Shown here: positions 1-64,000 of the stretch, piece by piece
Layout of the letters: every line of letters begins with the position of its first letter
Position numbering within the stretch: position 1 is the first letter of the stretch
Assembly (NCBI RefSeq): GCF_014695585.1
Contig: NZ_JACJON010000067.1
Location: 62,001 to 126,000, forward strand
Origin: Microcoleus sp. FACHB-831
GTDB lineage: Bacteria; Cyanobacteriota; Cyanobacteriia; Cyanobacteriales; FACHB-T130
DNA: 64,000 nt
Reading direction: 5' to 3'
Notes under the pieces: model-generated
Seen by the model: only the letters and a program-made list of their open reading frames with translations
Told to the model about the DNA's origin: nothing
Databases searched by the model: none
Program-made: the position numbers and the translations under genes

Positions 1-1580
1 TTGATTAGAACTTGGTGCAGTTGTGTGTTATCTCCAGAGACAGGTAAAAGGTCCGGGGATATATTGGTATGGACTTCGATGGATTTAGGAAATGTCTCTT
101 TGACGATCTGCTCAGTTTCTAAAATTAAGTGTGTTACTTCAAGAAGCGATCGCTCTCCTTCACAACCGCGTGCAAATGACAAAACTTGCTTTACCAAGTC
201 AGCACCACGTTTAACATTGAGTTCTAGAAGATCCAGCCACTGCTGGCTGCGAGCGTCGTCAATTTTCATTTGCAATAGTTGAATTGCCATTAAAATTGGC
301 GCTAGAACATTGTTGAGATCGTGGGCGATACCACCAGCGAGCGTGCCTAAGCTTTCCATCCGCTGGGCGCGAAGAAACTGTTTTTCTAATTGCTTTTTCT
401 CTTTAATGTCGGTGTTGATTGTTAGTATTGATTTTGGTTGCCCCGCATCATCCCGTACCAGCGTCCAGCAACTTGCAACAATGATTTCTTTGCCGTCTTT
501 TGTGACTTGATTCAATTCACCCTGCCATACTCCTTTCTCAATAATTATGTCCTGAATTTGTGTTATGTGAGGGGGATTTTCTCTGTACAAAAGCTGATTA
601 GCGTTCTTACCAATAGCTTCTTCTACCTTCCACCCGTATAAGCGTTCAGCAGATTTGTTCCAAAATAATATTTTGTTTCCCAAGTCTCTAACGAGAATAG
701 CGTCAGTTGTGACATCGAGCAGCGAAGCTTGTTCGCGGATTTTCTGTTCCGATCGCTTGCGTTCGGTAATATCAGTGAGCATACATAGCGCACCGAGAAA
801 TTCTCTGTTTTTATTAAATAGCGTACTGGTAGAAATTATTGTCCAGAGTTCTGAACCGTCTTTCCGAATAAACCGGAAATCATGCTGTTCGTTAATTCCT
901 TGTTGCTGTCGTGCAAAATGCTGTGATGCTTCAAGACGACCAGTATCATCCATGAAATTGAAAAGAGAATCACCTAGCATTTCTTCGATGCTATAGCCCA
1001 GCATTTCGCTCATACGCTGGTTAACATATGTGGTATTAGCATAGGCATCTAGTAGCCAGATACCTTCCTGAGCTGTATCAACTATCCTGCGGAAGCGTTC
1101 CTCACTTTGCCGCAGTGCTTCTTCAACCCATATGCGCTCGGCGATTTCTTGTTGCAGATGCACATTTTGCTCTTGGAGTCTTTTGGTTAAATTCCGCAGG
1201 TTTAGGTGGAGCTTAATACGAGCTAAAACTTCTTCATGCTGAAACGGCTTGGTAATGTAATCGACCGCTCCCAGATTCAAACCTTTGACTTTATCAACGG
1301 TGTCAGAAAGCGCCGTCATAAAAATTACTGGGGTGTCTTTCGTTGATTCGGTAGCTTTCAGAAGGCGGCAAGTTTCAAAGCCATCCATTCCAGGCATAAG
1401 CACATCGAGCAAAATTAGGTCGGGTGCGGCATACTTTACTTTTTGGATAGCACTTTCGCCATCTTGCGCTACCAAGACTTTAAAGCCCTTGGCAGCTAAA
1501 AAATCAAACAGTATTCCTAAATTAGTGGGGGTGTCATCAACGATTAAAATGCTGCCTTCATTTAGTGTTTTAACGCTCAT
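1..1580 (-). CDS. Response regulator / PAS / histidine kinase hybrid (3' end outside the window)
   Basis: The frame runs off the start of the window, so the C-terminus is missing. The first ~120 residues form a receiver domain, with the acceptor Asp in LLDVLMPGMDG and the conserved Lys in YITKPF. A short coiled linker follows, then two PAS domains at about residues 165-275 and 285-395, then a HisKA domain with H-box AGGIAHDLNN (His420). Only the start of the catalytic ATPase domain is inside. An N-terminal receiver feeding a PAS-kinase suggests a phosphorelay step after another kinase. The ATG lies inside the 3' end of the upstream 2027-residue kinase gene (11-bp overlap), so the two are probably co-translated and act in one pathway. 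The signal sensed is unknown. Confidence 0.9.
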   Translation of the reverse strand, partial: MSVKTLNEGSILIVDDTPTNLGILFDFLAAKGFKVLVAQDGESAIQKVKYAAPDLILLDVLMPGMDGFETCRLLKATESTKDTPVIFMTALSDTVDKVKGLNLGAVDYITKPFQHEEVLARIKLHLNLRNLTKRLQEQNVHLQQEIAERIWVEEALRQSEERFRRIVDTAQEGIWLLDAYANTTYVNQRMSEMLGYSIEEMLGDSLFNFMDDTGRLEASQHFARQQQGINEQHDFRFIRKDGSELWTIISTSTLFNKNREFLGALCMLTDITERKRSEQKIREQASLLDVTTDAILVRDLGNKILFWNKSAERLYGWKVEEAIGKNANQLLYRENPPHITQIQDIIIEKGVWQGELNQVTKDGKEIIVASCWTLVRDDAGQPKSILTINTDIKEKKQLEKQFLRAQRMESLGTLAGGIAHDLNNVLAPILMAIQLLQMKIDDARSQQWLDLLELNVKRGADLVKQVLSFARGCEGERSLLEVTHLILETEQIVKETFPKSIEVHTNISPDLLPVSGDNTQLHQVLI

Positions 1581-4500
1581 GGTTTCCCCTGCACTGTTTA
1601 ATAAATTCTATAATTTTCTTCTCTTCAAATCCTTTTGCTAATTGACGTAAATGACTGGTAAACTGCACCCATTCTTGATTCATCTTTTCAAGGGTTTCAG
1701 CTCGGTCGATAATGCCTCTAAGATCGCCCATCATCGCTAAATCGAATAAGGTAGCTAGTTCTTCCGCAGGCGGAGTAATTAATTGTGAGTTTTGGTTTTC
1801 CCCTTTTGCTAAGCTTGGCTTTGCTTGCAATACCTCTGGCCTATCCTCGGCTGGTTCATTAAAAATCCATTCCAAGCCTAAGTAGATCTGTAACTTGTTT
1901 AAAAGCTCCTGTTCCCGAATGGGTTTAGGAAGAAAGTCGTTGCAACCAGCCTCCAAACTTCTTTGTTGATCGAAATCAAAAACGCTGGCGGAGGTAGCAA
2001 TTATTACTATGTTCTGATTCGGTAATTTACGAATACGACGAGTGGCTTCTAAGCCATTAATCATTGGCATCATCAAGTCCATTAAGATACAATCTGGTTT
2101 AAGTTCACGGGCTTTGTTTAAACAGTCAATACCATCTGTTGCTTCGATAATTTCAAACCCTAAATGCTTCAGCATGGCGACCAAAAGCGAACGATTTTGC
2201 GCCTTATCGTCTGCTACGATAATTTTTCTTTTTTCACCTTTGAAGCCTACGATTAAGCCTTGATCTCCTTTGGCCACATCTGCCCATTCGGAAACTTCTG
2301 GTAAATTTAAACTAAAGAAGAAAACGCTGCCTTTCCCCAAGGTACTTTTGACCTTGAGTTCGCCGCCCATCATCTGAACTAATTGACGGCTTATTGCTAG
2401 TCCTAAGCCTGTTCCTTCAGCTTTGCGATTGTGTTCTCCTACCTGGTGGAAGGGTAAAAATATTTCTTCTAATTGCTCGGTAGCCATGCCAACGCCTGTA
2501 TCTTCTACCTGAAACCGGATCTCGTCTTGTTGATAGCCTACTTTGAATGCTACCCCCCCCGTTTCGGTAAATTTGACTGCATTGCCGAGTAAGTTAATCA
2601 GAACTTGGCGCAATCGTTTTTCATCGCCCCGGACACCTATGGGAAGTGGGGTGAGAGGTTCGTAGATTAAGGAAATTCCCTTTTGTTCGGCACGAAGGTG
2701 GCAAATTTCGGCGATGCCTTCTAGGAATTCTGGAAAATGAAAATTAGTGAGGTGAAGCTCCATTTTCCGAGCTTCGATTTTGGAAAGGTCTAAAATATCA
2801 TTTATTAGAGTAAGCAGGTGTTCGCCGCATTGGTTGATGATACCCAGACCGTCTTTTTGTCGCTCGGTTAAAGATTGTTCTCGCTTGAGGATTTGTGCGT
2901 AACCTAAGATGCCGTTGAGTGGTGTTCTCAGTTCGTGGCTCATGTTGGCGAGAAATTCAGTTTTGGCTCGGTTGGCGGATTTAGCTGCTTCTTCGGCTTT
3001 TAAGCGATCGCTTATCTCTTGTTGCAGAACTAGATTTTTTTCCTGTAACTCTAGGGTGCGCTCTTCGACTTTTGTTTCGAGGTTAACTTTGGCAGCTTCT
3101 AAATCCGTATAAAGACGAGCATTTTCTATTGAAATCGCAGCTTGCGCCGATAAAATCCGCAAAAATTCCACCCGCTTTGGCGTAAATGCACCTGTAATCA
3201 AATTATTTTCTAGATAAAGAATTGCGGTGATTTTGCCTTGATAAAGGATGGGCGCACACAAGACTGACTTTGGTTTGTATTGGTTAATGTAGGGGTCAGC
3301 TTTAAAGATTTCCTCACAGCTTGCATCATTTAAAACGACATCTTTCTGCGTTCTAGCAACGTAATTAAGCACGGATACAGATACTTGCTGGTTGCTTGAT
3401 ACTGGTAAAGATTGCAGCACTTGCACCTCATCTTTATTTCCAGCGGCTTCTATAACAAATTGATCGTCCTTTGATAAAATGAGCAACCCAGTTTCAGCGC
3501 CAGCATTTTCTATTAAAATTTTCATCAACTTGTCGAGCAAGCTAGCCAGAACAATTTCCCCAGAAATTGCTTGCGAGGCTTTCATCACCGCACCTAAGTC
3601 CAGAATTTCGTCAATTCCAGATCCGGTAGAAGTAACGGTTCCCTGAATCGTCTGGGTAATTCTTTCGCCCGTCTTTTGGTTCATTTTCTGGTTAAGAACA
3701 GGAGAGAGTAATTGAGGGTAGCGTTTTGCTAAATCCTCAAGTTTGGCTGTTGCTCCCCAGTGCATATAAGCGTAGTAAGCCTTTGTCATGTAAGTTTGGG
3801 CAATAGTTTCTTTACCCCATGACAAATAGAATTTAGCAGCGAGTTCGTGAGCTAGTGCTTCTTCGTTGATGTACTCGTTTTCTTTAGCAAGAGCGATCGC
3901 TTTGTCGTAGATCTCGATCGCTTCTACTTTTTCCCCTAAAACACGATGTTTTTCTGCCTCTACTAAATAGAATTTATGCAGATGATTCATTGGGGCATAA
4001 TGCGCCCATTTTTGCAATTTCTCTTGATTAGCTTGTACTCGGTTAAGAATGTCCTGTTGGTCGGACTGCGAAGTTTCAGGATACACAGCTAGCCGTACTA
4101 GAGACTCGTAGAAATAGAAGATAACAACAGTTAGCTGCCCTGTAGATGAGCCGAAAGAACTTTCTACTTGAGGGATATTTTTTAAAGCTTCCGCGTAATT
4201 CTCAAACACATAACAAAGCGCAAGTTTGTGCAAGTATAAGTAATGAATTGCCAGTTGATTGTTGGTTTGCTGATATAGCGGCAGCATTTTCTCTTCGTCG
4301 TAGATTTCCCCCTTTAACTGGCATATATTTTCGCTTCTTCCCATCATGTTTAAGACGGCTTGCCAACAGATTTTTGTATTATTAAGCGCTGTTTCTTGGC
4401 TGATTTTATGAAGGGCATCTGTGTAAGTTGCTATCTCTCGTTCGAGCTGCATTAGTTGCTTGCCCACAAAAAACGAGTAATGACTCCACACCATGACGGC

Positions 4501-7500
4501 ATAGCCAGCATATTCTAAATCTCCAGTTTCCAGCCCGCTAGAGAAAGCTGACAGGAAAGGTTCTAAGGTATTTCGGACGTGTTCTTTCCAATGTTGAACG
4601 GCTGCATACACTAAGTGGCAAGTCTTGACTTCGATTTCTTTGGCATTTAACTTTGACACTAGACGTAAAGCTAATTGGCCCAACTCATAGCCCCGCTCAA
4701 TATCTCCTACCGCCCCGCAAAGAAGAAGACTGTATACCGCATATGCAAAGGGAGACACAGAAGCATTGCCATATTGAACGGATAAATTGACCTGTTTGCA
4801 CACTGTTAAAGGCACCAGTACGGGCATCCCAGAATAGCAAGCAGAAAATATACTTGACAAAATCCTGATCGCTGCTAATTGATAAGGATCGGTCATTTCA
4901 GGGAGATCGATTAAGTCCTCAATTCGGGTTCCGCTCAAAATTGCCGCAGTTTCCCCCAGCGCCTGCCCAATATCAGATGGGTTTGGCGAGTCGGGAAACT
5001 CTACCTCCAACTGCTTTAAGACTTGCAGCCCCGTATTCAATGCTTCGACCAGCTTGTTCTGCGCCATATAAGCTTGAATCTGGACTTCGTACACTTTTAC
5101 TTTGTCCAATAGCGTGTTGGCGCAGTTTTGTACTATCTCAACGAATCTCTGCATTCCGTCAAAATCACCACTCAAATATGCTGACTCTGCTGCTTCCTCA
5201 TGCAGCCTTAATGTCAGTTCATACCGATTGTCCCAACTATCTACCGCTAGCAGAGATAAACCCACTTGCAAATATTTGACGGCGGAATCGTGGGCTGTAG
5301 CAGCTTTCGCTTTCTGACCTGCAATCAGATTCAATTGGGCTAGTTCATATTTTTGGGATTCAGTGGTAAGTAAGTCAGTACCATAATTGAGTTGGTTAAC
5401 TAAAGCGAAAATATTTTCTTTTCGGTCTTCGGGCGTTGTACTTTGCAGCAGCAGTTGACCGATTTTTAAGTGGGTCTCTTTTTTCTGCTCATCTGGAATC
5501 AAAGAATAGGCAGCTTGCTGCACTCGGTCATGTAAAAACTTGTAGTCAACCTTCACATCAGTTAAGGTAAAACCGCCCGATTCTTCCTGACTAAATACGA
5601 GGGGAATTTTGTATTCGTTGCTCAAAGGTAAAATCAACCCAGCTTGAAGTGCTGCCCACAATTGCGCCGCCGTGACTAAGGATGATTCCTGATTGACAAT
5701 CGCCAAAACTTCTAAGTTAAAAGTGTTGCCAATACAAGCAGCAAATTTTAATACTTTTTGTGTATCTTCTGGCAATTTGCGTATGTTCCTAGCAATCAGT
5801 TCGACAACATTGTAATCAGTGATGCCGATCGCTTGAATTTGCTCGATATTCCATTGCCAACCCCCCTGTGTCCCCCCTTGGTAAGGGGGGATTAGGGGGG
5901 TGAAGTTATAAGTCAACAAATCTTCTTGATAGAGAGTTTTGAGGAGTTGACTTAAGAAGAAAGGATTGCCCTGCGTTTTATTAAAAAGTAGAGACGCGAA
6001 ATTTCGCGTCTTTACAGAAAGGGATTCCGAACCGCCAGATTCATTTAAAGTATCCGCAATTAATTCTTCGACATGAACCCGGTGTAATGGTTGAAGGACA
6101 ATATTATTCACCGTCGCACCAGTTTGGCGAATCTTGTCAATTGTTTGAATCGTCGGATGAGTTGGAGAAACTTCGTTATCTCGGTATGCCCCAATCAGCA
6201 ATAAATACTTGCTATCAGAATCAGTTATTAGCAATTCAATTAATTTTAACGATGCCGAATCCGCCCACTGCAAGTCATCGAGGAAGATAACTAAGGGATG
6301 GTCAATAGTCGTAAATACGCCAATGAATTGTTTAAAGACGCGACTGAAACGGTTTTGAGCTTCAGTTGCTCCTAGTTCTGCTACGGGTGGCTGTTTGCCA
6401 ATAATTAATTCGACTTCGGGAATAACGTCGATAATTACTTTGCCGTTAACGCCCAAAGCAGATAAGAGTTTTTCTTCCCAACTTTTAATTTGCGTTTCAC
6501 TTTCAGTTAGTAACTGTTGAATTAAGGATTCAAAAGCTTGAATTAGCGAAGCATAAGGAATATTACGTTTAAATTGGTCAAATTTTCCGGCGATAAAATA
6601 GCCGCGTTGTCGCACAATAGGTTTGTGAACTTCATTCACTAAAACAGTTTTGCCTATCCCGGAATAACCCGATACCAGCATCATTTCGGTAGTGCCAGCG
6701 GCAACGCGATCGAAAGTTTCCAGAAGCCTAGCAACTTCTGCATGACGACCGTAAAGTTTCTGCGGGATAATTAATTGACCTGCTTTGTCGGCACTACCGG
6801 TAATAAAGTTAGTAATAGTGCCGCTAGTCTGTAGTTTGAGCAGACAAGTTTCAAGATCGAACTTTAGACCCTCGGCGCTTTGGTAACGGTATTCAGCATT
6901 TTTAGCTAATAATTTCATCACAATAGATGAAACGGCTTCTGGGATTTCCGGATTTAGTTGGTGAAGAGGAAACGGGATTTTAGCTATATGGCTGTGTACC
7001 AATTCCATTGGTTCGCTAGCATTAAATGGCAACTGTCCTGCGAGCATTTCATAGAAGGTAACTCCTAGAGAATAGAAGTCGGTGCGGTAGTCAATTGAAC
7101 GGTTCATCCTTCCAGTTTGTTCTGGGGACATATAGGCAAGAGTGCCTTCTAGTAAGGTTGGATTGCCGAGCGTTTGATTTTCTCTCTCTAGGCGCGATGC
7201 AATGCTAAAGTCGATGAATTTAACTTGTCTGGATTTTGGGTTAATTACAATATTCTGGGGTTTAATATCTTTATGAATAATTTTGTTTTGATGCAGTTGG
7301 GCAAGAGTTGATACTAGCTTAATAGCTATTTCTAGAAATTGGGTTAATGGTAAGGCGCGATCGCCCAGCCATTGTTTCAGGGATTCTCCCCCAAAATCTT
7401 CCAATATTAACGCTAGCCCGTGCTGATTGTTCTCTAATCCATAAACTTTAATAAGCCCCTCTATATCCAGGGGTTGTAAAATTATATATTCATGCCTCAA

Positions 7501-7653
7501 GCGGGTAATTTCTTCTAACGTGGGATACTCAGCTTGCAGGGTTTTAATAATCACCTGTGTGGCATCAAGTTCGCGTTGCGCCCGATAAATGACAGTATTA
7601 TTGCCTTCATGGATGGCTTCGATGAGAGTGTAACCGGAAAGGGTGATGTTCAT
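1570..7653 (-). CDS. Multidomain Ser/Thr kinase - AAA ATPase - GAF - histidine kinase - receiver protein (HstK-like)
   Basis: A 2027-residue signalling protein. Residues ~1-270 are a Hanks-type Ser/Thr kinase, with catalytic loop HKDIKPQN near residue 125 and DFS in place of the usual DFG. Residues ~300-560 are an AAA/ORC-like ATPase with Walker A SGYSGIGKT and Walker B VIFLDDLQWAD. A long helical, TPR-like region runs to ~1330. A GAF domain spans ~1347-1515, then come a coiled linker, HisKA with H-box ANMSHELRTPLNG (~1570), a HATPase domain, a receiver with acceptor Asp in MDLMMP (~1856), and a short tail. This order matches cyanobacterial HstK-type kinases. Two palindromic DNA repeats are inserted in frame in the ATPase-to-helical region. 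The stop codon lies inside the next kinase gene. The ligand and target are unknown. Confidence 0.93.
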   Translation of the reverse strand: MNITLSGYTLIEAIHEGNNTVIYRAQRELDATQVIIKTLQAEYPTLEEITRLRHEYIILQPLDIEGLIKVYGLENNQHGLALILEDFGGESLKQWLGDRALPLTQFLEIAIKLVSTLAQLHQNKIIHKDIKPQNIVINPKSRQVKFIDFSIASRLERENQTLGNPTLLEGTLAYMSPEQTGRMNRSIDYRTDFYSLGVTFYEMLAGQLPFNASEPMELVHSHIAKIPFPLHQLNPEIPEAVSSIVMKLLAKNAEYRYQSAEGLKFDLETCLLKLQTSGTITNFITGSADKAGQLIIPQKLYGRHAEVARLLETFDRVAAGTTEMMLVSGYSGIGKTVLVNEVHKPIVRQRGYFIAGKFDQFKRNIPYASLIQAFESLIQQLLTESETQIKSWEEKLLSALGVNGKVIIDVIPEVELIIGKQPPVAELGATEAQNRFSRVFKQFIGVFTTIDHPLVIFLDDLQWADSASLKLIELLITDSDSKYLLLIGAYRDNEVSPTHPTIQTIDKIRQTGATVNNIVLQPLHRVHVEELIADTLNESGGSESLSVKTRNFASLLFNKTQGNPFFLSQLLKTLYQEDLLTYNFTPLIPPYQGGTQGGWQWNIEQIQAIGITDYNVVELIARNIRKLPEDTQKVLKFAACIGNTFNLEVLAIVNQESSLVTAAQLWAALQAGLILPLSNEYKIPLVFSQEESGGFTLTDVKVDYKFLHDRVQQAAYSLIPDEQKKETHLKIGQLLLQSTTPEDRKENIFALVNQLNYGTDLLTTESQKYELAQLNLIAGQKAKAATAHDSAVKYLQVGLSLLAVDSWDNRYELTLRLHEEAAESAYLSGDFDGMQRFVEIVQNCANTLLDKVKVYEVQIQAYMAQNKLVEALNTGLQVLKQLEVEFPDSPNPSDIGQALGETAAILSGTRIEDLIDLPEMTDPYQLAAIRILSSIFSACYSGMPVLVPLTVCKQVNLSVQYGNASVSPFAYAVYSLLLCGAVGDIERGYELGQLALRLVSKLNAKEIEVKTCHLVYAAVQHWKEHVRNTLEPFLSAFSSGLETGDLEYAGYAVMVWSHYSFFVGKQLMQLEREIATYTDALHKISQETALNNTKICWQAVLNMMGRSENICQLKGEIYDEEKMLPLYQQTNNQLAIHYLYLHKLALCYVFENYAEALKNIPQVESSFGSSTGQLTVVIFYFYESLVRLAVYPETSQSDQQDILNRVQANQEKLQKWAHYAPMNHLHKFYLVEAEKHRVLGEKVEAIEIYDKAIALAKENEYINEEALAHELAAKFYLSWGKETIAQTYMTKAYYAYMHWGATAKLEDLAKRYPQLLSPVLNQKMNQKTGERITQTIQGTVTSTGSGIDEILDLGAVMKASQAISGEIVLASLLDKLMKILIENAGAETGLLILSKDDQFVIEAAGNKDEVQVLQSLPVSSNQQVSVSVLNYVARTQKDVVLNDASCEEIFKADPYINQYKPKSVLCAPILYQGKITAILYLENNLITGAFTPKRVEFLRILSAQAAISIENARLYTDLEAAKVNLETKVEERTLELQEKNLVLQQEISDRLKAEEAAKSANRAKTEFLANMSHELRTPLNGILGYAQILKREQSLTERQKDGLGIINQCGEHLLTLINDILDLSKIEARKMELHLTNFHFPEFLEGIAEICHLRAEQKGISLIYEPLTPLPIGVRGDEKRLRQVLINLLGNAVKFTETGGVAFKVGYQQDEIRFQVEDTGVGMATEQLEEIFLPFHQVGEHNRKAEGTGLGLAISRQLVQMMGGELKVKSTLGKGSVFFFSLNLPEVSEWADVAKGDQGLIVGFKGEKRKIIVADDKAQNRSLLVAMLKHLGFEIIEATDGIDCLNKARELKPDCILMDLMMPMINGLEATRRIRKLPNQNIVIIATSASVFDFDQQRSLEAGCNDFLPKPIREQELLNKLQIYLGLEWIFNEPAEDRPEVLQAKPSLAKGENQNSQLITPPAEELATLFDLAMMGDLRGIIDRAETLEKMNQEWVQFTSHLRQLAKGFEEKKIIEFIKQCRGNHER
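5861..5900. repeat. GC-rich palindromic repeat inside a coding sequence
   Basis: Nested inverted repeat: inner arms CCCCCCTT / AAGGGGGG around GGT (5872-5890), with outer C6 / G6 blocks at 5861-5866 and 5895-5900. It is read in frame within the large kinase gene and encodes a Pro/Gly-rich loop (LIPPYQGGTQGGW). This type of repeat is normally intergenic in cyanobacteria. Confidence 0.75.
5988..6015. repeat. 28-bp palindromic repeat inside a coding sequence
   Basis: Two 14-base arms, GTAGAGACGCGAAA and TTTCGCGTCTTTAC, are reverse complements apart from one base. The repeat sits in frame in the large kinase gene and is read as SVKTRNFASLLF. A close relative lies inside menD at 25058-25083, so this is a mobile or spreading repeat family that tolerates coding sequence. 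Confidence 0.75.
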
Positions 7654-8094
7654 TGTCTGAATCCTGCTTATATAAGGTTAATGAGCGGTATCTTAAAAGC
7701 GGTTTAGTATGGGGCTTGTGCGAGTAAGGGAATGCAAGATTAGTCAGGCGGGGGTTCGGCTGTTGCCTTAACTTTCTTATAGTTCCCCGATAGCCTTGAA
7801 AAATAGAAACTTTTTATAAATAAACAAATTAAAAATTGTTAACGGGCGCTGGAACGATCGAAAGCAGGGCGATCGCTTACCACTAACGCGCTTCGCTAGG
7901 CTACCCCGCAAAAATATTCTTAGGGTCGAGACGAACCGACTCCTATCTATTACTTATTAGAGTTAAACAGCACAAAACAAGCAACTGCGATCTGCATCTT
8001 CATAAAATTGCAATTTTTACAAGTTGCTTTATGGAGATTGAAGCAAACACGTTTGTGTTATTTATCCTCAATCTTGCGTTGCGGCTGTGAGTAA
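7654..8094. other. Intergenic region, no gene seen
   Basis: This 441-bp stretch lies between two genes on the minus strand. It has stop codons in all frames, one HIP1 site near 7870 and A/T-rich sequence around 7800-7850. It should hold the promoter of the 2027-residue kinase gene, but no clear -35/-10 pair could be assigned. Confidence 0.5.
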
Positions 8095-9561
8095 TTAATT
8101 GAGGTTACAAATTGCTAGTCTCGCTGCAAAAGCAGGGGTAATCCAAGAAGGAGCGCCCCCAAATCCCGCCCCTGGCAGATGTCCAACGGGAGCATCGAGA
8201 CTAAAAATAAGATTGCGATAGCCGCGCCAACGCCCTTTGTCGCGCCAACCGATGCGATCGCCAAAGCGACACCAACTTTCATAATCTGGGTTAGCAGTCC
8301 CGCCAACATCATCCCAAATACGCTTTTGTATAATTAGGCCAAAGCGAGCATTGCTATATTTTGACCACAGATGATCGATGATGCGTAGTGCTTCGCAAGG
8401 AAATTTATCTACATCTTCTTGAGTTATCCACCCTGGTTTTTGTCCGGCTACTCTAAGTACAACATTTCTAGTTTCTTCATCAGCCTCTCGCCATTTTCCT
8501 GCTGCTAGTAGTTCCTCCAATTTGCTGTAAACTTTCTCCACCTCCAGACTCAAATTAATAGGAGGAGAAGTTATAACAGGTGCCGATGTTGTGGCAGTAT
8601 AAATTGGATTTGCGCCAGCAGGTAATAATGTTTCAGATGCTTCAGGTTGTTCAAAATCATGGGGAGCGATCTCTTGGAGTATCTCCGCCGCAGATTGATA
8701 GCGATTTTTTGGTAATTCGGCGAGCATTTTGTCTAAAACTTGCTCCAAAGTCGCGCTAATGGTTGCGTTTTTTGGCACGCGATCGCGCCATAACCATCGA
8801 CCTTCAAGCGGATCGAAAAGCTCATCAGAACCGTCTGCTTTTGGCAAACATTGAGTTATTAGACGAATACAAGTCACGGCTAAACTATAGATATCGCTAG
8901 CTGGGTAAGCCATGCCGCGCATTTGTTCTATAGGTGTATATCCTGCCGTGCAAACTGTTGTACCCACTTGACCTAAAGCTGTCACAGTCGCCTGTTTAGA
9001 GACGCCGAAATCAATTAACACTAATTTGCCATCCTTGCGGCGGCGCATAATATTTTCTGGTTTAATGTCTCGGTGAATTATGCCATTTTCGTGAATAAAC
9101 TTGAGAACTGGCAGCAGATCGCTCAACAACTGCACAATTTTTTCTTCGCTAAAAGCTCCCTGAATGGCTAATTCTTGGCGTAAAGTTTGCCCATCGATCA
9201 ACTCTTGCACTAAATACAGGCACTTGTTTTGTTCAAAATGGGCTAGCAGCCTGGGAATTTGCGAATGCTCTCCCAATTCAAACAGTCGCACACCCTCTTG
9301 GTTAAACAGTTCCGTTGCTTTCTGGAGTGCTGCTGGATTTGCTTGAATTTCGGCTGAGGGTGCGAACTGTTTGACAACGCACGGGGCGTTCATGCAGTCT
9401 TGATCTACTGCTTCGTATGTTTTGCCAAAGCCGCCGCCGCCAATAGGTTTGATGACGCGGTAACGGTTTCTGAGTAGTAGTTGGGAACCGCAATTTTTAC
9501 AGAAATATACACAATCGGCATTAAGGCGATCGCTACAGTTGGGATTGAGGCAGTAAAGCAT
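8095..9561 (-). CDS. Zinc-ribbon Ser/Thr protein kinase with C-terminal GUN4 domain
   Basis: The protein starts with a zinc ribbon (CLNPNC...CKNCG). A Hanks kinase domain follows, with glycine loop IGGGGFGKTYEA, catalytic loop HRDIKPEN (~residue 160) and a DFG motif in LIDFGVSKQ. The C-terminal ~150 residues are a GUN4 domain (GKWREADEET, FGLIIQKRIW, GWR). GUN4 binds tetrapyrroles and stimulates Mg-chelatase, and kinase-GUN4 fusions are known in filamentous cyanobacteria. The fusion suggests phosphorylation controlled by porphyrin or bilin binding, which is inference. An in-frame GTG lies 15 bases upstream of the ATG; I prefer the ATG because it begins right at the zinc ribbon, as in related proteins. 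Confidence 0.92.
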   Translation of the reverse strand: MLYCLNPNCSDRLNADCVYFCKNCGSQLLLRNRYRVIKPIGGGGFGKTYEAVDQDCMNAPCVVKQFAPSAEIQANPAALQKATELFNQEGVRLFELGEHSQIPRLLAHFEQNKCLYLVQELIDGQTLRQELAIQGAFSEEKIVQLLSDLLPVLKFIHENGIIHRDIKPENIMRRRKDGKLVLIDFGVSKQATVTALGQVGTTVCTAGYTPIEQMRGMAYPASDIYSLAVTCIRLITQCLPKADGSDELFDPLEGRWLWRDRVPKNATISATLEQVLDKMLAELPKNRYQSAAEILQEIAPHDFEQPEASETLLPAGANPIYTATTSAPVITSPPINLSLEVEKVYSKLEELLAAGKWREADEETRNVVLRVAGQKPGWITQEDVDKFPCEALRIIDHLWSKYSNARFGLIIQKRIWDDVGGTANPDYESWCRFGDRIGWRDKGRWRGYRNLIFSLDAPVGHLPGAGFGGAPSWITPAFAARLAICNLN

Positions 9562-9644
9562 ATCTGGGGAACACACAGAGCGATTAGTCTATGTTAATTG
9601 TTACCAAGACCATCCGCGAAGAATAAAAGCGGCTATAGTAAGGC

Positions 9645-11525
9645 TCAAGCAGGATGGAAATAATCGTATATTTCCTGAGCTAAACGCGGGCCAATTCCAG
9701 ACACTTCAGATAGCTGTTTTGGTGAGGCTTCACGGATGTAGTCGATGGAGTGAAAATGCGCTAATAGTAGCTTTTGTCGATGGAATCCCAGTCCTGGAAT
9801 TTCATCTAAGCGCGATCGCCTTAATTTATCGCTCCTCTGTTGTCTGTGGAAAGTAACAGCAAATCGGTGCGCTTCATCCCGCAATCTTCGCAATAGTTGC
9901 ACTCCCGGTTGTTCTGCATCTGTCTCCAACGGGGAAGACTCACCTGGTAAGAATATCTCCTCTCTCTGTTTGGCTAAACTTACTACTCGCAAATCTTCCA
10001 TTAAGTTCATCTCTTGCAAGACTGCCACAACAGATGAAAGTTGACCTTTTCCACCATCAATCATCACCAAATCTGGCCAATCTGAGTTCCCGACGCGCTG
10101 CATTTGCGGATCTTCTGCATACTTGCGGAAGCGGCGGCTAATTACTTCAGCTAAACTGGCAAAGTCGTCAGAGTGACCCGATTTTACTTCGGGATTTTTA
10201 ATTTTGTAGTGGCGATAGTGTTGTTTAGCTGGTAGTCCGTCAATAAATACTACTTGCGATGCTACGGCATTTGAACCTTGAATGTGGGAAATGTCGTAAC
10301 CTTCAATGCGATGAGGTAATTCCGGCAAATCGAGAATGGCGGCTAAATCTTGCATCGCCTCGGAGTTGCGATCGCCTACTTTTTGCGTCCGTTCTAGTTC
10401 GTAATGAGCGTTGCGCTCCACCATTTCAATTAGTTCTGCTTTTGTCTGTCGTTGCGGAGCCAAAATTGTAACTTTACGCCCTTTGCGACTGGTTAAAAAT
10501 TCTGCCAGCATTTCACCTTCTGGTAACTCATGTTGTACCAGAATTTCAGTTGGAATTTCTACCGAATCGGCGTTTTGATAATGTTCTTCTAACACCCGTT
10601 GTAAAATAGCCCCAGGCGTACCCGATTGCGCGTCTGCTACGAATCCTAATCTACCTACTAACCGCCCAGCGCGAATTTGGAATAATTGAATGCAGGCGTG
10701 TTGGTCGTCAGCGGCTAGAGCGATCGCATCCCGCGATACTGTATCGTCAGGTAAAGATACTTTTTGATCGGCACTCAGCGACTTCAAGCCACCAATTTGA
10801 TCGCGCATCCTCGCTGCTGCCTCAAAGTTTAATTCTTCAGCAGCTTTTTCCATATTCGACTTGAGAGTATCAATCAATTCCCCCGTCCTTCCCTGAAAAA
10901 CCATCGCTATTTTTTGGATGGTTTTGCGGTATTCTTCTGGGGAAATTAATCCTTGACACACGCCAGGACAACGCCCCAGATCGTAGTTTAGACAAGCACG
11001 ATCTTTAAACAACGGTTGAGGACGCTGGCGCATAGGAAAAAGCCTTTTAGCCAGTCTGAGAGTTGTTCTCAACAGATGAGCATCTACAAAAGGCCCGTAA
11101 TATTTGTCTCCTTTCTTTCCTATCCTGCGGTTGCGGGTGATGAAAATACGCGGATAATCTTCTGACCAGGTAACTAAAACATAGGGATATTTTTTGTCAT
11201 CTTTGAGGAGTACGTTGAAGTAGGGTTGGTGTTGCTTGACTAAATTGGCTTCTAGCGCTAATGCTTCGGCTTCGGTGTCGGTGACGATGAACTCGATCTC
11301 AGCCACTTGGCGTACCATCATGGCGATGCGATCGCTTAGTTTTTGTTTGTCGCGGAAGTAAGAACGCACGCGCGATCGCAGTTTCTTAGATTTGCCTATA
11401 TATAGGATGCGATCGCTTGCGTCCCGCATGAAATATACCCCCGGTTCCGGCGGAATCTCCTTGAGGCGTTTTTCCAAGCGTTCTGGATCTTTAACGAGAG
11501 TTAGGGTTTGAGCAGATGTTGTCAC
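9645..11525 (-). CDS. uvrC: UvrABC system protein C (excinuclease subunit C)
   Basis: UvrC makes the two incisions around a bulky lesion in nucleotide excision repair, on UvrB-DNA complexes in the cytoplasm. Visible in order: a GIY-YIG nuclease domain (GVYFMRD...[13 protein letters not shown], residues ~27-60), a Cys cluster ([15 protein letters not shown]), a UVR motif that binds UvrB ([14 protein letters not shown], ~215), the RNase H-like nuclease domain ([24 protein letters not shown]), and a tandem helix-hairpin-helix end ([16 protein letters not shown]). Length 626 residues, normal for the family. The start codon is GTG; no ATG occurs before the GIY domain. The gene stands alone between the GUN4 kinase and a small divergent gene. 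Confidence 0.98.
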
Positions 11526-11718
11526 AAGCAGCAGTTCAACTTTATGAGGATAACTAAACTATTAACTTTTGGTTAAAAATAAGGTTTTTTCTGTAAAATT
11601 TCTGTGAATTTGCGGTTTTTCTCTAGCAATCAGCCAATTTGCTGATTACTCTGTCTAAAGATAGTTGTTAAATTTATAAATGTGTAGTAAACAAATTGTC
11701 CCCTACTGGAAATAAGTC

Positions 11719-12003
11719 ATGAATATGGAAGATTTTGAGTCCAAGTATCGGGACGCCATAGATGAAATCCTTAATCAACTTCAAACATTAACTCTCGTGG
11801 TAGCACGAGCCGAAACTAAGATTTCAGAAATTGGCAATTCTGTGCAGAAACTCAGCCTTACGGTTGAAGAATTCATCACCGTAAACAGAAGTCAAGAAAT
11901 TCAGCCCAACCAAGCCGAAGTTAGCGAAATTCAGCCCAACCAAGCCGAAGTTAGCGAGTCAGATTGGCCAATTCTTCCTGAATCGCCTGACTCAGAGCGT
12001 TGA
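11719..12003 (+). CDS. Small acidic coiled-coil protein with tandem repeat, unknown function
   Basis: A 94-residue protein. Residues ~5-60 look like a continuous amphipathic helix or coiled coil (RDAIDEILNQLQTLTLVV). The C-terminal third is acidic and contains the ten-residue unit EIQPNQAEVS twice in a row. A GGAA ribosome-binding element lies 10 bases before the ATG. The last 53 bases overlap, in antisense, the 3' end of the response regulator gene at 11951-12358. I do not recognise a family. The coding call rests on the good start, the length and the in-frame repeat. Confidence 0.6.
   Translation: MNMEDFESKYRDAIDEILNQLQTLTLVVARAETKISEIGNSVQKLSLTVEEFITVNRSQEIQPNQAEVSEIQPNQAEVSESDWPILPESPDSER
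11896..11955 (+). repeat. Tandem 30-bp direct repeat, two copies
   Basis: Units 11896-11925 and 11926-11955 are identical. Each encodes EIQPNQAEVS in the small coiled-coil gene. The second unit runs into the stop codon of the antisense response regulator (11951-11953). Perfect identity implies a recent duplication. Confidence 0.95.
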
Positions 12004-12358
12004 GATTTACGGGTTTAACGAAGTATCGACGAGCGCCCAAACTAATAGCTCGTTGTTTATCGGCTTCAAAAGCAAAAGCTGAGACTACAATCACGGGGAC
12101 CTGCGGCCAATCTGACCTCTGTTTGATTTGCTCTAAGAGAGTGTAGCCATCAATCTCTGGTAACTTTAAGTCTAGCAAAACTAAGTGAGGCTGGAATTGC
12201 GCCTGGGTCTGAAAAAACTTATAGCCATCGGCCAATTTAAAGACCTCATAGCCAAAGTAGCTGAGGTAGTCACTCAGCATTTCTCGATTCGTATCGTTGT
12301 CTTCAACCAGCAAAATTCGTAAGGCTGACACTGTTCTTGACGCTGATGAATCACTCAT
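11951..12358 (-). CDS. Single-domain response regulator (CheY-like)
   Basis: A 135-residue receiver domain with no output domain. The acidic pocket is in LLVEDNDTNREM, the acceptor Asp in LLDLKLPEIDG, the conserved Thr/Ser position in VVSAFAF, and the Lys in YFVKPVN. DNDTNR is typical of receivers that take phosphate from hybrid kinases. It probably works as a phosphorelay intermediate or by protein contact. Its partner kinase is unknown, although several orphan hybrid kinases lie nearby. Its 3' end overlaps the convergent small gene by 53 bp, and the M3 peptidase gene diverges from its 5' side. Confidence 0.9.
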   Translation of the reverse strand: MSDSSASRTVSALRILLVEDNDTNREMLSDYLSYFGYEVFKLADGYKFFQTQAQFQPHLVLLDLKLPEIDGYTLLEQIKQRSDWPQVPVIVVSAFAFEADKQRAISLGARRYFVKPVNLNALSQAIQEELANLTR

Positions 12359-12419
12359 AAAGTTTTTGCTAACATCATAACCCAGTCTCTAAACCTCATT
12401 TTGATACGGGAGTTTGATT

Positions 12420-14246
12420 TTGGTTCAAACATCAGAAAACCCAGCTGGCGCTGGTTTGACCCAGCTGGACAGTCCGCAGGAATGGAACCTCTCAGACCTT
12501 TACCAGGGTTTTGACGACCCCCAGCTAAAGCTGGATCTCGAAGCACTCCAGCAGACGGCGACCGAGTTTCGTGGAAACTACCGGGGAAAGGTAGCAGAAC
12601 TGACCCCCGAACAAGTGGCGCAATGTCTGCAACAGCTAGAAGCGATTAACGAAAAAGCTGGTTATCTCTACGCCTTCCCCTCGCTTGTCTTCTCAGCAGA
12701 TACTCGCAATACCCAAGCGAAGCAATTTCTCGACAAGGTGATGGAAGCGCTCACGGGAATTGAAAACCAGTTGCTGTTTTTCGACTTAGAACTGCAAAAT
12801 CTCAACTCAGAGAAATTCTCGGATTTGCAGTCGTCACCCTTATTGCAAACTTACAGCCACTATATAGAGCGTATCGCTGAGTTTCGCCCTCACAAGCTTT
12901 CTGAGGAAGTGGAGCAAACCCGCAACCAAAGTAATCTTACTGGACGACAGGCGTTTATTCAGTTGCGGTCAGTTCATTTAGGCGAACAGGAATATCAACC
13001 AGTCACTACGCCTGACGGAAAATCTGCGAATACAGAAGCTGAATTGGGTGCGCTACTGTTTCACCCAGAGTCCGCCGTGCGCTACGACGCCTATAAGTCT
13101 GTGCGACAGGTGATGCAGCAGCACAATTCATTGTACGGCTTCATTCTGAATACGGTTTCGCAAGATCATCGCATTGAAAGTCAAATGCGGGGTTACACTT
13201 CAACTCTGCACAAGCAACTGTTAGCAGATGAAGTGTCTGAACCCGTTTTCCGGGCAATCATGGAGGGGACGCGCAGCCGGTTTGACTTGTTTCAACGCTA
13301 TTACCGGTTGAAGGGAGAAGCACTGGGGCAAAAAATCCGCATCTGCGATATTTATGCACCTTGGACAATTGGCGACGAACCTACTGCGCCAGTCAACTAT
13401 AAGGCTGGGGTGGAAACTCTGCTATCTGCGTTGGAGCAGTTTGATGTTAATTATGCTCGTCGTGCAGAAGAATTCTTTGTGAACAACTGGGTGGATGCGA
13501 AGTTGCGTCCTGGTAAACGCGGCGGTGCGTTTTGTTCTTACACTCACGGTAAGCACAGTTATCTCTTGCTGTCTTACACCGAGGATTACAACTCGCTGTT
13601 TACTTTAGCGCACGAGATGGGGCACGGGTTGCATTTTGCGTGGATAGGCGATCGCCAAACCTATTTCAACAGCAATCCGCCGATGGTGCTGGCAGAAATT
13701 GCTTCTACTTTCAACGAACTGCTGCTACTCGATTACTTGCTTAAAACAGCCGCCGATGACAAAAAACTAGGAAAATCTCTGTTAACTCGGCAACTAGAAG
13801 ATCAGCTAAATCTGCTATTCCGTCAAAGCACCATCAGCCGCTTAGAGTTGGCCATTCACGATCGCGCCGCGCAAAGTAGTTTCGATCGCCTTTTTGTTAA
13901 TGAAAAATGGACTGAACTCTACCAGGAACTTTGTGGCGATGCGGTAGAAATGCTGCCAGAACACCAGTACGACTGGGCGCGGATTGGTCACATCTACTTT
14001 AAGCCGTTCTATTGCTACCAGTACACGGCTTCTAATATTGTCAGCCTTGCCTGTTATCAGAAATATCGCCAAGTGGGGCGCGACTTCATACCCGGTTATT
14101 TTGAGTTACTCGCAGCTGGGGGAAGTATGAATCAAGTGGAAGCGTTACGCAAGTATGTGGGCATAGATATCGAAGATCCATCTACTATAAGCAGCGCTTT
14201 GGATTATGTGGAAAATCTGATTTCGCAGCTGCAAGCGACGCTTTAA
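12420..14246 (+). CDS. M3 family oligoendopeptidase (PepF/thimet type)
   Basis: A cytosolic zinc oligopeptidase that degrades short peptides. The zinc site is HEMGH within LAHEMGHGLHF, with the third ligand Glu in VLAEIASTFNE about 25 residues later. The N-terminal two thirds are helical, as in M3 peptidases, and the length of about 608 residues is normal. There is no ATG. TTG codons occur at 12414 and 12420. The GGGAG at 12408-12412 sits 7 bases before the TTG at 12420, which is ideal spacing, so I chose that start. A strong terminator follows at 14253-14286. The gene diverges from the response regulator gene. Confidence 0.93.
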   Translation: MVQTSENPAGAGLTQLDSPQEWNLSDLYQGFDDPQLKLDLEALQQTATEFRGNYRGKVAELTPEQVAQCLQQLEAINEKAGYLYAFPSLVFSADTRNTQAKQFLDKVMEALTGIENQLLFFDLELQNLNSEKFSDLQSSPLLQTYSHYIERIAEFRPHKLSEEVEQTRNQSNLTGRQAFIQLRSVHLGEQEYQPVTTPDGKSANTEAELGALLFHPESAVRYDAYKSVRQVMQQHNSLYGFILNTVSQDHRIESQMRGYTSTLHKQLLADEVSEPVFRAIMEGTRSRFDLFQRYYRLKGEALGQKIRICDIYAPWTIGDEPTAPVNYKAGVETLLSALEQFDVNYARRAEEFFVNNWVDAKLRPGKRGGAFCSYTHGKHSYLLLSYTEDYNSLFTLAHEMGHGLHFAWIGDRQTYFNSNPPMVLAEIASTFNELLLLDYLLKTAADDKKLGKSLLTRQLEDQLNLLFRQSTISRLELAIHDRAAQSSFDRLFVNEKWTELYQELCGDAVEMLPEHQYDWARIGHIYFKPFYCYQYTASNIVSLACYQKYRQVGRDFIPGYFELLAAGGSMNQVEALRKYVGIDIEDPSTISSALDYVENLISQLQATL

Positions 14247-14252
14247 GCGCAA

Positions 14253-14286
14253 TAAAAAAAGGGAGCTAATTGCTCCCTGACTTTTT
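14253..14286. terminator. Bidirectional rho-independent terminator
   Basis: A hairpin GGGAGC-TAATT-GCTCCC (14261-14277) has an A-tract on its left and CTTTTT on its right. It can therefore end both the M3 peptidase transcript (+) and the convergent PEP-CTERM gene transcript (-). Confidence 0.9.
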
Positions 14287-14313
14287 AGGCTGAGATTTTG
14301 GAAGGTTAGAAAC

Positions 14314-15207
14314 TTAAGCTTGTTTCATCAGCTTGCGCTTGGATGCCAAGATTCCACCCAGAGCCATAAGTGCTAGCACTGATGATGGTTCTGGCACTGC
14401 TTTTGAACCAGGCATCTTAACCTCATAGTTGCCGTTGTGAGACTTGCCATCAGCTCCTTGTCCTGCACCGTTGACTAAGCCAGAATTTGTTGCAAGGAAG
14501 CTGTAGAGGTAGTCAGTCTTGCCATCGTAAGTGTACTTGACGACTTCGCTAGCTTGGAATCCGTTTGGCAACAAGCTTGCAAAGCTGGCAAATTTTGGCG
14601 AATTAGCATAAGCCTCTTTTAAATTGAAGTGACCCGCCAGCCCAATGCTGATCTCGCCAGTGCTGTCATTTTGGTTGACGTAAGAGATGTTAGGGTCGCT
14701 GCTTGCTTGGAATCCCCCAAGGCCGAAAAAGGAAGTATACATATTTGCAGCAATACCGCTTCCAACAACACCACCGTAACCAGCCTTGGTGATGAAATCG
14801 TTAAACCACTTGTTAGCAAGGTTTGTCTGTCCGTATGTTTTTGGTCCGGCTCCAAACCAGTCAGATTCGGTCAGGCTGCTTAAGGTGATGTCTTTACCGC
14901 CAATTTGACCTGTCAAGGTGGTGTTCTTTGTGAAGTCAAAATTAGCTTGTTCGCTGCTACGTCTTAACTCTACGTTCCCTGTAGGGCTTGCGGCGTTGCC
15001 ACTTAGGGCTTTTTGCACGTTTGCTGCATTATTTGGCACTAGAAAGGTATTAGTACCATCGGAATCATAAACGTAATAGTCGCTGGCTGCTGTTCCGCCA
15101 ATGGTAGCCCCTGTTAGAGTTCCAGCAAAGGCAGGGGCGGTGGCGATCGCGCTCATTCCAGCCGCTACAGATGCACCTATCAAAAATTTTTTAACGATTC
15201 CTACCAT
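14314..15207 (-). CDS. PEP-CTERM sorting-domain exported protein
   Basis: A 297-residue secreted protein. It has an N-terminal signal peptide (KKFLIGASVAAGMSAIATA, cleavage after AFA) and a C-terminal PEP-CTERM anchor: VPEPSSV, a hydrophobic stretch, then the basic end SKRKLMKQA. Proteins of this kind are sorted by exosortase and in cyanobacteria are exported or surface-bound. The middle is Gly/Ser/Asn-rich and contains GLAGHFNLKEAY. It resembles a cyanobacterial PEP-CTERM subfamily (possibly NF038130), a name I give from memory only. GGAGAAA sits just before the ATG. The gene is monocistronic, ending in the shared terminator at 14253-14286. No exosortase gene is in this window. Function unknown. 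Confidence 0.9.
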   Translation of the reverse strand: MVGIVKKFLIGASVAAGMSAIATAPAFAGTLTGATIGGTAASDYYVYDSDGTNTFLVPNNAANVQKALSGNAASPTGNVELRRSSEQANFDFTKNTTLTGQIGGKDITLSSLTESDWFGAGPKTYGQTNLANKWFNDFITKAGYGGVVGSGIAANMYTSFFGLGGFQASSDPNISYVNQNDSTGEISIGLAGHFNLKEAYANSPKFASFASLLPNGFQASEVVKYTYDGKTDYLYSFLATNSGLVNGAGQGADGKSHNGNYEVKMPGSKAVPEPSSVLALMALGGILASKRKLMKQA

Positions 15208-15414
15208 TTCTGTTTCTCCGTAATTTCTAGGGTTAACTTTAAGTGCGCGATCGCTCTTGGGATTGTCCGCTTTATTAATTGATTCTGCGAATACTACAAT
15301 TTTTTTTGCAACCTGAGTTTTTCTATTTGTTTACTCTTATCAACCCCAAGATTTCTTTAGTTCCAATATATGCGACTCTTCAACTCAACTAATAAAGTTA
15401 TCGTGAATTTACCG

Positions 15415-15522
15415 TTAGGCTGAGGTAAAGAATAGACAATAACCACGTTTATCTTTCTGCTGCTGCTTTGCCCCAACAGGTTGGCCATCTTGCTTGGCGT
15501 TTCCCGCGATCCCTAGAGCCAT
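15415..15522 (-). CDS. Possible 35-residue ORF or gene remnant
   Basis: The frame reads MALGIAGNAKQDGQPVG, continues Gln/Lys-rich and ends at TAA. It has a GGCGG-like element just before the ATG, and the frame stays open 13 codons further upstream to a TAA. It could be a tiny gene, the broken 3' end of a lost gene, or repeat sequence that happens to be open. No family recognised. Confidence 0.2.
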   Translation of the reverse strand: MALGIAGNAKQDGQPVGAKQQQKDKRGYCLFFTSA

Positions 15523-15671
15523 CTGACCGCCTTGATAGCGTTTGCCTTGTACTTATGCTGCTGCGAAGAGCGCTATGCGATCGCGTTTCTGCGGGTTAAT
15601 TATTTTAAATTTTGTCCTTAGTGCCTAAATTGTAAACACCACACTAGGGAAATTTTGCCTTCTACTTTTAT

Positions 15672-15724
15672 AGCTTTTTTGCCCTAACGTCATCCGTATT
15701 AATACGACCGTAAAAACACTGATA
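15672..15724. repeat. Diverged copy of the aminotransferase 3'-end sequence
   Basis: It aligns with 15974-16025. Both contain a pyrimidine block (GCTTTTT), CGTCA, the palindromic core GTATTAATAC and AAACACTGATA. It lies about 300 bp downstream of the aminotransferase stop codon. Confidence 0.6.
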
Positions 15725-15973
15725 CGGTCTTAATTGCCCCTTACAAGACAGTTGCTATATCCAGGGTATTTTCTGCAATCTAGGCTGTTTTACGACACCG
15801 AAAAATTTTGTAATAATAGTTAATATAATTATGCTTTGATAGAACAAGCTAACGCATTTGATAGAGCTTGTGTTGCACTTGTATTGGGCTTAACCGATTA
15901 GCTCGGTCTGTTTTTATAAGCTTTTTGTACAAACCCTTAATGTGGAATGGGGCAATTGCAAGTTAAAGCTTAA

Positions 15974-16025
15974 GGCTTTTTGTGCAAGAACCGTCAGTAT
16001 TAATACGAGCGCAGAAACACTGATA
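15974..16025. repeat. Repeat copy spanning the aminotransferase stop codon
   Basis: The partner of 15672-15724. The core GTATTAATAC contains the stop codon (TAA on the minus strand, 16000-16002), so this copy encodes the last residues of the aminotransferase. Confidence 0.6.
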
Positions 16026-17220
16026 TCCTATCAACAGCGGCTTCCAAAATATGTGGCTCATGCACTAAGGCAAATCGGACATATCCTTCACCAGATTTGC
16101 CAAACCCAGCCCCAGGCGATGCAGCAACACCAGTATTTTCAACTAGCTTCGTACAAAATTCAACGGAATTTTCTGCCCAATTTTCTGGCAGCTTTGCCCA
16201 CACATACATGGTGGCGTCTGGGGTATTTACGTGCCAGCCAATGCGATGCAGCGCATTGATAAAGGCATCCCGGCGACTGCGAAAAGTATCTACCATCGCC
16301 TTGACACCTTCTTGCGGCCCGCTCAGGGCGGCGATCGCGCCGTTGAAAATACCCTTATACTGATTAAAATCTACTGCGGCTTTTACCTGCCGCAATGCCC
16401 TGATTAGGTCGGCATTTCCAATAGCATATCCCACCCGAAAGCCACCCATGTTGTAAGACTTGGAAAGAGTAAAAAACTCAATGGAAACGCTTTTATCGGG
16501 GTCGGCTTGGAGAATGGAAGGGGCTAGAGATGTTGGATTAGAGATTAGCCCTGCTTCCGGGGTGTGTTCGTTTCCGTCTTGGGGAAATACCAAATCAACG
16601 TAAGGAAAATCGTGAACTAAAACTATATTGTGTTGCTGGCAAAAAGCAACAGCTTCTTTGAAAAAAGATAAAGGAGCGATCGCGGCTGTGGGGTTGTGGG
16701 GATAACTTAGCACCATCATCCGCGATTGGGCTAAGACTGGTGCTGGTATATCTTCAAAAACAGGCAAAAATTTATTCTCAGCCACTATTGGCATCGGGTA
16801 TATCTGACCGCTAGCCAAATAAACGCCACCCACATGCGAAGGATAGCCCGGATCGAGCAGCAGGGCAAAATCTCCCGGATTTAACACGGCTAATGGTAAA
16901 TGGGCTGTCCCTTCCTGAGAACCAATCAGGGGAAGCACCTCAGTTTCTGGATCGACAGGGATGCCGTACTTCTGGGTATACCAGTTTGCCGCAGCAATAC
17001 GGAAATCTTTAGTAGCGTTAAACAGCAAATAGCCGTGAGTGCTGGGGTCAGATAAGGATTGGGCGATCGCATCAATAACATGAGGCGATGTTGGTAAATC
17101 AGAAGACCCCAGTGACAGGTCAATTATGTCCTTTCCAGATGCCCTAGATGCAGCCTTGGCTCGATCCATATCGGCAAAGACATTGGATTGCAATGGTTGT
17201 AAACGCTTGGCAAATTGCAT
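16000..17220 (-). CDS. Class I/II PLP aminotransferase (LL-diaminopimelate aminotransferase-like)
   Basis: A 406-residue fold-type I aminotransferase. Visible: the N-terminal IIDLSLGSSDLPTSP, the PLP-phosphate motif GSQEGTAHLP, NPT in SYPHNPTAAIA, the Asp/Tyr pair in VHDFPYVDL, the PLP lysine in FTLSKSYNMGGFRVG, and the substrate Arg in GYVRFALVHE. It resembles the DapL/DapC group, which makes LL-diaminopimelate or serves as a general aromatic/Asp aminotransferase, so the exact substrate is uncertain. It may belong to lysine and peptidoglycan precursor synthesis. The ATG is the only reasonable start. The 3' end lies in a repeated sequence element. A thioredoxin gene lies upstream in the same orientation, about 100 bp away. 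Confidence 0.9.
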   Translation of the reverse strand: MQFAKRLQPLQSNVFADMDRAKAASRASGKDIIDLSLGSSDLPTSPHVIDAIAQSLSDPSTHGYLLFNATKDFRIAAANWYTQKYGIPVDPETEVLPLIGSQEGTAHLPLAVLNPGDFALLLDPGYPSHVGGVYLASGQIYPMPIVAENKFLPVFEDIPAPVLAQSRMMVLSYPHNPTAAIAPLSFFKEAVAFCQQHNIVLVHDFPYVDLVFPQDGNEHTPEAGLISNPTSLAPSILQADPDKSVSIEFFTLSKSYNMGGFRVGYAIGNADLIRALRQVKAAVDFNQYKGIFNGAIAALSGPQEGVKAMVDTFRSRRDAFINALHRIGWHVNTPDATMYVWAKLPENWAENSVEFCTKLVENTGVAASPGAGFGKSGEGYVRFALVHEPHILEAAVDRISVFLRSY

Positions 17221-17245
17221 ATTCTATCCTTTGTCTGTTTTCCGC

Positions 17246-17321
17246 TGTCCCGTGTCCGTTGTTCATTGTTCGTAGTTGATGGCAATAAACCAGGAACAAA
17301 GGACAACGAACCATGAACAGT
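17246..17321. repeat. Imperfect inverted repeat of short T/G-rich units
   Basis: The left arm (GTCCGTTGTTCATTGTTCG) and the right arm (GGACAACGAACCATGAAC) are near reverse complements around a ~25-base loop. It fills the gap between the thioredoxin and aminotransferase genes. Similar elements lie at 48699-48820, 57085-57146 and 63268-63336. Confidence 0.65.
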
Positions 17322-17326
17322 GGCAA

Positions 17327-17659
17327 TTAACAACTGCTGAGGTGAGTGTCCAAGAAGCTGGCTAGTTTTGGTTTAGCGATCGCCCCCTCGTAGGATGCAA
17401 TCTCTTGATTGTCTTTAATCAAACGCAGTGCGGGGACTCCTTCCACCTTATATTTAGCGACAGTTTCGCGATTGGCATCTACCTCTATCTTGACGACCTT
17501 GAGGCGATCGCCATAATTTTCGGCTGCCCAAGCCACCGACGGCGACACTAGGCGGCAAGGGCCGCACCATGAAGCCCAAAAATACACTAATACCGGATGC
17601 GAGGATTTCAAAACCTCTGTTTCAAATTCAGCATCGGTAATGGTAATAACGCTGCTCAT
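17327..17659 (-). CDS. Thioredoxin
   Basis: A 110-residue cytosolic thiol-disulfide oxidoreductase with the classic active site WCGPC (Cys32, Cys35) in YFWASWCGPCRLVSP and the cis-Pro in VEGVPALRL. No signal peptide, so it reduces cytosolic proteins, probably with thioredoxin reductase or ferredoxin-thioredoxin reductase. Several thioredoxin types exist in cyanobacteria, and this one differs from canonical TrxA around the active site (RLVSP rather than RMIAP). It is followed on the same strand by the aminotransferase gene, separated by an inverted repeat. Confidence 0.95.
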   Translation of the reverse strand: MSSVITITDAEFETEVLKSSHPVLVYFWASWCGPCRLVSPSVAWAAENYGDRLKVVKIEVDANRETVAKYKVEGVPALRLIKDNQEIASYEGAIAKPKLASFLDTHLSSC

Positions 17660-17804
17660 GCCCCCCTCTGTTAACCGCCATTTATCAACAAACTAAGATT
17701 ACCAAAAAATTTAGGCCAAGATAGTTTATCTGGAACCAGTCAAAACGACAGATGCCCCAGCGCGCCTAGTCTCGGCCAATAAAAGGTTGTGAAAGCAGCG
17801 ATAC

Positions 17805-18575
17805 CTACTGGTTGAGCTTATTTCGTAGTTCTTCCAACTCCGCATCGACCGCTGAATTGGGTTTGTTGGACGACGTTGGGCTAGCTGCGGGTAAGGCTTG
17901 AGTTGGCTGGGAGGTTCCTGGTAGCATCTGAGCTTTCATCGCCGCCAATTCATCATCAACGTCGCTGCCACCTTCGAGCGCCAGAAATTGTTCTTCCAGA
18001 CTAGAACCTGCTATCTCCTGCGCTGCTTGGGAACGAGCTTCCATCATCAAGACTTTCTCTTCCATACGCTCGAAGGCACCCATAGCGCTATTGGTGTTGA
18101 GCGAACCAATCGTGTTTTGCAGTTGCTCCTGAGCTTTGGCAGCTTGCACCCGCGCCTTGAGCATATCCTTCTTGGTCTTGGCTTCAGAAATCTTACTTTC
18201 TAGAGCAATCAGGTTGCGCTTGAGAGTATCCACCTGACCCGTTTGCCCATCAAGCGATGTTTTCAGCGTCGCCGCCGTGTCAGCATGACTCTTCTTGCGG
18301 ACTAGAGCTTCGCGAGCTAGATTTTCATCACCTTTTTGCAAGGCTAACTGGGCGCGTTGCTGCCAGTTATTTGCCTCGGTTTGAGCTTGGTTGTACTGTT
18401 GCTGCGTCCGTTTTTGGGTGGCAATGGCTCTGGCAACCGCCTGACGCAACTGCACCAGGTCTTCTCCCATATCCATGATGGACTGCTCCAGAATTTTTTC
18501 TGGGTCTTCAGCCTTGCTCACCAGGTCGTTCATATTGGCTTTGACGACTCGGCTAATGCGATCGAATAATCCCAT
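17805..18575 (-). CDS. vipp1: Vipp1/IM30, PspA family membrane-remodelling protein
   Basis: A 256-residue coiled-coil protein starting with the amphipathic helix MGLFDRISRVVKANMNDLV and the family signature AEDPEKILEQSI. Long helices follow (QLRQAVARAIATQKRTQQQ). A linker and an extra C-terminal helix (ending AELEELRNKLNQ, residues ~240-256) distinguish Vipp1 from plain PspA. Vipp1 forms rods and rings on thylakoid and plasma membranes, an ESCRT-III-like role in membrane maintenance and stress. A second paralogue lies directly upstream on the same strand, separated by ~240 bp that probably holds its own promoter. High confidence for family, good for the Vipp1 subtype. Confidence 0.94.
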   Translation of the reverse strand: MGLFDRISRVVKANMNDLVSKAEDPEKILEQSIMDMGEDLVQLRQAVARAIATQKRTQQQYNQAQTEANNWQQRAQLALQKGDENLAREALVRKKSHADTAATLKTSLDGQTGQVDTLKRNLIALESKISEAKTKKDMLKARVQAAKAQEQLQNTIGSLNTNSAMGAFERMEEKVLMMEARSQAAQEIAGSSLEEQFLALEGGSDVDDELAAMKAQMLPGTSQPTQALPAASPTSSNKPNSAVDAELEELRNKLNQ

Positions 18576-18812
18576 GACGCTGTTTATCCTCTTGGAATGT
18601 ACTAGGTAAGTATTTGACAGGCTTTTGGTTTGGAGCCTATAAGTTTAATTTAGCTATTTTTGCGGACTGTTCATCGGTTCCGTCTATCAGCCATTCTCCT
18701 CAAGTCTACGGCCAGACTTTGAGCAACTTCGGAAAGCCTTTAGGAAACGTTAAGGACACTAGGCTTCTTAATCCAGTTTAGAAATTTGTAGGCAAAAACG
18801 GTAGATGGGGAC

Positions 18813-19604
18813 TCAAGAACCATTTAATTGTGAGGGTAGCTTCGATCTATCTACCTCTAGGCTAGGATCGATCGCTGCTATAGGTTCAGATGACGTTAAT
18901 CCGACAGTCTGGGTGTCCGTTGTCGGGAGGTGCGGCGGTAGGTTTTCCCTATTTATAAGTTGGGCTTTTATTGCTGTTAATTCATCGTCAATCTGTTTTG
19001 TAGCTTCGGGTGAGACAAATTTCTCAGCTAGTTCATCGATTTCCAGTTCGGCGATCGCTTCTGTCTGCGCTTCTAGCTCTAGAAGTTTCTCTTCTATCTT
19101 CTTGAAGGCATCCAAGGAAGTGCTGGTATCTATATCCAGCATTTCCTTGATTATTGCAGAAGTTTCCGCTTCGCGGACGCGGGCTATGTACAGGTCTTTT
19201 TGCGTTTTCAGCTCGGAAATTTTGGCTTCGAGCTTCCGCATATCCTTCTTTAGCTGCTCGATTACCGTCTTTTGAGTTGCTAGATGGGCTTCCATTGCAA
19301 CGGCTATTCCCTGGTACGCTCTGCGCTTAATCAGGGCTTCTCGTGCTAATTTTTCATCACCTTTTTGCCAGTTTAGTTGGGAGCGGGCGTAGCACTCGTC
19401 ACCCTTGGCTTTTGCCCCGTCGAGTTGTCGTTGAGTTCGTTTTTTGGTAGCGATCGCGTTCGCTACAGCCTGTCGCAGTTGAATCAAATTTTCCTGCATT
19501 TGAGCTACCGCTTTTTCCAGGATTTTTTCCGGATCTTCAGAGCGACCGATCATCTTATTGAGCTTGGCTCGAATCACTCGCAGGATGCGGTTCGTAAATC
19601 CCAT
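18813..19604 (-). CDS. PspA/IM30 paralogue
   Basis: A 263-residue coiled-coil protein parallel to the adjacent Vipp1. It has N-terminal MGFTNRILRVIRAKLNKMI, signature SEDPEKILEKAV, and helices QLRQAVANAIATKKRTQRQ and GDEKLAREALIKRR. Unlike Vipp1, its tail (residues ~225-263) is Pro/Asp/Ser-rich and lacks the C-terminal helix, and its charge pattern differs (Lys-rich helix 2-3). It looks like a tandem duplication followed by divergence. Probably a membrane-stress PspA-like protein, perhaps co-assembling with Vipp1; that is inference. Confidence 0.9.
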   Translation of the reverse strand: MGFTNRILRVIRAKLNKMIGRSEDPEKILEKAVAQMQENLIQLRQAVANAIATKKRTQRQLDGAKAKGDECYARSQLNWQKGDEKLAREALIKRRAYQGIAVAMEAHLATQKTVIEQLKKDMRKLEAKISELKTQKDLYIARVREAETSAIIKEMLDIDTSTSLDAFKKIEEKLLELEAQTEAIAELEIDELAEKFVSPEATKQIDDELTAIKAQLINRENLPPHLPTTDTQTVGLTSSEPIAAIDPSLEVDRSKLPSQLNGS

Positions 19605-19826
19605 ATCGCATCTCCATTTACAGCGGTAAGCAGGGTGACTGGGCTGTGCGATTTCTCGCTAGCCAAAAAATTAGTAGGGCAACTTTTGCCTCATCGTATC
19701 TTAGCGTTTTAGTTCACTAACCCTCTAATGACAAAAAACTAACCTTAGCCCTAACCAGGTACACAGGCGCACAACCAAGAACAATTGACCTGCAAACTAG
19801 GGCAACAGGCATAGTTTTTATTCATT

Positions 19827-21275
19827 TTAAGGATGATAAACCTCCGCAGCAATTCCTGTTTTCTGTAGCTGTTGAACTCTTGTTTCAGCCTCGGCAGGAT
19901 TTGTGAAAGCACCCAAGGCGATCCTCGGCCCCTGTGGAATGTTAACCACATAGGCGTCCTTAGCTACTTTTCGCATTTCCTCAAGGGTGCGATCGCTCTC
20001 GTAGTTCGTTACCACGTAATAAAAATCCTTTTGACCCGGCGCAGGTTTCGCAAGTACTTTTGCTGTAGCAGCAGACGTGGTGGGCGCAGGGGATGGATTA
20101 ACAGCCGCTCCTGGTGCCAAACTGGGCAGCGTATTTGTTGCAGGGGGCACGAGAGCTGTTTTTACCTGCGGCACAGCCCTTGGCGGCGGTAGGGGCGCCG
20201 ACTCTAGCACCTGGGGTAGGAGAGCAGAGGCTATATTGGACGAGCGTCCGGGGTCTGCTTGAGGGGGACTCGACGGGCTGGGGACTGCGATCGCCGCCGC
20301 TCTGGGTAAATTTTGCTGGGGGGTAACTGGCGCTGGTGCAATGCTAGGTTTAGCGCTGACGCTACTAAGGTTATCCAAACTCAGTTCTTGAAATTCTCCG
20401 GAAGCGAGGTTGGGGCCTTGGGCAACCGTTGACGCGATCGCAGGTTTAGGAGTGCTGGGGGTCGGCGCCGAGGGACTTTGCGCGACGGTGGGCGTGCTTG
20501 GCTTCCAGAATTTCTTCAGCCCTAACCCATCGAGGCTAGACGGATTCATCGCTATGTAACCCACCGTTGCACTCGACAGCAGCAAAAGCAACATCGAGCC
20601 TACTCCTAGCGGCGTCAGCACGTTGTCTAGGAACTTGCGTTCTGCCCGAACTTCTGCTTCTTCCTCAGACAGACTCCGCAGCAGTTGTTCTGAAGAGGCT
20701 AGATAATCATCTGGCTGACGGGTCGGAGGCGCGTACACTAGATTTCCTCCTGCATTACCTTGCGAACCACCTTCTTTTGACTCTTCGGCAATCTTTGCGC
20801 CCGTCTTATTGTTGGCTTCTTGGGCAGCGCCAGCGGGTTTAGCCAGTGTAAAGGACAATGGTTCTGAGGCTGAATTTGGCTCAGGGGTATCCAGCATTGC
20901 CGCCTCGACTCTTGGCTGTTGTGGAGACGCCAACTTATCGCTTTGTGTCGCTAAAAAATTCGGGGCTTCTGGGGTCTGGCTTGCCGATGCTGCTTGGGCA
21001 GTGCTTGCTAGTGCGGTGGTAGCTAGCGTAGCTGGCACTGCATTCGTTTTACTGCCTTTGCTGCTAACCGACATCAAATCTATGGATTTGCGAGCCTGGT
21101 TCCGCCCAAGCCCGCGAGGAGCCATCACCGGACGCCCGGATTTTTGACGCCGATAGCGGGATAATTCTTCGTCCAGTTGCACGTCAAGACTGCTCAGGGC
21201 AGCTTGCAAAGCTGGTTTGATGGACGGATTTGGAGATGTGCGATCTTGGGTATCAACAGAGGAAGCTTGACTCAT
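19827..21275 (-). CDS. Membrane protein with C-terminal SPOR-like domain
   Basis: A 482-residue protein. Residues 1-200 are low-complexity and probably cytoplasmic (RSLSEEEAEVRAERKFLDN just before the membrane). One transmembrane helix lies near residue 225 (GVGSMLLLLLSSATVGYIAM). A Pro/Ala/Ser-rich linker of ~170 residues follows. The C-terminal ~65 residues resemble SPOR: FYYVVTNYESDRTLEEMRK and RIALGAFTNPAEAETRVQQL. SPOR domains bind denuded peptidoglycan glycans at division septa, so a cell-wall or division role is likely. The 5' end is 44 bp from the divergent dciA-like gene, so both share one short promoter region. Confidence 0.85.
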   Translation of the reverse strand: MSQASSVDTQDRTSPNPSIKPALQAALSSLDVQLDEELSRYRRQKSGRPVMAPRGLGRNQARKSIDLMSVSSKGSKTNAVPATLATTALASTAQAASASQTPEAPNFLATQSDKLASPQQPRVEAAMLDTPEPNSASEPLSFTLAKPAGAAQEANNKTGAKIAEESKEGGSQGNAGGNLVYAPPTRQPDDYLASSEQLLRSLSEEEAEVRAERKFLDNVLTPLGVGSMLLLLLSSATVGYIAMNPSSLDGLGLKKFWKPSTPTVAQSPSAPTPSTPKPAIASTVAQGPNLASGEFQELSLDNLSSVSAKPSIAPAPVTPQQNLPRAAAIAVPSPSSPPQADPGRSSNIASALLPQVLESAPLPPPRAVPQVKTALVPPATNTLPSLAPGAAVNPSPAPTTSAATAKVLAKPAPGQKDFYYVVTNYESDRTLEEMRKVAKDAYVVNIPQGPRIALGAFTNPAEAETRVQQLQKTGIAAEVYHP

Positions 21276-21319
21276 ATCATTTGGTTACGATCGAAGCCAG
21301 TTAAATAGAGATTAGCAGG

Positions 21320-21883
21320 ATGTCTTTCAAATCTTTTAATAATATCTTAGGCGCTTTGGAAAATCAGCCCTCGTGGCAAAGCGTGAGGGAATTTCAACGT
21401 TTGCTTAAGTGTTGGCCTGATGTTGTGGGCGCGGCGGCGTCTTCTCAGACTCGACCCCTGGCGATTCAGCGGGGTGTTTTGCAGGTGGCTGCATCCAGCT
21501 CTGTTTGGACGCAAGAACTTACTTTAAGACGCCCTAGCATACTCAAAAAGTTGAATGCTGTCTTGGGGGAGCAATTAACTGACATGCGTTTTTCTACTGC
21601 TCAGTGGCAGAACAAGGCTCCCGTTGATAGGCAAGCATCGGTTTTGTGGGAAAAGCATCCCAGTCGTGTTGTTGAGGAACGTTCTGCAACTCCAGTCAGT
21701 CAGGTTCTAGGCGGTGTTAGTGCAACTGCGGCTTTTGAACAGTGGGCGGCTTTGGTGCGATCGCGATCGCAACACTTACCCCTTTGCCCAGCTTGCGAGT
21801 GCCCGACGCCACCTGGCGAACTCCAGCGCTGGAATGTCTGTTCTCTATGTGCTACTCGCCAGTGGCAAGATCGGCAGCCTTAG
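21320..21883 (+). CDS. DUF721 / DciA-like protein with C-terminal zinc ribbon
   Basis: A 187-residue protein. Residues ~1-100 match the DUF721 pattern (LKCWPDVVGAAASSQTRPLA, GVLQVAASSSVWTQELTL, LNAVLGEQLTDMRF). DUF721 includes DciA, the ancestral loader of the replicative helicase DnaB, which fits a role in replication initiation. The C-terminus adds a four-cysteine zinc ribbon, CPACECPTPPG...CSLCATRQW, seen in cyanobacterial members; it may replace the disordered tail of other DciA proteins (inference). It diverges from the SPOR-domain gene. Monocistronic as far as can be seen. Confidence 0.82.
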   Translation: MSFKSFNNILGALENQPSWQSVREFQRLLKCWPDVVGAAASSQTRPLAIQRGVLQVAASSSVWTQELTLRRPSILKKLNAVLGEQLTDMRFSTAQWQNKAPVDRQASVLWEKHPSRVVEERSATPVSQVLGGVSATAAFEQWAALVRSRSQHLPLCPACECPTPPGELQRWNVCSLCATRQWQDRQP

Positions 21884-22481
21884 TAAGTAAATCAAAACTT
21901 AAAAGGCAAAAGGAAGAAAAGCTATGTGCTTCAAGACTTTTGCCCACTGCCTATAGGCAAATTAAATTTGAACAGCCTGCTGGGGCGATCGCCCCAGCGT
22001 AGTCTTATTTTTTTCTCCTTTTGTCAAATATCTATCTTATGGCAGACGATCGACCTATTATTTTTCTTCGCTATCTCTATGAAAGTGAGCAATCACTTTA
22101 ATTTAAACTTTGTAAGCTTTAATCTTATCTTCCAAATCTTTTAACAAATTCCTGCTAACATAAATCGTTCAAAGTCTGATTATTGGGTTAAAATCGCGTC
22201 TCTGCTTGCGCCTGCTGTTTAACGTTTCCCTTGATCCCCATTGGTTTTTATAAAAAATCAGCTTATTAGCTGATTTTGCAGGGAAAAATAAAATGTGTGT
22301 AATTAATCCCAAAATGTATCTATCTATAACAGAAGACTTAAGAAATTATTAAAGCCATTTTTAGCTGGGGATCGCTAGAACCTATACAGGATAATTGCCA
22401 GCTTCGCTTAAATGCTCTTTTGCCATTATGGGGGAAATCTAAGATGAATGTCAGATAAAGATTATCCCAAAAGGTACTCCC
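21884..22481. other. Intergenic region with two palindromes
   Basis: About 600 bp without a supported gene. A perfect 18-bp palindrome centred on HIP1 lies at 21980-21997 (CTGGGGCGATCGCCCCAG). An A/T-flanked hairpin lies at 22253-22277. The promoter of the small Cys-rich gene should lie in the last 100 bp. Confidence 0.6.
22253..22277. terminator. Putative bidirectional terminator hairpin
   Basis: AATCAGC-TTATTA-GCTGATT is flanked by an A-tract on the left and TTTT on the right. It is ~370 bp past the dciA-like stop codon, so it may end a long 3' untranslated region or an unrecognised transcript. Confidence 0.55.
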
Positions 22482-22799
22482 ATGAAGACACTGAATTTTT
22501 TAACTTCTGCCTGCCGCTCTTGTCGGCATTACAGGCCAGAGGGACGGCGCGGTGGTCTTTGCCAACAACTCGGCGTACCTGTTAGAGGCAGTTGGAGTGC
22601 CTGTTCTTTGGCATTACCGCCGTTTGCGCCTTCATGGGAAAAACTAGAAGGGATCGTCGTTTGGCCAGAAGAAACGTTAAAGATACAACAAGCGGTTTCG
22701 GCAGAATGTGCCTCGGGCTACTCAAATTCAAACGCTTCAGAAGAAAAGATTGCACCTGCTTATAAAGATATGGCAGTTTCGCCCGCGCGGGTTTTATAA
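22482..22799 (+). CDS. Small Cys-rich cyanobacterial conserved protein
   Basis: A 105-residue protein. The N-terminal half carries CRSCRHYRPEGRRGGLCQQL followed by GSWSACSLALPPF, giving four clustered cysteines (CxxC, then C, then C) that look like a small zinc or iron-sulfur site. The Arg/Gly-rich RRGGLCQ segment and the APSWE motif look strongly conserved and match a family I remember only as cyanobacterial hypothetical. The C-terminal 30 residues are low complexity. It ends shortly before a strong terminator at 22850-22881. Function unknown. Confidence 0.8.
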   Translation: MKTLNFLTSACRSCRHYRPEGRRGGLCQQLGVPVRGSWSACSLALPPFAPSWEKLEGIVVWPEETLKIQQAVSAECASGYSNSNASEEKIAPAYKDMAVSPARVL

Positions 22800-22849
22800 A
22801 ACAATAAAAATTTTCTCCGAAATTTCCAAAAAATACAAGTGTCTAGGCG

Positions 22850-22881
22850 ATCGCACCTTTAATCAAAGGTGCGATTTTTTT
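22850..22881 (+). terminator. Rho-independent terminator built on HIP1
   Basis: A perfect 11-bp stem, ATCGCACCTTT / AAAGGTGCGAT, with loop AATC, then a run of T. The 5' arm contains half of a HIP1 site. It ends the transcript of the Cys-rich protein gene. Confidence 0.9.
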
Positions 22882-22980
22882 ATTATTGGCAATATTTTGT
22901 CTACAGTTAGAGATTTTAGGCTTACGCAAATTTATTTAGGGGAAAATACCCGCTTTGGGGAGGCTAACCAATCTCACAGC

Positions 22981-23000
22981 GGGGGCGTTGCCACGCCCCC
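22981..23000. repeat. GC hairpin between convergent genes
   Basis: Arms GGGGGCG and CGCCCCC surround TTGCCA, just downstream of menB. No T-tract follows on the menB strand, so it may be a repeat or RNA-stabilising hairpin rather than a true terminator. Confidence 0.6.
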
Positions 23001-23014
23001 ACATCTTCTTGTTT

Positions 23015-23848
23015 TTAAGGTAGCCAAGGGTATTGGCGAAAATCGGGGGGACGTTTTTCTAAAAATGCCTGTTTCCCTTCAGCTCCTTCCTCAGTCATGT
23101 AATAGAGTAAAGTGGCGTTACCTGCCAGTTCTTGCAGTCCAGCTTGACCGTCGCAGTCGGCATTGAAGGCAGCTTTCAAGCAACGAATTGCAATGGGACT
23201 TTTTTCTAAAATTTCGCTAGCCCACTGGACGCCTTCTTGTTCTAGCTGTTCGACAGGGACGACACAATTAACTAAGCCCATTTCTAAGGCTTGCTGTGCG
23301 TTGTACTGGCGGCAGAGATACCAAATTTCTCGCGCCTTTTTTTGACCGACGATGCGGGCAAGGTAGCTGGCACCAAACCCCCCGTCAAAACTGCCGACTT
23401 TGGGGCCAGTTTGTCCAAAAATTGCATTATCTGCGGCAATTGTGAGATCGCATATTAGGTGCAGAACGTGACCGCCGCCGATAGCGTAACCAGCGACAAG
23501 GGCTATTACGACTTTGGGCATGGAACGGATTAAGCGTTGCAAATCCAGGACGTTGAGGCGCGGGGTGCCATCTTCGTCTATATATCCAGCTTCACCGCGC
23601 ACGCTTTGGTCGCCACCAGAACAGAAGGCATATTTGCCATCGGTGTGAGGGCCAGCACCCGTGAAGAGGACGACGCCGATGCGGGTATCTTCGCGGGCAT
23701 TGCTGAAAGCATCATAGAGTTCAAAGACGGTTTTAGGACGGAAGGCGTTGCGCTTGTGCGGACGATTGATGGTAATTTTAGCGATGCCGTCTGTTTTGTG
23801 GTATAAGATGTCTTCGTAAGTTTTGGCGGTTTGCCAGTTAATTTGCAT
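23015..23848 (-). CDS. menB: 1,4-dihydroxy-2-naphthoyl-CoA synthase
   Basis: MenB closes the second ring of the naphthoquinone by Dieckmann-type condensation of o-succinylbenzoyl-CoA, a late step of phylloquinone synthesis. This 277-residue crotonase-fold protein shows [14 protein letters not shown], the oxyanion-hole segment [28 protein letters not shown], and the MenB-specific [19 protein letters not shown]. The C-terminal [19 protein letters not shown] is typical. Length and start are normal. It is transcribed alone and diverges from a small one-helix protein gene, with menD downstream of that on the same strand as menB. Confidence 0.97.
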
Positions 23849-24002
23849 GAGGATAGAGTGCCCTACTTTCAGCTTGAGAATTTTAACGCAGTAGGTAGCT
23901 AGCTACTTCAAGTAGAAATTAAGTTTGCGTGGAAATAATTTCCAGATTTGCTGTAATATTCATGCATAATGGAGTGTCTAAAAGTGTTTTTGGGTTAAAA
24001 AC

Positions 24003-24221
24003 ATGGAAACTCTTGCATATATTCTTATGGCTCTGGCCTACGAGGAGAATGCTAATATTGATGTCCAGCCAATGATAGCTTCGCGCAGTTTTAACTGGTG
24101 GCAGAAGTCGGGTGCGCTAGCAATATTGGCATTAATTATATTGGGTGGATTTAGCAAGGTGGTAACGGCTTATACGAGCCCTACCTTGAGTGCGGTTTAT
24201 CAGCAAGCGGATACTTTTTAG
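24003..24221 (+). CDS. Small single-helix membrane protein
   Basis: A 72-residue protein with a short acidic N-terminus (METLAYILMALAYEE), then a hydrophobic helix at about residues 37-55 (GALAILALIILGGFSKVV) preceded by WWQK. It looks like a conserved cyanobacterial small thylakoid or plasma-membrane protein, but I cannot name it. It lies between menB and menD in the opposite orientation. The ATG follows a stretch without a strong ribosome-binding site. Function unknown; a link with quinone or photosystem assembly is only suggested by position. Confidence 0.7.
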   Translation: METLAYILMALAYEENANIDVQPMIASRSFNWWQKSGALAILALIILGGFSKVVTAYTSPTLSAVYQQADTF

Positions 24222-24381
24222 CAGGTGTTTTTAGTTAAATATGGCGTAATATTTTTTAACCCTCAAGCCGTTGCTGGGGGTTGTTAATTTTTAGGGAATA
24301 ATGAGGGCGATCGCTGGCAGATGGCTCTTCGGCCAGAAGAATTAATATAGATTTAATATGGCGAAGTTTTATTTATAGTAG

Positions 24382-26142
24382 CTATAGTGCGAATTTCCCT
24401 AAGTTATCCTGTCGCCACTTTGCATCTGCCTTGCGATCTGTCCTTATTTCCAATACCCTAATTCCTTTAGTTGGTAGTGGGTTCAAGCGTTGCTTCAGAT
24501 GCTCCCAAGAATCAATCAATTCATGTTCTAGATTATAAGTGGCACAAAGTTGGTCAAAGTTAATATCTTGTGGCGTGGCAAAAAATTCCTCGAAGGGTGG
24601 CTCGAATTTGGCAATGGGTAAGTTTTCAAATATACCGCCACCGTTATTATTAATTAAGATAATTGTCATATGTCCTACAAACTTGTTTCGCAACAAAAAA
24701 CCGTTGGTGTCGTGCAATAATGCTAAATCTCCCGTCAGCATCACGCTACTTTGATGGCGATGGGCAATTCCCAAAGCAGTTGATAAGGTTCCATCAATGC
24801 CATTCGCACCACGATTGAAAAAAGGTTGAAGTCCAAAGTTATTACTTGTCCAGAAAAACTCTACATCTCGCACGGGCATACTATTGGCAATAAATATAGG
24901 TGTCTCTGGCGGTAAAGTATGGGAAATTAACCAAGCTGTTTTGCTTTCAAGTAGGTGATTTATTGCAATCATTTTATTATCAATTGCTTGCCTAACTTTG
25001 CCTTCAATTTCACACCACAACTGTAGATAATCGTTTTGGCTAGAAGGCGCAGGGTGGGGAGATGCGATGAATCGCGTCTCTACAATAGATAGGCGTAAGT
25101 GGGTGGTTTTGCCGTGAAGCGGATCTAAATTGTGGTGGCTGGGGTCGATTATCCAACGTTGCGGTTGGGTGTCGTCTAGCCAGGTTCGCAGTTGTTTGCT
25201 TGTGGGCAATTCGCCTATTTGAATTACTATTTTTGGTGTTAGTTGTTGTGCTAGTTTTTGGTTACGCAGGATTAGATCGTAACTGGAAATTAGATAAGGG
25301 TTTAGTTCAACATAGTTTCTTAAGGGCGATAATCCCTCAGCTAGAACAGGCCATTTTAAGGTTTGGGAGAGTTGCGCGATCGCACTACAATATTCTTTAG
25401 GAAATCTCGGCGATTGCGTACCAGCAATAATAATTCCTCTGTCGCATTGTTGCCATTCTTCTATTGCGGAGTCTAGGGTGCTGGTTGCTTCTCCTAGCAA
25501 GGGAGAAACATTAGGGGTAAATGTGCGTACTCCAGCAAAGAAATCTTCTATTTGAAAGTGCGATCGCAGTTCTAATGCGGCGGCTTCTGGAATGGGTGCG
25601 AGGGGGTCGCGAAAGGGTATATTAAGATGAACCGATCCGGGGGTAGGGAAGAGCGATCGCTCCCACGCATGAATAATCGTCTGTCGCAAATAACGCAGCA
25701 TTCCCATTTCCAAAGATGGCGCTGCTAACTCTGTTTGCCAGTTAGGATAATTGCCATATAATTTCACCTGATCTATTGTTTGCCCAGAATGACAATCGCG
25801 CAATTCTGGGGGACGATCTGCTGTTAATATCAACAGCGGTACTCGGCTTTCTCTGGCCTCAATTATAGCTGGATAAAAGTTAGCGCCAGCGGTTCCAGAA
25901 GTGCAAACCAAGGCTACTGGTAAACCAGAACGTTTGGCAATTCCCAGAGCAAAGAAGGCGGCGGAACGTTCATCCAGCACTGGTATGGCATCAATATGCG
26001 GAACTTGTTGGGCAAAGGCGATCGCCAGAGGTGTGGAACGCGAACCGGGACAGATAACCGCTGTGGTTAATCCCAGTTGTTTTAAAGTCTCTGCTAAAAC
26101 TGAAGCCCAAATTGTATTCGTGTTGCTAAAATTAATTTGCAT
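24382..26142 (-). CDS. menD: SEPHCHC synthase (2-succinyl-5-enolpyruvyl-6-hydroxy-3-cyclohexene-1-carboxylate synthase)
   Basis: MenD joins isochorismate and 2-oxoglutarate with thiamine diphosphate, the first committed step of phylloquinone synthesis. This 586-residue protein shows CPGSRSTPLAIAF, the catalytic Glu region VLDERSAAFFALGIAKRSG, CTSGTAGANFYPAI, RPPELRDCHSGQTIDQ, and the ThDP/metal motif GANGIDGTLSTALG...LTGDLALLHDTNGFL. One segment (VETRFIASPHPAP, mid-protein) is encoded by a palindromic DNA repeat, probably a surface loop insertion. On the minus strand, 76 bp from a divergent ABM-fold gene. Confidence 0.97.
   Translation of the reverse strand: MQINFSNTNTIWASVLAETLKQLGLTTAVICPGSRSTPLAIAFAQQVPHIDAIPVLDERSAAFFALGIAKRSGLPVALVCTSGTAGANFYPAIIEARESRVPLLILTADRPPELRDCHSGQTIDQVKLYGNYPNWQTELAAPSLEMGMLRYLRQTIIHAWERSLFPTPGSVHLNIPFRDPLAPIPEAAALELRSHFQIEDFFAGVRTFTPNVSPLLGEATSTLDSAIEEWQQCDRGIIIAGTQSPRFPKEYCSAIAQLSQTLKWPVLAEGLSPLRNYVELNPYLISSYDLILRNQKLAQQLTPKIVIQIGELPTSKQLRTWLDDTQPQRWIIDPSHHNLDPLHGKTTHLRLSIVETRFIASPHPAPSSQNDYLQLWCEIEGKVRQAIDNKMIAINHLLESKTAWLISHTLPPETPIFIANSMPVRDVEFFWTSNNFGLQPFFNRGANGIDGTLSTALGIAHRHQSSVMLTGDLALLHDTNGFLLRNKFVGHMTIILINNNGGGIFENLPIAKFEPPFEEFFATPQDINFDQLCATYNLEHELIDSWEHLKQRLNPLPTKGIRVLEIRTDRKADAKWRQDNLGKFAL
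25058..25083. repeat. Palindromic repeat inside menD
   Basis: Arms GAGATGCGAT and ATCGCGTCTC (one mismatch) surround GA. It belongs to the same family as the repeat at 5988-6015 and is read in frame in menD. Confidence 0.7.
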
Positions 26143-26220
26143 TGCTAACTCTAGAGTATCGGTGTTTTAATTTTCCGCTACTAAAGCTGTTAGACAAAAT
26201 TTATTAGTTGAAAACATTTT

Positions 26221-26508
26221 ATGATTCTTGAAGCGGTTATGTTAAACGTAAAAAATGGATTGGAGGTGGATTTTGAGACGGCTTTTAAGAAAGCATCTAA
26301 TATTATATCTTCTATGGACGGCTATTTATCCCACGAACTTCATAGATGTATTGAAGTTCATGGGAAATATTTATTACTTGTTAGATGGGAGAGTTTAGAA
26401 GCTCATACAATTGGATTTAGAAGCTCTCCCGAGTATCAAGAGTGGAAAAAACTTCTTCACCATTTTTACGAGCCATTTCCCATCGTTGAACATTTTGAAG
26501 AAGTTTAA
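26221..26508 (+). CDS. Antibiotic biosynthesis monooxygenase (ABM) fold protein
   Basis: A 95-residue dimeric alpha/beta-barrel type protein. It shows the pattern FETAFKKASNIISSMDGYLSH...KYLLLVRWESLEAH...FRSSPEYQEWKKLLHHFYEP, typical of the ABM superfamily (quinol monooxygenases, heme-degrading enzymes and many small proteins of unknown role). It lies within the phylloquinone cluster, between menD and the P450 gene, in the opposite orientation. Some ABM proteins oxidise quinols (E. coli YgiN), so a quinone-related role is possible but unproven. The codon use is more A/T-rich than in the flanking genes, and the stop codon is 5 bp from the convergent P450 stop. Confidence 0.85.
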   Translation: MILEAVMLNVKNGLEVDFETAFKKASNIISSMDGYLSHELHRCIEVHGKYLLLVRWESLEAHTIGFRSSPEYQEWKKLLHHFYEPFPIVEHFEEV

Positions 26509-26513
26509 CTAAA

Positions 26514-27896
26514 TCATCTCGCCCCCAACGGGTTGCTCGCGATCGAGAGCGATCGCGAGCCAATGACTGTTAGCTGAAAGTCGCTGGAAGGGACAAAGGT
26601 GATTCCACGACGCACTGCTCGCACTGGTCGATCGTGGGCGATCGCCAACTGATAGCGCGACACGACAGTTGCCAGCACTAACTTCATTTCAAACATTGAA
26701 AGCGCCATACCAATGCAACTGCGGGTTCCGCCTCCAAATGGTAGATACTCATAGGGCGAAAACTTCTGGTTTAAAAAGCGTTCTGGTTTAAACTGGTCTG
26801 GCTCTGGATAAACTTCCGGGCGGCGGTGAGCTAAATAAATGCAGGGAACCAGTATCGCCCCTGGCTCAAATTCATAACCCTCCAATTGCACCGATTCTTT
26901 CACCAAGCGCGGCTGGGAAATTAGGGCAATTGGATAAACCCGCAGCGCTTCTTTACACACAGCAGTGAGATAGGGCAGTTGAGTAATAGCTACCGGATCG
27001 GCATTGCTACCGAGGGGGTCTAATTCCTTTAGCAACTTGTCCAGCACTTGTGGATGCCGATGAACCCAGTAGAAAGCCCAATTTAGACCCGACGCAGTGG
27101 TTTCATGGCCTAACAGTAGCAGAGTAATTAATTGATCGACTAACTCAACATCTGTCATGATCTCTCCCGCATCGTCACGCGCAGACATCAGCATCGAGAG
27201 GATGTCCCTTGCGTCGGGGTTGGGTTGGGCGCGGCGTTCGTTAATCTCAGCGTAAATTAGGGTTCTGATTTGCTGCTGCTGTCGTACAAACTTGCCCCAA
27301 GGACTCCAAGCGCCTAAGTCTTGCTGTAGTGGGGGGAAGAAAAACTGGGTGGAGTAAAGGTCAGAGGTGACTGACTCCAGCATATTACCGATCAGTTCTT
27401 TTAACTGTTGGTAACGCCATCCGGGGTTGAGGCCAAAAACCACTCGCAAGATTATTTCGAGCGAAATTTCTAACATCGGTTCTTGCATGGAGAGGGATGC
27501 GTTTGGTTTCCATTCCTGGATCGCTTCCCTGGCGATCGCGCAAATCAACTTACCATAAGTATGCAGTCGTTCCCCATGCAGGGCGGGCATCAGCAACTGG
27601 CGCTGGCGCTGGTGGCGCTGTCCATCTTGCATAATCAGGGATTGCTCTCCGGTCAGTGGTCGGAAAATATGAGTCACCTTGCCCAGTTCCAATTTTCCTG
27701 CCTGGGTAGTAAAAATTGATTGAATTGCCTGCGGGTGGCTGAAAAATACCACTGGTGGGGACTTGGGGCCGAGTACGCGCAGGGTAAAGGTATCTCCGTA
27801 ACGCTGGGCACACGTCTCTAGAAATCGGATAGGCTGGGCGGTGATTTGAAGCGTTTGCAGTAAAGACGGCAGTTGTGGGCCACTAGGCAATTTCAT
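26514..27896 (-). CDS. Cytochrome P450 (CYP110-like), coupled to menF
   Basis: A 460-residue heme monooxygenase. It shows the I-helix LLLLGHETTASGLNW, the K-helix ExxR in KEALRVYP, PERF in FKPERFL, and heme loop FGGGTRSCIGMAL with ligand Cys394. The segment SLIMQDGQRHQRQRQLLMPA matches the CYP110 family of cyanobacteria, some members of which hydroxylate fatty acids or terpenoids. The start is the ATG at 27894-27896, which overlaps the menF stop as ATGA, so translation is coupled to menF. An open frame extends further upstream but only through menF sequence. The coupling suggests a quinone or prenyl substrate (inference). Confidence 0.93.
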   Translation of the reverse strand: MKLPSGPQLPSLLQTLQITAQPIRFLETCAQRYGDTFTLRVLGPKSPPVVFFSHPQAIQSIFTTQAGKLELGKVTHIFRPLTGEQSLIMQDGQRHQRQRQLLMPALHGERLHTYGKLICAIAREAIQEWKPNASLSMQEPMLEISLEIILRVVFGLNPGWRYQQLKELIGNMLESVTSDLYSTQFFFPPLQQDLGAWSPWGKFVRQQQQIRTLIYAEINERRAQPNPDARDILSMLMSARDDAGEIMTDVELVDQLITLLLLGHETTASGLNWAFYWVHRHPQVLDKLLKELDPLGSNADPVAITQLPYLTAVCKEALRVYPIALISQPRLVKESVQLEGYEFEPGAILVPCIYLAHRRPEVYPEPDQFKPERFLNQKFSPYEYLPFGGGTRSCIGMALSMFEMKLVLATVVSRYQLAIAHDRPVRAVRRGITFVPSSDFQLTVIGSRSLSIASNPLGAR

Positions 27897-29317
27897 ACTA
27901 AGGCTTTGAGAAGTGCTTGGAGTTTTAGTTGAATTTCTGCGAGTTCTTTGTCTGGATCGGAACCTGCAACTATACCTGCTCCAGCATATAGTCTGGCTCG
28001 ACAATTATCTATCAGTGCCGACCGAATTCCTACTATAAATTCACTGTCGCCTCGATGATTTACCCAACCCAGAGGCGCAGCATACAAACACCTGTTGAAG
28101 CTTTCATAGCGGCGAATTTGCTTGCAGGCAATTTCTCTAGTATCGCCTGCAACTGCTGGGGTGGGATGGAGTTCCGCTACTATTTCTAAGGGATGCACGC
28201 CCGCAGGAACGCTGGCTCTAATCGGCGTCCATAAATGCTGGATGTTAGATAGTTTTAAAAGCAAAGGTAGCGGCATTCGTTGAGGGTTCAAGCCGAGTTT
28301 TGATAGGCGTTGGATAATAAAATCGCTGACGACGCGATGTTCGTGCCTTTCTTTTTCGCTTGTCAGTAAACCATCGGCAAAATATGCATCTTCTATTGCA
28401 GTTTTCCCTCGCGGCGCTGAACCAGCTAAGGCATCTGTCTCTAATTCTCTATTGTGTATCTTAATTAAGCGTTCTGGACTGGCACCTATAAAATTTTGTC
28501 CCTTGCCATTGCTTGTGGAAAAAACATAGCAATCGGGATGCATTATTCGTAAATTATTTAAAGAATGTACTAGGTTAAAGGGAGCATTCGCCGTTACATC
28601 AATAGCGTCTGATAAAACAATTTTGTTTATATGTTTACGGTTAATTGACTCTAACGCAGATACAACTGATGCCTTAAAGTTGTTATTAGCTTTTAGATCG
28701 GAATTTTTAAAATTATGTAGGCGCGGCCTGACAGGACTATTGACATTTTTGCTGATAGCCGAACTAATTGCTTGAAATTCTTCCCATATATTTTGTGATA
28801 GCAAATCGTAATTTACGTTAGAGTCAATTACGATATTGGCAACTACAACAGAGGAATTTTTTTTAGAAGATATCTGCCAGCGGGGTAGAAATATTGTAGC
28901 AGCTGGAAATGGCGAAGCATCGTGGAGATTGTCATCAAAAAACGTGAAGCTACAGAAGAAGTGAGGCCCAGAAAAAGGTAAGTTTAAGGTGCCCGTGCTG
29001 CTAGTTTTAGCGAGGCAAGAATTGATAAATTTTTGAGCTTGTGAGAAGCGATCGCTATGCGATAATTTTACCGATGTTGCGGTATCAATGGCAGCGATCG
29101 CTTCTCCTTGCGCTGGTTTTTCAAAGTAAAAATGCAATTGATCTGGCAGCGCGATCGCATCTAGAACCGCTAGGGGATCTATGGAGGGAATTTTTTGAGA
29201 AATACTGACGATTTGGGTATTGTCTTTTTCAACGCAGGTCTGCTTAAACGTTAAAAGAAACTGACGCAGATCCTGGCAGTCTTGAAACAGATTAGCGCAG
29301 TAGGGGGTGACTGTCAT
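27893..29317 (-). CDS. menF: Isochorismate synthase
   Basis: MenF isomerises chorismate to isochorismate, the entry step of phylloquinone synthesis. This 474-residue protein has the chorismate-binding fold in its C-terminal ~270 residues: KIVLSDAID, GASPERLI, DALAGSAPRG, SNIQHLWTPI, AELHPTPAVAG, YAAPLGWVNHRGDSEF, LYAGAGIVAGSDPDKELAE. The N-terminal ~190 residues are the variable region. The stop overlaps the P450 start (ATGA). It diverges from menA across a ~345-bp region. Separate from salicylate synthase or anthranilate synthase by context. Confidence 0.95.
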   Translation of the reverse strand: MTVTPYCANLFQDCQDLRQFLLTFKQTCVEKDNTQIVSISQKIPSIDPLAVLDAIALPDQLHFYFEKPAQGEAIAAIDTATSVKLSHSDRFSQAQKFINSCLAKTSSTGTLNLPFSGPHFFCSFTFFDDNLHDASPFPAATIFLPRWQISSKKNSSVVVANIVIDSNVNYDLLSQNIWEEFQAISSAISKNVNSPVRPRLHNFKNSDLKANNNFKASVVSALESINRKHINKIVLSDAIDVTANAPFNLVHSLNNLRIMHPDCYVFSTSNGKGQNFIGASPERLIKIHNRELETDALAGSAPRGKTAIEDAYFADGLLTSEKERHEHRVVSDFIIQRLSKLGLNPQRMPLPLLLKLSNIQHLWTPIRASVPAGVHPLEIVAELHPTPAVAGDTREIACKQIRRYESFNRCLYAAPLGWVNHRGDSEFIVGIRSALIDNCRARLYAGAGIVAGSDPDKELAEIQLKLQALLKALV

Positions 29318-29662
29318 AAAAATGAGGATAGCAAATTTTTCTTACGTTTGTTGCTCAAATCTGATTAAACATTGGTGTTCGTGGTATAGCTAGTAGAGCT
29401 TAGGCGTGGGAGTGGGGAACATCCTACCCTCGCCTTCCAAGCGGGAGACGCGAGTGCTGGGGGCTTCTCTACTACGCGATCGCGAGTCTCATATCCCTAG
29501 ACTGTCGCCTGGGTCTAGAACCTCATGTCGTCGCCAATGCCCCCAAAGCCATGTTGGCATACCACTTGCATTTCATGTTGTTGGGTCAGCGCGGATGGTT
29601 TTTTAGATAGCGACATTGAAATCATAGAACATTTGTTTTTGTAATTTAATCAAATTTGACTG
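29318..29662. other. menF-menA divergent intergenic region with possible IS605-type remnant
   Basis: Contains the two divergent men promoters, not resolved by eye. On the minus strand, 29472 down to 29412 reads AGAGAAGCCCCC, then a CTCGC/GCGAG hairpin, then GGATGTTCCCC. That layout resembles the right end of IS200/IS605 elements. No transposase frame survives. The remnant call is from pattern memory only. Confidence 0.35.
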
Positions 29663-30568
29663 ATGACTACAAGGTTTATTGAACAGCCAAATAGTAAGTT
29701 GTGGATGGCAGCAATTAAGCCACCTATGTACAGCGTTGCCATTATTCCAATTTGGGTGGGTACGGCTGTGGCTTATGCAGAAAGTAAAGTACTTCACGCA
29801 GCAATATTTTCGACCTTTTTAATGTCAGCAATTTTGATTATTGCATGGCTGAATCTTAGCAACGATGTATTTGATTCCGAAACTGGGATTGATAAGAATA
29901 AAGCCCACTCGCTTGTAAACTTGACAGGAAACAAATCTTTAATTTTCTGGCTGGCCAATCTATTTCTAGTTTTGGGCATAGTGGGTATAGTGGCGATCGC
30001 CTGGTTACAGCAAGACTTCACTGTAATTGCCCTAGTTCTACTGTCTTGTGCTTTGGGATACAGCTACCAAGGGCCTCCCTTTCGTTTAGGCTACCAGGGT
30101 TTGGGGGAAATTATTTGTTTTATCTGCTTTGGTCCCATAGCTATTGCGGCGGCATACTACAGTCAAACCGCAACTTGGTCAAAAATCGGTCTGGCAGCAT
30201 CGGTTATTGTGGGAATTACTACCTCGTTAATTTTGTTTTGCTCCCATTTTCACCAAGTTGCTGATGATTTGGCAGCAGGAAAAAAATCTCCCATTGTCCG
30301 GCTGGGGACGGAAAAATCTGCCCAACTCTTACCCTGGTTTTGTGGTAGTATTTACGCGCTGACCGTGCTATTTGTGTCATTAGGATTTTTCCCCATCTGG
30401 ACGTTACTCATTTTTGCAAGTTTGCCCTTTGCCGTGCAGTTATGCCAGCACGTCGGGAAATTTCACAATCAGCCAAAAGACGTTAGTAACTGCAAATTCA
30501 TCGCCGTAAAATTGCATTTTTGGAGCGGGTTGCTGTTAGCGTTGGGCTTTATTCTGCCGATGGGGTGA
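29663..30568 (+). CDS. menA: 1,4-dihydroxy-2-naphthoate phytyltransferase
   Basis: An integral membrane UbiA-family prenyltransferase that attaches the phytyl chain to DHNA, giving demethylphylloquinone. The 301-residue protein has about nine hydrophobic segments. The first Asp-rich prenyl-diphosphate motif is NLSNDVFDSETGID; the second region is FHQVADDLAAGKKSPIVRLG. In cyanobacteria the product supplies photosystem I. The stop codon shares one base with the menC start (TGATG), so menA-menC-menE form a tightly packed operon. Start ATG follows a weak Shine-Dalgarno site. Confidence 0.96.
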   Translation: MTTRFIEQPNSKLWMAAIKPPMYSVAIIPIWVGTAVAYAESKVLHAAIFSTFLMSAILIIAWLNLSNDVFDSETGIDKNKAHSLVNLTGNKSLIFWLANLFLVLGIVGIVAIAWLQQDFTVIALVLLSCALGYSYQGPPFRLGYQGLGEIICFICFGPIAIAAAYYSQTATWSKIGLAASVIVGITTSLILFCSHFHQVADDLAAGKKSPIVRLGTEKSAQLLPWFCGSIYALTVLFVSLGFFPIWTLLIFASLPFAVQLCQHVGKFHNQPKDVSNCKFIAVKLHFWSGLLLALGFILPMG

Positions 30569-31536
30569 TGCAATATCGGTTCGATTTTCGGCCTTATCGG
30601 CGTCACTTCAAGCGTCCCCTACAAATTAGCAAAGGCATCTGGGATATCCGCGAGGGCATTATCCTCCGTCTTACCGATGAGAATGAAAAAATCGGATTTG
30701 GAGAAATTGCCCCGCTTTCCTGGTTTGGCTCGGAAACTTTTGCAGATGCTTGGGATTTTTGTCGCGAACTGCCGAATAAAATTACAGCGGAAACAATTTT
30801 TTCTATTCCAGCGGCTCTCCCTGCTTGTCAGTTTGGCTTTGAATCAGCTTTAGATTTGGCATTAGTTAATAATTCCCCCTCTAAAATCAAAAATCTAAAC
30901 GCTCAAATTACTTACAGTGGCTTATTGCCTGCTGGGGAAGCAGTTTTAAATCAATGGCAACCACTTTGGGAGCGGGGATATCGTACTTTTAAATGGAAGA
31001 TTGGGGTTGCCCCAATTCAACAGGAACTCAATATTTTCAACCAACTGATTCAGTCAATCCCGGAATCGGTGAAATTGCGATTAGATGCCAATGGGGGGCT
31101 AAGCTGGGAAGAGACAAATGCATGGCTCAACGTTGGCGATCGCGCGAGCTATATCGAATTTATAGAACAACCCCTCCCCATAAATAAATTTGCGGCTATG
31201 TTGGAATTGGCCGGCCAGCATTCTACCCCCATAGCCTTGGATGAATCTGTTGCTACAATTGAGCAATTGCAAGCTTGCTATCAACAGGGTTGGCGCGGTA
31301 TTTTTGTCATTAAGCCCGCGATCGCTGGTTCCTCATCCAGGTTGCGCCAATTCTGCCAACAGCATACAATTGATGCTGTTTTTTCCTCTGTATTTGAAAC
31401 TCCTATTGGCAGACAGGCTGCGCTACAGTTGGCGGCTGAACTGTCGAGACGCGATCGCGCAGTAGGATTTGGCGTCAACCACTGGTTCGACGAAGATGAT
31501 GAAACCAGCTTTGAGAACTTATGGAATCGCCTCTAG
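30568..31536 (+). CDS. menC: o-Succinylbenzoate synthase
   Basis: An enolase-superfamily enzyme that dehydrates SHCHC to o-succinylbenzoate. The 322-residue protein shows catalytic Lys in FKWKIGV, metal ligands in RLDANGGLSWEE, EFIEQPL and ALDESVATIEQ, and the second Lys in FVIKPAIAGS. The start is the ATG at 30568-30570, overlapping the menA TGA by one base. A frame open further upstream runs through menA and is not used. Its 3' end overlaps menE by 16 bp, so three consecutive men genes are translationally linked. Confidence 0.96.
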   Translation: MQYRFDFRPYRRHFKRPLQISKGIWDIREGIILRLTDENEKIGFGEIAPLSWFGSETFADAWDFCRELPNKITAETIFSIPAALPACQFGFESALDLALVNNSPSKIKNLNAQITYSGLLPAGEAVLNQWQPLWERGYRTFKWKIGVAPIQQELNIFNQLIQSIPESVKLRLDANGGLSWEETNAWLNVGDRASYIEFIEQPLPINKFAAMLELAGQHSTPIALDESVATIEQLQACYQQGWRGIFVIKPAIAGSSSRLRQFCQQHTIDAVFSSVFETPIGRQAALQLAAELSRRDRAVGFGVNHWFDEDDETSFENLWNRL

Positions 31537-32885
31537 ACTATATCAATAAACGCGCTAAGGATGATTGGCTGATTGCTTATGACACCAAGGGACACTTATA
31601 TCATCGCGCCTCTGTAAAGTTTATTCGTTTTACTTGCCAAAATTTTCAGCAGTTAACACTATTTAAAAAACCGCGTATAAACGACAAAACTTTACTATCC
31701 TGGCCAGACCAAGTAAAATTTTTAGGGCATTTCATAGGTGCTTGTGCCGCTGGAAATCCAATTTTTTTAATGAATCCAAATTGGGCTAAAAGTGAAATTG
31801 AACAAGTTACTCATTTAGTGGAATCAAACCACCATCTCAGAAATATCCACAATTGGATTATGATTCCCACTGGTGGTTCATCGGGGAAAATGCGTTTTGC
31901 CATCCATACTTGGGAAACATTGATGGCATCGGTGCAAGGCTTTCAACAGTATTTTCAGGTATCTCAAATCAATTCCTTTTGTGTATTGCCGCCTTATCAC
32001 GTCAGCGGTTTAATGCAATTCATGCGCTCCTTCACTACCGGGGGCAAGTTGGTTATTATGCCGTCAAAAACACTAGAGCTTGGTGTCAAATGTGACATTA
32101 ATCCAGAAGATTTTTTCATATCCTTAGTGCCAACTCAGCTGCAACGTCTCTTACAAAATCCAGAATTAACCGCCTGGTTAGCCAAATTTAAAACAGTGCT
32201 TCTGGGGGGCGCACCAGCTTGGCGAGAACTTCTGGAAGACGCGAGGCGCCACAAAATTAGGGTAGCGCCTACTTACGGTATGACCGAAACAGCATCACAA
32301 ATTGTCACTCTCAAACCTGAAGATTTCCTCAACGGCAATAATAGCGCTGGCCACGTTTTACCCCATGCAAAAGTAACAATTCGCAGTGAAAGTGGCGAAA
32401 TATTAGGCACTAATAAAACCGGGATTATTAATATTGCGGCTGATTCGCTAGCACTTGGTTATTATCCAGAATTTTTTAGCAACCAGCAGCATTTTCAGAC
32501 AGATGATTTAGGCTTTATTGACGATCGAGGTTATTTAAACGTTGTTGGTCGTAACAGCAATAAAATCATTACTGGGGGTGAAAATGTGTTTCCGCCTGAA
32601 GTGGAAGCTGCGATTAGAGAAACTAACCTGGTTGCTGATGTTTGCGTGATTGGCGTGCCGGATTTTCAGTGGGGACAAGCTGTTACGGCTGTTTATGTCG
32701 CTAACACTTCCGCTGTTTCTGCTGAGATATTGCAAGCCGCGATCGCTTCTAAATTAACTAAATACAAGCACCCTAAATATTGGTTACAGGTTGAAAGTTT
32801 GCCCCGCAACGCTGGAGGTAAACTCAACCAAGATGAGCTAAACAAAATTATCGTTAAATCCCGTATAATTCCTAGCAAAAAATAG
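31521..32885 (+). CDS. menE: o-Succinylbenzoate-CoA ligase
   Basis: An ANL-superfamily adenylating enzyme that activates o-succinylbenzoate to its CoA ester, feeding MenB. The 454-residue protein shows the P-loop MIPTGGSSGKMRF, PTYGMTETASQIV, DDLGFIDDRGYLNVVGR, IITGGENVFPPEVEAAI and the C-terminal catalytic Lys in NAGGKLNQDEL. Slightly shorter than typical acyl-CoA ligases, as is usual for MenE. The ATG lies inside the last codons of menC. It is the last gene of the menACE operon; an unrelated small membrane protein gene follows after 56 bp. Confidence 0.96.
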   Translation: MESPLDYINKRAKDDWLIAYDTKGHLYHRASVKFIRFTCQNFQQLTLFKKPRINDKTLLSWPDQVKFLGHFIGACAAGNPIFLMNPNWAKSEIEQVTHLVESNHHLRNIHNWIMIPTGGSSGKMRFAIHTWETLMASVQGFQQYFQVSQINSFCVLPPYHVSGLMQFMRSFTTGGKLVIMPSKTLELGVKCDINPEDFFISLVPTQLQRLLQNPELTAWLAKFKTVLLGGAPAWRELLEDARRHKIRVAPTYGMTETASQIVTLKPEDFLNGNNSAGHVLPHAKVTIRSESGEILGTNKTGIINIAADSLALGYYPEFFSNQQHFQTDDLGFIDDRGYLNVVGRNSNKIITGGENVFPPEVEAAIRETNLVADVCVIGVPDFQWGQAVTAVYVANTSAVSAEILQAAIASKLTKYKHPKYWLQVESLPRNAGGKLNQDELNKIIVKSRIIPSKK

Positions 32886-32941
32886 CTTGGAGCCTGCCAA
32901 ATTTATTAATAAGTTGCAGTTAATTATTTAAATTTAAGTTT

Positions 32942-33280
32942 ATGACTAGACGAAAGCCAATATTAGGATTTCTATTTGCATCAATTTATAGTCTCATTAC
33001 AGCATTTGTAATAATTTATGTTGCTATCTTCTGTAACTTTAAAGTTTTAACAGGCGGATTGATGCTGTTTATGCCTGTCTTCCCCTGGATATTAATTTTA
33101 ATATTTATATTAAAACCTGGGACTGGCTGGCTTTTAGGTGTTGCCTATATATTATCTTTTGTATTGAATTTTATAAGTTTTTATATAATAGGTTTATTAC
33201 TACAAAAAAGATTAACTAAGAAAAAGAAAATTATAATAATTAAAAAACGCAAGACAAGTTACGATTTGACTCGTTTATAG
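32942..33280 (+). CDS. Small membrane protein, unknown function
   Basis: A 112-residue protein with three predicted transmembrane helices (about residues 8-30, 35-55, 62-85) and a very Lys-rich C-terminal tail (QKRLTKKKKIIIIKKRK). The coding sequence is A/T-rich compared with its neighbours, which could mean recent acquisition or weak selection. It follows menE on the same strand but shows no recognised family. The next gene, a thioesterase, is convergent and ends 11 bp away. Confidence 0.65.
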   Translation: MTRRKPILGFLFASIYSLITAFVIIYVAIFCNFKVLTGGLMLFMPVFPWILILIFILKPGTGWLLGVAYILSFVLNFISFYIIGLLLQKRLTKKKKIIIIKKRKTSYDLTRL

Positions 33281-33291
33281 AAAATATAAAA

Positions 33292-33714
33292 TTAGCAATC
33301 TATCTCGTTACTCCACTGTCTCAACCATTGCACTATTTCCTGTGTTAGTGGTGTTTTAGTTCTGTTAACTGAATCTATACAGACGTGCTTGGTAATTGCC
33401 TTAGCAATAACTTGCTCTGAGGAAACCGGAAAAATTTGATAAACAGTGTCAAACTTTGACTCATTAAGCTGTTGGGGTTTTAGCTGAATGACGGTGCGAT
33501 CGCCGCAAAACATAGGGCGATAAAAATCTACGCTGGCATGAACAATAGGAATGGCAACAGCTGGATTGCTAAAAAATGACTTAAGATTAAGTCCTGATGC
33601 TGCTAGCGATTCCTCATAGGCTTCGTGACATAGTGCCAAGACATTGGCAAAGTAGACGACACCAGCAGCATCGGTATCTTGAAATCGAATAGTTCGGGTG
33701 TAAGTAAATGGCAT
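33292..33714 (-). CDS. 1,4-dihydroxy-2-naphthoyl-CoA thioesterase (hotdog fold)
   Basis: A 140-residue 4-hydroxybenzoyl-CoA thioesterase-type hotdog protein. It shows the catalytic segment RFQDTDAAGVVYFANVL (Asp13 or Asp15), AYEESLAASG, VHASVDFYRPMFCGD and FDTVYQIF. It resembles the cyanobacterial Slr0204-type enzyme that hydrolyses DHNA-CoA to DHNA just before MenA, as known from Synechocystis. Its place beside menACE supports that role over a general acyl-CoA thioesterase. The gene is convergent with the small membrane protein gene. Confidence 0.9.
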   Translation of the reverse strand: MPFTYTRTIRFQDTDAAGVVYFANVLALCHEAYEESLAASGLNLKSFFSNPAVAIPIVHASVDFYRPMFCGDRTVIQLKPQQLNESKFDTVYQIFPVSSEQVIAKAITKHVCIDSVNRTKTPLTQEIVQWLRQWSNEIDC

Positions 33715-33763
33715 TCAATGTTTTAGATACCTGGCTAAGAGCAACAATACACCCCAGGCAATC

Positions 33764-33798
33764 AAAAAAGAAGCGCCTAAACAAATTTGTTTAGGCGC
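33764..33798 (-). terminator. Rho-independent terminator of the ferritin-like gene
   Basis: A perfect 26-bp palindrome (33773-33798, arms GCGCCTAAACAAA / TTTGTTTAGGCGC) is followed on the minus strand by TTCTTTTTTG. It sits 9 bp after the ferritin-like stop codon. Confidence 0.9.
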
Positions 33799-33807
33799 AG
33801 ACGAAAT

Positions 33808-34467
33808 TTAGACTTTAATCACCCAATCCTTGCGGGTGTCAGCGCTGATAAAAGAAGCAGGAACGTAATCGATATTCACTCCCAGCGACTTGAAAGCGGC
33901 GCGAATCGCCGTCGCGTGGGAAGCCTCAACGGTGCCGATGCTTGCGCCTGCGGAGATTAGGGCTGGAGTTTTCAATTTACCAACTTCACGTGCATAAGCG
34001 ATCGCGGCGTCAACTTCTAAGGCGAGTGCTAACTTAGCTACGTTCACATCTGAATCGATATTGCCTTCACCCGCTTTGATATAGGAAGAAAGATCGTAGC
34101 TGGATTTTGACATCACCGGGGTTCCACCCAAACTTTTGACCACCTTTGCTAGAGTATCGCGATGGTTCTTGTGATCGGCTTGGTTGCGTAGTGCAAGCGC
34201 CAAAACAGCCTTGCCAACATCGGTGTCACTCAGCTTAGTCGCAGCAAAGCTGTATGCCCAGATAGCTTGATGCTCGTAAAACAGGGCATTGTTGAGAATG
34301 GCAGCATCATTTTTCATGTCCTGCTTGGATGCAGCCCCAGCACGATCGGCGATCGCCGTCAGCCCCAAAGCACTGGCAACACCAGTCGCAGCCCCTGTCA
34401 TAATAATTCCGCGACGTGAGAACGATCTGCGGCTGCGCGGGGATGTGTTGACGAATTCGTTATCCAT
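33808..34467 (-). CDS. Tat-exported ferritin-like domain protein
   Basis: A 219-residue protein. The N-terminus is a twin-arginine-type signal: two RR pairs (SPRSRRSFSRRGIIMTG) and an Ala-rich hydrophobic stretch ending near ADRAGA. The mature part is a four-helix ferritin-like (Ferritin_2) domain with Glu/His residues on helices: NNALFYEHQAIWAYSF, NQADHKNHRDTL, ALEVDAAIAYAREVG, VEASHATAIRAAF. It could bind di-iron or zinc in the periplasm; the metal is not shown. I chose the ATG at 34465-34467 because the upstream frame overlaps the divergent sigma-factor gene and lacks signal features. It sits directly downstream of an ECF11-type promoter candidate and likely belongs to that sigma regulon. 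Confidence 0.88.
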   Translation of the reverse strand: MDNEFVNTSPRSRRSFSRRGIIMTGAATGVASALGLTAIADRAGAASKQDMKNDAAILNNALFYEHQAIWAYSFAATKLSDTDVGKAVLALALRNQADHKNHRDTLAKVVKSLGGTPVMSKSSYDLSSYIKAGEGNIDSDVNVAKLALALEVDAAIAYAREVGKLKTPALISAGASIGTVEASHATAIRAAFKSLGVNIDYVPASFISADTRKDWVIKV

Positions 34468-34503
34468 GTTGATGTGTCTTCTTCTAAACAGGCAATCTAA
34501 ACT

Positions 34504-34533
34504 TAAATACGCTGACTCATTCAGCTTGGATCT
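34504..34533 (-). promoter_or_regulatory. Candidate ECF11-type promoter of the ferritin-like gene
   Basis: On the minus strand AGATCC (34533-34528) is followed by an 18-base spacer and TATTTA (34509-34504). ECF11/RpoE promoters have TGATCC, an N18 spacer and a TA-rich -10, as I recall. Transcription would start near 34497, ~30 bp before the ATG. Confidence 0.55.
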
Positions 34534-34542
34534 ATCTTTTTG

Positions 34543-35109
34543 ATGACGACGCCGCCATTTATCGATGAAATCTCTATCTTGGAGAGGATCGCCCAGCAAG
34601 ATCAAACCGCGCTGGGTGAACTCTACGACCGCTACGCCAGCGTACTCTACGCTGTTGCCTTGAAAATAGTAGGGTCTGCGGAAGAAGCTGAGGAAGTAGT
34701 TCTTGATGTTTTCTCCCAGGTATGGCGAACAGCGAAAAACTACGACTCCAAGCGTGGGCGCGTTGATGGTTGGTTGTTCATGCTTACCCGCAGTAGGGCG
34801 CTGGATCGGCTGCGTGCGTTGAAGCGGACTGCACGGGCCGCAGATGCTTCAATAGAAGCAGAAGGAATAAAATTCCCCCAGGCATATACGTCTCCAGAAC
34901 AAGATTTGTTAATTGAGGAGCGGCGCGATCGCGTGCAAGCTGCTATTAACCAACTCCCATGCGAGCAACGGGAGGTTATAGAGTTGGCATATTTCAAAGG
35001 ACTAACCCATGTAGAAATCGCCGCTTATACTGGTAAGTCTCTGGGGACGGTAAAAACCAGAATTCGCTTAGGACTCAGAAAGCTGCGAGATGCCCTCGGC
35101 TCTCTGTAG
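34543..35109 (+). CDS. ECF-type RNA polymerase sigma factor
   Basis: A 188-residue sigma-70 family factor with only regions 2 and 4. Region 2: LGELYDRYASVLYAVALKIV, AEEVVLDVFSQVWRTA, RVDGWLFMLTRSRALDRLRA. Region 4: QLPCEQREVIELAYFKGLTHVEIAAYTGK, SLGTVKTRIRLGLRKLRDAL. A cupin anti-sigma gene starts 38 bp downstream, the arrangement of the ECF11 RpoE-ChrR group, which responds to singlet oxygen in Rhodobacter. The divergent gene has a matching promoter candidate. I start at ATG 34543; a TTG lies one codon upstream. Confidence 0.94.
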   Translation: MTTPPFIDEISILERIAQQDQTALGELYDRYASVLYAVALKIVGSAEEAEEVVLDVFSQVWRTAKNYDSKRGRVDGWLFMLTRSRALDRLRALKRTARAADASIEAEGIKFPQAYTSPEQDLLIEERRDRVQAAINQLPCEQREVIELAYFKGLTHVEIAAYTGKSLGTVKTRIRLGLRKLRDALGSL

Positions 35110-35147
35110 TTGGGCCGCGCTAGTATCAAACTATATGAGAGCCAGAT

Positions 35148-35768
35148 ATGATGAAACACTCAGACAGTTGTTTCTGTGAACTTGCACCTTTGTACGCGCT
35201 CGACATCCTCGAAGAGCAAGCTCGTCGTGTGGTTGAGCAATGTATGGCGGAGTTGCCAGAGTTGGAGATTGAGTTAGAAGAATTTCACTTAGGTGTTGCT
35301 GCTATACCCTACAGTCTTCCTGATGTGGCGATCGCTCCGTGTGTCAAAGATCGGCTGTTCCAGCGTATTGCCAATGTAGATATTTTGGATGAAACATCTC
35401 TACATACTACCGCGATCGCTCCCCCGCCAATTGCGCCTCCCGTACCCCCTTTTACCGTGCGTGCGGGTGATGTGCGCTGGAGAAATCACCCAGTTCCAGG
35501 CGTGACGATGGCTAGGCTCAATGTAGACAAAGCTAAACGCGAAATTGTCTGCCTGCTTCGTGCCGAACCTGGTGTAACTTATCCCCCCCATCGCCACGCT
35601 GCTGTTGAAGAAATCTTTATGCTCGAAGGCGATTTAGAGGTAGATGGCGAAGTTTATGGCAGGGGTGACTACATTCGCTCGTCTCCAGGATCTATTCACA
35701 GTCCGTATACTTCTACTGGTTGTATGTTTTTTATCCGCACCTCGATAGATGATGAAATGCTTAATTGA
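35148..35768 (+). CDS. ChrR-like cupin anti-sigma factor with lost N-terminal zinc site
   Basis: A 206-residue protein. The C-terminal ~110 residues are a ChrR-type cupin: PGVTYPPHRHAAVEEIFMLEG with His/His/Glu ligands and a later His in GSIHSPYT. In the N-terminal anti-sigma domain, where ChrR and other ZAS proteins have HxxxCxxC, this protein reads CMAELPEL, so the zinc ligands are replaced (Cys32 is the only Cys of that stretch). It should bind and hold the upstream sigma factor; the cupin may sense singlet oxygen or organic peroxides. It ends ~75 bp before a strong terminator. Confidence 0.88.
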   Translation: MMKHSDSCFCELAPLYALDILEEQARRVVEQCMAELPELEIELEEFHLGVAAIPYSLPDVAIAPCVKDRLFQRIANVDILDETSLHTTAIAPPPIAPPVPPFTVRAGDVRWRNHPVPGVTMARLNVDKAKREIVCLLRAEPGVTYPPHRHAAVEEIFMLEGDLEVDGEVYGRGDYIRSSPGSIHSPYTSTGCMFFIRTSIDDEMLN

Positions 35769-35842
35769 GCAGGTGCAATGTTAATTTTTTTTGCTTTTTT
35801 GGTTCGGTCAACAGATGACAAATTTAAAAGTAGAATAGGCAT

Positions 35843-35870
35843 AAAAAAAGGAGCGATCGCTCCTTTTTTT
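35843..35870. terminator. Perfect palindromic bidirectional terminator with HIP1 core
   Basis: A 28-bp perfect palindrome: seven A, GGAGCGATCGCTCC, seven T. It works for the anti-sigma gene (+) and for the convergent gene ending at 35901 (-). Confidence 0.95.
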
Positions 35871-35900
35871 ATAGGAATGCCCAACCTAGCTACGGTATAA

Positions 35901-36497
35901 TTACAAAAAACGTAAATTGCCAAAAGTTGCTCCCGCACGGACGTGATCGTTTGACGCGATCGCGGAAGTTGGCATTCCCGGCAAACAAACAGTCAGAAAC
36001 GACAAAGTAACCTTCCAGGCCAATTTTCCCCGCCTAGCTAATAGTATATAAAAACGAGCTAAGGCAGGGAATGAATTCGGTGGTTCTATAGCCGCAACCC
36101 CCCGCACCAAGTACACTTCATCTACTGATAGATGTCGCGCTAAAGGCACGCAGCTACCATCATGCTCCCATTCCAGAAGCTGGGGGTGCGGATCGACAGA
36201 ACTCAAGATTGGCAAAATTGGGAAACCCGTGACAAGAACCATAGCTTCGACCCATTCTCTAAGCGGGCAGCTAGGGTTTACATTGTCCATAGAACTAACA
36301 ATTAGCCACTCTGTAGGATGGCTACCCGCAAAGATATGTTCGACCTGCATCGCTGTTTCTTCTACCTGTGGTGTGTTCGACCACCCCTGGCGCAGATGCA
36401 AAGCGTATTTTAGTGCATCGCTCTTGACGGCTTGAGTAGGCCAATTATCAAGGATTGCTGGCTGAGTCCAGATAGGAAGAGCGTCTAGTTGAAGCAT
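35901..36497 (-). CDS. Cyanobacterial protein of unknown function
   Basis: A 198-residue soluble protein with no signal peptide or membrane segment. Features: LDALPIWTQPAILDNWP, HIFAGSHPTEWLIVSSMDN, LREWVEAMVLVTGFPILPIL, HLSVDEVYLVRGVAAIEPP. These look like a conserved domain, but I do not recognise the family. The last ~50 residues are less ordered. Start chosen at the ATG (36497); an in-frame TTG lies one codon upstream. The gene is convergent with the anti-sigma gene and shares its terminator. Confidence 0.7.
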   Translation of the reverse strand: MLQLDALPIWTQPAILDNWPTQAVKSDALKYALHLRQGWSNTPQVEETAMQVEHIFAGSHPTEWLIVSSMDNVNPSCPLREWVEAMVLVTGFPILPILSSVDPHPQLLEWEHDGSCVPLARHLSVDEVYLVRGVAAIEPPNSFPALARFYILLARRGKLAWKVTLSFLTVCLPGMPTSAIASNDHVRAGATFGNLRFL

Positions 36498-36661
36498 CAA
36501 TTTTTGGGAACGCTTGGGATAGAGCTGGTATTCAAGCCATCGCGGTTACATCTGAGTAACTAGACTTTGGCTTGCTTAACCATTCATATCTCTGAGCCTT
36601 GGGGAGGTATGCAAAAATTTGGTGCTTTGAGAAGTGATTCGGTCAAATCAAAGCCCCAGTT

Positions 36662-38833
36662 CTACCAGCCTCTAACTAATTTCGCCACCTCCTCAACATC
36701 CAGACAATCTAGGGCAAATGCTTTGCGAAGCAGGTTGTTAGGAACAAATTCATCATACTTTTGCAGTTTTGGGGCTTCTTCAGCACTAACTAAATCATCT
36801 GCTGTAAGCCTTCTTGCCGCAAAACCAACTATTTCATCTTTAAGTGCATTAAAGTTTTCCTTGCCTAATTTAACATTCAGAAAATATGGAGAACGGCCTC
36901 CCATACTTCTGATGTCTAAAGACTCCCTGCACAAGGAATTCAAAAATCTTTCTAGCGTGTTGTAAGCTACAGTACCCATCCAAGGAAAAATACAGCAAGT
37001 CTTGCCTTCTAAGGGAATAATATTACTTTTGTCCAATCCAGCAAGTTTAGCCAACTGGCGAGCCGCATTCAGGCGCTTTTTAGCATTACTCTGCAAGTAG
37101 GTATATTCAATATCCTCAAAAAGCACTCTTCGCATCCGTTGCAAAATTTTAGTATGAATGGTGATACTGCCCCCATACCAAGAAATATTAGCCGAGCCTT
37201 CAGAACGCTTAACAAAAACTGTTTTTGCTTTAAAATCCACATTTAAAACTTCCCAAGTTCTACCTGCCAAAGCAAATTTGTTTCCAGCGGGCGGTGGCTT
37301 GATAATACTTCCAATTTCAATATGGTCATCTCTGACGAGATACTCCACATTGTCAGGAAACACAGCATAAAACTGAAACTTCTTCACAAGCTTTTCACCT
37401 GTCAAACCTAAGAGCAGTTTGCCCCGGTCAGTTTCCTGAATATGATCGATATCAATTAAATAGCGCAGCAATTGTTTAAAATCTTCTTTAGAGATAGCAG
37501 CAAAAGGTGGCAAAGTTAGAACTTGCTGTGCTAAAGCAGCGGGTGAAAGTTCCCCCATAGCTGCCAGAATACTCATTGTTTGGTGGTATAAAAGGCTGAA
37601 GGGATACTTAACAGGATGTATTGGCTCAATCCACCGTTCTTCTAAGTAAAGTTGGATAATAGCAATGCACTGCAAAAGTTGCCAAGGAATTTGATCGGGA
37701 AGCGGTTCTTCTCCTAATGGCTCATCTTCAGCGCAAATAAAACGCATATCCGCAGCACCGCCACGCCTCCCCGCACGTCCCAATCTTTGCAAGAAGCTGG
37801 ATACAGAGAATGGTGCTTCTAATTGAATCACGCGATCCAATTGCCCGATATCAATTCCTAATTCAAGCGTCAGCGTTGCAGCGGTGACTGATGCAGTATC
37901 AAGTTCGCGCATTTCATACTCAGCGGCTTCTCTTAAATGAGCAGAAATGCTGCCGTGATGGACGTGGTAAATGTCTGGTAATCCTTGGGTTTCGGCGATT
38001 TGACGCAGGCTTGATATAACTGATTCTGTTGCAGAGCGATTATTAGCAAAAATTAGGCATTTTTTAAATTTGGTATTGTCGAAGATATACCTAAAGTAAG
38101 GATTATTTATGTCGGGTTTATCAGCTTCTGGAATGTAAAAATGTTCTAGAGAAAAGTAAACTTTGCGTTGTCCGCCTTTAAGATCAGGAGTAATGACGGG
38201 TTTGCTAGTGCGATCGCTCAACCATTCTTCAGCCAGCGAATAATCGCCAAGCGTAGCCGATAACCCAATTCTACGCGGCGGCGTTTGCACAAATCTCGAC
38301 AAACGTGCTAACTGGCAAAGAATCTGGCATCCGCGTTCAGAACCCATAAACGCATGGATTTCATCAATAATTACAAACCGCAAATCTCCGAACAGACGTA
38401 CCAGTTCGGTATTCTTATTAATCAACAGACTTTCTAAAGATTCCGGCGTAATTTGCAGGATACCTTTCGGATTTTTTATTAACTGCTTTTTACGGCTTTG
38501 AGAAACATCGCCATGCCAATGGCATACAGGAATATCAGCTTCTTTCAAAAGGTCGTTTAAGCGATCGAATTGGTCATTTATTAACGCTTTTATGGGACTA
38601 ATATACAGTACGCCGATACTTTTAGACGGGTTTTGATGCAGTAAAGTCAAAACAGGTAAAAAAGCAGCTTCCGTTTTACCAGAAGCTGTTGCCGCCGCCA
38701 GCAATAAATGAGCATCAGTGTCAAATATTACCCGACAAGCTTCCACTTGAACTGCTCTTAATTCAGTCCAATTCTGGCTGTAGATGTATTCCTGAATAAA
38801 TGGCGCTAGCCTGTCGAAAGGCTGTGTAATCAT
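36662..38833 (-). CDS. Lhr-like DEAD/DEAH helicase (BrxHI-type)
   Basis: A 723-residue superfamily 2 helicase. Visible motifs: I LAAATASGKTEAAFLP, Ia YISPIKALINDQ, Ib TPESLESL, II VIIDEIHAFMGSERG, III GLSATLGD, V ATLTLELGIDIG, VI LQRLGRAGRRGG. The C-terminal ~300 residues hold an Lhr-like winged-helix/beta-barrel region. Lhr-type helicases unwind DNA-RNA or nicked DNA; the BrxHI version occurs beside BrxD in BREX phage-defence loci. Its ATG overlaps the BrxD-like stop (ATGA), so the two are coupled. No methylase, PglZ or PglX homologue is near, so full BREX is absent. Confidence 0.85.
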   Translation of the reverse strand: MITQPFDRLAPFIQEYIYSQNWTELRAVQVEACRVIFDTDAHLLLAAATASGKTEAAFLPVLTLLHQNPSKSIGVLYISPIKALINDQFDRLNDLLKEADIPVCHWHGDVSQSRKKQLIKNPKGILQITPESLESLLINKNTELVRLFGDLRFVIIDEIHAFMGSERGCQILCQLARLSRFVQTPPRRIGLSATLGDYSLAEEWLSDRTSKPVITPDLKGGQRKVYFSLEHFYIPEADKPDINNPYFRYIFDNTKFKKCLIFANNRSATESVISSLRQIAETQGLPDIYHVHHGSISAHLREAAEYEMRELDTASVTAATLTLELGIDIGQLDRVIQLEAPFSVSSFLQRLGRAGRRGGAADMRFICAEDEPLGEEPLPDQIPWQLLQCIAIIQLYLEERWIEPIHPVKYPFSLLYHQTMSILAAMGELSPAALAQQVLTLPPFAAISKEDFKQLLRYLIDIDHIQETDRGKLLLGLTGEKLVKKFQFYAVFPDNVEYLVRDDHIEIGSIIKPPPAGNKFALAGRTWEVLNVDFKAKTVFVKRSEGSANISWYGGSITIHTKILQRMRRVLFEDIEYTYLQSNAKKRLNAARQLAKLAGLDKSNIIPLEGKTCCIFPWMGTVAYNTLERFLNSLCRESLDIRSMGGRSPYFLNVKLGKENFNALKDEIVGFAARRLTADDLVSAEEAPKLQKYDEFVPNNLLRKAFALDCLDVEEVAKLVRGW

Positions 38834-40161
38834 AGTGTAAATTCTGCTAATTCACCGTCTGCATCCACATCGGAATCTTTGCTGGCTGATGTAAGTTTGA
38901 AATCAGAACCGTGTATTAATTCGCTCAAAGAAATAGTTGGGTTTTCTCTGAGAATATTTAACACGCTGATAAAGTCGCGTACTACTTCGCGCGGGGTTGC
39001 CAATTTATCAGCACCTAGACGACTTGTAATCTCCTGCATGAATTCCTGGAAGTCTTTAGCTTTGAGAGTTTTTTCGTAATTAAAATGAGTGGCGTGAACG
39101 TCGGATAAGCGTTTCAAAAGTTCTGTTAATTCTTGAGAAGTTAATGGATCTAACTGGATGGCTGCTCCAGAAGTATCTTGAATTCCCTCTCTAACAAAGC
39201 GGCTTTTTGCCAAGCGAGTCCGCCAAGCTTCATCGCTGTAAAGTCCTCGTCGCTTGTCTTCTAAAAATTGAGGAGTTCCTCCTAAGAAAATGCCCAAATT
39301 TTCCACACCGCCTTGCATGGTGTCGTTGAACATAGCCAACAACTTGTCGTAATTACTTTGGCGGGAAGCAGCATGAGTAATCTTGAATAAATGAACGGCT
39401 TCGTCAAGCAGAACTAGAAGCCCTTTGTAGCCGATATCAGATACAAACTTAGCAAGCAATTTGATGTAGTCATACCAGCTATCATCGTCAATAATGCTGA
39501 CGCGATCGCCCAAGGCTGACTTAGCCTCAGTCTTAGTAGCAAATTCCCCACGCAACCAACGCAGCGCCGCATCTTTTTTATCGCTATCATCCAATCTATA
39601 ACCGCGCCAATAACTAATAATTACGTTGGCAAAGTCGAATCCGTGAACTAATCCCTCAATTCCCTCTACTACTTCCCTAATTCTCGATTCCACTCGATCG
39701 TCAAAACCTTCATCTTTGGGATTCATGCCGCTATCTTGTGCGACTTGAGTCTGAATTCCAGCAATCCAGCGTTCCAAAATTGGCGGTAGTGCGCCTCCTT
39801 CAGGGCGAATTTTAGTAGAAAGATTTTGCATCAACTGACGATAAGTTGCAACCCCTTGACGATTGGTTCCTGCTAATCGGCGTTCGGGGGACAAATCAGC
39901 ATCAGCAACTACAAAATCTCTTTCCATAGCGTGGTTGCGAATCAGTTGCAGCATAAAACTTTTACCTGAACCGTAACGCCCCACAATAAACCGAAATGCC
40001 CCCCCGCCTTCAGCAATGTTATCCAGATCTTGTAATAAAGCTGCGGTTTCTTTTTCGCGCCCTACAGCAACGTGTTCGATACCAACTTTCGGCACAACTC
40101 CTGTACCGAGGGCATTTATCAAGCCAGTTGATACTCTTTTAGGAATTTTTAGCTTTGCCAT
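38830..40161 (-). CDS. P-loop ATPase of the DUF2791 / BrxD type
   Basis: A 443-residue ATP-binding protein. Walker A GRYGSGKSFML (residues 61-71), Walker B GLLVLLDEAVHLFK. Other conserved segments: RVSTGLINALGTGVVPKVG at the start, VADADLSPERRLAG, MFNDTMQGGVENLGIFLGG, EDKRRGLYSDEAWRTRLA. The pattern matches BrxD-like ORC/STAND-type ATPases. The ATG at 40161 follows an in-frame TTG nine bases upstream. Coupled to the helicase gene by ATGA overlap. A 236-bp gap with a composite repeat separates it from the upstream TerB-C-like coiled-coil gene on the same strand. Confidence 0.85.
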   Translation of the reverse strand: MAKLKIPKRVSTGLINALGTGVVPKVGIEHVAVGREKETAALLQDLDNIAEGGGAFRFIVGRYGSGKSFMLQLIRNHAMERDFVVADADLSPERRLAGTNRQGVATYRQLMQNLSTKIRPEGGALPPILERWIAGIQTQVAQDSGMNPKDEGFDDRVESRIREVVEGIEGLVHGFDFANVIISYWRGYRLDDSDKKDAALRWLRGEFATKTEAKSALGDRVSIIDDDSWYDYIKLLAKFVSDIGYKGLLVLLDEAVHLFKITHAASRQSNYDKLLAMFNDTMQGGVENLGIFLGGTPQFLEDKRRGLYSDEAWRTRLAKSRFVREGIQDTSGAAIQLDPLTSQELTELLKRLSDVHATHFNYEKTLKAKDFQEFMQEITSRLGADKLATPREVVRDFISVLNILRENPTISLSELIHGSDFKLTSASKDSDVDADGELAEFTL

Positions 40162-40245
40162 CTGACTCAACTTAATTTATTCGCAGATACTATCAGGTTA
40201 ACAATTAACAGACCTTTAATATCGATGTCCTGGGGAATGCAATTC

Positions 40246-40364
40246 GCGGCTATAAAAACCCCCGTTCTCTCAAACTGGAAGTCTGGGGCTATACAAACAA
40301 AGTCCGCCTGCGCGGATTAAATTTTCTTAAACCCTTGCTTCGCGGGTTTTGCCTGTATAGCCGC
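40246..40364. repeat. Composite palindromic intergenic repeat
   Basis: Outer arms GCGGCTATA (40246-40254) and TATAGCCGC (40356-40364) enclose an inner copy of GGCTATACA (40287-) and two hairpins, TCCGC-CTGC-GCGGA (40303-40316) and one with AACCC/GGGTT arms. It fills most of the gap between the coiled-coil and BrxD-like genes. Such composite hairpins recur in filamentous cyanobacterial genomes. Confidence 0.7.
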
Positions 40365-40406
40365 TATTACGAACATCCGCAGGTACTTTAATAACCATTA
40401 TTTTAT

Positions 40407-41552
40407 CTATGCATAGGTTTGAAGCATCTTTTTGACTGTTGTTATATACTCCTCTGTAATAATAGGAGGCTTTGATGCCGAACCGGGTTCGAGAATCAGA
40501 TCTCCAATAATATTCATAGCACGTTCGTTTATAGAATCAATCAATAGTTCTGGCATTGTTATATTCTCCTCAGCAATTTTTTTTATCGTTGCCGCTGGAT
40601 TATCTTCCTCTGCTATAGCTTTGAGTATCTGAATTTCGTATTTATGTAGTTGCTTGATAAATTTATTCAATTCAGGTGGTAAATCTTCTTGTAGCTTTTC
40701 CTTGGGTTTCTCTGGTGCAGATATATCCTGAATTAATTTGTCTTTTCCTTTCACTCTTTTGGAAACTTCGTTTGGCATCTCATTCTGCTTACCGCGCACG
40801 GATGAGACTTTTACTCGTACTTGGTTGCGTTCTAGTTGCAGCAAGTTTAAGCTAGATTCAATATTTTGCCTTTCAGCCATTATTGAGAGTAGCGATTTAT
40901 TAAGATCCTCTCTTTCTTGCTTAAGGGTTGCGATGCTGGCCTCTAATGTGGATAATTCAGCTTCTCCTTCGCGTTTTTGTCTTTTAAAATTAGCTATTTC
41001 CTGTTCTAGGGCTTCTTTTTCATTTTGTTGCTGTGTAATTTTAGATTGTTTTTTATTCAGTTCTTTTTCTAGGGAATTAAGGCTAGATTCTAGTTTTTGT
41101 TTTTCTACTGTTATAGTCGATAGCGATCGCTGCAATTCTGTTTCCCGTCGTCCAAGTAACTGAACTTCGCTTATTAAAGTATGCGATTGTTCTTCTAGTT
41201 GATATTTGTAGCCTCCTAAAACTGCTACCTCACGATTCAATACCTCTTTATGGCTATATGTTTCTGCTACTTGGTTTTGTAACTGAATTATTGTTGATTC
41301 TAAATAATCTAGTTCGTCTTCTAAATCTATTCTTTCTTCATCAATAAGTTGAATTTCATTTTCTAAAGAATTTATTTGCTGTTTTTGTCTAATGCTTACA
41401 ACTATAGCCCCTGCATAGGTAGCAGGTACAGTAATTAAACCTGCGAGCAATGCTTGTGTAATGTCTCGGTTGACAAGGAACCCAAGACCGCAGCTTACAC
41501 TGAAGGCAACTGAACCGAGAAGTATCCGATTGATTACCTTGGCTGATTGCAT
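40407..41552 (-). CDS. Membrane-anchored coiled-coil protein with TerB-C-like C-terminus
   Basis: A 381-residue protein. Two hydrophobic helices (about residues 9-26 and 31-50; SVAFSVSCGLGFLV, ALLAGLITVPATYAGAIVV) form a membrane hairpin. Residues ~53-240 are a long coiled coil. A charged linker follows, then a C-terminal ~85-residue domain (IQILKAIAEEDNPAATIKKI, LIDSINERAMNIIGDLILE, IITEEYITTVKKML) that resembles TerB-C, the domain found in Ter-linked stress systems. It lies directly upstream of the BrxD/helicase pair on the same strand. It may be the membrane platform or sensor of that pair; that is inference. The coil could also be a generic scaffold. Confidence 0.7.
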   Translation of the reverse strand: MQSAKVINRILLGSVAFSVSCGLGFLVNRDITQALLAGLITVPATYAGAIVVSIRQKQQINSLENEIQLIDEERIDLEDELDYLESTIIQLQNQVAETYSHKEVLNREVAVLGGYKYQLEEQSHTLISEVQLLGRRETELQRSLSTITVEKQKLESSLNSLEKELNKKQSKITQQQNEKEALEQEIANFKRQKREGEAELSTLEASIATLKQEREDLNKSLLSIMAERQNIESSLNLLQLERNQVRVKVSSVRGKQNEMPNEVSKRVKGKDKLIQDISAPEKPKEKLQEDLPPELNKFIKQLHKYEIQILKAIAEEDNPAATIKKIAEENITMPELLIDSINERAMNIIGDLILEPGSASKPPIITEEYITTVKKMLQTYA

Positions 41553-41741
41553 ATTGCTTATTGTTAGCAGAATTAACTTGTTGAAAGATGAGCTGAAGCT
41601 AGGCAGGATTTTGATATAGCAGAAGCGATCGCCTGCTTTGCGGCTGGCTTAACTTCTTTTGCTGGCTCTTGCTTAGTCACGAGTCTCCAAGCCTTATTCC
41701 ACAGTAACGGTTGTTGCTAATTATGTGTTTAATATATGAGC

Positions 41742-43088
41742 TTATGACCCAAAAAGTGCCAAATCTGCTCGGAGGAAGTCAACAAATTGTCGTGCTGTTC
41801 GCCCAGAGCGACCGTTGTGACGAGTTGCCCACTGTAGGGCGCGATAATCTAAATCATCCTCGCTCAGGTTAATTCCCTGTTGCGCTGCGAGATGTCGAAC
41901 AATGTTTAAGTAGGTATTTTGATCGGCAGATTCAAACGTTAGAGTAAGACCGAAGCGATCGCTAAACGATAATTTCTCCTGAACAGTATCCCACGCATGG
42001 ACTTCATCACCATCGCGGGGAGCGGGTCTATCTGCAAAAAACTCCCTAATCAAATGTCGTCGATTAGAAGTCGCATACACCACCACATTTTGAGGACGTG
42101 CCGTTATATTCCCCTCCAAAACAACTTTTAGCGCCTTAAAAGCATCATCATCTTCCTCAAAAGAAAGATCGTCAACAAATATAATGAACTTTTGGGGTAC
42201 GCCGCGCAACTTTTCCACAATCTCAGGTAAAGCTTTTAATTCAGATTTAGCAACTTCTATCAGACGCAGTTGGCTGTCTTCATACTGGTTCAACAATCCC
42301 TTCACCAAAGAAGATTTACCAGAACCACGACTGCCATAAAGTAATACGTGAAGTGCTGGATAACCTGCTAATAAAAATTCTGTATTTTTCAGCAAAGCAT
42401 CTCGCTGGGACTCATAGCCGACTAATTCTGTAACTTTCACTGGATCGGCGTGTGGAATGCCAATCATCTGCCCAGATTGCCAGCGAAAAGCGCGATATTC
42501 AGCAAATATTCCCGTGCCAAATTGCTGATAGTGAGCGGCTAAATCTTCTAACGCATCTGCCCAACTTTCTAGCGTTGCAAGTTTCTCTCGTATAAACAAT
42601 TCATTTTCAGATATAGTCTCCGGTTCTTGATGCCAAACAACTGGCATCAGCGGTATTTGGCAAGCTTCTTGCACCCAGCAACTAATCTGGGCAGAAGGGC
42701 AATCATAGATACTTTGCAAGGCTTGTAAATCGCGCTGTGCGGCGTCTACTAAAGCTGGGGGCAAATCTGACAACGACGCCTTCTGGGCTTGTTGAGTAAA
42801 GGGGTTATCGTCTTTGAGGATTTGGGCGATCAAATACTCTTGCCAGCTTTGATTGCTAGCAGCTTGGGCTTTAAACCAACGCGAGTATGACTCTAGATAA
42901 CTAAATCCATCGCGATCCGGCTGGCGTAAGGTTTGCAGCAGTTCGAGAAACGCGATGCCTACTTCGCCACTGAGGACAGATTGATAAAGCAACAGTGACG
43001 CGGCTTCGCGTTGGAGGGATTGAATTGAAGCAATCGTTGAAGCATCCATTTTAGGTATGGTAGCAGCGATCGCTCCTGCTACACTCAA
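41742..43088 (-). CDS. DUF815 family AAA+ ATPase
   Basis: A 448-residue protein. The C-terminal 230 residues are an AAA+ domain of the DUF815 type: VGYESQRDALLKNTEFLLAG, Walker A LLYGSRGSGKSSLVKG, Walker B FIIFVDDLSFEEDD, NVVVYATSNRRHLIREFF, FSDRFGLTLTF. The N-terminal half is helical and cyanobacteria-specific. Function unknown. The TTG start at 43088 is preceded by AGGGA at good spacing and begins 11 bp after the upstream kinase stop; an ATG at 43049 is the alternative. It is the second gene of a run of five minus-strand genes that includes the BrxD-like pair. Confidence 0.85.
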   Translation of the reverse strand: MSVAGAIAATIPKMDASTIASIQSLQREAASLLLYQSVLSGEVGIAFLELLQTLRQPDRDGFSYLESYSRWFKAQAASNQSWQEYLIAQILKDDNPFTQQAQKASLSDLPPALVDAAQRDLQALQSIYDCPSAQISCWVQEACQIPLMPVVWHQEPETISENELFIREKLATLESWADALEDLAAHYQQFGTGIFAEYRAFRWQSGQMIGIPHADPVKVTELVGYESQRDALLKNTEFLLAGYPALHVLLYGSRGSGKSSLVKGLLNQYEDSQLRLIEVAKSELKALPEIVEKLRGVPQKFIIFVDDLSFEEDDDAFKALKVVLEGNITARPQNVVVYATSNRRHLIREFFADRPAPRDGDEVHAWDTVQEKLSFSDRFGLTLTFESADQNTYLNIVRHLAAQQGINLSEDDLDYRALQWATRHNGRSGRTARQFVDFLRADLALFGS

Positions 43089-43099
43089 ATATAAATTCC

Positions 43100-45916
43100 C
43101 TAAATCATTTGCCGAATCGGAATTTCAATTACAAACTGCGCTCCTCCACCTGGCGCTGATATACACTCCAACCGACCGCCGTGTTTTTCCACCACAATTT
43201 GATAGCTAATCGCCAAACCCAGCCCAGTTCCTTTGCCTATCGGTTTGGTAGTAAAGAAGGGATTAAATAACTGTTGCCTTACTTCCTCTATCATCCCTTT
43301 GCCGTTATCTATAATTTTTATAACTACGCGATTTTTGTCTATTGCTTCAGTACAAATCCAAATCTTACTGGGATTTTTCTTAATTTCTTCTAACGAACGT
43401 TGATGGTTGTACTCATCTAAAGCATCAATGGCATTAGCCACCAGGTTCATAAACACCTGATTCAACTGTCCCGCATAGCACTCAACTTTGGGTAAGTTAC
43501 CGTATTCTTTAATCACCTGAATGTTGGGATGATCTGTTTTAGCTTTCAAGCGATTATGCAAAATCATCAGCGTACTATCAATCCCCTCGTGTATGTTAAC
43601 TTCCTTCATTTCCGCTTCGTCAATCCGCGAGAAGTTACGCAACGAGAGGACAATTTCGCGGATGCGGTCTGCTCCTACCCTCATTGAAGAGAGCAAATTA
43701 GGAAAATCTTTTATAAGAAAATCCAGGTCAATTGCTTCCATTTTCGATTGAATTTCTGCTGTGCCAGTAGGGTAATGTTGCTGATATAGTTCCACTAATC
43801 CAAGTAAATCTTGGCTGTATTCCCTGACATGAGTGAGATTTCCATATATAAAGTTAACCGGGTTATTAATTTCGTGGGCAATCCCTGCAACAAGTTGTCC
43901 TAAACTAGACATTTTTTCACTCTGAATTAGTTGTGATTGAGTGCGTTGCAGTTCTTGCAGAGTATGTTGTAGTTCCTGGTTTTTTTCTTTCAATTGAGCT
44001 TCTTTCTCGCGGCGGGCTTCCTCCGCTTGTTTGCGAGCCGTGATATCTAGAACTGTGACACCAATAGCCATCGGTTGGCCGTTTGTTCCAGGTATGGGAA
44101 ATTGAGAAGTTATCCAGTGAAGTACCGTGCCCGGTTGGCTAGGTAATTCACCGCACGCCTCGATATTTAAAGCCGCTTCGCCTGTCGTCAATACCTGGCG
44201 TAACGACTGTTCAATAACTTGTGCAGCATCGGGCAAAATTTCACTAATAGATCTTCCCAAATGTTGTTCGACAGCAACACCATTAATCTGTGCCAGTGCT
44301 TCGTTGACTTGCAAGTATCGCATCTGGTCGTCCAAAATTGCAATTCCCACAGGTGCAACAGTCACAAATGAGTTTAAAAGCTGCTCCCGCCGCGCTACTT
44401 CTCTTTCTAATGCCTTGCGATCGCTTATGTTCCGCCCAATGCCAATCAACCCTATGGTATTTCCTTGCAGATCGCGCCAAGGACTTTTCGTGACCAGATT
44501 CGTTGTAACTGTGCCCATCGACGGTATTATTTCCTCGATAGTCTCAGCTTCACCAGTCCTCATAATTCTCTTGTCGGTTTCGGTCAGGATAATCGCGATC
44601 TCAGGAGGCAAAAAGTCGGCATCTTTTTTTCCGATAAGTTCTTCTACTGCATATCCTAAGACGTTGGCGCACGCTGAGTTAACCATCACTAGCTTTCCCT
44701 GAAGATCCTTCACAAAAATGGCATCTGGCGTGCTTTCAAGAACCGCGTTCAAAAGGTTATAGCTTGTTTGTAGTGCTTCTTCTATTTGTATACGCTCAGT
44801 AATTCGCTGGTGCAATTCTTTGTTAACTTGCTTCAGCTCAATAGTACGCTCTTCTACTCTATTTTCTAAATCTTGGTTAGCCTGTTTAAGCCCTTTTTCT
44901 GCACGCTGCCGCTGAATATCTATGGCACCAAGTTTGTTAGCGTTCCACCAAGTTAGAATCGCAAAAATGATAACGTTGAAAACTGCCAGGAGGGACATTC
45001 CCACCTCAGTATCATAAGTATTAGAGCGGTAGCCTCCTACGATAAACCACCCTAATATAGGCGGAATAGCGATCGCGCCAGGAAATAAACGCCGAGCCAA
45101 AACCCCGCCTGCATTATCCTTGATTACTACAGACATTAAGCCTTGGTTTGGACTGGCAAATAACATTCCCAAACACAGTAGCAAAAAGCACCCTGCTGTA
45201 TGCAGCGCCATGCGCGTATAAGGGCCAATGCCATAAAAAGATTCAATGCCATAAGCGTAACCAAGCAAACCTACTAAAGCAATTAAAAATGCTACAACAG
45301 TTAGGCTCTGGGCGATAATATAGTTTTTGCGATCGCGCCTATTTAGCAGCACTCCAGCACAGCCTAGCAATACGAAGGTTACAGCGGTATTGGGAGCCAT
45401 CCGGTTGGGAGCAAACGTCCCAACTGCGGTTATTGATTCCTCGAATAAAAGTTGATCGATCCCCAAATTCCAGCCAAAGCAATATTGACTTAATGTGAGC
45501 AGACCAATTAGCAGAACAATACTGGCGAAAACTTCAGCCAGACTAAAATTAAAAGCTAAATGTAAAAATAAGGGATTTTTTATTTTGCCTTTTGCCTGCT
45601 CAATATCTGAGCGAGCAATGTTATACCTATTTTTGCGGCTGTTTTTACTTTTACCTTCTTTATGCCACAACCACAAAGATAAGCCACTCATAATGAACGC
45701 TAAACTTGTGTTTGTTTTCATGCTCACCAGTCCAGGGAAGATGCTTTTAAGGGTGGGAATGTCGAGCATCCACCCCAGCAAAACCACGCAGCCAATTCCA
45801 GTTACCGCAATACTGGCTTTTCTAGAAAAAGAATGTAAAGACTTTATTAATTCTGTCTCTACATTCCTAAAAGTTGCAGTTGAATAAATTTGGGCTAGTT
45901 GATAATAATTTTCCAC
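43100..45916 (-). CDS. Membrane PAS sensor histidine kinase
   Basis: A 938-residue kinase. Residues ~30-330 are membrane-embedded with about eight hydrophobic helices. A coiled linker follows, then two PAS/PAC domains (about 380-500 and 510-630; LNAVLESTPDAIFVKD, NSFVTVAPVGIAILDD). Another coil precedes HisKA with SLGQLVAGIAHEINNPVNFI (His681), then a HATPase domain (NLVANAIDAL, DNGKGM, GKGTGLGLAIS). The H-box type is common in cyanobacterial kinases with no cognate regulator nearby. The start is GTG, with AAGGTT upstream. It is followed 11 bp later by the DUF815 gene, so it may be co-transcribed with that gene. The signal is unknown. Confidence 0.92.
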   Translation of the reverse strand: MENYYQLAQIYSTATFRNVETELIKSLHSFSRKASIAVTGIGCVVLLGWMLDIPTLKSIFPGLVSMKTNTSLAFIMSGLSLWLWHKEGKSKNSRKNRYNIARSDIEQAKGKIKNPLFLHLAFNFSLAEVFASIVLLIGLLTLSQYCFGWNLGIDQLLFEESITAVGTFAPNRMAPNTAVTFVLLGCAGVLLNRRDRKNYIIAQSLTVVAFLIALVGLLGYAYGIESFYGIGPYTRMALHTAGCFLLLCLGMLFASPNQGLMSVVIKDNAGGVLARRLFPGAIAIPPILGWFIVGGYRSNTYDTEVGMSLLAVFNVIIFAILTWWNANKLGAIDIQRQRAEKGLKQANQDLENRVEERTIELKQVNKELHQRITERIQIEEALQTSYNLLNAVLESTPDAIFVKDLQGKLVMVNSACANVLGYAVEELIGKKDADFLPPEIAIILTETDKRIMRTGEAETIEEIIPSMGTVTTNLVTKSPWRDLQGNTIGLIGIGRNISDRKALEREVARREQLLNSFVTVAPVGIAILDDQMRYLQVNEALAQINGVAVEQHLGRSISEILPDAAQVIEQSLRQVLTTGEAALNIEACGELPSQPGTVLHWITSQFPIPGTNGQPMAIGVTVLDITARKQAEEARREKEAQLKEKNQELQHTLQELQRTQSQLIQSEKMSSLGQLVAGIAHEINNPVNFIYGNLTHVREYSQDLLGLVELYQQHYPTGTAEIQSKMEAIDLDFLIKDFPNLLSSMRVGADRIREIVLSLRNFSRIDEAEMKEVNIHEGIDSTLMILHNRLKAKTDHPNIQVIKEYGNLPKVECYAGQLNQVFMNLVANAIDALDEYNHQRSLEEIKKNPSKIWICTEAIDKNRVVIKIIDNGKGMIEEVRQQLFNPFFTTKPIGKGTGLGLAISYQIVVEKHGGRLECISAPGGGAQFVIEIPIRQMI

Positions 45917-46364
45917 TTTCTAACCTTAAAAGATGTTGCGAAGTTTACTTAGTCAAAAAATACTTTGAGCGAGTAGAGCTATTAGAGCTTTTTCTTCTCG
46001 CCCACATTGAAGCTGAGTAAATATAATTATTTAATTTATTGTGCTATTGATAACTAACATTCATTTTTGTTCCATCCGTAGTTAGGCAAAAATAGATCTA
46101 AAAGCCTTTAATACCAAAATTTATATAAATCATTAAGTGTTGTATTACTGTATACATAGTTACTTAATGTCTTTGCAGCATCAGTATAAATTATTACAAA
46201 TAGACCAATGCAATAAATACCTGAAGTATCCTCAAAGTCTTGGTGTTTACCAGCCTGCGTGCAATATACCCCTTCCTTGTTCGCCGTTAGGAGTCTGAGA
46301 AACACTCGCACCCGATTTCCATCCCAGCTATATATTTAGTATTCCCAGTCAAGGCAGGTGAAAT
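45917..46364. other. A/T-rich intergenic region, no gene seen
   Basis: This 448-bp region lies between two divergent genes. It is A/T-rich and stop-dense, with only a 67-codon minus-strand frame (46108-46311) that lacks a family or a ribosome-binding site. It probably carries the promoters of both flanking genes. Confidence 0.5.
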
Positions 46365-47831
46365 TTGGCAGTTGAATACGATTTAGTAATAATTGGTGGT
46401 GGTTCTGCTGGTCTAGTCGTTGCTAGCGCAGCGGCTCAGCTTAAAGCAAAAGTCGCCCTTATAGAACGCGATCGCCTCGGAGGTGACTGTCTCTGGTATG
46501 GATGCGTCCCTAGCAAATCTCTTATCCATGCCTCGCGAATCGCTTACGCGGTAGAAGAGTTATTGAATCTTAGCATCGATCGCACCACCCCTAAGATAGA
46601 TTTTGCAAAAGTCACCAATTACGTCCAGCGCGTAATATCCACAATTCAGCCCAACGACTCCCCAGAACGATTTGAATCATTGGGCGTAGAGGTTATATTT
46701 GGCACAGGCAATTTCTTAGACCGCAAAACATTCGCAGTCAACAACCGCCACCTCAAAGCACGCGCCTTCGTCATTGCCACAGGTTCTAGAGCAGCAATTC
46801 CTCCCATCCCAGGATTGGCAGAAGCAGGTTATCTCACCAACGAACAAGTATTTTCCTTAACCGAGCAACCTGAATCTCTCGCCGTAATTGGTGGGGGGCC
46901 GATTGGCTGCGAGCTGGGGCAAGCATTTTCGCGGCTGGGGTCTAAAGTTACGATCGTTGCCAGTAGCGATCGCCTCTTACCCAAAGAAGACCCCGAAGCC
47001 GCTCAAGTAGTCCAAAAGCAATTTGAATCAGAAGGCATCCGCGTTCTCACAAAAACACGAGCCGAGCGAGTTGAATTAGCCAATAAGAAGAAATTTTTGT
47101 GGGCTGGTGGCGAGAAAATTGAGGTTGATGAAATCCTTATCGCTGCTGGGCGTCAACCCAACGTCGAATCCCTGAATTTAGATGCCGCTGGCGTACAGAC
47201 ACATCAAAAGGCCGAATCTGGTTATGGCGCATCTTCTCAGGGTAAAACAGGGATTCGCGTCAACGCTAAACTCCAGACAACCAATCCCCGCATCTACGCC
47301 TGTGGCGATGTCATCGGTGGCTACCAATTCACCCACGTCGCCAGCTATGAAGCCAGCGTAGTAATTAGAAATGCCCTGTTCTTTCCCTTGAGCAAAGCTA
47401 ACTATCGGGTGATTCCTTGGGCGACATTCACCGATCCAGAGTTAGCGCGTGTTGGTTTAACCGAACAGCAAGCTAGAGAGCAATACGGCGATGATGTTTA
47501 CATTTTGAAGCAGGATTTTGCTGATGTTGACCGCGCCCAAGCAGAAGCAGCAACCGCTGGATTTGCCAAAATAATCGTGCGGGGCAATGGTGAAATTTTG
47601 GGCGCTCATTTGGTTGGAGCGAGTGCGGGTGAGTTAATTCACGAAATTGTTTTGGCGATGTCCAATGGTCTAAAAGTTTCTGCTCTAAGCGGTATCATTC
47701 ACATTTACCCGACTCTGGCAGAAGTCAACAGCAAAGCAGCGTTACAACTAACTAAGCAAAAATATGCTAAAAATCAGCTACTTCAGACAACGCTGGAGAA
47801 GTTCTTCCGTTTCAGAAGGTCGCTGGGTTAG
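46365..47831 (+). CDS. FAD/NAD(P)-dependent disulfide oxidoreductase (mercuric-reductase-like, no mercury motifs)
   Basis: A 488-residue flavoprotein. Residues 8-16 are the Rossmann IIGGGSAG. The redox pair is GGDCLWYGCVPSKS (Cys42, Cys47). IGGGPIGCELGQAFSRLG is the NAD(P) fold, YACGDVIGGYQFTH the FAD end, and HIYPTLAE the C-terminal catalytic His/Glu. It resembles dihydrolipoamide dehydrogenase and MerA, but lacks the N-terminal metal-binding domain and C-terminal Cys pair of MerA, so mercury reduction is unlikely. TTG start, preceded by AGGCAGGTG. Its stop overlaps a possible GTG of the next gene, so the two form an operon. Confidence 0.9.
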   Translation: MAVEYDLVIIGGGSAGLVVASAAAQLKAKVALIERDRLGGDCLWYGCVPSKSLIHASRIAYAVEELLNLSIDRTTPKIDFAKVTNYVQRVISTIQPNDSPERFESLGVEVIFGTGNFLDRKTFAVNNRHLKARAFVIATGSRAAIPPIPGLAEAGYLTNEQVFSLTEQPESLAVIGGGPIGCELGQAFSRLGSKVTIVASSDRLLPKEDPEAAQVVQKQFESEGIRVLTKTRAERVELANKKKFLWAGGEKIEVDEILIAAGRQPNVESLNLDAAGVQTHQKAESGYGASSQGKTGIRVNAKLQTTNPRIYACGDVIGGYQFTHVASYEASVVIRNALFFPLSKANYRVIPWATFTDPELARVGLTEQQAREQYGDDVYILKQDFADVDRAQAEAATAGFAKIIVRGNGEILGAHLVGASAGELIHEIVLAMSNGLKVSALSGIIHIYPTLAEVNSKAALQLTKQKYAKNQLLQTTLEKFFRFRRSLG

Positions 47832-47878
47832 TGTTTGTTAAGCTGGTATTTCTGATATGGGCAATAGAGGTCAGCTTC

Positions 47879-48718
47879 ATGCAGTGGATATTATCTGGGC
47901 CATTGAGTGTAGACAATTTGACGGTTGCGATCGCTAATCTACCGACCGAGTTACAAGGCACAAAGCTAGTACAGATATCGGACTTCCACTACGACGGTCT
48001 GCGGCTATCTGAAAAAATGCTAGCTGCCGCGATCGCCGCCAGCAATCAAGCCGAACCCGATTTAGTCTTCTTAACTGGTGACTTTGTAACCGACGACCCA
48101 AGTCCGATTCACGACCTGGTATTGCGGCTCAAAAACCTGCAAAGTCGCCTCGGTATCTACGCCGTACTCGGCAACCACGATAATTTTTACCCGGCGGGAG
48201 CAGCCGAAATTACCTCAGCTTTGACTAGCATTGGCATTCGCCTCCTGTCTAATGAAATCGCTTATCCCCTTGGTTCGGCATTACCCCTCGTAGGGCTGGC
48301 TGATTATTGGTCGCGTGATTTCAACCCCTATCCAGTAATGGATAGCTTGGATGCCGCAACACCCCGCATCGTTTTATCTCATAATCCAGATACGGCAGAA
48401 GTTTTGCAGCAATGGCGAGTAGATTTACAACTATCAGGCCATACTCACGGTGGTCAAATTTTGATTCCAGGGTTGCCACCCGCACCCCTTTTGCTTGCAA
48501 GGGTGCGGCGGCTTATTCCCAAGCCATTGCGCCGTTGGATACCTTTTATGAAGGAAAATCATGACGTGGTTAAGCATTGGGAATGGGTTAAGGGATTCCA
48601 TCAGGTAGGCACAAACAAGCTGTATATTAATCGAGGCTTGGGAACCTACCCCCCTGGACGCTTATTTTGTCCGCCCGAAGTCACTGTAATTACTTTGGTA
48701 ATGGGGAATAGGGAATAA
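47879..48718 (+). CDS. Metallophosphoesterase (YkuE-type)
   Basis: A 279-residue calcineurin-like phosphoesterase with di-metal motifs QISDFHYDG, LTGDFVTD, GNHDNF, LSHNPDT and SGHTHGGQI. Members act on lipid A, UDP-diacylglucosamine or phosphorylated small molecules; here the substrate is unknown. The start at ATG 47879 is preceded by AGAGGTC; an in-frame GTG at 47831 overlaps the upstream stop and would add 16 hydrophobic residues, giving a possible membrane anchor. The 3' end is made partly of repeat sequence (the last codons lie in the G-rich repeat). It is the second gene of a two-gene operon with the disulfide oxidoreductase. Confidence 0.9.
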   Translation: MQWILSGPLSVDNLTVAIANLPTELQGTKLVQISDFHYDGLRLSEKMLAAAIAASNQAEPDLVFLTGDFVTDDPSPIHDLVLRLKNLQSRLGIYAVLGNHDNFYPAGAAEITSALTSIGIRLLSNEIAYPLGSALPLVGLADYWSRDFNPYPVMDSLDAATPRIVLSHNPDTAEVLQQWRVDLQLSGHTHGGQILIPGLPPAPLLLARVRRLIPKPLRRWIPFMKENHDVVKHWEWVKGFHQVGTNKLYINRGLGTYPPGRLFCPPEVTVITLVMGNRE

Positions 48719-48820
48719 GGGATAGGGGGATAGGGAATGGGGAATAAGAAAAAATACTAATGCCCAGTGCCCAATGTCCGATGCCCAATTACCCATTAGC
48801 CATTATCCATTACCCCTTAC
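48699..48820. repeat. G-rich short tandem repeats with partly complementary C-rich copies
   Basis: Short units like GGGGAATAGGGAATA on the left (48699-48750) face units like CCCAATTACCCATTAGCCA on the right (48763-48820). The two halves can pair imperfectly to form a long hairpin. It bridges the metallophosphoesterase and hisC genes and even encodes the last codons of the former. Confidence 0.75.
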
Positions 48821-48827
48821 CACAGTC

Positions 48828-49985
48828 ATGCTTTCTTTCATCAGGTCAGATATCGCCCAACTTACCGCTTATACACCCCATCCGGGTGGGGCTTCAGGGA
48901 GTCCCGCCTTGTCTTCAATTGCTATGGATCGGCTGGATACTAATGAGTGTCCCTATGATTTGCCTAGCGAGTTAAAAGAAAAGCTGGCTTGGACTTATCA
49001 GCAGCTAATTGAGGCTAATCGATATCCTGATGGAGGACATGAAGCGATTAGGGAAGCGATCGCGGAATATGTCAATGAATCCCTGGATAAGCCACTTACC
49101 GCAGCAAACATCTCCGTCGGGAATGGTTCGGATGAACTAATTCGCTCTTTACTGATTGCTACGTGTTTGGGTGGGGAAGGTTCAATTCTCGTTGCCAATC
49201 CCACCTTTTCTATGTACGGGATTTTGGCTAAAACATTGGGAATTCCAGTTGTCAGCGTTGGTCGTTCTGAAGCTAATTTTGAAATAGACTTGGCCGCTGC
49301 TCAAGCTGCTATTGAGCAAAGCCAGAATCCGCCAATCCGGGTGGTGTTTGTTGTTCACCCCAATTCTCCAACGGCTAACGCCTTAACCGCTAAAGAGTTG
49401 GAATGGTTGCGGAGTTTGCCTCAAGAAATTCTGGTTGTCATAGATGAGGCTTATTTTGAATTTAGCCAAACAAGCGTTGCTGGGGAATTAGCGCAGCATC
49501 CTAACTGGGTGGTGCTGAGGACGTTTTCCAAGGCATTTCGGTTGGCGGCGCATCGAGTGGGATATGCGATCGCGCACCCAGAACTAATTGCTGCTTTAGA
49601 AAAAATCCGCCTTCCGTATAATTTGCCCAGCTTCACTCAAGCTGCGGCTCAATTAGCATTAACTCACCGCAAGCAGTTGCTAGCAGTTATTCCCGAAATT
49701 AGGGCTAACCGCGATAAATTAATTCAAGCTTTATCCGGACATCCAGCTTTACAAGTTTGGCCTAGCGACGCCAACTTTATTTATTTGCGGCTGGTAGAGC
49801 CTTTCAAAGATGACGCGCTTACCCACTTAGCCCAGAACTTGAAAGCTCAGGGAACCCTAGTGCGCCATATTGCCGGGGGTTTGCGAATTACCGTTGGCAG
49901 TGTTGAAGAAAATGCGCGATCGCTCTCACGACTCCAAACACTTCTAGAAGCTAGCCCCTCTGCGTCCCCAATTCCTCTTTCCTAG
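48828..49985 (+). CDS. hisC: Histidinol-phosphate aminotransferase
   Basis: A 385-residue fold-type I aminotransferase for histidine synthesis. It shows TAYTPHPGG, the phosphate loop [23 protein letters not shown], the NPNSPTAN-like [21 protein letters not shown], the PLP lysine in [17 protein letters not shown] and the C-terminal [13 protein letters not shown]. The ATG at 48828 is chosen because the upstream frame runs through repeat DNA. No other his genes are near, as is usual for cyanobacteria. Other substrates (aromatic amino acids) are possible, but the motifs fit HisC. Confidence 0.94.
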
Positions 49986-49992
49986 TCTGAGG

Positions 49993-50604
49993 CTAATCCT
50001 TTTCGGTGTAGCGAGCTATTCGGATTGTTTCTGGGAAAACGCCCACTAAAAGCGCAAAGGCTTCGTCTGGCAACTGGGCAACAGTCTTTGCGCCAAAGAA
50101 CTGCTCAAATTGTTCAATAATCTTCTGCGCTCGTTGCAGCGGCGCAGGGTTATCCGTAATTTGTTTAGTCAGTTTAATCCACTGTCGCCGAGTCAAATAA
50201 GCCCGCTGCCGATCGTTGGTAGATTCAGGACTAACCAACGAAAAATCTCCCACAGGCAGCGCTCGCTGACAATCTTTATCAAACAAACCTCCTACAGCCG
50301 CTCCTGGCCCTGCAAACTCCGCGTGGTAGCGCTTATAGAGAATCAAGCCATTTCTTTTACGACTATTGACGATTAACAACTGTTGACTTTGCAGCTGCGC
50401 GAGTATTTTACACGTCGTTGATTCCTCCATCCCTTTCTGGCCGCGTTGGTTCAGGCTTTCTATTTTCAGGCTGCTATAGCCGTGCGTGTAGGCGACACAG
50501 TTGCGGCTGACCGATGGCTGGTCGTGAGTCCATGTATTGGCACACTCCTTGGCATCCGCTTCGGCAATAGCCGTCTGGTAGAACTGTCTATTGTCACTAT
50601 CCAT
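49993..50604 (-). CDS. Conserved cyanobacterial protein of unknown function
   Basis: A 203-residue soluble protein. A central segment (KILAQLQSQQLLIVNSRKRN) and C-terminal helical part (QRAQKIIEQFEQFFGAKTVA, LPDEAFALLVGVFPETIRIA) are regular; ALLVGVFPET may be a helix-turn element. No known motif recognised. Start taken at the ATG (50604); an in-frame GTG lies 30 bases upstream. The gene is convergent with hisC, the two stops being 7 bp apart. Coding evidence is the length, composition and the neat junction with hisC. Confidence 0.65.
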   Translation of the reverse strand: MDSDNRQFYQTAIAEADAKECANTWTHDQPSVSRNCVAYTHGYSSLKIESLNQRGQKGMEESTTCKILAQLQSQQLLIVNSRKRNGLILYKRYHAEFAGPGAAVGGLFDKDCQRALPVGDFSLVSPESTNDRQRAYLTRRQWIKLTKQITDNPAPLQRAQKIIEQFEQFFGAKTVAQLPDEAFALLVGVFPETIRIARYTEKD

Positions 50605-50634
50605 CTCAATTTTTATAAAAAGGCGCGGTGACAC

Positions 50635-51490
50635 CCATACACAACCCTAGCCTTCAAGAAGACCAACAGCGGATCGGGATAAAGCGTCCGCAAGGTTTGT
50701 TGATAAGCTATTCCAACAAGGCAGATGCTTATGCACCCCCCCTAGCGTCTTCAACAGAGAGTACCAGCCCCGAGTTAGGCTGTAGGGGCAGGTAATGGAG
50801 GAGCTGACAGCTTTTGGTGTGCTACTTTCTCCCGCCGCCCGACCAGCAAGATTGATAATTTTTACTAATCGAGCCAATCCGCCTGCTACAACTCTTGCCC
50901 AAGATTTTTTTAACAATTGCCTTTGGGGTAGTAGCACAACCAGCCAGCCCAAGGATTTTGCACTTGCCAAACTAAAGGTAAAGCACCATTTCCAATAGGC
51001 CAATCTTAGGTTTGGTAAGGCATCCCAACCCACAACACCCAAGGAAACAAGGGGGTCAGAAGTTTGGGGAGAGGAGAGCCTCTGATTGGGTGTAGGTAAC
51101 TGCATTAGTTGTAATTCGCCTCGTTGAACCAATAATCCTATCCCTTACAGGGAATTGGGAGTATCAACTAATTACCCTTTTAAACAATCGATATCAGTAT
51201 AAGCCCCCGATCGGTAATCTCGTAGTTACATTTTATGGCATACTGCGGTCTCTTCACTAATTACTACCCTCAGTAGACCCTAAATTAGAGATTTCCAGGC
51301 CATTTTTAAAGTATCGCTAAAGAATACAGCCAGTTTTTTAAAGTAAATGTGAAGATAGACTCAGAAACACAATTAATCACTAACCCAAATTTAATGGCTG
51401 AAAAGCTTTTTTATTGATAATATTACATATTTTTTATCCTCAATTTTACCAATCTGTCAAGTACAGCTTTGTTTATGGGGGACATATCTT
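50635..51490. other. Gene-poor region, no supported gene
   Basis: About 850 bp between two minus-strand genes. A 161-codon frame (50647-51132, minus) has odd composition and no family, so I do not call it. The right half (51140-51490) is A/T-rich and stop-dense. No hairpin with a T-tract was found. Confidence 0.5.
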
Positions 51491-52117
51491 CTAGACGGTA
51501 GAGCCAGGAGTCAAGTATTTCCGCAAAAATAATCGTCGGGGCTGTCCCAAGACACAGGAACCAAAGCTGCGATCGACTTGATGCAGTTGATAACCAGTCT
51601 TGAGATATAGTTGTCGTGCCTGATGATTGTTTTCCAAAACGTGAAGGTATAGGTCGCCAAACCCCCACTCAATAGCTGTTTGTTCGCAGCTATGAAGTAG
51701 TTGCATAGCCACTCCTTGCCGTCTAAAGGATCGCCGCACCGCCAAGTTGGAGATATAGGGATATTCTCGTACCTTCGGTTGCCAGTAAGATGGAGAGCGC
51801 AGCGCCATTTCTACAGTGCCTGCTATGTATTCACTCGCTCCGGCTTCGCTAGAAGACGCAGCAACGGCCACTAAACATATGGTATGAGGAGAAATTGAGC
51901 GGAGACGGCTGCGTAAATCCTCGTAAATTCCCAGTCTTAGCAAGGGATAAGCCCAGCGTAGGATTCCATTTTGAGGATGGAAGCTATCAGCTAGTATCTG
52001 TGCTAGGCTGCTTAGATCTCTTTGGCTGGCTGCACGGATAATCAAGTGGGACACACGCTCTGGCTGTGCGGTTGGGTCGGGCGTGAGGTGAGTTAGGTTA
52101 GGAAAGCCGAAGTTCAC
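51491..52117 (-). CDS. GNAT family N-acetyltransferase
   Basis: A 208-residue acetyl-CoA-dependent acetyltransferase. The GNAT fold is seen in LIIRAASQRDLSSLAQILAD, the core strand YISNLAVRRSFRRQGVAMQLL (motif A, R-R-Q-G-V-A in the Q/RxxGxG/A position), DLYLHVLENNHQARQLYLKTGYQ and the C-terminal LFLRKYL. The N-terminal 25 residues and the loop VAASSSEAGAS are extra. The substrate (protein N-terminus, amino acid, antibiotic) cannot be told. Minus strand; a long gene-free region lies upstream. Confidence 0.9.
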   Translation of the reverse strand: MNFGFPNLTHLTPDPTAQPERVSHLIIRAASQRDLSSLAQILADSFHPQNGILRWAYPLLRLGIYEDLRSRLRSISPHTICLVAVAASSSEAGASEYIAGTVEMALRSPSYWQPKVREYPYISNLAVRRSFRRQGVAMQLLHSCEQTAIEWGFGDLYLHVLENNHQARQLYLKTGYQLHQVDRSFGSCVLGQPRRLFLRKYLTPGSTV

Positions 52118-53387
52118 ATCTATCCATATAAGATATCTGGCCGGGTCGATCCTAAACCATTTTTGGGTAGTTTTTCGAGATGGTTATCAGAAATGCTGTT
52201 AATCCCATACGAAAAAGCTACTTAGAGGGTTTACAGCGATCGCGCAACTATAGGAAAAACCAGATATCGTAATATTTATTAACAATACTTAGTGAATAGA
52301 GGAGAAAAGTATAAAAAATATAGCAATTATATTCCCGTAGTAGTTGGCGATCTGGATATCATCGACGTTGACACAAACCAACCGACGAGATAGGTGCGCT
52401 GCTTTTAGCCTGGAGCGATCGCGCCTTGAAACTTAAGCCGCAATAAGAATATGCATTTTAGGCAATTGTGTAAATTAGTGTATAATTCACTCCAAGAATA
52501 AGTATAAATCCCTATTAGGGATGGGAAAGAACTAATTCAAACCTAGAATATCCTCAGATCAACAGCCTTTCTGCTCCTACGCTATCCTGGTCAGAGCTGC
52601 TAGCCTTAGATGACTGCATTACGATTATAGGAGGAGTGCATCCACCTTAAGGAGCGCAGGCACAGTTTAACCCCCGAACTTGCTCCCAACCAACTTCCGG
52701 ATTGGCAGCACCCGTCAGGGTATTCGTCTTACAGTCTATTTTTTTGACCAATTCATTGCAAAACTTACACTTGCTATCGACACCAGTCATAATTGTGGTT
52801 CGCACCCAATTGATGAGCTTTGCTGGTGCTTTGTGTAAACCCAGTTTTGAGGGGGTAAATTTATATCAATGGGAAATCAAAAGTGTATTACCCCCGATTG
52901 GGCAAGTGCCCTAGTGGGTCAGCCCGCAGTAGGGGGGCAAGTTGGGTTTGTAGGTCTGAAAATTCTGTAATTGGATCGCTACCCCCGCCCTAACTAGACC
53001 CTTCTGAGGTAAAAGAGCGGTGCATCTCAAAAATCTCACCCGTGAGGTTACATTAGGGGCAGGTTTGGTTCTTTGAACAAATATGCGGCCACATAACTCC
53101 TAAACCCCGTCCTACCCGCCCCCTCCTCAAAATTTAAGATATATTGGGGTGCACCATTTGTGTGGGAGATTCCCACACCCGTCTTCGGCAATAGGCAGGC
53201 GACGCCAGCGTAGGTTCCCACTCATGCTGTTACGAGCCTTTCCTGGGGGGCAGGAATCACCACCGTCCTCATCTTTTGATCCACACAAGCCATCTCGATC
53301 GCTGGAAAAATCTATGCGTTGGAGAGACTGTTTTTCATCCGTAAGGCTGGGTTTAAAGCCTAACCTACTGCAGCAGGAGAGCGGTGC
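52118..53387. other. 1.27-kb gene-free region upstream of the cyclase gene
   Basis: No supported frame. A pure hairpin lies at 53160-53178 (GTGTGGGA-GAT-TCCCACAC). The motif AGAGCGGTGCAT occurs twice, at 53016-53027 and at the ribosome-binding region of the cyclase gene (53378-53389). Several T/C-rich stretches occur near 53080-53130. The region could contain the cyclase promoter or a non-coding RNA; I could not identify one. Confidence 0.5.
53160..53178. repeat. Perfect 8-bp-stem hairpin
   Basis: GTGTGGGA and TCCCACAC are exact reverse complements around GAT. It sits 210 bp before the cyclase ATG, where it could affect the leader RNA. No T-tract follows. Confidence 0.7.
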
Positions 53388-56300
53388 ATGAATTCCCAAG
53401 CCAACAGTAAGCCTAAACTTCTGGTCGTCGATGACGAACCGGATAACTTGGATTTGCTTTACCGAACCTTTCACCGAGAGTACAAAGTGCTGCGGGCAGA
53501 TAACGGCCCTGCGGCACTAGATATCCTAGCGGCAGAGGCCAAAAATGGTTCGAGTGTAGCGGTTATCATCTCAGATCAGCGTATGCCGTTAATGAGCGGC
53601 ACTGAGTTTCTCAGCCTTACCGCTACCCAGTACCCCGATATTATTCGGATCATTTTGACTGGCTACACCGATGTTGAAGACTTGGTGGAAGCAATCAACG
53701 CTGGTAAGGTTTTTAAGTACGTGACCAAGCCCTGGGATGCTGAAGAACTCAAAAGGGTGGTGCGGCAGGCTATGGATACCCATAACGTGCTGAAAGTCCG
53801 CACGGAGGAACTTTGCCGAACTCTGCGCCGGGAATCCCTTCTGAATACTGTAACCAATACCATTCGCAATGCTCAGTATGGGCGCAAGGGTGGTTCGCCA
53901 CTACAACAAGTCCTCCAGACAATCGTAGACACTGTGGGTCATATGCTGGAGGTTAGTGTTTGCATCCTGCGCCCGTTTCAAAACGATCGCATGGCAGACG
54001 AATGGTTTGTTTATCAGAAGAAAAATGGTAGGGGGCGTTCTGATGGCAACAAAGAGCAGGAATTAAGCCCACCTAGTAACTCTCAGGTTCAGGCTTTGTC
54101 TTTGGCAGGATCGGGGTTAACAGTTCATAGTTCATTACCATCAGCTGAATCTTCCCTCTTCACTCATACGGTGTGGGAAACCCGCGATGTGCAAGTAATC
54201 AATGATGTGGAAACAGATGAACCCTTCCTGAGTCAAGATCGATACCTGCAACAGGCATACCAAGAAGCTGGTATTCGTTCTAGCCTAATTGTGCCGCTAA
54301 TTTGCCAAGCTGAGTTGATGGCTGTTTTGGCTCTACACCATTGTGGGCAACCGCGTGTATGGGAGGATGATGAAATTCAACTGGTGGTGATGGTGGCAGA
54401 TCAAGCCGCACTCGCTCTTTCCCAGGCGCGGGCTTATGAACAGGTGCGCTCTTTGGCACAGCGCGAGTCGCTTGTCAATACCATTACTACTGCTATCCGT
54501 TCTAGTCTTGACCCGCAGGACATTTTTGCGGCGATTACTCAACAGTTAGGGCAAGCTTTGCAGGTAGATGGTTGTGCGCTTTCTCTCTGGAGGGATGAGG
54601 ATGAGTTTGTGCAGTGCGTTGGGTTGTATGACGGAACGGAGAGCCGGGTGAGTTCGGAAGTCATCGCTGAAGAATTCCTAAATCCTGCGTACAAAACGAC
54701 AAATCCCAATCAGCCACCACAATCGAGGAGGGGGGAATTGCTCGCGCAATTAAAGAATGTGGAAGGGGGTATTAGGACTCCTCAGCTGCCGCAGTCAGTT
54801 GTGCCAATTGCGGGAAATCCAGTCTTGCAGCAGTTGCTGAGGACGCAGCAGCCAGTGGCAATAGACGATCTCGGCCAGCAGCCGGAAATGAATGGGTTCG
54901 ATTTGCCACTGCGATCGCCTGCACGAGCTTTGTTAATCGTGCCATTACTTTCTGATGGCCAAATTATTGGCAGCATTACCCTGCGCCAAACCCACCGCGC
55001 CAGAAGATGGCGCGAAAGCGAGATCGATCTGGCTCAAGCAGTCGCGGCACAAGCAGCGATCGCCGTTCAGCAATCCCGGCTTTATCAAAAAACCAGACAG
55101 CAAGCCGAACGATTGCTGGAACTAGACCGACAGAAAACAGAATTTTTCCAAAATGTTTCTCACGAGTTCCGCACGCCCTTAACCTTGATGATCGGGCCTT
55201 TAGAGTCCGCTGTAGGAAACAAACAAGATTTGCCCTACGATCAAGCCGCGATCGCCCTGCGGAATTCCCGACGCTTGCTGCGGCTCGTAAATCAACTGCT
55301 CGACTTACAGCGCCTCGATGCTGGGAGGATGCAAGCCAGTTTCCGTCCCTGTAACTTAGTCGAATTCGTCAACCAGATTGTTGAAACTTTCCGCCCTTAC
55401 TGCGAGAAAAAAGACCTGCATTTGGTGACGCAGCTCACTCCAACCCCTTTGGTTTATTTGGATTTAGAAAGATTTGACAAAGTTATATATAATCTTTTAT
55501 CCAACGCGATGAAGTTTACCAACGCGGGGGGCACTATTACAATTAAAGTGCAACCCGCTGGGGATCATATACGAGTTCAAGTTAGCGACACTGGGATTGG
55601 CATTCGTCCCGAACAAATTCCGCATCTATTTGAGCGGTTTCGTCAGGCAGAAGGGTCGGTAAGCCGCTCTCATGAAGGCAGTGGCTTAGGTCTGGCTCTG
55701 ATAAAAGAACTGGTTGACCTGCACGGAGGTCAAATTTCCGTACAGTCTATTTATAACGAAGGGTCAACCTTTACCGTTTGGTTGCAAACGGGGACAGCTC
55801 ACCTGCCCCTCGATCAAGTGCTAGAAGTGGGGACAGAATTACAGTCTTCTCGTGCGGCAGTGGAATTAGCTGATTTGGAAATTGAGGAAGCCACTTCTGA
55901 ATTCCCAGGTTTAAGTTCTCACTTAGAGGCAAGCCGTTCCGAGTTACAACCTTCTTTAGCAGGAAACTCTGTTAATTCTTTAACTGAAACCTCACCAACC
56001 GCGCCCAAGAGTTCAATCTTAGTAGTGGACGACAACCGGGATTTACGCACTTACGTGTCTCGGATTCTGCTGCAAGAAGGCTACGAAGTCTGCACGGCTA
56101 AGAATGGGGCAGAAGGCTTCGAGGTAGCCTTAGCGATGCGTCCGGGGCTGATCGTGACAGATTTGATGATGCCTCGCGTATCCGGTTTGGATTTGATTAG
56201 GATGATCCGCGAACAGCAAGATTTAAAGGGAACGCCCATCATCTTGCTGACAGCGAAGGTGGACGAAGAAACCCGAATTGAAGGTACTCAAAGGGGAGCA

Positions 56301-57077
56301 GATGCCTATTTGTCTAAGCCCTTTAACGATCGGGAGTTATTAGCATTGGTCGCTAATTTGCTGGCGCTGAAGGAAAATGAACGCCGAGTGGTCGAACTGA
56401 ATACTTACCTTACAGAGTCCGTCCTGAGTCGCTTTTTGCCACCATCGCTAGTGGAAGAGTGTGCTAAAGGGGAACTGAAGCTGGATTTACGTCCGGAGCC
56501 TCGTCTGATTACAGTTTTGTTCAGCGATATTGTGGGTTTTACCAGTCTGTCGAATACATTGCGAAGTCGGCGAGTAGCAGAGATTCTCAATGAATATCTC
56601 GAAGCGATGACTAAAGCTGTGTTTGATAATGGCGGGACGGTTGATAAGTTTATGGGGGATGCTGTCTTGGCACTGTTTGGGGCACCAGAAGAGCTAACAC
56701 CAAACGAACAGGTGAAAAGAGCGATCGCTGCTGCACGACAAATGCACCTTTCTCTAGCCAAACTCAACCAGCAGTGGCAGGAGCAAGGCATCCTGGGAAG
56801 TAACGGCAGGGCGGCTGTACAGTTCCGGTGTGGCATTCACCAAGGTACTGCTGTGGTAGGAATGTTTGGCGGCAAAGAACGGTCGGACTATACTGCGATT
56901 GGGCCTTGCGTGAATATTGCGTCGAGACTTCAAGAAGCTGCTGAACCAAATTGCATCTTGGTTTCTGCTGCTGTGGCTGATTACTTGGAAGACAACGAAC
57001 TAGACAAAAGAAGTCCGCTCAAGCTCAAAGGAATCGATGAAACTGTTCTTACCTTTGCTGTTAACTCATTAGTGTAG
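53388..57077 (+). CDS. CyaC-like receiver / histidine kinase / receiver / adenylate cyclase
   Basis: A 1229-residue protein. Order: receiver (acceptor Asp near residue 62 in IISDQRMP), two GAF domains (~150-335 and ~350-565), HisKA with NVSHEFRTPLTLM (His592), HATPase (NLLSNAMKFTNAG, GSGLGLALIKEL), a second receiver (TDLMMP, Asp925; YLSKPF), then a class III cyclase (VLFSDIVGFTSLS with metal Asp, KFMGDAVLALFG, NIASRLQEA). This matches CyaC of Anabaena and Spirulina, which makes cAMP when its kinase passes phosphate between receivers. The GAFs may bind a ligand or chromophore; no bilin Cys was identified. AGGAGA lies 8 bp before the ATG. Free-standing gene. Confidence 0.95.
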   Translation: MNSQANSKPKLLVVDDEPDNLDLLYRTFHREYKVLRADNGPAALDILAAEAKNGSSVAVIISDQRMPLMSGTEFLSLTATQYPDIIRIILTGYTDVEDLVEAINAGKVFKYVTKPWDAEELKRVVRQAMDTHNVLKVRTEELCRTLRRESLLNTVTNTIRNAQYGRKGGSPLQQVLQTIVDTVGHMLEVSVCILRPFQNDRMADEWFVYQKKNGRGRSDGNKEQELSPPSNSQVQALSLAGSGLTVHSSLPSAESSLFTHTVWETRDVQVINDVETDEPFLSQDRYLQQAYQEAGIRSSLIVPLICQAELMAVLALHHCGQPRVWEDDEIQLVVMVADQAALALSQARAYEQVRSLAQRESLVNTITTAIRSSLDPQDIFAAITQQLGQALQVDGCALSLWRDEDEFVQCVGLYDGTESRVSSEVIAEEFLNPAYKTTNPNQPPQSRRGELLAQLKNVEGGIRTPQLPQSVVPIAGNPVLQQLLRTQQPVAIDDLGQQPEMNGFDLPLRSPARALLIVPLLSDGQIIGSITLRQTHRARRWRESEIDLAQAVAAQAAIAVQQSRLYQKTRQQAERLLELDRQKTEFFQNVSHEFRTPLTLMIGPLESAVGNKQDLPYDQAAIALRNSRRLLRLVNQLLDLQRLDAGRMQASFRPCNLVEFVNQIVETFRPYCEKKDLHLVTQLTPTPLVYLDLERFDKVIYNLLSNAMKFTNAGGTITIKVQPAGDHIRVQVSDTGIGIRPEQIPHLFERFRQAEGSVSRSHEGSGLGLALIKELVDLHGGQISVQSIYNEGSTFTVWLQTGTAHLPLDQVLEVGTELQSSRAAVELADLEIEEATSEFPGLSSHLEASRSELQPSLAGNSVNSLTETSPTAPKSSILVVDDNRDLRTYVSRILLQEGYEVCTAKNGAEGFEVALAMRPGLIVTDLMMPRVSGLDLIRMIREQQDLKGTPIILLTAKVDEETRIEGTQRGADAYLSKPFNDRELLALVANLLALKENERRVVELNTYLTESVLSRFLPPSLVEECAKGELKLDLRPEPRLITVLFSDIVGFTSLSNTLRSRRVAEILNEYLEAMTKAVFDNGGTVDKFMGDAVLALFGAPEELTPNEQVKRAIAAARQMHLSLAKLNQQWQEQGILGSNGRAAVQFRCGIHQGTAVVGMFGGKERSDYTAIGPCVNIASRLQEAAEPNCILVSAAVADYLEDNELDKRSPLKLKGIDETVLTFAVNSLV

Positions 57078-57084
57078 TTCTGGG

Positions 57085-57146
57085 CTAATGGGTAAGGGGT
57101 AATGGGTAAGAGTAAATACTCCTAAGTTTTACCCATTGCCAATAAC
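57085..57146. repeat. Imperfect inverted repeat of GGGTAA-type units
   Basis: Left: TAATGGGTAAGGGGTAATGGG; right: TTTTACCCATTGCCAATAA. The arms partly pair. A member of the same family as 48699-48820 and 63268-63336, here between the cyclase and the TonB-like gene. Confidence 0.65.
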
Positions 57147-57244
57147 CAAGAATTCTTAAATTTCTTGCTGTTTTGTCCGGGTGAACCTATTTCTCTAGCC
57201 GTATAAGGTTGTGTCGCTTATTTTGACTAAGGGCACTACCAACT

Positions 57245-58822
57245 TTGACTGCGACTGCTCCCGATCGGAAATCTCAGCGAAGGACTGTCGAACCACTAGC
57301 ACTGTGGGTCGCTTACAGCCTCGGCTCTGTTCTTCTACATTTGTTAGCGCTCACGACGTTGCAGCGCATGATGGTGCGCCAGGAAACAGTTGAGTTAAGT
57401 AATGCGAACATTCCTATTGAGATTGTTGAGATAACACCTCAGACAAGCTCTTTAAAACCTGCAAACGTTCCAGCCAAAGAATCTAAAAAAGCGATCGCTC
57501 CCCCGCCTGCACTAGAGCAAACGTTAGAGACTCAGAACCAGGCGATCGCCCCCCTGTCTACCCCAGAGCCAACTTTAGATACTCAAAATCAGGCGATCGC
57601 TCCCCTATCGGCACCAGAGCCAACGTTAGAGACTCAGAACGAGGCGATCGCCCCCCCGCCTGCACCAGAGCCAACTTTAGAGACTAAGAACGAGGCGATC
57701 GCTCCTAAAGAGGAAGAAATGCAGGAGCCTCCCTCTTTACCAAAGCCAGCTGAGATTAAAAAGGCAAATTATCAGCAAAATTCCTCTGTCATAGCCAAAA
57801 GCGAAAGGTTGGACCCGTCTGTATCTTCATCCACAGTCGAGCGAGTTGAAACTAAGCCTCGCACCAAGGTTAAAACTCCGACAAAAACTCGCTCCAGGGT
57901 TGCACGCAGACGATCCCCGCGTGTCAGAAAATACGTTAAGCCCATACCTCTCCAAGAGCGATCGCCATCGCGTTTGTTAGAGCCAAAGCGCGGGTCTACC
58001 GAGAATGTTGATCCAAATTCAACTAAGAAGGATGAACCCGCACAGACAGCGCCGCTAGCTAATGAAAATTTATCGCCTTCTACTGAGCCAAAAAAGCGGA
58101 CGCCTGTTACGCCAGTTGTGGGCAAACTGTTACCTACGCGATCGCCATCTCCAGCTTCTTCAGAGTCCTCTGACTCAGACAATGTACCTGCATCGCCAGA
58201 GGAGTCTGATTCTCAAAATTCTGCCAAGGAGACTGGTTCTTCTTCCAATCCATCTCCTGCTATCCCTGCACCACAAAAAGAGTCTGCCAACGACCGCCCG
58301 AAAGCAAATTCCAGCGCTGATAAACCTGCAAATAGCGAAGAAAAGAAGTCTTCCGACAAGGACTCACCTGCATCAACCCCTACTGGCGATCGCTCCCCAG
58401 AAAAGTCCAAGCCTGTAGCCTCAGCACCACCAGCAACCGAATCTTCCAAGTCTGAGGAAGATAGCAGAGGATTGGTAGCAAGTTTATCTGATGTGCGTCT
58501 TGCTAACGGCGGGAGAGATAATCCCGATCGAGTGCCAAAGCCAAGGCAATCTCAAAAACAATTTGACTCTATGGACTATCCATCCAGGGCTAAGGGGAAG
58601 CAAAACCGCGTTTTAGTCTTAGAGGTGAAGTTGTTGATTGATGACAAAGGCAACCCAGAAGTGCAATCTGCTCAAGTGGTGAAAGGCACTAGCAGCGTTA
58701 GCCCCCGACAGCTAGCAAGTGAAGTTATCCAGGGATGGAAGTTTGAGCCTGCTTATCAGGCGAAGCAACCAGTCTACAGCAACATGGAGGTTGTGCTTCG
58801 TATTGCTCCCCTCGCCAACTAA
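57245..58822 (+). CDS. TonB-like energy-transducer protein with repeat region
   Basis: A 525-residue protein. A short cytoplasmic N-terminus leads into one transmembrane helix (residues ~18-40, LWVAYSLGSVLLHLLALTTL). A long Pro/Ser/Lys-rich periplasmic linker follows, with four tandem 17-residue units (AIAPxxxPEPTLxTQNx). The C-terminal ~90 residues are TonB-like (VEVKLLIDDKG-type strand LVLEVKLLIDDKG, WKFEPAYQAK, MEVVLRIAP). TonB passes proton-motive energy to outer-membrane receptors. No exbB/exbD or receptor gene is nearby. Start is TTG; no ATG occurs before the membrane helix. The unit repeat is encoded by HIP1-containing DNA. Confidence 0.85.
   Translation: MTATAPDRKSQRRTVEPLALWVAYSLGSVLLHLLALTTLQRMMVRQETVELSNANIPIEIVEITPQTSSLKPANVPAKESKKAIAPPPALEQTLETQNQAIAPLSTPEPTLDTQNQAIAPLSAPEPTLETQNEAIAPPPAPEPTLETKNEAIAPKEEEMQEPPSLPKPAEIKKANYQQNSSVIAKSERLDPSVSSSTVERVETKPRTKVKTPTKTRSRVARRRSPRVRKYVKPIPLQERSPSRLLEPKRGSTENVDPNSTKKDEPAQTAPLANENLSPSTEPKKRTPVTPVVGKLLPTRSPSPASSESSDSDNVPASPEESDSQNSAKETGSSSNPSPAIPAPQKESANDRPKANSSADKPANSEEKKSSDKDSPASTPTGDRSPEKSKPVASAPPATESSKSEEDSRGLVASLSDVRLANGGRDNPDRVPKPRQSQKQFDSMDYPSRAKGKQNRVLVLEVKLLIDDKGNPEVQSAQVVKGTSSVSPRQLASEVIQGWKFEPAYQAKQPVYSNMEVVLRIAPLAN
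57491..57694 (+). repeat. HIP1-headed 51-bp minisatellite, four units
   Basis: Units start at 57491, 57542, 57593 and 57644, and a partial fifth begins at 57695. Each unit opens with GCGATCGC, encoding AIA, and then a variable 43 bases. Third-position changes and a few substitutions show the units have diverged. It is in the linker of the TonB-like protein. Confidence 0.95.
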
Positions 58823-58924
58823 GAATTTTTTAAGTTGTATCCACTCAAATTAAGCGAAAATTGTGCTATATTAGTTTAGGTGTGAATCTTATAGAAGTTT
58901 TTCTAAAAGATTCAACTTTTATCT

Positions 58925-58995
58925 GCGGGCGTAGTTTAGTGGTAAAACTCCAGCCTTCCAAGCTGATCATGCGGGTTCGATTCCCGCCGCCCGCT
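58925..58995 (+). tRNA. tRNA-Gly (anticodon UCC)
   Basis: A complete 71-nt cloverleaf. The acceptor stem GCGGGCG pairs with CGCCCGC. The anticodon loop is CTTCCAA, giving anticodon TCC. The T-stem is GCGGG/CCCGC with loop TTCGATT. CCA is not encoded. It reads GGA and GGG glycine codons. Confidence 0.97.
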
Positions 58996-59173
58996 TTAGA
59001 GAATTATCCACGTTAGCACCGATAGCTTTTATAAAAGTGGAAGGTGCGCGATCGCGTGGGAAATTATTCATAAGCCTAAGTTTGCTGCTTGGCGGGGATT
59101 ATTTCTCCTGTTGTTAACCCGGATAAAGCAGATAAAATCGTGCAATTGTTTCTCATAGAGAAAAGGTGAAAAT

Positions 59174-59794
59174 ATGCGAAGCTTGTCCCGAATTCTGCTG
59201 GTAGGTGCGATCGCTGCTTTGTCATTTACGCTTCCGGTTCAGGCGGATCAAACCGATCCCAATGGTTCAAGCAGTCAGCCAGAACCAGGCTGGAGTTTGT
59301 GGCGTCCTAATTCAGATATACAAAATGCAGACTTTACTGCGGGTTTTTCCAATATAGAGTTTGGGGGATTTCTAGATTTTGAAAATTCCTGTGCCGAGGC
59401 GCTAGGTACTCCCAAGGAAAAGACTCCTTATTGGTTTAGAGTTAGCAATTTAGTAAATCAGATTGGTACTGGTACAGCCGAGTATGGCTGCTGGAAGAAT
59501 GGGCAGTTTGTTACTACCCACAGCAGTACTGCTGTCAGCACAAAATTGGGCGATGTCACTTGTTTGCGCGTCAATGTTCCAACAGGTAAAGGCTTAAGAA
59601 TTCGCTCCGAAGCTGAGTTGAAGGCTAAAGTTATTGGCTTTGTTAGAAACGGTGAAACGGTGCAGCTTGAAAGCTCTCCAGCATTGATTATGCAGGCGGA
59701 TGGTCGAAACTGGGTTGCAATTCGTTCCCCTGTGGAAGGTTGGGTTTCTAACGATCGTCCAGACACTTCAGGCAATCTTGGTTTATGCCGATGA
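59174..59794 (+). CDS. Exported SH3-like domain protein
   Basis: A 206-residue protein. Signal peptide MRSLSRILLVGAIAALSFTL, cleavage likely after VQA. The middle (GFSNIEFGGFLDFENSCAE) is unique, with two Cys that may form a disulfide pair (NSCAEA and YGCWKN). The C-terminal ~80 residues resemble a bacterial SH3 (SH3_3) fold: TCLRVNVPTGKGLRIRSEA, GFVRNGETVQLESS, GRNWVAIRSPVEGWVSN. Such domains bind peptidoglycan or proteins in the cell wall. AAGGTG lies before the ATG. It follows the tRNA gene by ~180 bp. Confidence 0.85.
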   Translation: MRSLSRILLVGAIAALSFTLPVQADQTDPNGSSSQPEPGWSLWRPNSDIQNADFTAGFSNIEFGGFLDFENSCAEALGTPKEKTPYWFRVSNLVNQIGTGTAEYGCWKNGQFVTTHSSTAVSTKLGDVTCLRVNVPTGKGLRIRSEAELKAKVIGFVRNGETVQLESSPALIMQADGRNWVAIRSPVEGWVSNDRPDTSGNLGLCR

Positions 59795-59811
59795 GAAAAG
59801 TTTAGATAAGA

Positions 59812-59849
59812 GCGATCGCATGATGTAGCAACGGAGATCGCGCTTTTTT
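59812..59849 (+). terminator. Weak terminator of the SH3-like gene
   Basis: GCGATC (59812-59817) pairs with GATCGC (59836-59841) and GCTTTTTT follows. The loop is long and the stem short, so efficiency is doubtful. Confidence 0.4.
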
Positions 59850-60052
59850 GTTTATTAGGTAATACTAAGCAAGTGGGAGCGATCGCGCAGTATCTGCAAA
59901 GTAAAATAGTGCGATCTTATGTCCTTTGTTAAGCGATAAATTCTGTCCAAGCTGAAGGGGTATGTATTATCAAAGACACGCTATCAATTACTCATCCCCA
60001 ATTAGCTGCAAAATATCATCCTACGAGAAATGATGAGTTGTGAAACCAAACA

Positions 60053-60085
60053 GAAACGGGGTTTATTTTTGAGAAACCCCGTTTC
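60053..60085. terminator. Hairpin of an AAACGGGGTTT-type repeat
   Basis: GAAACGGGGTTT and AAACCCCGTTTC pair perfectly (12 bp) around a T-rich loop of 9 bases. It lies 31 bp after the glycine-zipper gene stop on the minus strand. The element is a common cyanobacterial repeat and may act as a terminator. Confidence 0.6.
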
Positions 60086-60115
60086 ATAAACGAGCAATAA
60101 ATCGACAGTTAGATC

Positions 60116-60637
60116 TTATTTGCCGTCGTGGTCGGCATCGCCAGGTATAGCGCGTTCTACCTTATCCCATGCGGCACGAGAAGCGTGTTTTGCTTTTTCC
60201 CAACCCAAGTTGGATTTGCCGCGATTTGTTTCATAGTCGCGCTGCAATTCTGGCTCGATTTCGTTGTAAGTTCTGCCAGTACCAGCATGGCGGCTGTAGC
60301 CTTCATACCCAGTGCGGTAGGCAGGATGATAGTCGTCATATGTCGTATTTGCCTCAACATAAGGCTGAGAAGCGTGGTTAGTGCGCCAGTATTCATCCTC
60401 TACAGTGGGATTAACCGACTCAGCGACACCCTTGCCAACTATACCACCCGCAAACGAGCCAACTACAGCACCAATTACCGCTCCCACGGGGCCACCAATT
60501 GCACCGCCAATTATTGTACCTGCGGTTCCAGCTCCAGCGGCGCCAACACCCGTACCTACTGGGTGGGCACCAGTCTCACCGGAAAGAGGGTCGAGGTTTG
60601 CATCACCTTCATGTACCTTTTTCTTTTCATCTGTCAT
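60116..60637 (-). CDS. Glycine-zipper protein
   Basis: A 173-residue protein. Residues ~28-75 are a Gly/Ala-rich hydrophobic zipper: GTAGTIIGGAIGGPVGAVIG, AVVGSFAGGIVGKGVAESV. Such zippers form membrane-inserting helices. The flanks are acidic or charged (MTDEKKKVHEGDANLDPLSG at the start and a Tyr/His/Glu-rich tail ending GDADHDGK). There is no signal peptide, so it may associate with the membrane peripherally. Function unknown; the family is common in cyanobacteria and often stress-induced. AAGGAAC precedes the ATG. Confidence 0.85.
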   Translation of the reverse strand: MTDEKKKVHEGDANLDPLSGETGAHPVGTGVGAAGAGTAGTIIGGAIGGPVGAVIGAVVGSFAGGIVGKGVAESVNPTVEDEYWRTNHASQPYVEANTTYDDYHPAYRTGYEGYSRHAGTGRTYNEIEPELQRDYETNRGKSNLGWEKAKHASRAAWDKVERAIPGDADHDGK

Positions 60638-60900
60638 GATGATTTGTTCCTTTTATTTTTAAGTGCATTATTTGTTTTAAATTTACTCTTAAGTAGTGAG
60701 AAATCCTTTCTCCCGTAGGAAAGATATAGTGTAGCCCTATACACAAGTTCTTCTATCAAAAGGAATAATTACTATATATAATGCGGGTTGCTTGAGAAGT
60801 ATATATGTTGTTTACTAATAAAGAGTAGCTCCTAGTTAAATTTAATAGAAGCTAAAATAAAAGCAACAAAAGAGGAATTTGTCTTTAAAGAATTCTTTTA

Positions 60901-61425
60901 TTAATTAATGGTGCCAATGTTTCGTTCCTTTGCAAGTTGCTCGACGATCCATAAAATTTCGCCTTCGAGGACTTGCATCGCATAATGCCATACATTGGTT
61001 TGGTAGGAATCTGGAGCAAGCTTTTCAATTTCTCGGCTTTCCAGACGTAGCTTGCATACCATTAAGCGGTGTTCTAGCAACTTTATCCGTTCTGGTGGTT
61101 GCAAATAGCTAAAAAAGGAGAATTTGATCAGGAAGCGAGAACGACTGTTTACCCAGCTTTCTTGAGGATGCTCTAACATTTTTTGTCGCCAGCGATCGCG
61201 CCCCAGATCGGTAACGCTGTATATTTTGCGACCTGAACTTGTTTCTCCTTCTTCCTCTTCAACTGCCGCGATCGCCCCTTGCTCTTCCAGACGCTTCAAT
61301 AGCGGGTAAATCGAACCATAATTAACGCTGATGCAGCTACCCATGAACAATTCTAAATGCTGTTTCAATCTATACCCGTGTAGGGGTTCGCGCTGCAATA
61401 TACCTAAAGTAGCTAATTCTAACAT
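60901..61425 (-). CDS. PadR family transcriptional regulator
   Basis: A 174-residue winged-helix regulator. The DNA-binding N-terminus is LATLGILQREPLHGYRLKQHL, then NYGSIYPLLKRLEEQGAI and GRKIYSVTDLGRDRWRQK. The C-terminal helices (residues ~95-170) are the dimerisation part. PadR proteins often repress efflux or detoxification genes. It diverges from the RND adaptor gene, and palindromic DNA sits immediately upstream of its own ATG, so it probably represses itself and the pump. The inducer is unknown. Confidence 0.93.
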   Translation of the reverse strand: MLELATLGILQREPLHGYRLKQHLELFMGSCISVNYGSIYPLLKRLEEQGAIAAVEEEEGETSSGRKIYSVTDLGRDRWRQKMLEHPQESWVNSRSRFLIKFSFFSYLQPPERIKLLEHRLMVCKLRLESREIEKLAPDSYQTNVWHYAMQVLEGEILWIVEQLAKERNIGTIN

Positions 61426-61427
61426 TT

Positions 61428-61461
61428 ATATCAAATCGATATAATCAAGCGATATATTATA
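61428..61461. promoter_or_regulatory. Candidate PadR operator
   Basis: An inverted repeat ATATC-AAATC-GATAT (61428-61442) and a second pair TATAAT (61440-61445) / ATTATA (61456-61461) lie just above the padR start. PadR boxes are typically ATAT/ATGT-rich dyads. Binding here would block padR transcription and, if the pump promoter is near, the pump too. Confidence 0.6.
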
Positions 61462-61656
61462 ATCATATCCCCCAGACTTATCCTTTTCTTTACAAACAAT
61501 GCAACTGGCGGGGATTCTGATACCAATTGCCCTTAGTTAGTGTTCTTGTAGCAGCAGCCCATTTTTGAGGCTTGCGTCCCTCACCAATAATCTGGCTAAA
61601 TTCGCGCTTACCGCAAGCCGTTATATATACATACTTTTTACCCTCGTTAGTGAGAA

Positions 61657-63252
61657 ATGACTGTGCCATACAACTCAGTTTCAGAGCAAGAAAAAGATAG
61701 CCAAAAAGGCGTAGATCCGATAATAGCGCCATACACAAGCGGCGAGGAAAGGGACGCACGCGCCCTTGAAGACGTGCGGGATAACGGGACTAAGCCAAGT
61801 GATAGGGCATCGGATACAAAGCGCGACGTGCTAGAGAACGCAACATACGCAAGCGATCGCGCTGATAGCAACATCATAGACTCAGAGTTTGAGCAAGATT
61901 TACCCCCTTTAGAGAGAAAACGCGATCGCAAGCGCGGATCGATGACTCCCATCCTGGTGGGCATAGGAATCGGCGTTGCCCTTGGTGTCGCCGGAACGCG
62001 CTTCTTACCTGGCGCTGGCGAGAAACCCGCCACTGTCGCCAAGGCTCCACCGACTCCACCACCAAGCATGACCGTTACAGTTGCGCCAGTAGAAACTACG
62101 CAACTTGCCCGCACGCTAGAGACAACAGGCACAGTTGCAGCCTACGATATGCTCCCTGTTTTACCGCAGACAACAGGCTTGCAAGTTAAGCAAGTCATGG
62201 CATCAGAGGGGCAAAGGGTGCAAGTGGGACAAGTTCTCGCAATTCTGGACGATTCGGTACTGCAATCACAAATATCAGGCGCAAAAGCGCAGCTAGAAGC
62301 TGCACTTGCTTTAGTGCAGCAAAAACAAGCAGCTAAAAGTCAAACACAAGCTGCTCTTGCTCAATCACAAGCAAGCTTGGCAGAAGCGAGGGCTAGATTC
62401 AATGATGCTCAGACAACTCTCAAGCGGTATCAAACCCTGGCTGACAAAGGAGCAATTAGCCTTCAAGACCTAGACACCAGGCGTACTGCGGCCATCACTG
62501 CGGCTGAGGCGGTTCGAGTTGCTGAAGCTGCGATCGCCAGTTCGCAAGCCAATATTAGGAGTGCTGAAGCTAACATTACCAGCGCAATGGCCGATGTGCG
62601 AAATAACCAGGCTAAAATTCAACAACTTGAAACTCAGCTAGGGCAAACCTTGGTGAAGGCTCCTGCTAGTGGGATTGTGGCGGAGAAAATTGCCAGAGTT
62701 GGGGATGTCTCATCTGGGAGCCAAAAGCTATTTACGATCATTCGTAACGGTGTTGTAGAACTTCAGGTGAAAGTACCAGAACCACAGTTGCCAGAAGTAC
62801 GAGTAGGCGCACCAGCGATCGTTACCAGTAATGCAGATTCGCGCATTCGCTTACAGGGAAGAGTGCGAGAAATTGCTCCTATGGTAGAGCAGCAAACTCG
62901 TTTGGCAACAGTCAAAATTGACTTACCTTCTAACGTTGGTGAAGTGGATCTGCGACCGGGTATGTTTCTCAAAGCAGCCATAACCTCGCAAACGGCTCAA
63001 GGGTTAACGGTTCCGGCGAAATCTGTGCTGCCTCAGACTGAGGGGAAAGCAATTGTTTATTTGTTGGATGCTAACAACATCGTGCATCAACAAACAGTGG
63101 AATTAGGAACGAATACTGGTGGAGATAACACCAATTCTGATAATGCCAAAAGCGAAATAAAAAGAGGCTTAAAATTGGGCGATCGCGTTGTAGTTGCAGG
63201 TGCGGGTTATCTCAAAGATGGCGATAAAGTTCAATTAGTTAGCGGTAAGTAG
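61657..63252 (+). CDS. RND efflux membrane-fusion (HlyD/AcrA-type) adaptor
   Basis: A 531-residue periplasmic adaptor. An acidic cytoplasmic N-terminus of ~90 residues leads into one transmembrane helix (MTPILVGIGIGVALGVAG). The usual order follows: beta-barrel and lipoyl halves (GLQVKQVMASEGQRVQVGQ, APASGIVAEKIARVGDV), a long helical hairpin (~180-330, Ala/Gln-rich), and membrane-proximal parts (LQVKVPEPQLPEVRVG, VDLRPGMFLKAAI). It links an inner-membrane RND pump to an outer-membrane channel. An N-terminal cytoplasmic extension of this length is unusual. The pump gene follows on the same strand after ~100 bp. Confidence 0.93.
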   Translation: MTVPYNSVSEQEKDSQKGVDPIIAPYTSGEERDARALEDVRDNGTKPSDRASDTKRDVLENATYASDRADSNIIDSEFEQDLPPLERKRDRKRGSMTPILVGIGIGVALGVAGTRFLPGAGEKPATVAKAPPTPPPSMTVTVAPVETTQLARTLETTGTVAAYDMLPVLPQTTGLQVKQVMASEGQRVQVGQVLAILDDSVLQSQISGAKAQLEAALALVQQKQAAKSQTQAALAQSQASLAEARARFNDAQTTLKRYQTLADKGAISLQDLDTRRTAAITAAEAVRVAEAAIASSQANIRSAEANITSAMADVRNNQAKIQQLETQLGQTLVKAPASGIVAEKIARVGDVSSGSQKLFTIIRNGVVELQVKVPEPQLPEVRVGAPAIVTSNADSRIRLQGRVREIAPMVEQQTRLATVKIDLPSNVGEVDLRPGMFLKAAITSQTAQGLTVPAKSVLPQTEGKAIVYLLDANNIVHQQTVELGTNTGGDNTNSDNAKSEIKRGLKLGDRVVVAGAGYLKDGDKVQLVSGK

Positions 63253-63267
63253 GTAGTCGTAAATAGA

Positions 63268-63336
63268 AGATGGGTAATCGGGAGCAGGTCACAAAGCCTA
63301 ATGCCCGATGCCCGCTTACCTATTGCCCATCACCAA
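63268..63336. repeat. Inverted repeat between adaptor and pump genes
   Basis: The left part (AGATGGGTAATCGGGAGCAGG) and the right part (CCCGATGCCCGCTTACCTATT) are partly complementary. Same family as 48699-48820 and 57085-57146. It may form a hairpin in the operon transcript. Confidence 0.6.
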
Positions 63337-63354
63337 CCTCCAATCCCAAATTTT

Positions 63355-64000
63355 ATGTCTTTCAACATCTCGGCTTGGTCTATTAAACAGCCAGTCCCAA
63401 CCATTGTTCTATTCTTAATTTTGACAATAATGGGCTTGGTGGCATTTCCAGCATTGGGAATTGATGACTCTCCTAACATCGATGTCCCTTCAGTTTCGGT
63501 CAGCGTAACTCAGCCAGGGGCTGACCCGACAGAACTGGAATCACAAGTCACGAAAAAAATAGAGGATGCTGTTGCTGGATTGGGCAACATCGACCACATT
63601 ATATCTACGGTAAGCGACAGCTCCTCTAACACGACAATCAACTTTCTACTGGGAACAAATAGCGATCGCGCTACCAACGATGTCCGTAACGCCGTAGCCC
63701 AAATTCGTCAAAGTCTCCCACAAGACATTAACGATCCCGTCGTCAAACGAGTTGAGTTTACTGGCGGCTCCATCATGTCCTACGCCGTCGTTTCCGAGCA
63801 ACAATCTGTAGAACAACTAAGCGAATTAATTGACCAGAACATAAGCCGCGCCATACTATCAGTCAAAGGCGTCGGCCAAGTTCAACGCATTGGCGGCGTA
63901 GATCGCGAAATTCGAGTCAATCTCAACCCAGACAGACTGCAAGCCATCGGCATTACAGCAACTCAAGTTAACGAACAAATCCGCAACTTCAACATTAACC
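63355..64000 (+). CDS. RND efflux transporter (AcrB type), cut by the window end
   Basis: The first ~215 residues of an RND permease. It has an N-terminal helix (IVLFLILTIMGLVAFPALG), then the start of the periplasmic porter domain: VSVTQPGADPTELESQVTKK, STVSDSSSNTTINFLLGTNS, AVAQIRQSLPQDINDPVVKR, SVKGVGQVQRIGGVDREIRV. The pump exports substrates with proton energy. ATG at 63355. It forms an operon with the upstream adaptor; the rest of the gene lies outside the window. Confidence 0.95.
   Translation, partial: MSFNISAWSIKQPVPTIVLFLILTIMGLVAFPALGIDDSPNIDVPSVSVSVTQPGADPTELESQVTKKIEDAVAGLGNIDHIISTVSDSSSNTTINFLLGTNSDRATNDVRNAVAQIRQSLPQDINDPVVKRVEFTGGSIMSYAVVSEQQSVEQLSELIDQNISRAILSVKGVGQVQRIGGVDREIRVNLNPDRLQAIGITATQVNEQIRNFNIN

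Follow-up and report, generated by a model that had tools for sequence, protein, structure and literature searches.

The stretch of DNA analysed here (the window; 64,000 nucleotides of contig NZ_JACJON010000067.1, assembly GCF_014695585.1, from Microcoleus sp. FACHB-831, to which all coordinates refer) carries four genes arranged in tandem on the minus strand. In the order of reading, they are a DUF815 AAA ATPase gene (41742-43088, minus strand, 448 aa), which is a conserved neighbour upstream of the other three; the gene for a coiled-coil protein with a TerB-C end (40407-41552, minus strand, 381 aa), for which we coin the name SngA*, used throughout for the cyanobacterial TerB-C protein; the gene for a BrxD-type ATPase, SngB (38830-40170, minus strand, 446 aa); and the gene for an Lhr-core/BrxHI-type superfamily 2 helicase, SngC (36662-38833, minus strand, 723 aa). 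The latter three form an operon-like cluster, and the ATGA overlap that couples the stop of SngB to the start of SngC, pointed out in a preliminary description of this DNA, is readily seen in the window. Between SngA* and SngB lies a gap of 236 bases (40171-40406) with an odd stretch, CGCGCAGGCGGACTTTGTTTGTATAGCC, which is present in a single copy in the window and resembles an inserted repeat. Upstream of DUF815 is a histidine kinase gene (43100-45916).

Judged by their sequences, SngB and SngC belong to the Shango family as its ATPase and its helicase. SngB matches the PADLOC SngB model over its full length with 591.8 bits versus 187.3 bits for BrxD, and SngC matches the PADLOC SngC model over positions 4-717 of 720 with 841.8 bits versus 448.5 bits for BrxHI; the BrxD and BrxHI labels of the preliminary description thus hold for the superfamily but not for the closest family. 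A canonical Shango control locus, which scores 360, 682, and 820 bits against the PADLOC SngA, SngB, and SngC models, likewise prefers the SngB and SngC models over BrxD and BrxHI. The domains named beforehand were all recovered by Pfam: BrxC_BrxD in SngB (551.5 bits), DEAD, Helicase_C, and WH_Lhr in SngC, TerB_C in SngA* (53.4 bits; cut-off, 26.3), and DUF815 in the neighbouring ATPase (326.6 bits). SngB has the Walker A motif GRYGSGKS and the Walker B motif LVLLDEA, and helicase motifs I, II, III, and VI of SngC are intact (TASGKT, DEIH, SATL, and QRLGRAGRRG). In aligned columns, these catalytic motifs are kept across the 27 genomes that carry both proteins (see below), except in one SngC fragment cut in extraction, and those of DUF815 are intact as well. 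By sequence, the nearest solved relatives of SngC include Lhr helicases and YprA; Lhr and YprA/MrfA are helicases of DNA repair. Since SngB and SngC share the ATPase and helicase superfamilies with BrxD and BrxHI, this homology could be taken to mean that the locus is an orphan fragment of a BREX system. However, the SngB and SngC models give much the higher scores, neither a methylase nor PglZ surrounds the locus, across the whole genome there is a single BrxC/D-family gene and no PglZ, in line with the earlier statement that no BREX gene is visible within 20 kb, and the same three-protein set recurs in other genomes without BREX. We consider this explanation highly improbable, and a BREX remnant was rejected on the scores and the absent PglZ.

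Anti-phage activity has been validated for Shango, which is made up of a TerB-like protein, an ATPase, and a helicase (SngA, SngB, and SngC; Johnson et al. 2023, PMC10250203); its mechanism is listed as unknown (PMC12926258). Because of this validation and the SngB and SngC scores, the locus is Shango-related and not a new system: the ATPase and helicase of what had been put forward as an "undescribed system" are Shango SngB and SngC (PADLOC; PMC10250203), and the accompanying warning that an association of TerB, ATPase, and helicase had already been described was correct, with Shango being that association. The cyanobacterial set has in common with Shango the full-length SngB and SngC matches and a TerB-C-bearing protein directly upstream of SngB in the same orientation, and the profile searches and PADLOC gave Shango-family assignments for all three proteins (for SngA*, the C-terminal part only). 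New beyond the preliminary description are the form that SngA takes in cyanobacteria and the vertical inheritance of that form; in the literature, subscription journals being outside our scope, we found no description of Shango in cyanobacteria in the SngA* form. Millman et al. 2022 is reportedly a further source for Shango.

SngA* is the component that departs from the canonical system. It scores 69.1 bits against the PADLOC SngA model and covers only positions 311-527 of 528, the C-terminal part of the profile, whereas canonical SngAs reach 295-360 bits. By Pfam, canonical SngAs have TerB_N and TerB_C, often with TerB; SngA* of the window has neither TerB_N nor TerB in the same search, only TerB_C, and is built instead of two N-terminal membrane helices, a long coiled coil, and the C-terminal TerB-C. 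The membrane helices, already noted earlier, lie at approximately residues 10-26 and 36-52 by hydropathy and were found in all 18 relatives, and SngA* proteins range from 380 to 530 aa (most of the sequenced relatives have 410-460 aa, and the window copy has 381 aa). Outside TerB-C, SngA* may be non-homologous to SngA. A split SngA with TerB_N encoded elsewhere was considered and rejected: TerB_N had no match in any of the 27 whole genomes with the SngA* form, and, as positive controls, 2 of 3 genomes with canonical-type SngB were matched in this search, the locus of the third being interrupted by the end of a contig. Cyanobacteria are not alone in this membrane association, because the SngA of a haloarchaeal Shango (L032, on a plasmid of the halophilic archaeon DL31) has a membrane part as well, an N-terminal TM2 domain; that plasmid-borne system differs in that its SngA has retained TerB_N and TerB_C and also matches TerB weakly. 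In SngA*, positive residues stand directly after the second helix in 18 of 18 relatives, which favours an orientation with the coil and TerB-C on the cytoplasmic side. The TerB-C region (residues 278-381; 40410-40721, minus strand) was modelled by AlphaFold2 with a mean pLDDT of 81.6 and a pTM of 0.68 as four helices, a beta hairpin, and one helix. The model is predicted to be winged-helix-like, a common arrangement without a clear structural match; since the matches were only weak and of the winged-helix type (best Foldseek E, 0.05; best VIA Z, 7.5), we claim no function from the fold search. On plasmids, SngA* gave three weak matches, none of which reaches the TerB-C domain (the records with an SngA*-like protein are AP018241.1, NZ_CP063791.1, and NZ_CP064886.1); a protein on a 46.9-kb Tolypothrix/Microchaete plasmid shares 25% identity with SngA* over its membrane and coil part and is without the TerB-C end. 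Of additional note, a canonical SngA of Yoonia (L035) is split by an IS3 transposase gene, with the TerB_N and TerB-C parts on either side.

In our survey of 292 genomes of the phylum, cyanobacterial-type SngB and SngC were found in an identical set of 27 genomes, with one copy each, and SngA* is present in all 27; the phylum also has members with more remote relatives of SngB and SngC, which were handled separately. Since the gene set recurs in this way, it is not a product of chance, and the suggestion that the three proteins form a joint set is borne out by the neighbourhood survey that had been called for. This strict co-occurrence does not depend on linkage: SngC lies away from SngB in about half of the 27 genomes, and the two can be more than 1 Mb apart (at 3.99 and 5.35 Mb in G251; at 4.82 and 1.79 Mb in G191). 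By parsimony on the GyrB tree, approximately 11 gain or loss changes account for the presence of SngB and SngC, always both together, and both are missing from at least 10 Nostocaceae in the sample. The set is dispensable, as its repeated loss shows. Ten further genomes have DUF815 and SngA* without SngB and SngC. In 3 of these 10 (G149, G233, and G005, of different genera), SngA* lacks the TerB-C end, which is missing in none of the 27 genomes with SngB and SngC (one-sided p = 0.015, uncorrected for relatedness); behind the shortened genes, a search for TerB-C remnants gave no convincing match. TerB-C is kept in the other 7, and it may therefore serve something besides SngB and SngC too. Weak SngA* matches in two other genomes (G157 and G195) were left uncounted; they are confined to the membrane and coil region, in proteins that look unrelated.

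In 77 of the 80 named loci, which are mostly from Nostocaceae, the gene immediately upstream of SngA* is DUF815, and 74 of the 80 have DUF815, SngA*, and SngB side by side. This, and the fact that DUF815 adjoins SngA* also in the 10 genomes without SngB and SngC, including the 3 with a shortened SngA*, would be expected if DUF815 were a working component of a four-gene system. Against this, DUF815 is a single-copy gene of 101 of the 292 genomes, many of which have no SngA* and surround it with varied neighbours, and in five genomes (G174, G091, G116, G185, and G289) it is separate from SngA*; the adjacency itself may be no more than conserved gene order in related genomes. We regard a four-gene system as unlikely, and DUF815 as an obligatory component is unsupported; it is best called a frequent conserved neighbour and a widespread core gene. 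In one genome without SngA* (G039, locus L272), DUF815 is followed, approximately 1.8 kb from its start, by a protein that by eye resembles TerB.

The history of the set is recorded in its trees and its surroundings. The tree of SngB is close to that of SngC (Spearman r, 0.965; 18 of 24 splits shared), and both largely match that of GyrB (r, 0.944 for SngB and 0.938 for SngC; 9 of 24 splits shared in each case). The best reading is that the cyanobacterial set was passed down vertically with the chromosome; GyrB is a single gene, and exact agreement in 9 of 24 splits leaves room for some transfer alongside vertical descent. Across the 80 named loci, SngC adjoins SngB in 17 and lies within 7 kb in 8 more, and the flanking genes of the Nostocaceae locus are conserved. 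DUF815, SngA*, and SngB are present in Nostoc punctiforme NIES-2108 (L172), for example. In many Nostocaceae genomes, a gene for a small membrane protein of the TMEM14 family is divergent from DUF815, and a gene for an APH-like kinase of approximately 412 aa lies 2-4 kb upstream of it (examples are L058:2800-4038 and L040:4732-5052, with equivalents in L116-L194); neither is seen upstream of DUF815 in the window. The genes around the set in the window are ordinary metabolic and regulatory ones, and PADLOC found no match and no defence gene among the ten neighbours tested. Canonical Shango is typically, though not strictly, located in defence islands or mobile elements; by its ten neighbours, conserved flanks, and tree agreement, the set of the window is not. 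Canonical-type SngB occurs in 692 plasmid records, of which 542 are predicted to be conjugative, and no SngB relative was found in phage records at E 1e-10. In both the SngB and the SngC tree, the cyanobacterial set groups with the Shango of a Paenibacillus plasmid (L031, NZ_CP045296.1) with a support of approximately 0.98. The SngB of this nearest outside relative is 56% identical to that of the window, and its SngB and SngC genes adjoin, the stop of one overlapping the start of the other, as in the window; it differs in being plasmid-borne and in having an SngA with TerB_N and TerB_C. Since TerB_N is still present there, the simplest reading is that it was replaced within the cyanobacterial line.

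Two explanations of what the set does have to be weighed. It may be a plain anti-phage Shango retained on the chromosome, with SngA* as a diverged SngA. SngB and SngC are close to the canonical models, canonical Shango blocks phages (PMC10250203), the nearest outside relative is a Shango with a TerB_N/TerB_C SngA, and patchy loss would fit a costly defence. On the other side stand the lack of a defence gene among the ten tested neighbours, the agreement with GyrB and the conserved flanks, the absence of SngA* of the window's type from plasmids, and the frequent unlinking of SngC; each of these would also fit a defence that is kept vertically. We take plain defence to be a serious possibility that falls somewhat short of even. 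Alternatively, the Shango module may have been domesticated for genome maintenance, processing damaged or stalled DNA at the membrane after its defence role had gone. Vertical inheritance, conserved position, and single copy number are in line with this, as are the Lhr helicases and YprA among the closest solved relatives of SngC; yet the set is dispensable, with SngB and SngC absent from the Nostocaceae mentioned above, and no repair phenotype is known. Such domestication is a tentative alternative, to which we give less weight than to plain defence. The vertical inheritance tends to favour a constitutive role, and the cyanobacterial set may do more than fight phages. The best reading of the sequences would be a role in constitutive defence or genome maintenance, in which the target may be phage DNA or damaged host DNA.

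Taking these findings together, we think it probable that the locus encodes a vertically inherited, chromosomal Shango-type three-protein system in a cyanobacterial form, which would be tethered to the membrane and act on DNA. We propose that SngA* is anchored in the membrane by its two-helix hairpin, which would hold the coiled coil and TerB-C in the cytoplasm; that SngB and SngC dock onto TerB-C at the membrane; that the SngB ATPase loads the SngC helicase onto DNA or drives or gates it there; and that the complex could thereby find and remodel abnormal or foreign DNA there. We infer membrane insertion, docking, the action of SngB on SngC, and DNA as the substrate from the intact motifs, the charge of the residues after the second helix, the TerB-C prediction, and the Lhr and YprA relatives of SngC. 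As to its origin, it is nearly an even question whether the module was taken from the mobile defence pool, exchanged TerB_N for a membrane-anchored coiled coil, and has been kept, at least since the common ancestor of Nostocaceae and Chroococcidiopsis-like lineages, as a chromosomal complex for DNA maintenance or constitutive immunity, with an ATPase-helicase pair that became dispersed yet is gained and lost as one unit. Given that SngA* accompanies an unlinked but inseparable SngB and SngC, TerB-C is the candidate for the contact between them. Shango in Nostoc and its relatives, being stable, present in single copy, and inherited vertically, is a natural setting for deleting each protein singly. 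The cyanobacterial set could thus allow a direct test of whether there is exchange between defence systems and the ordinary maintenance of the genome.

A minor observation concerns the gyrB genes. In several cyanobacteria (L215, L219, L220, L221, L252, L253, L254, and others), the gyrB reading frames have 800-1100 aa versus approximately 650 aa, which suggests that the long frames carry inteins.
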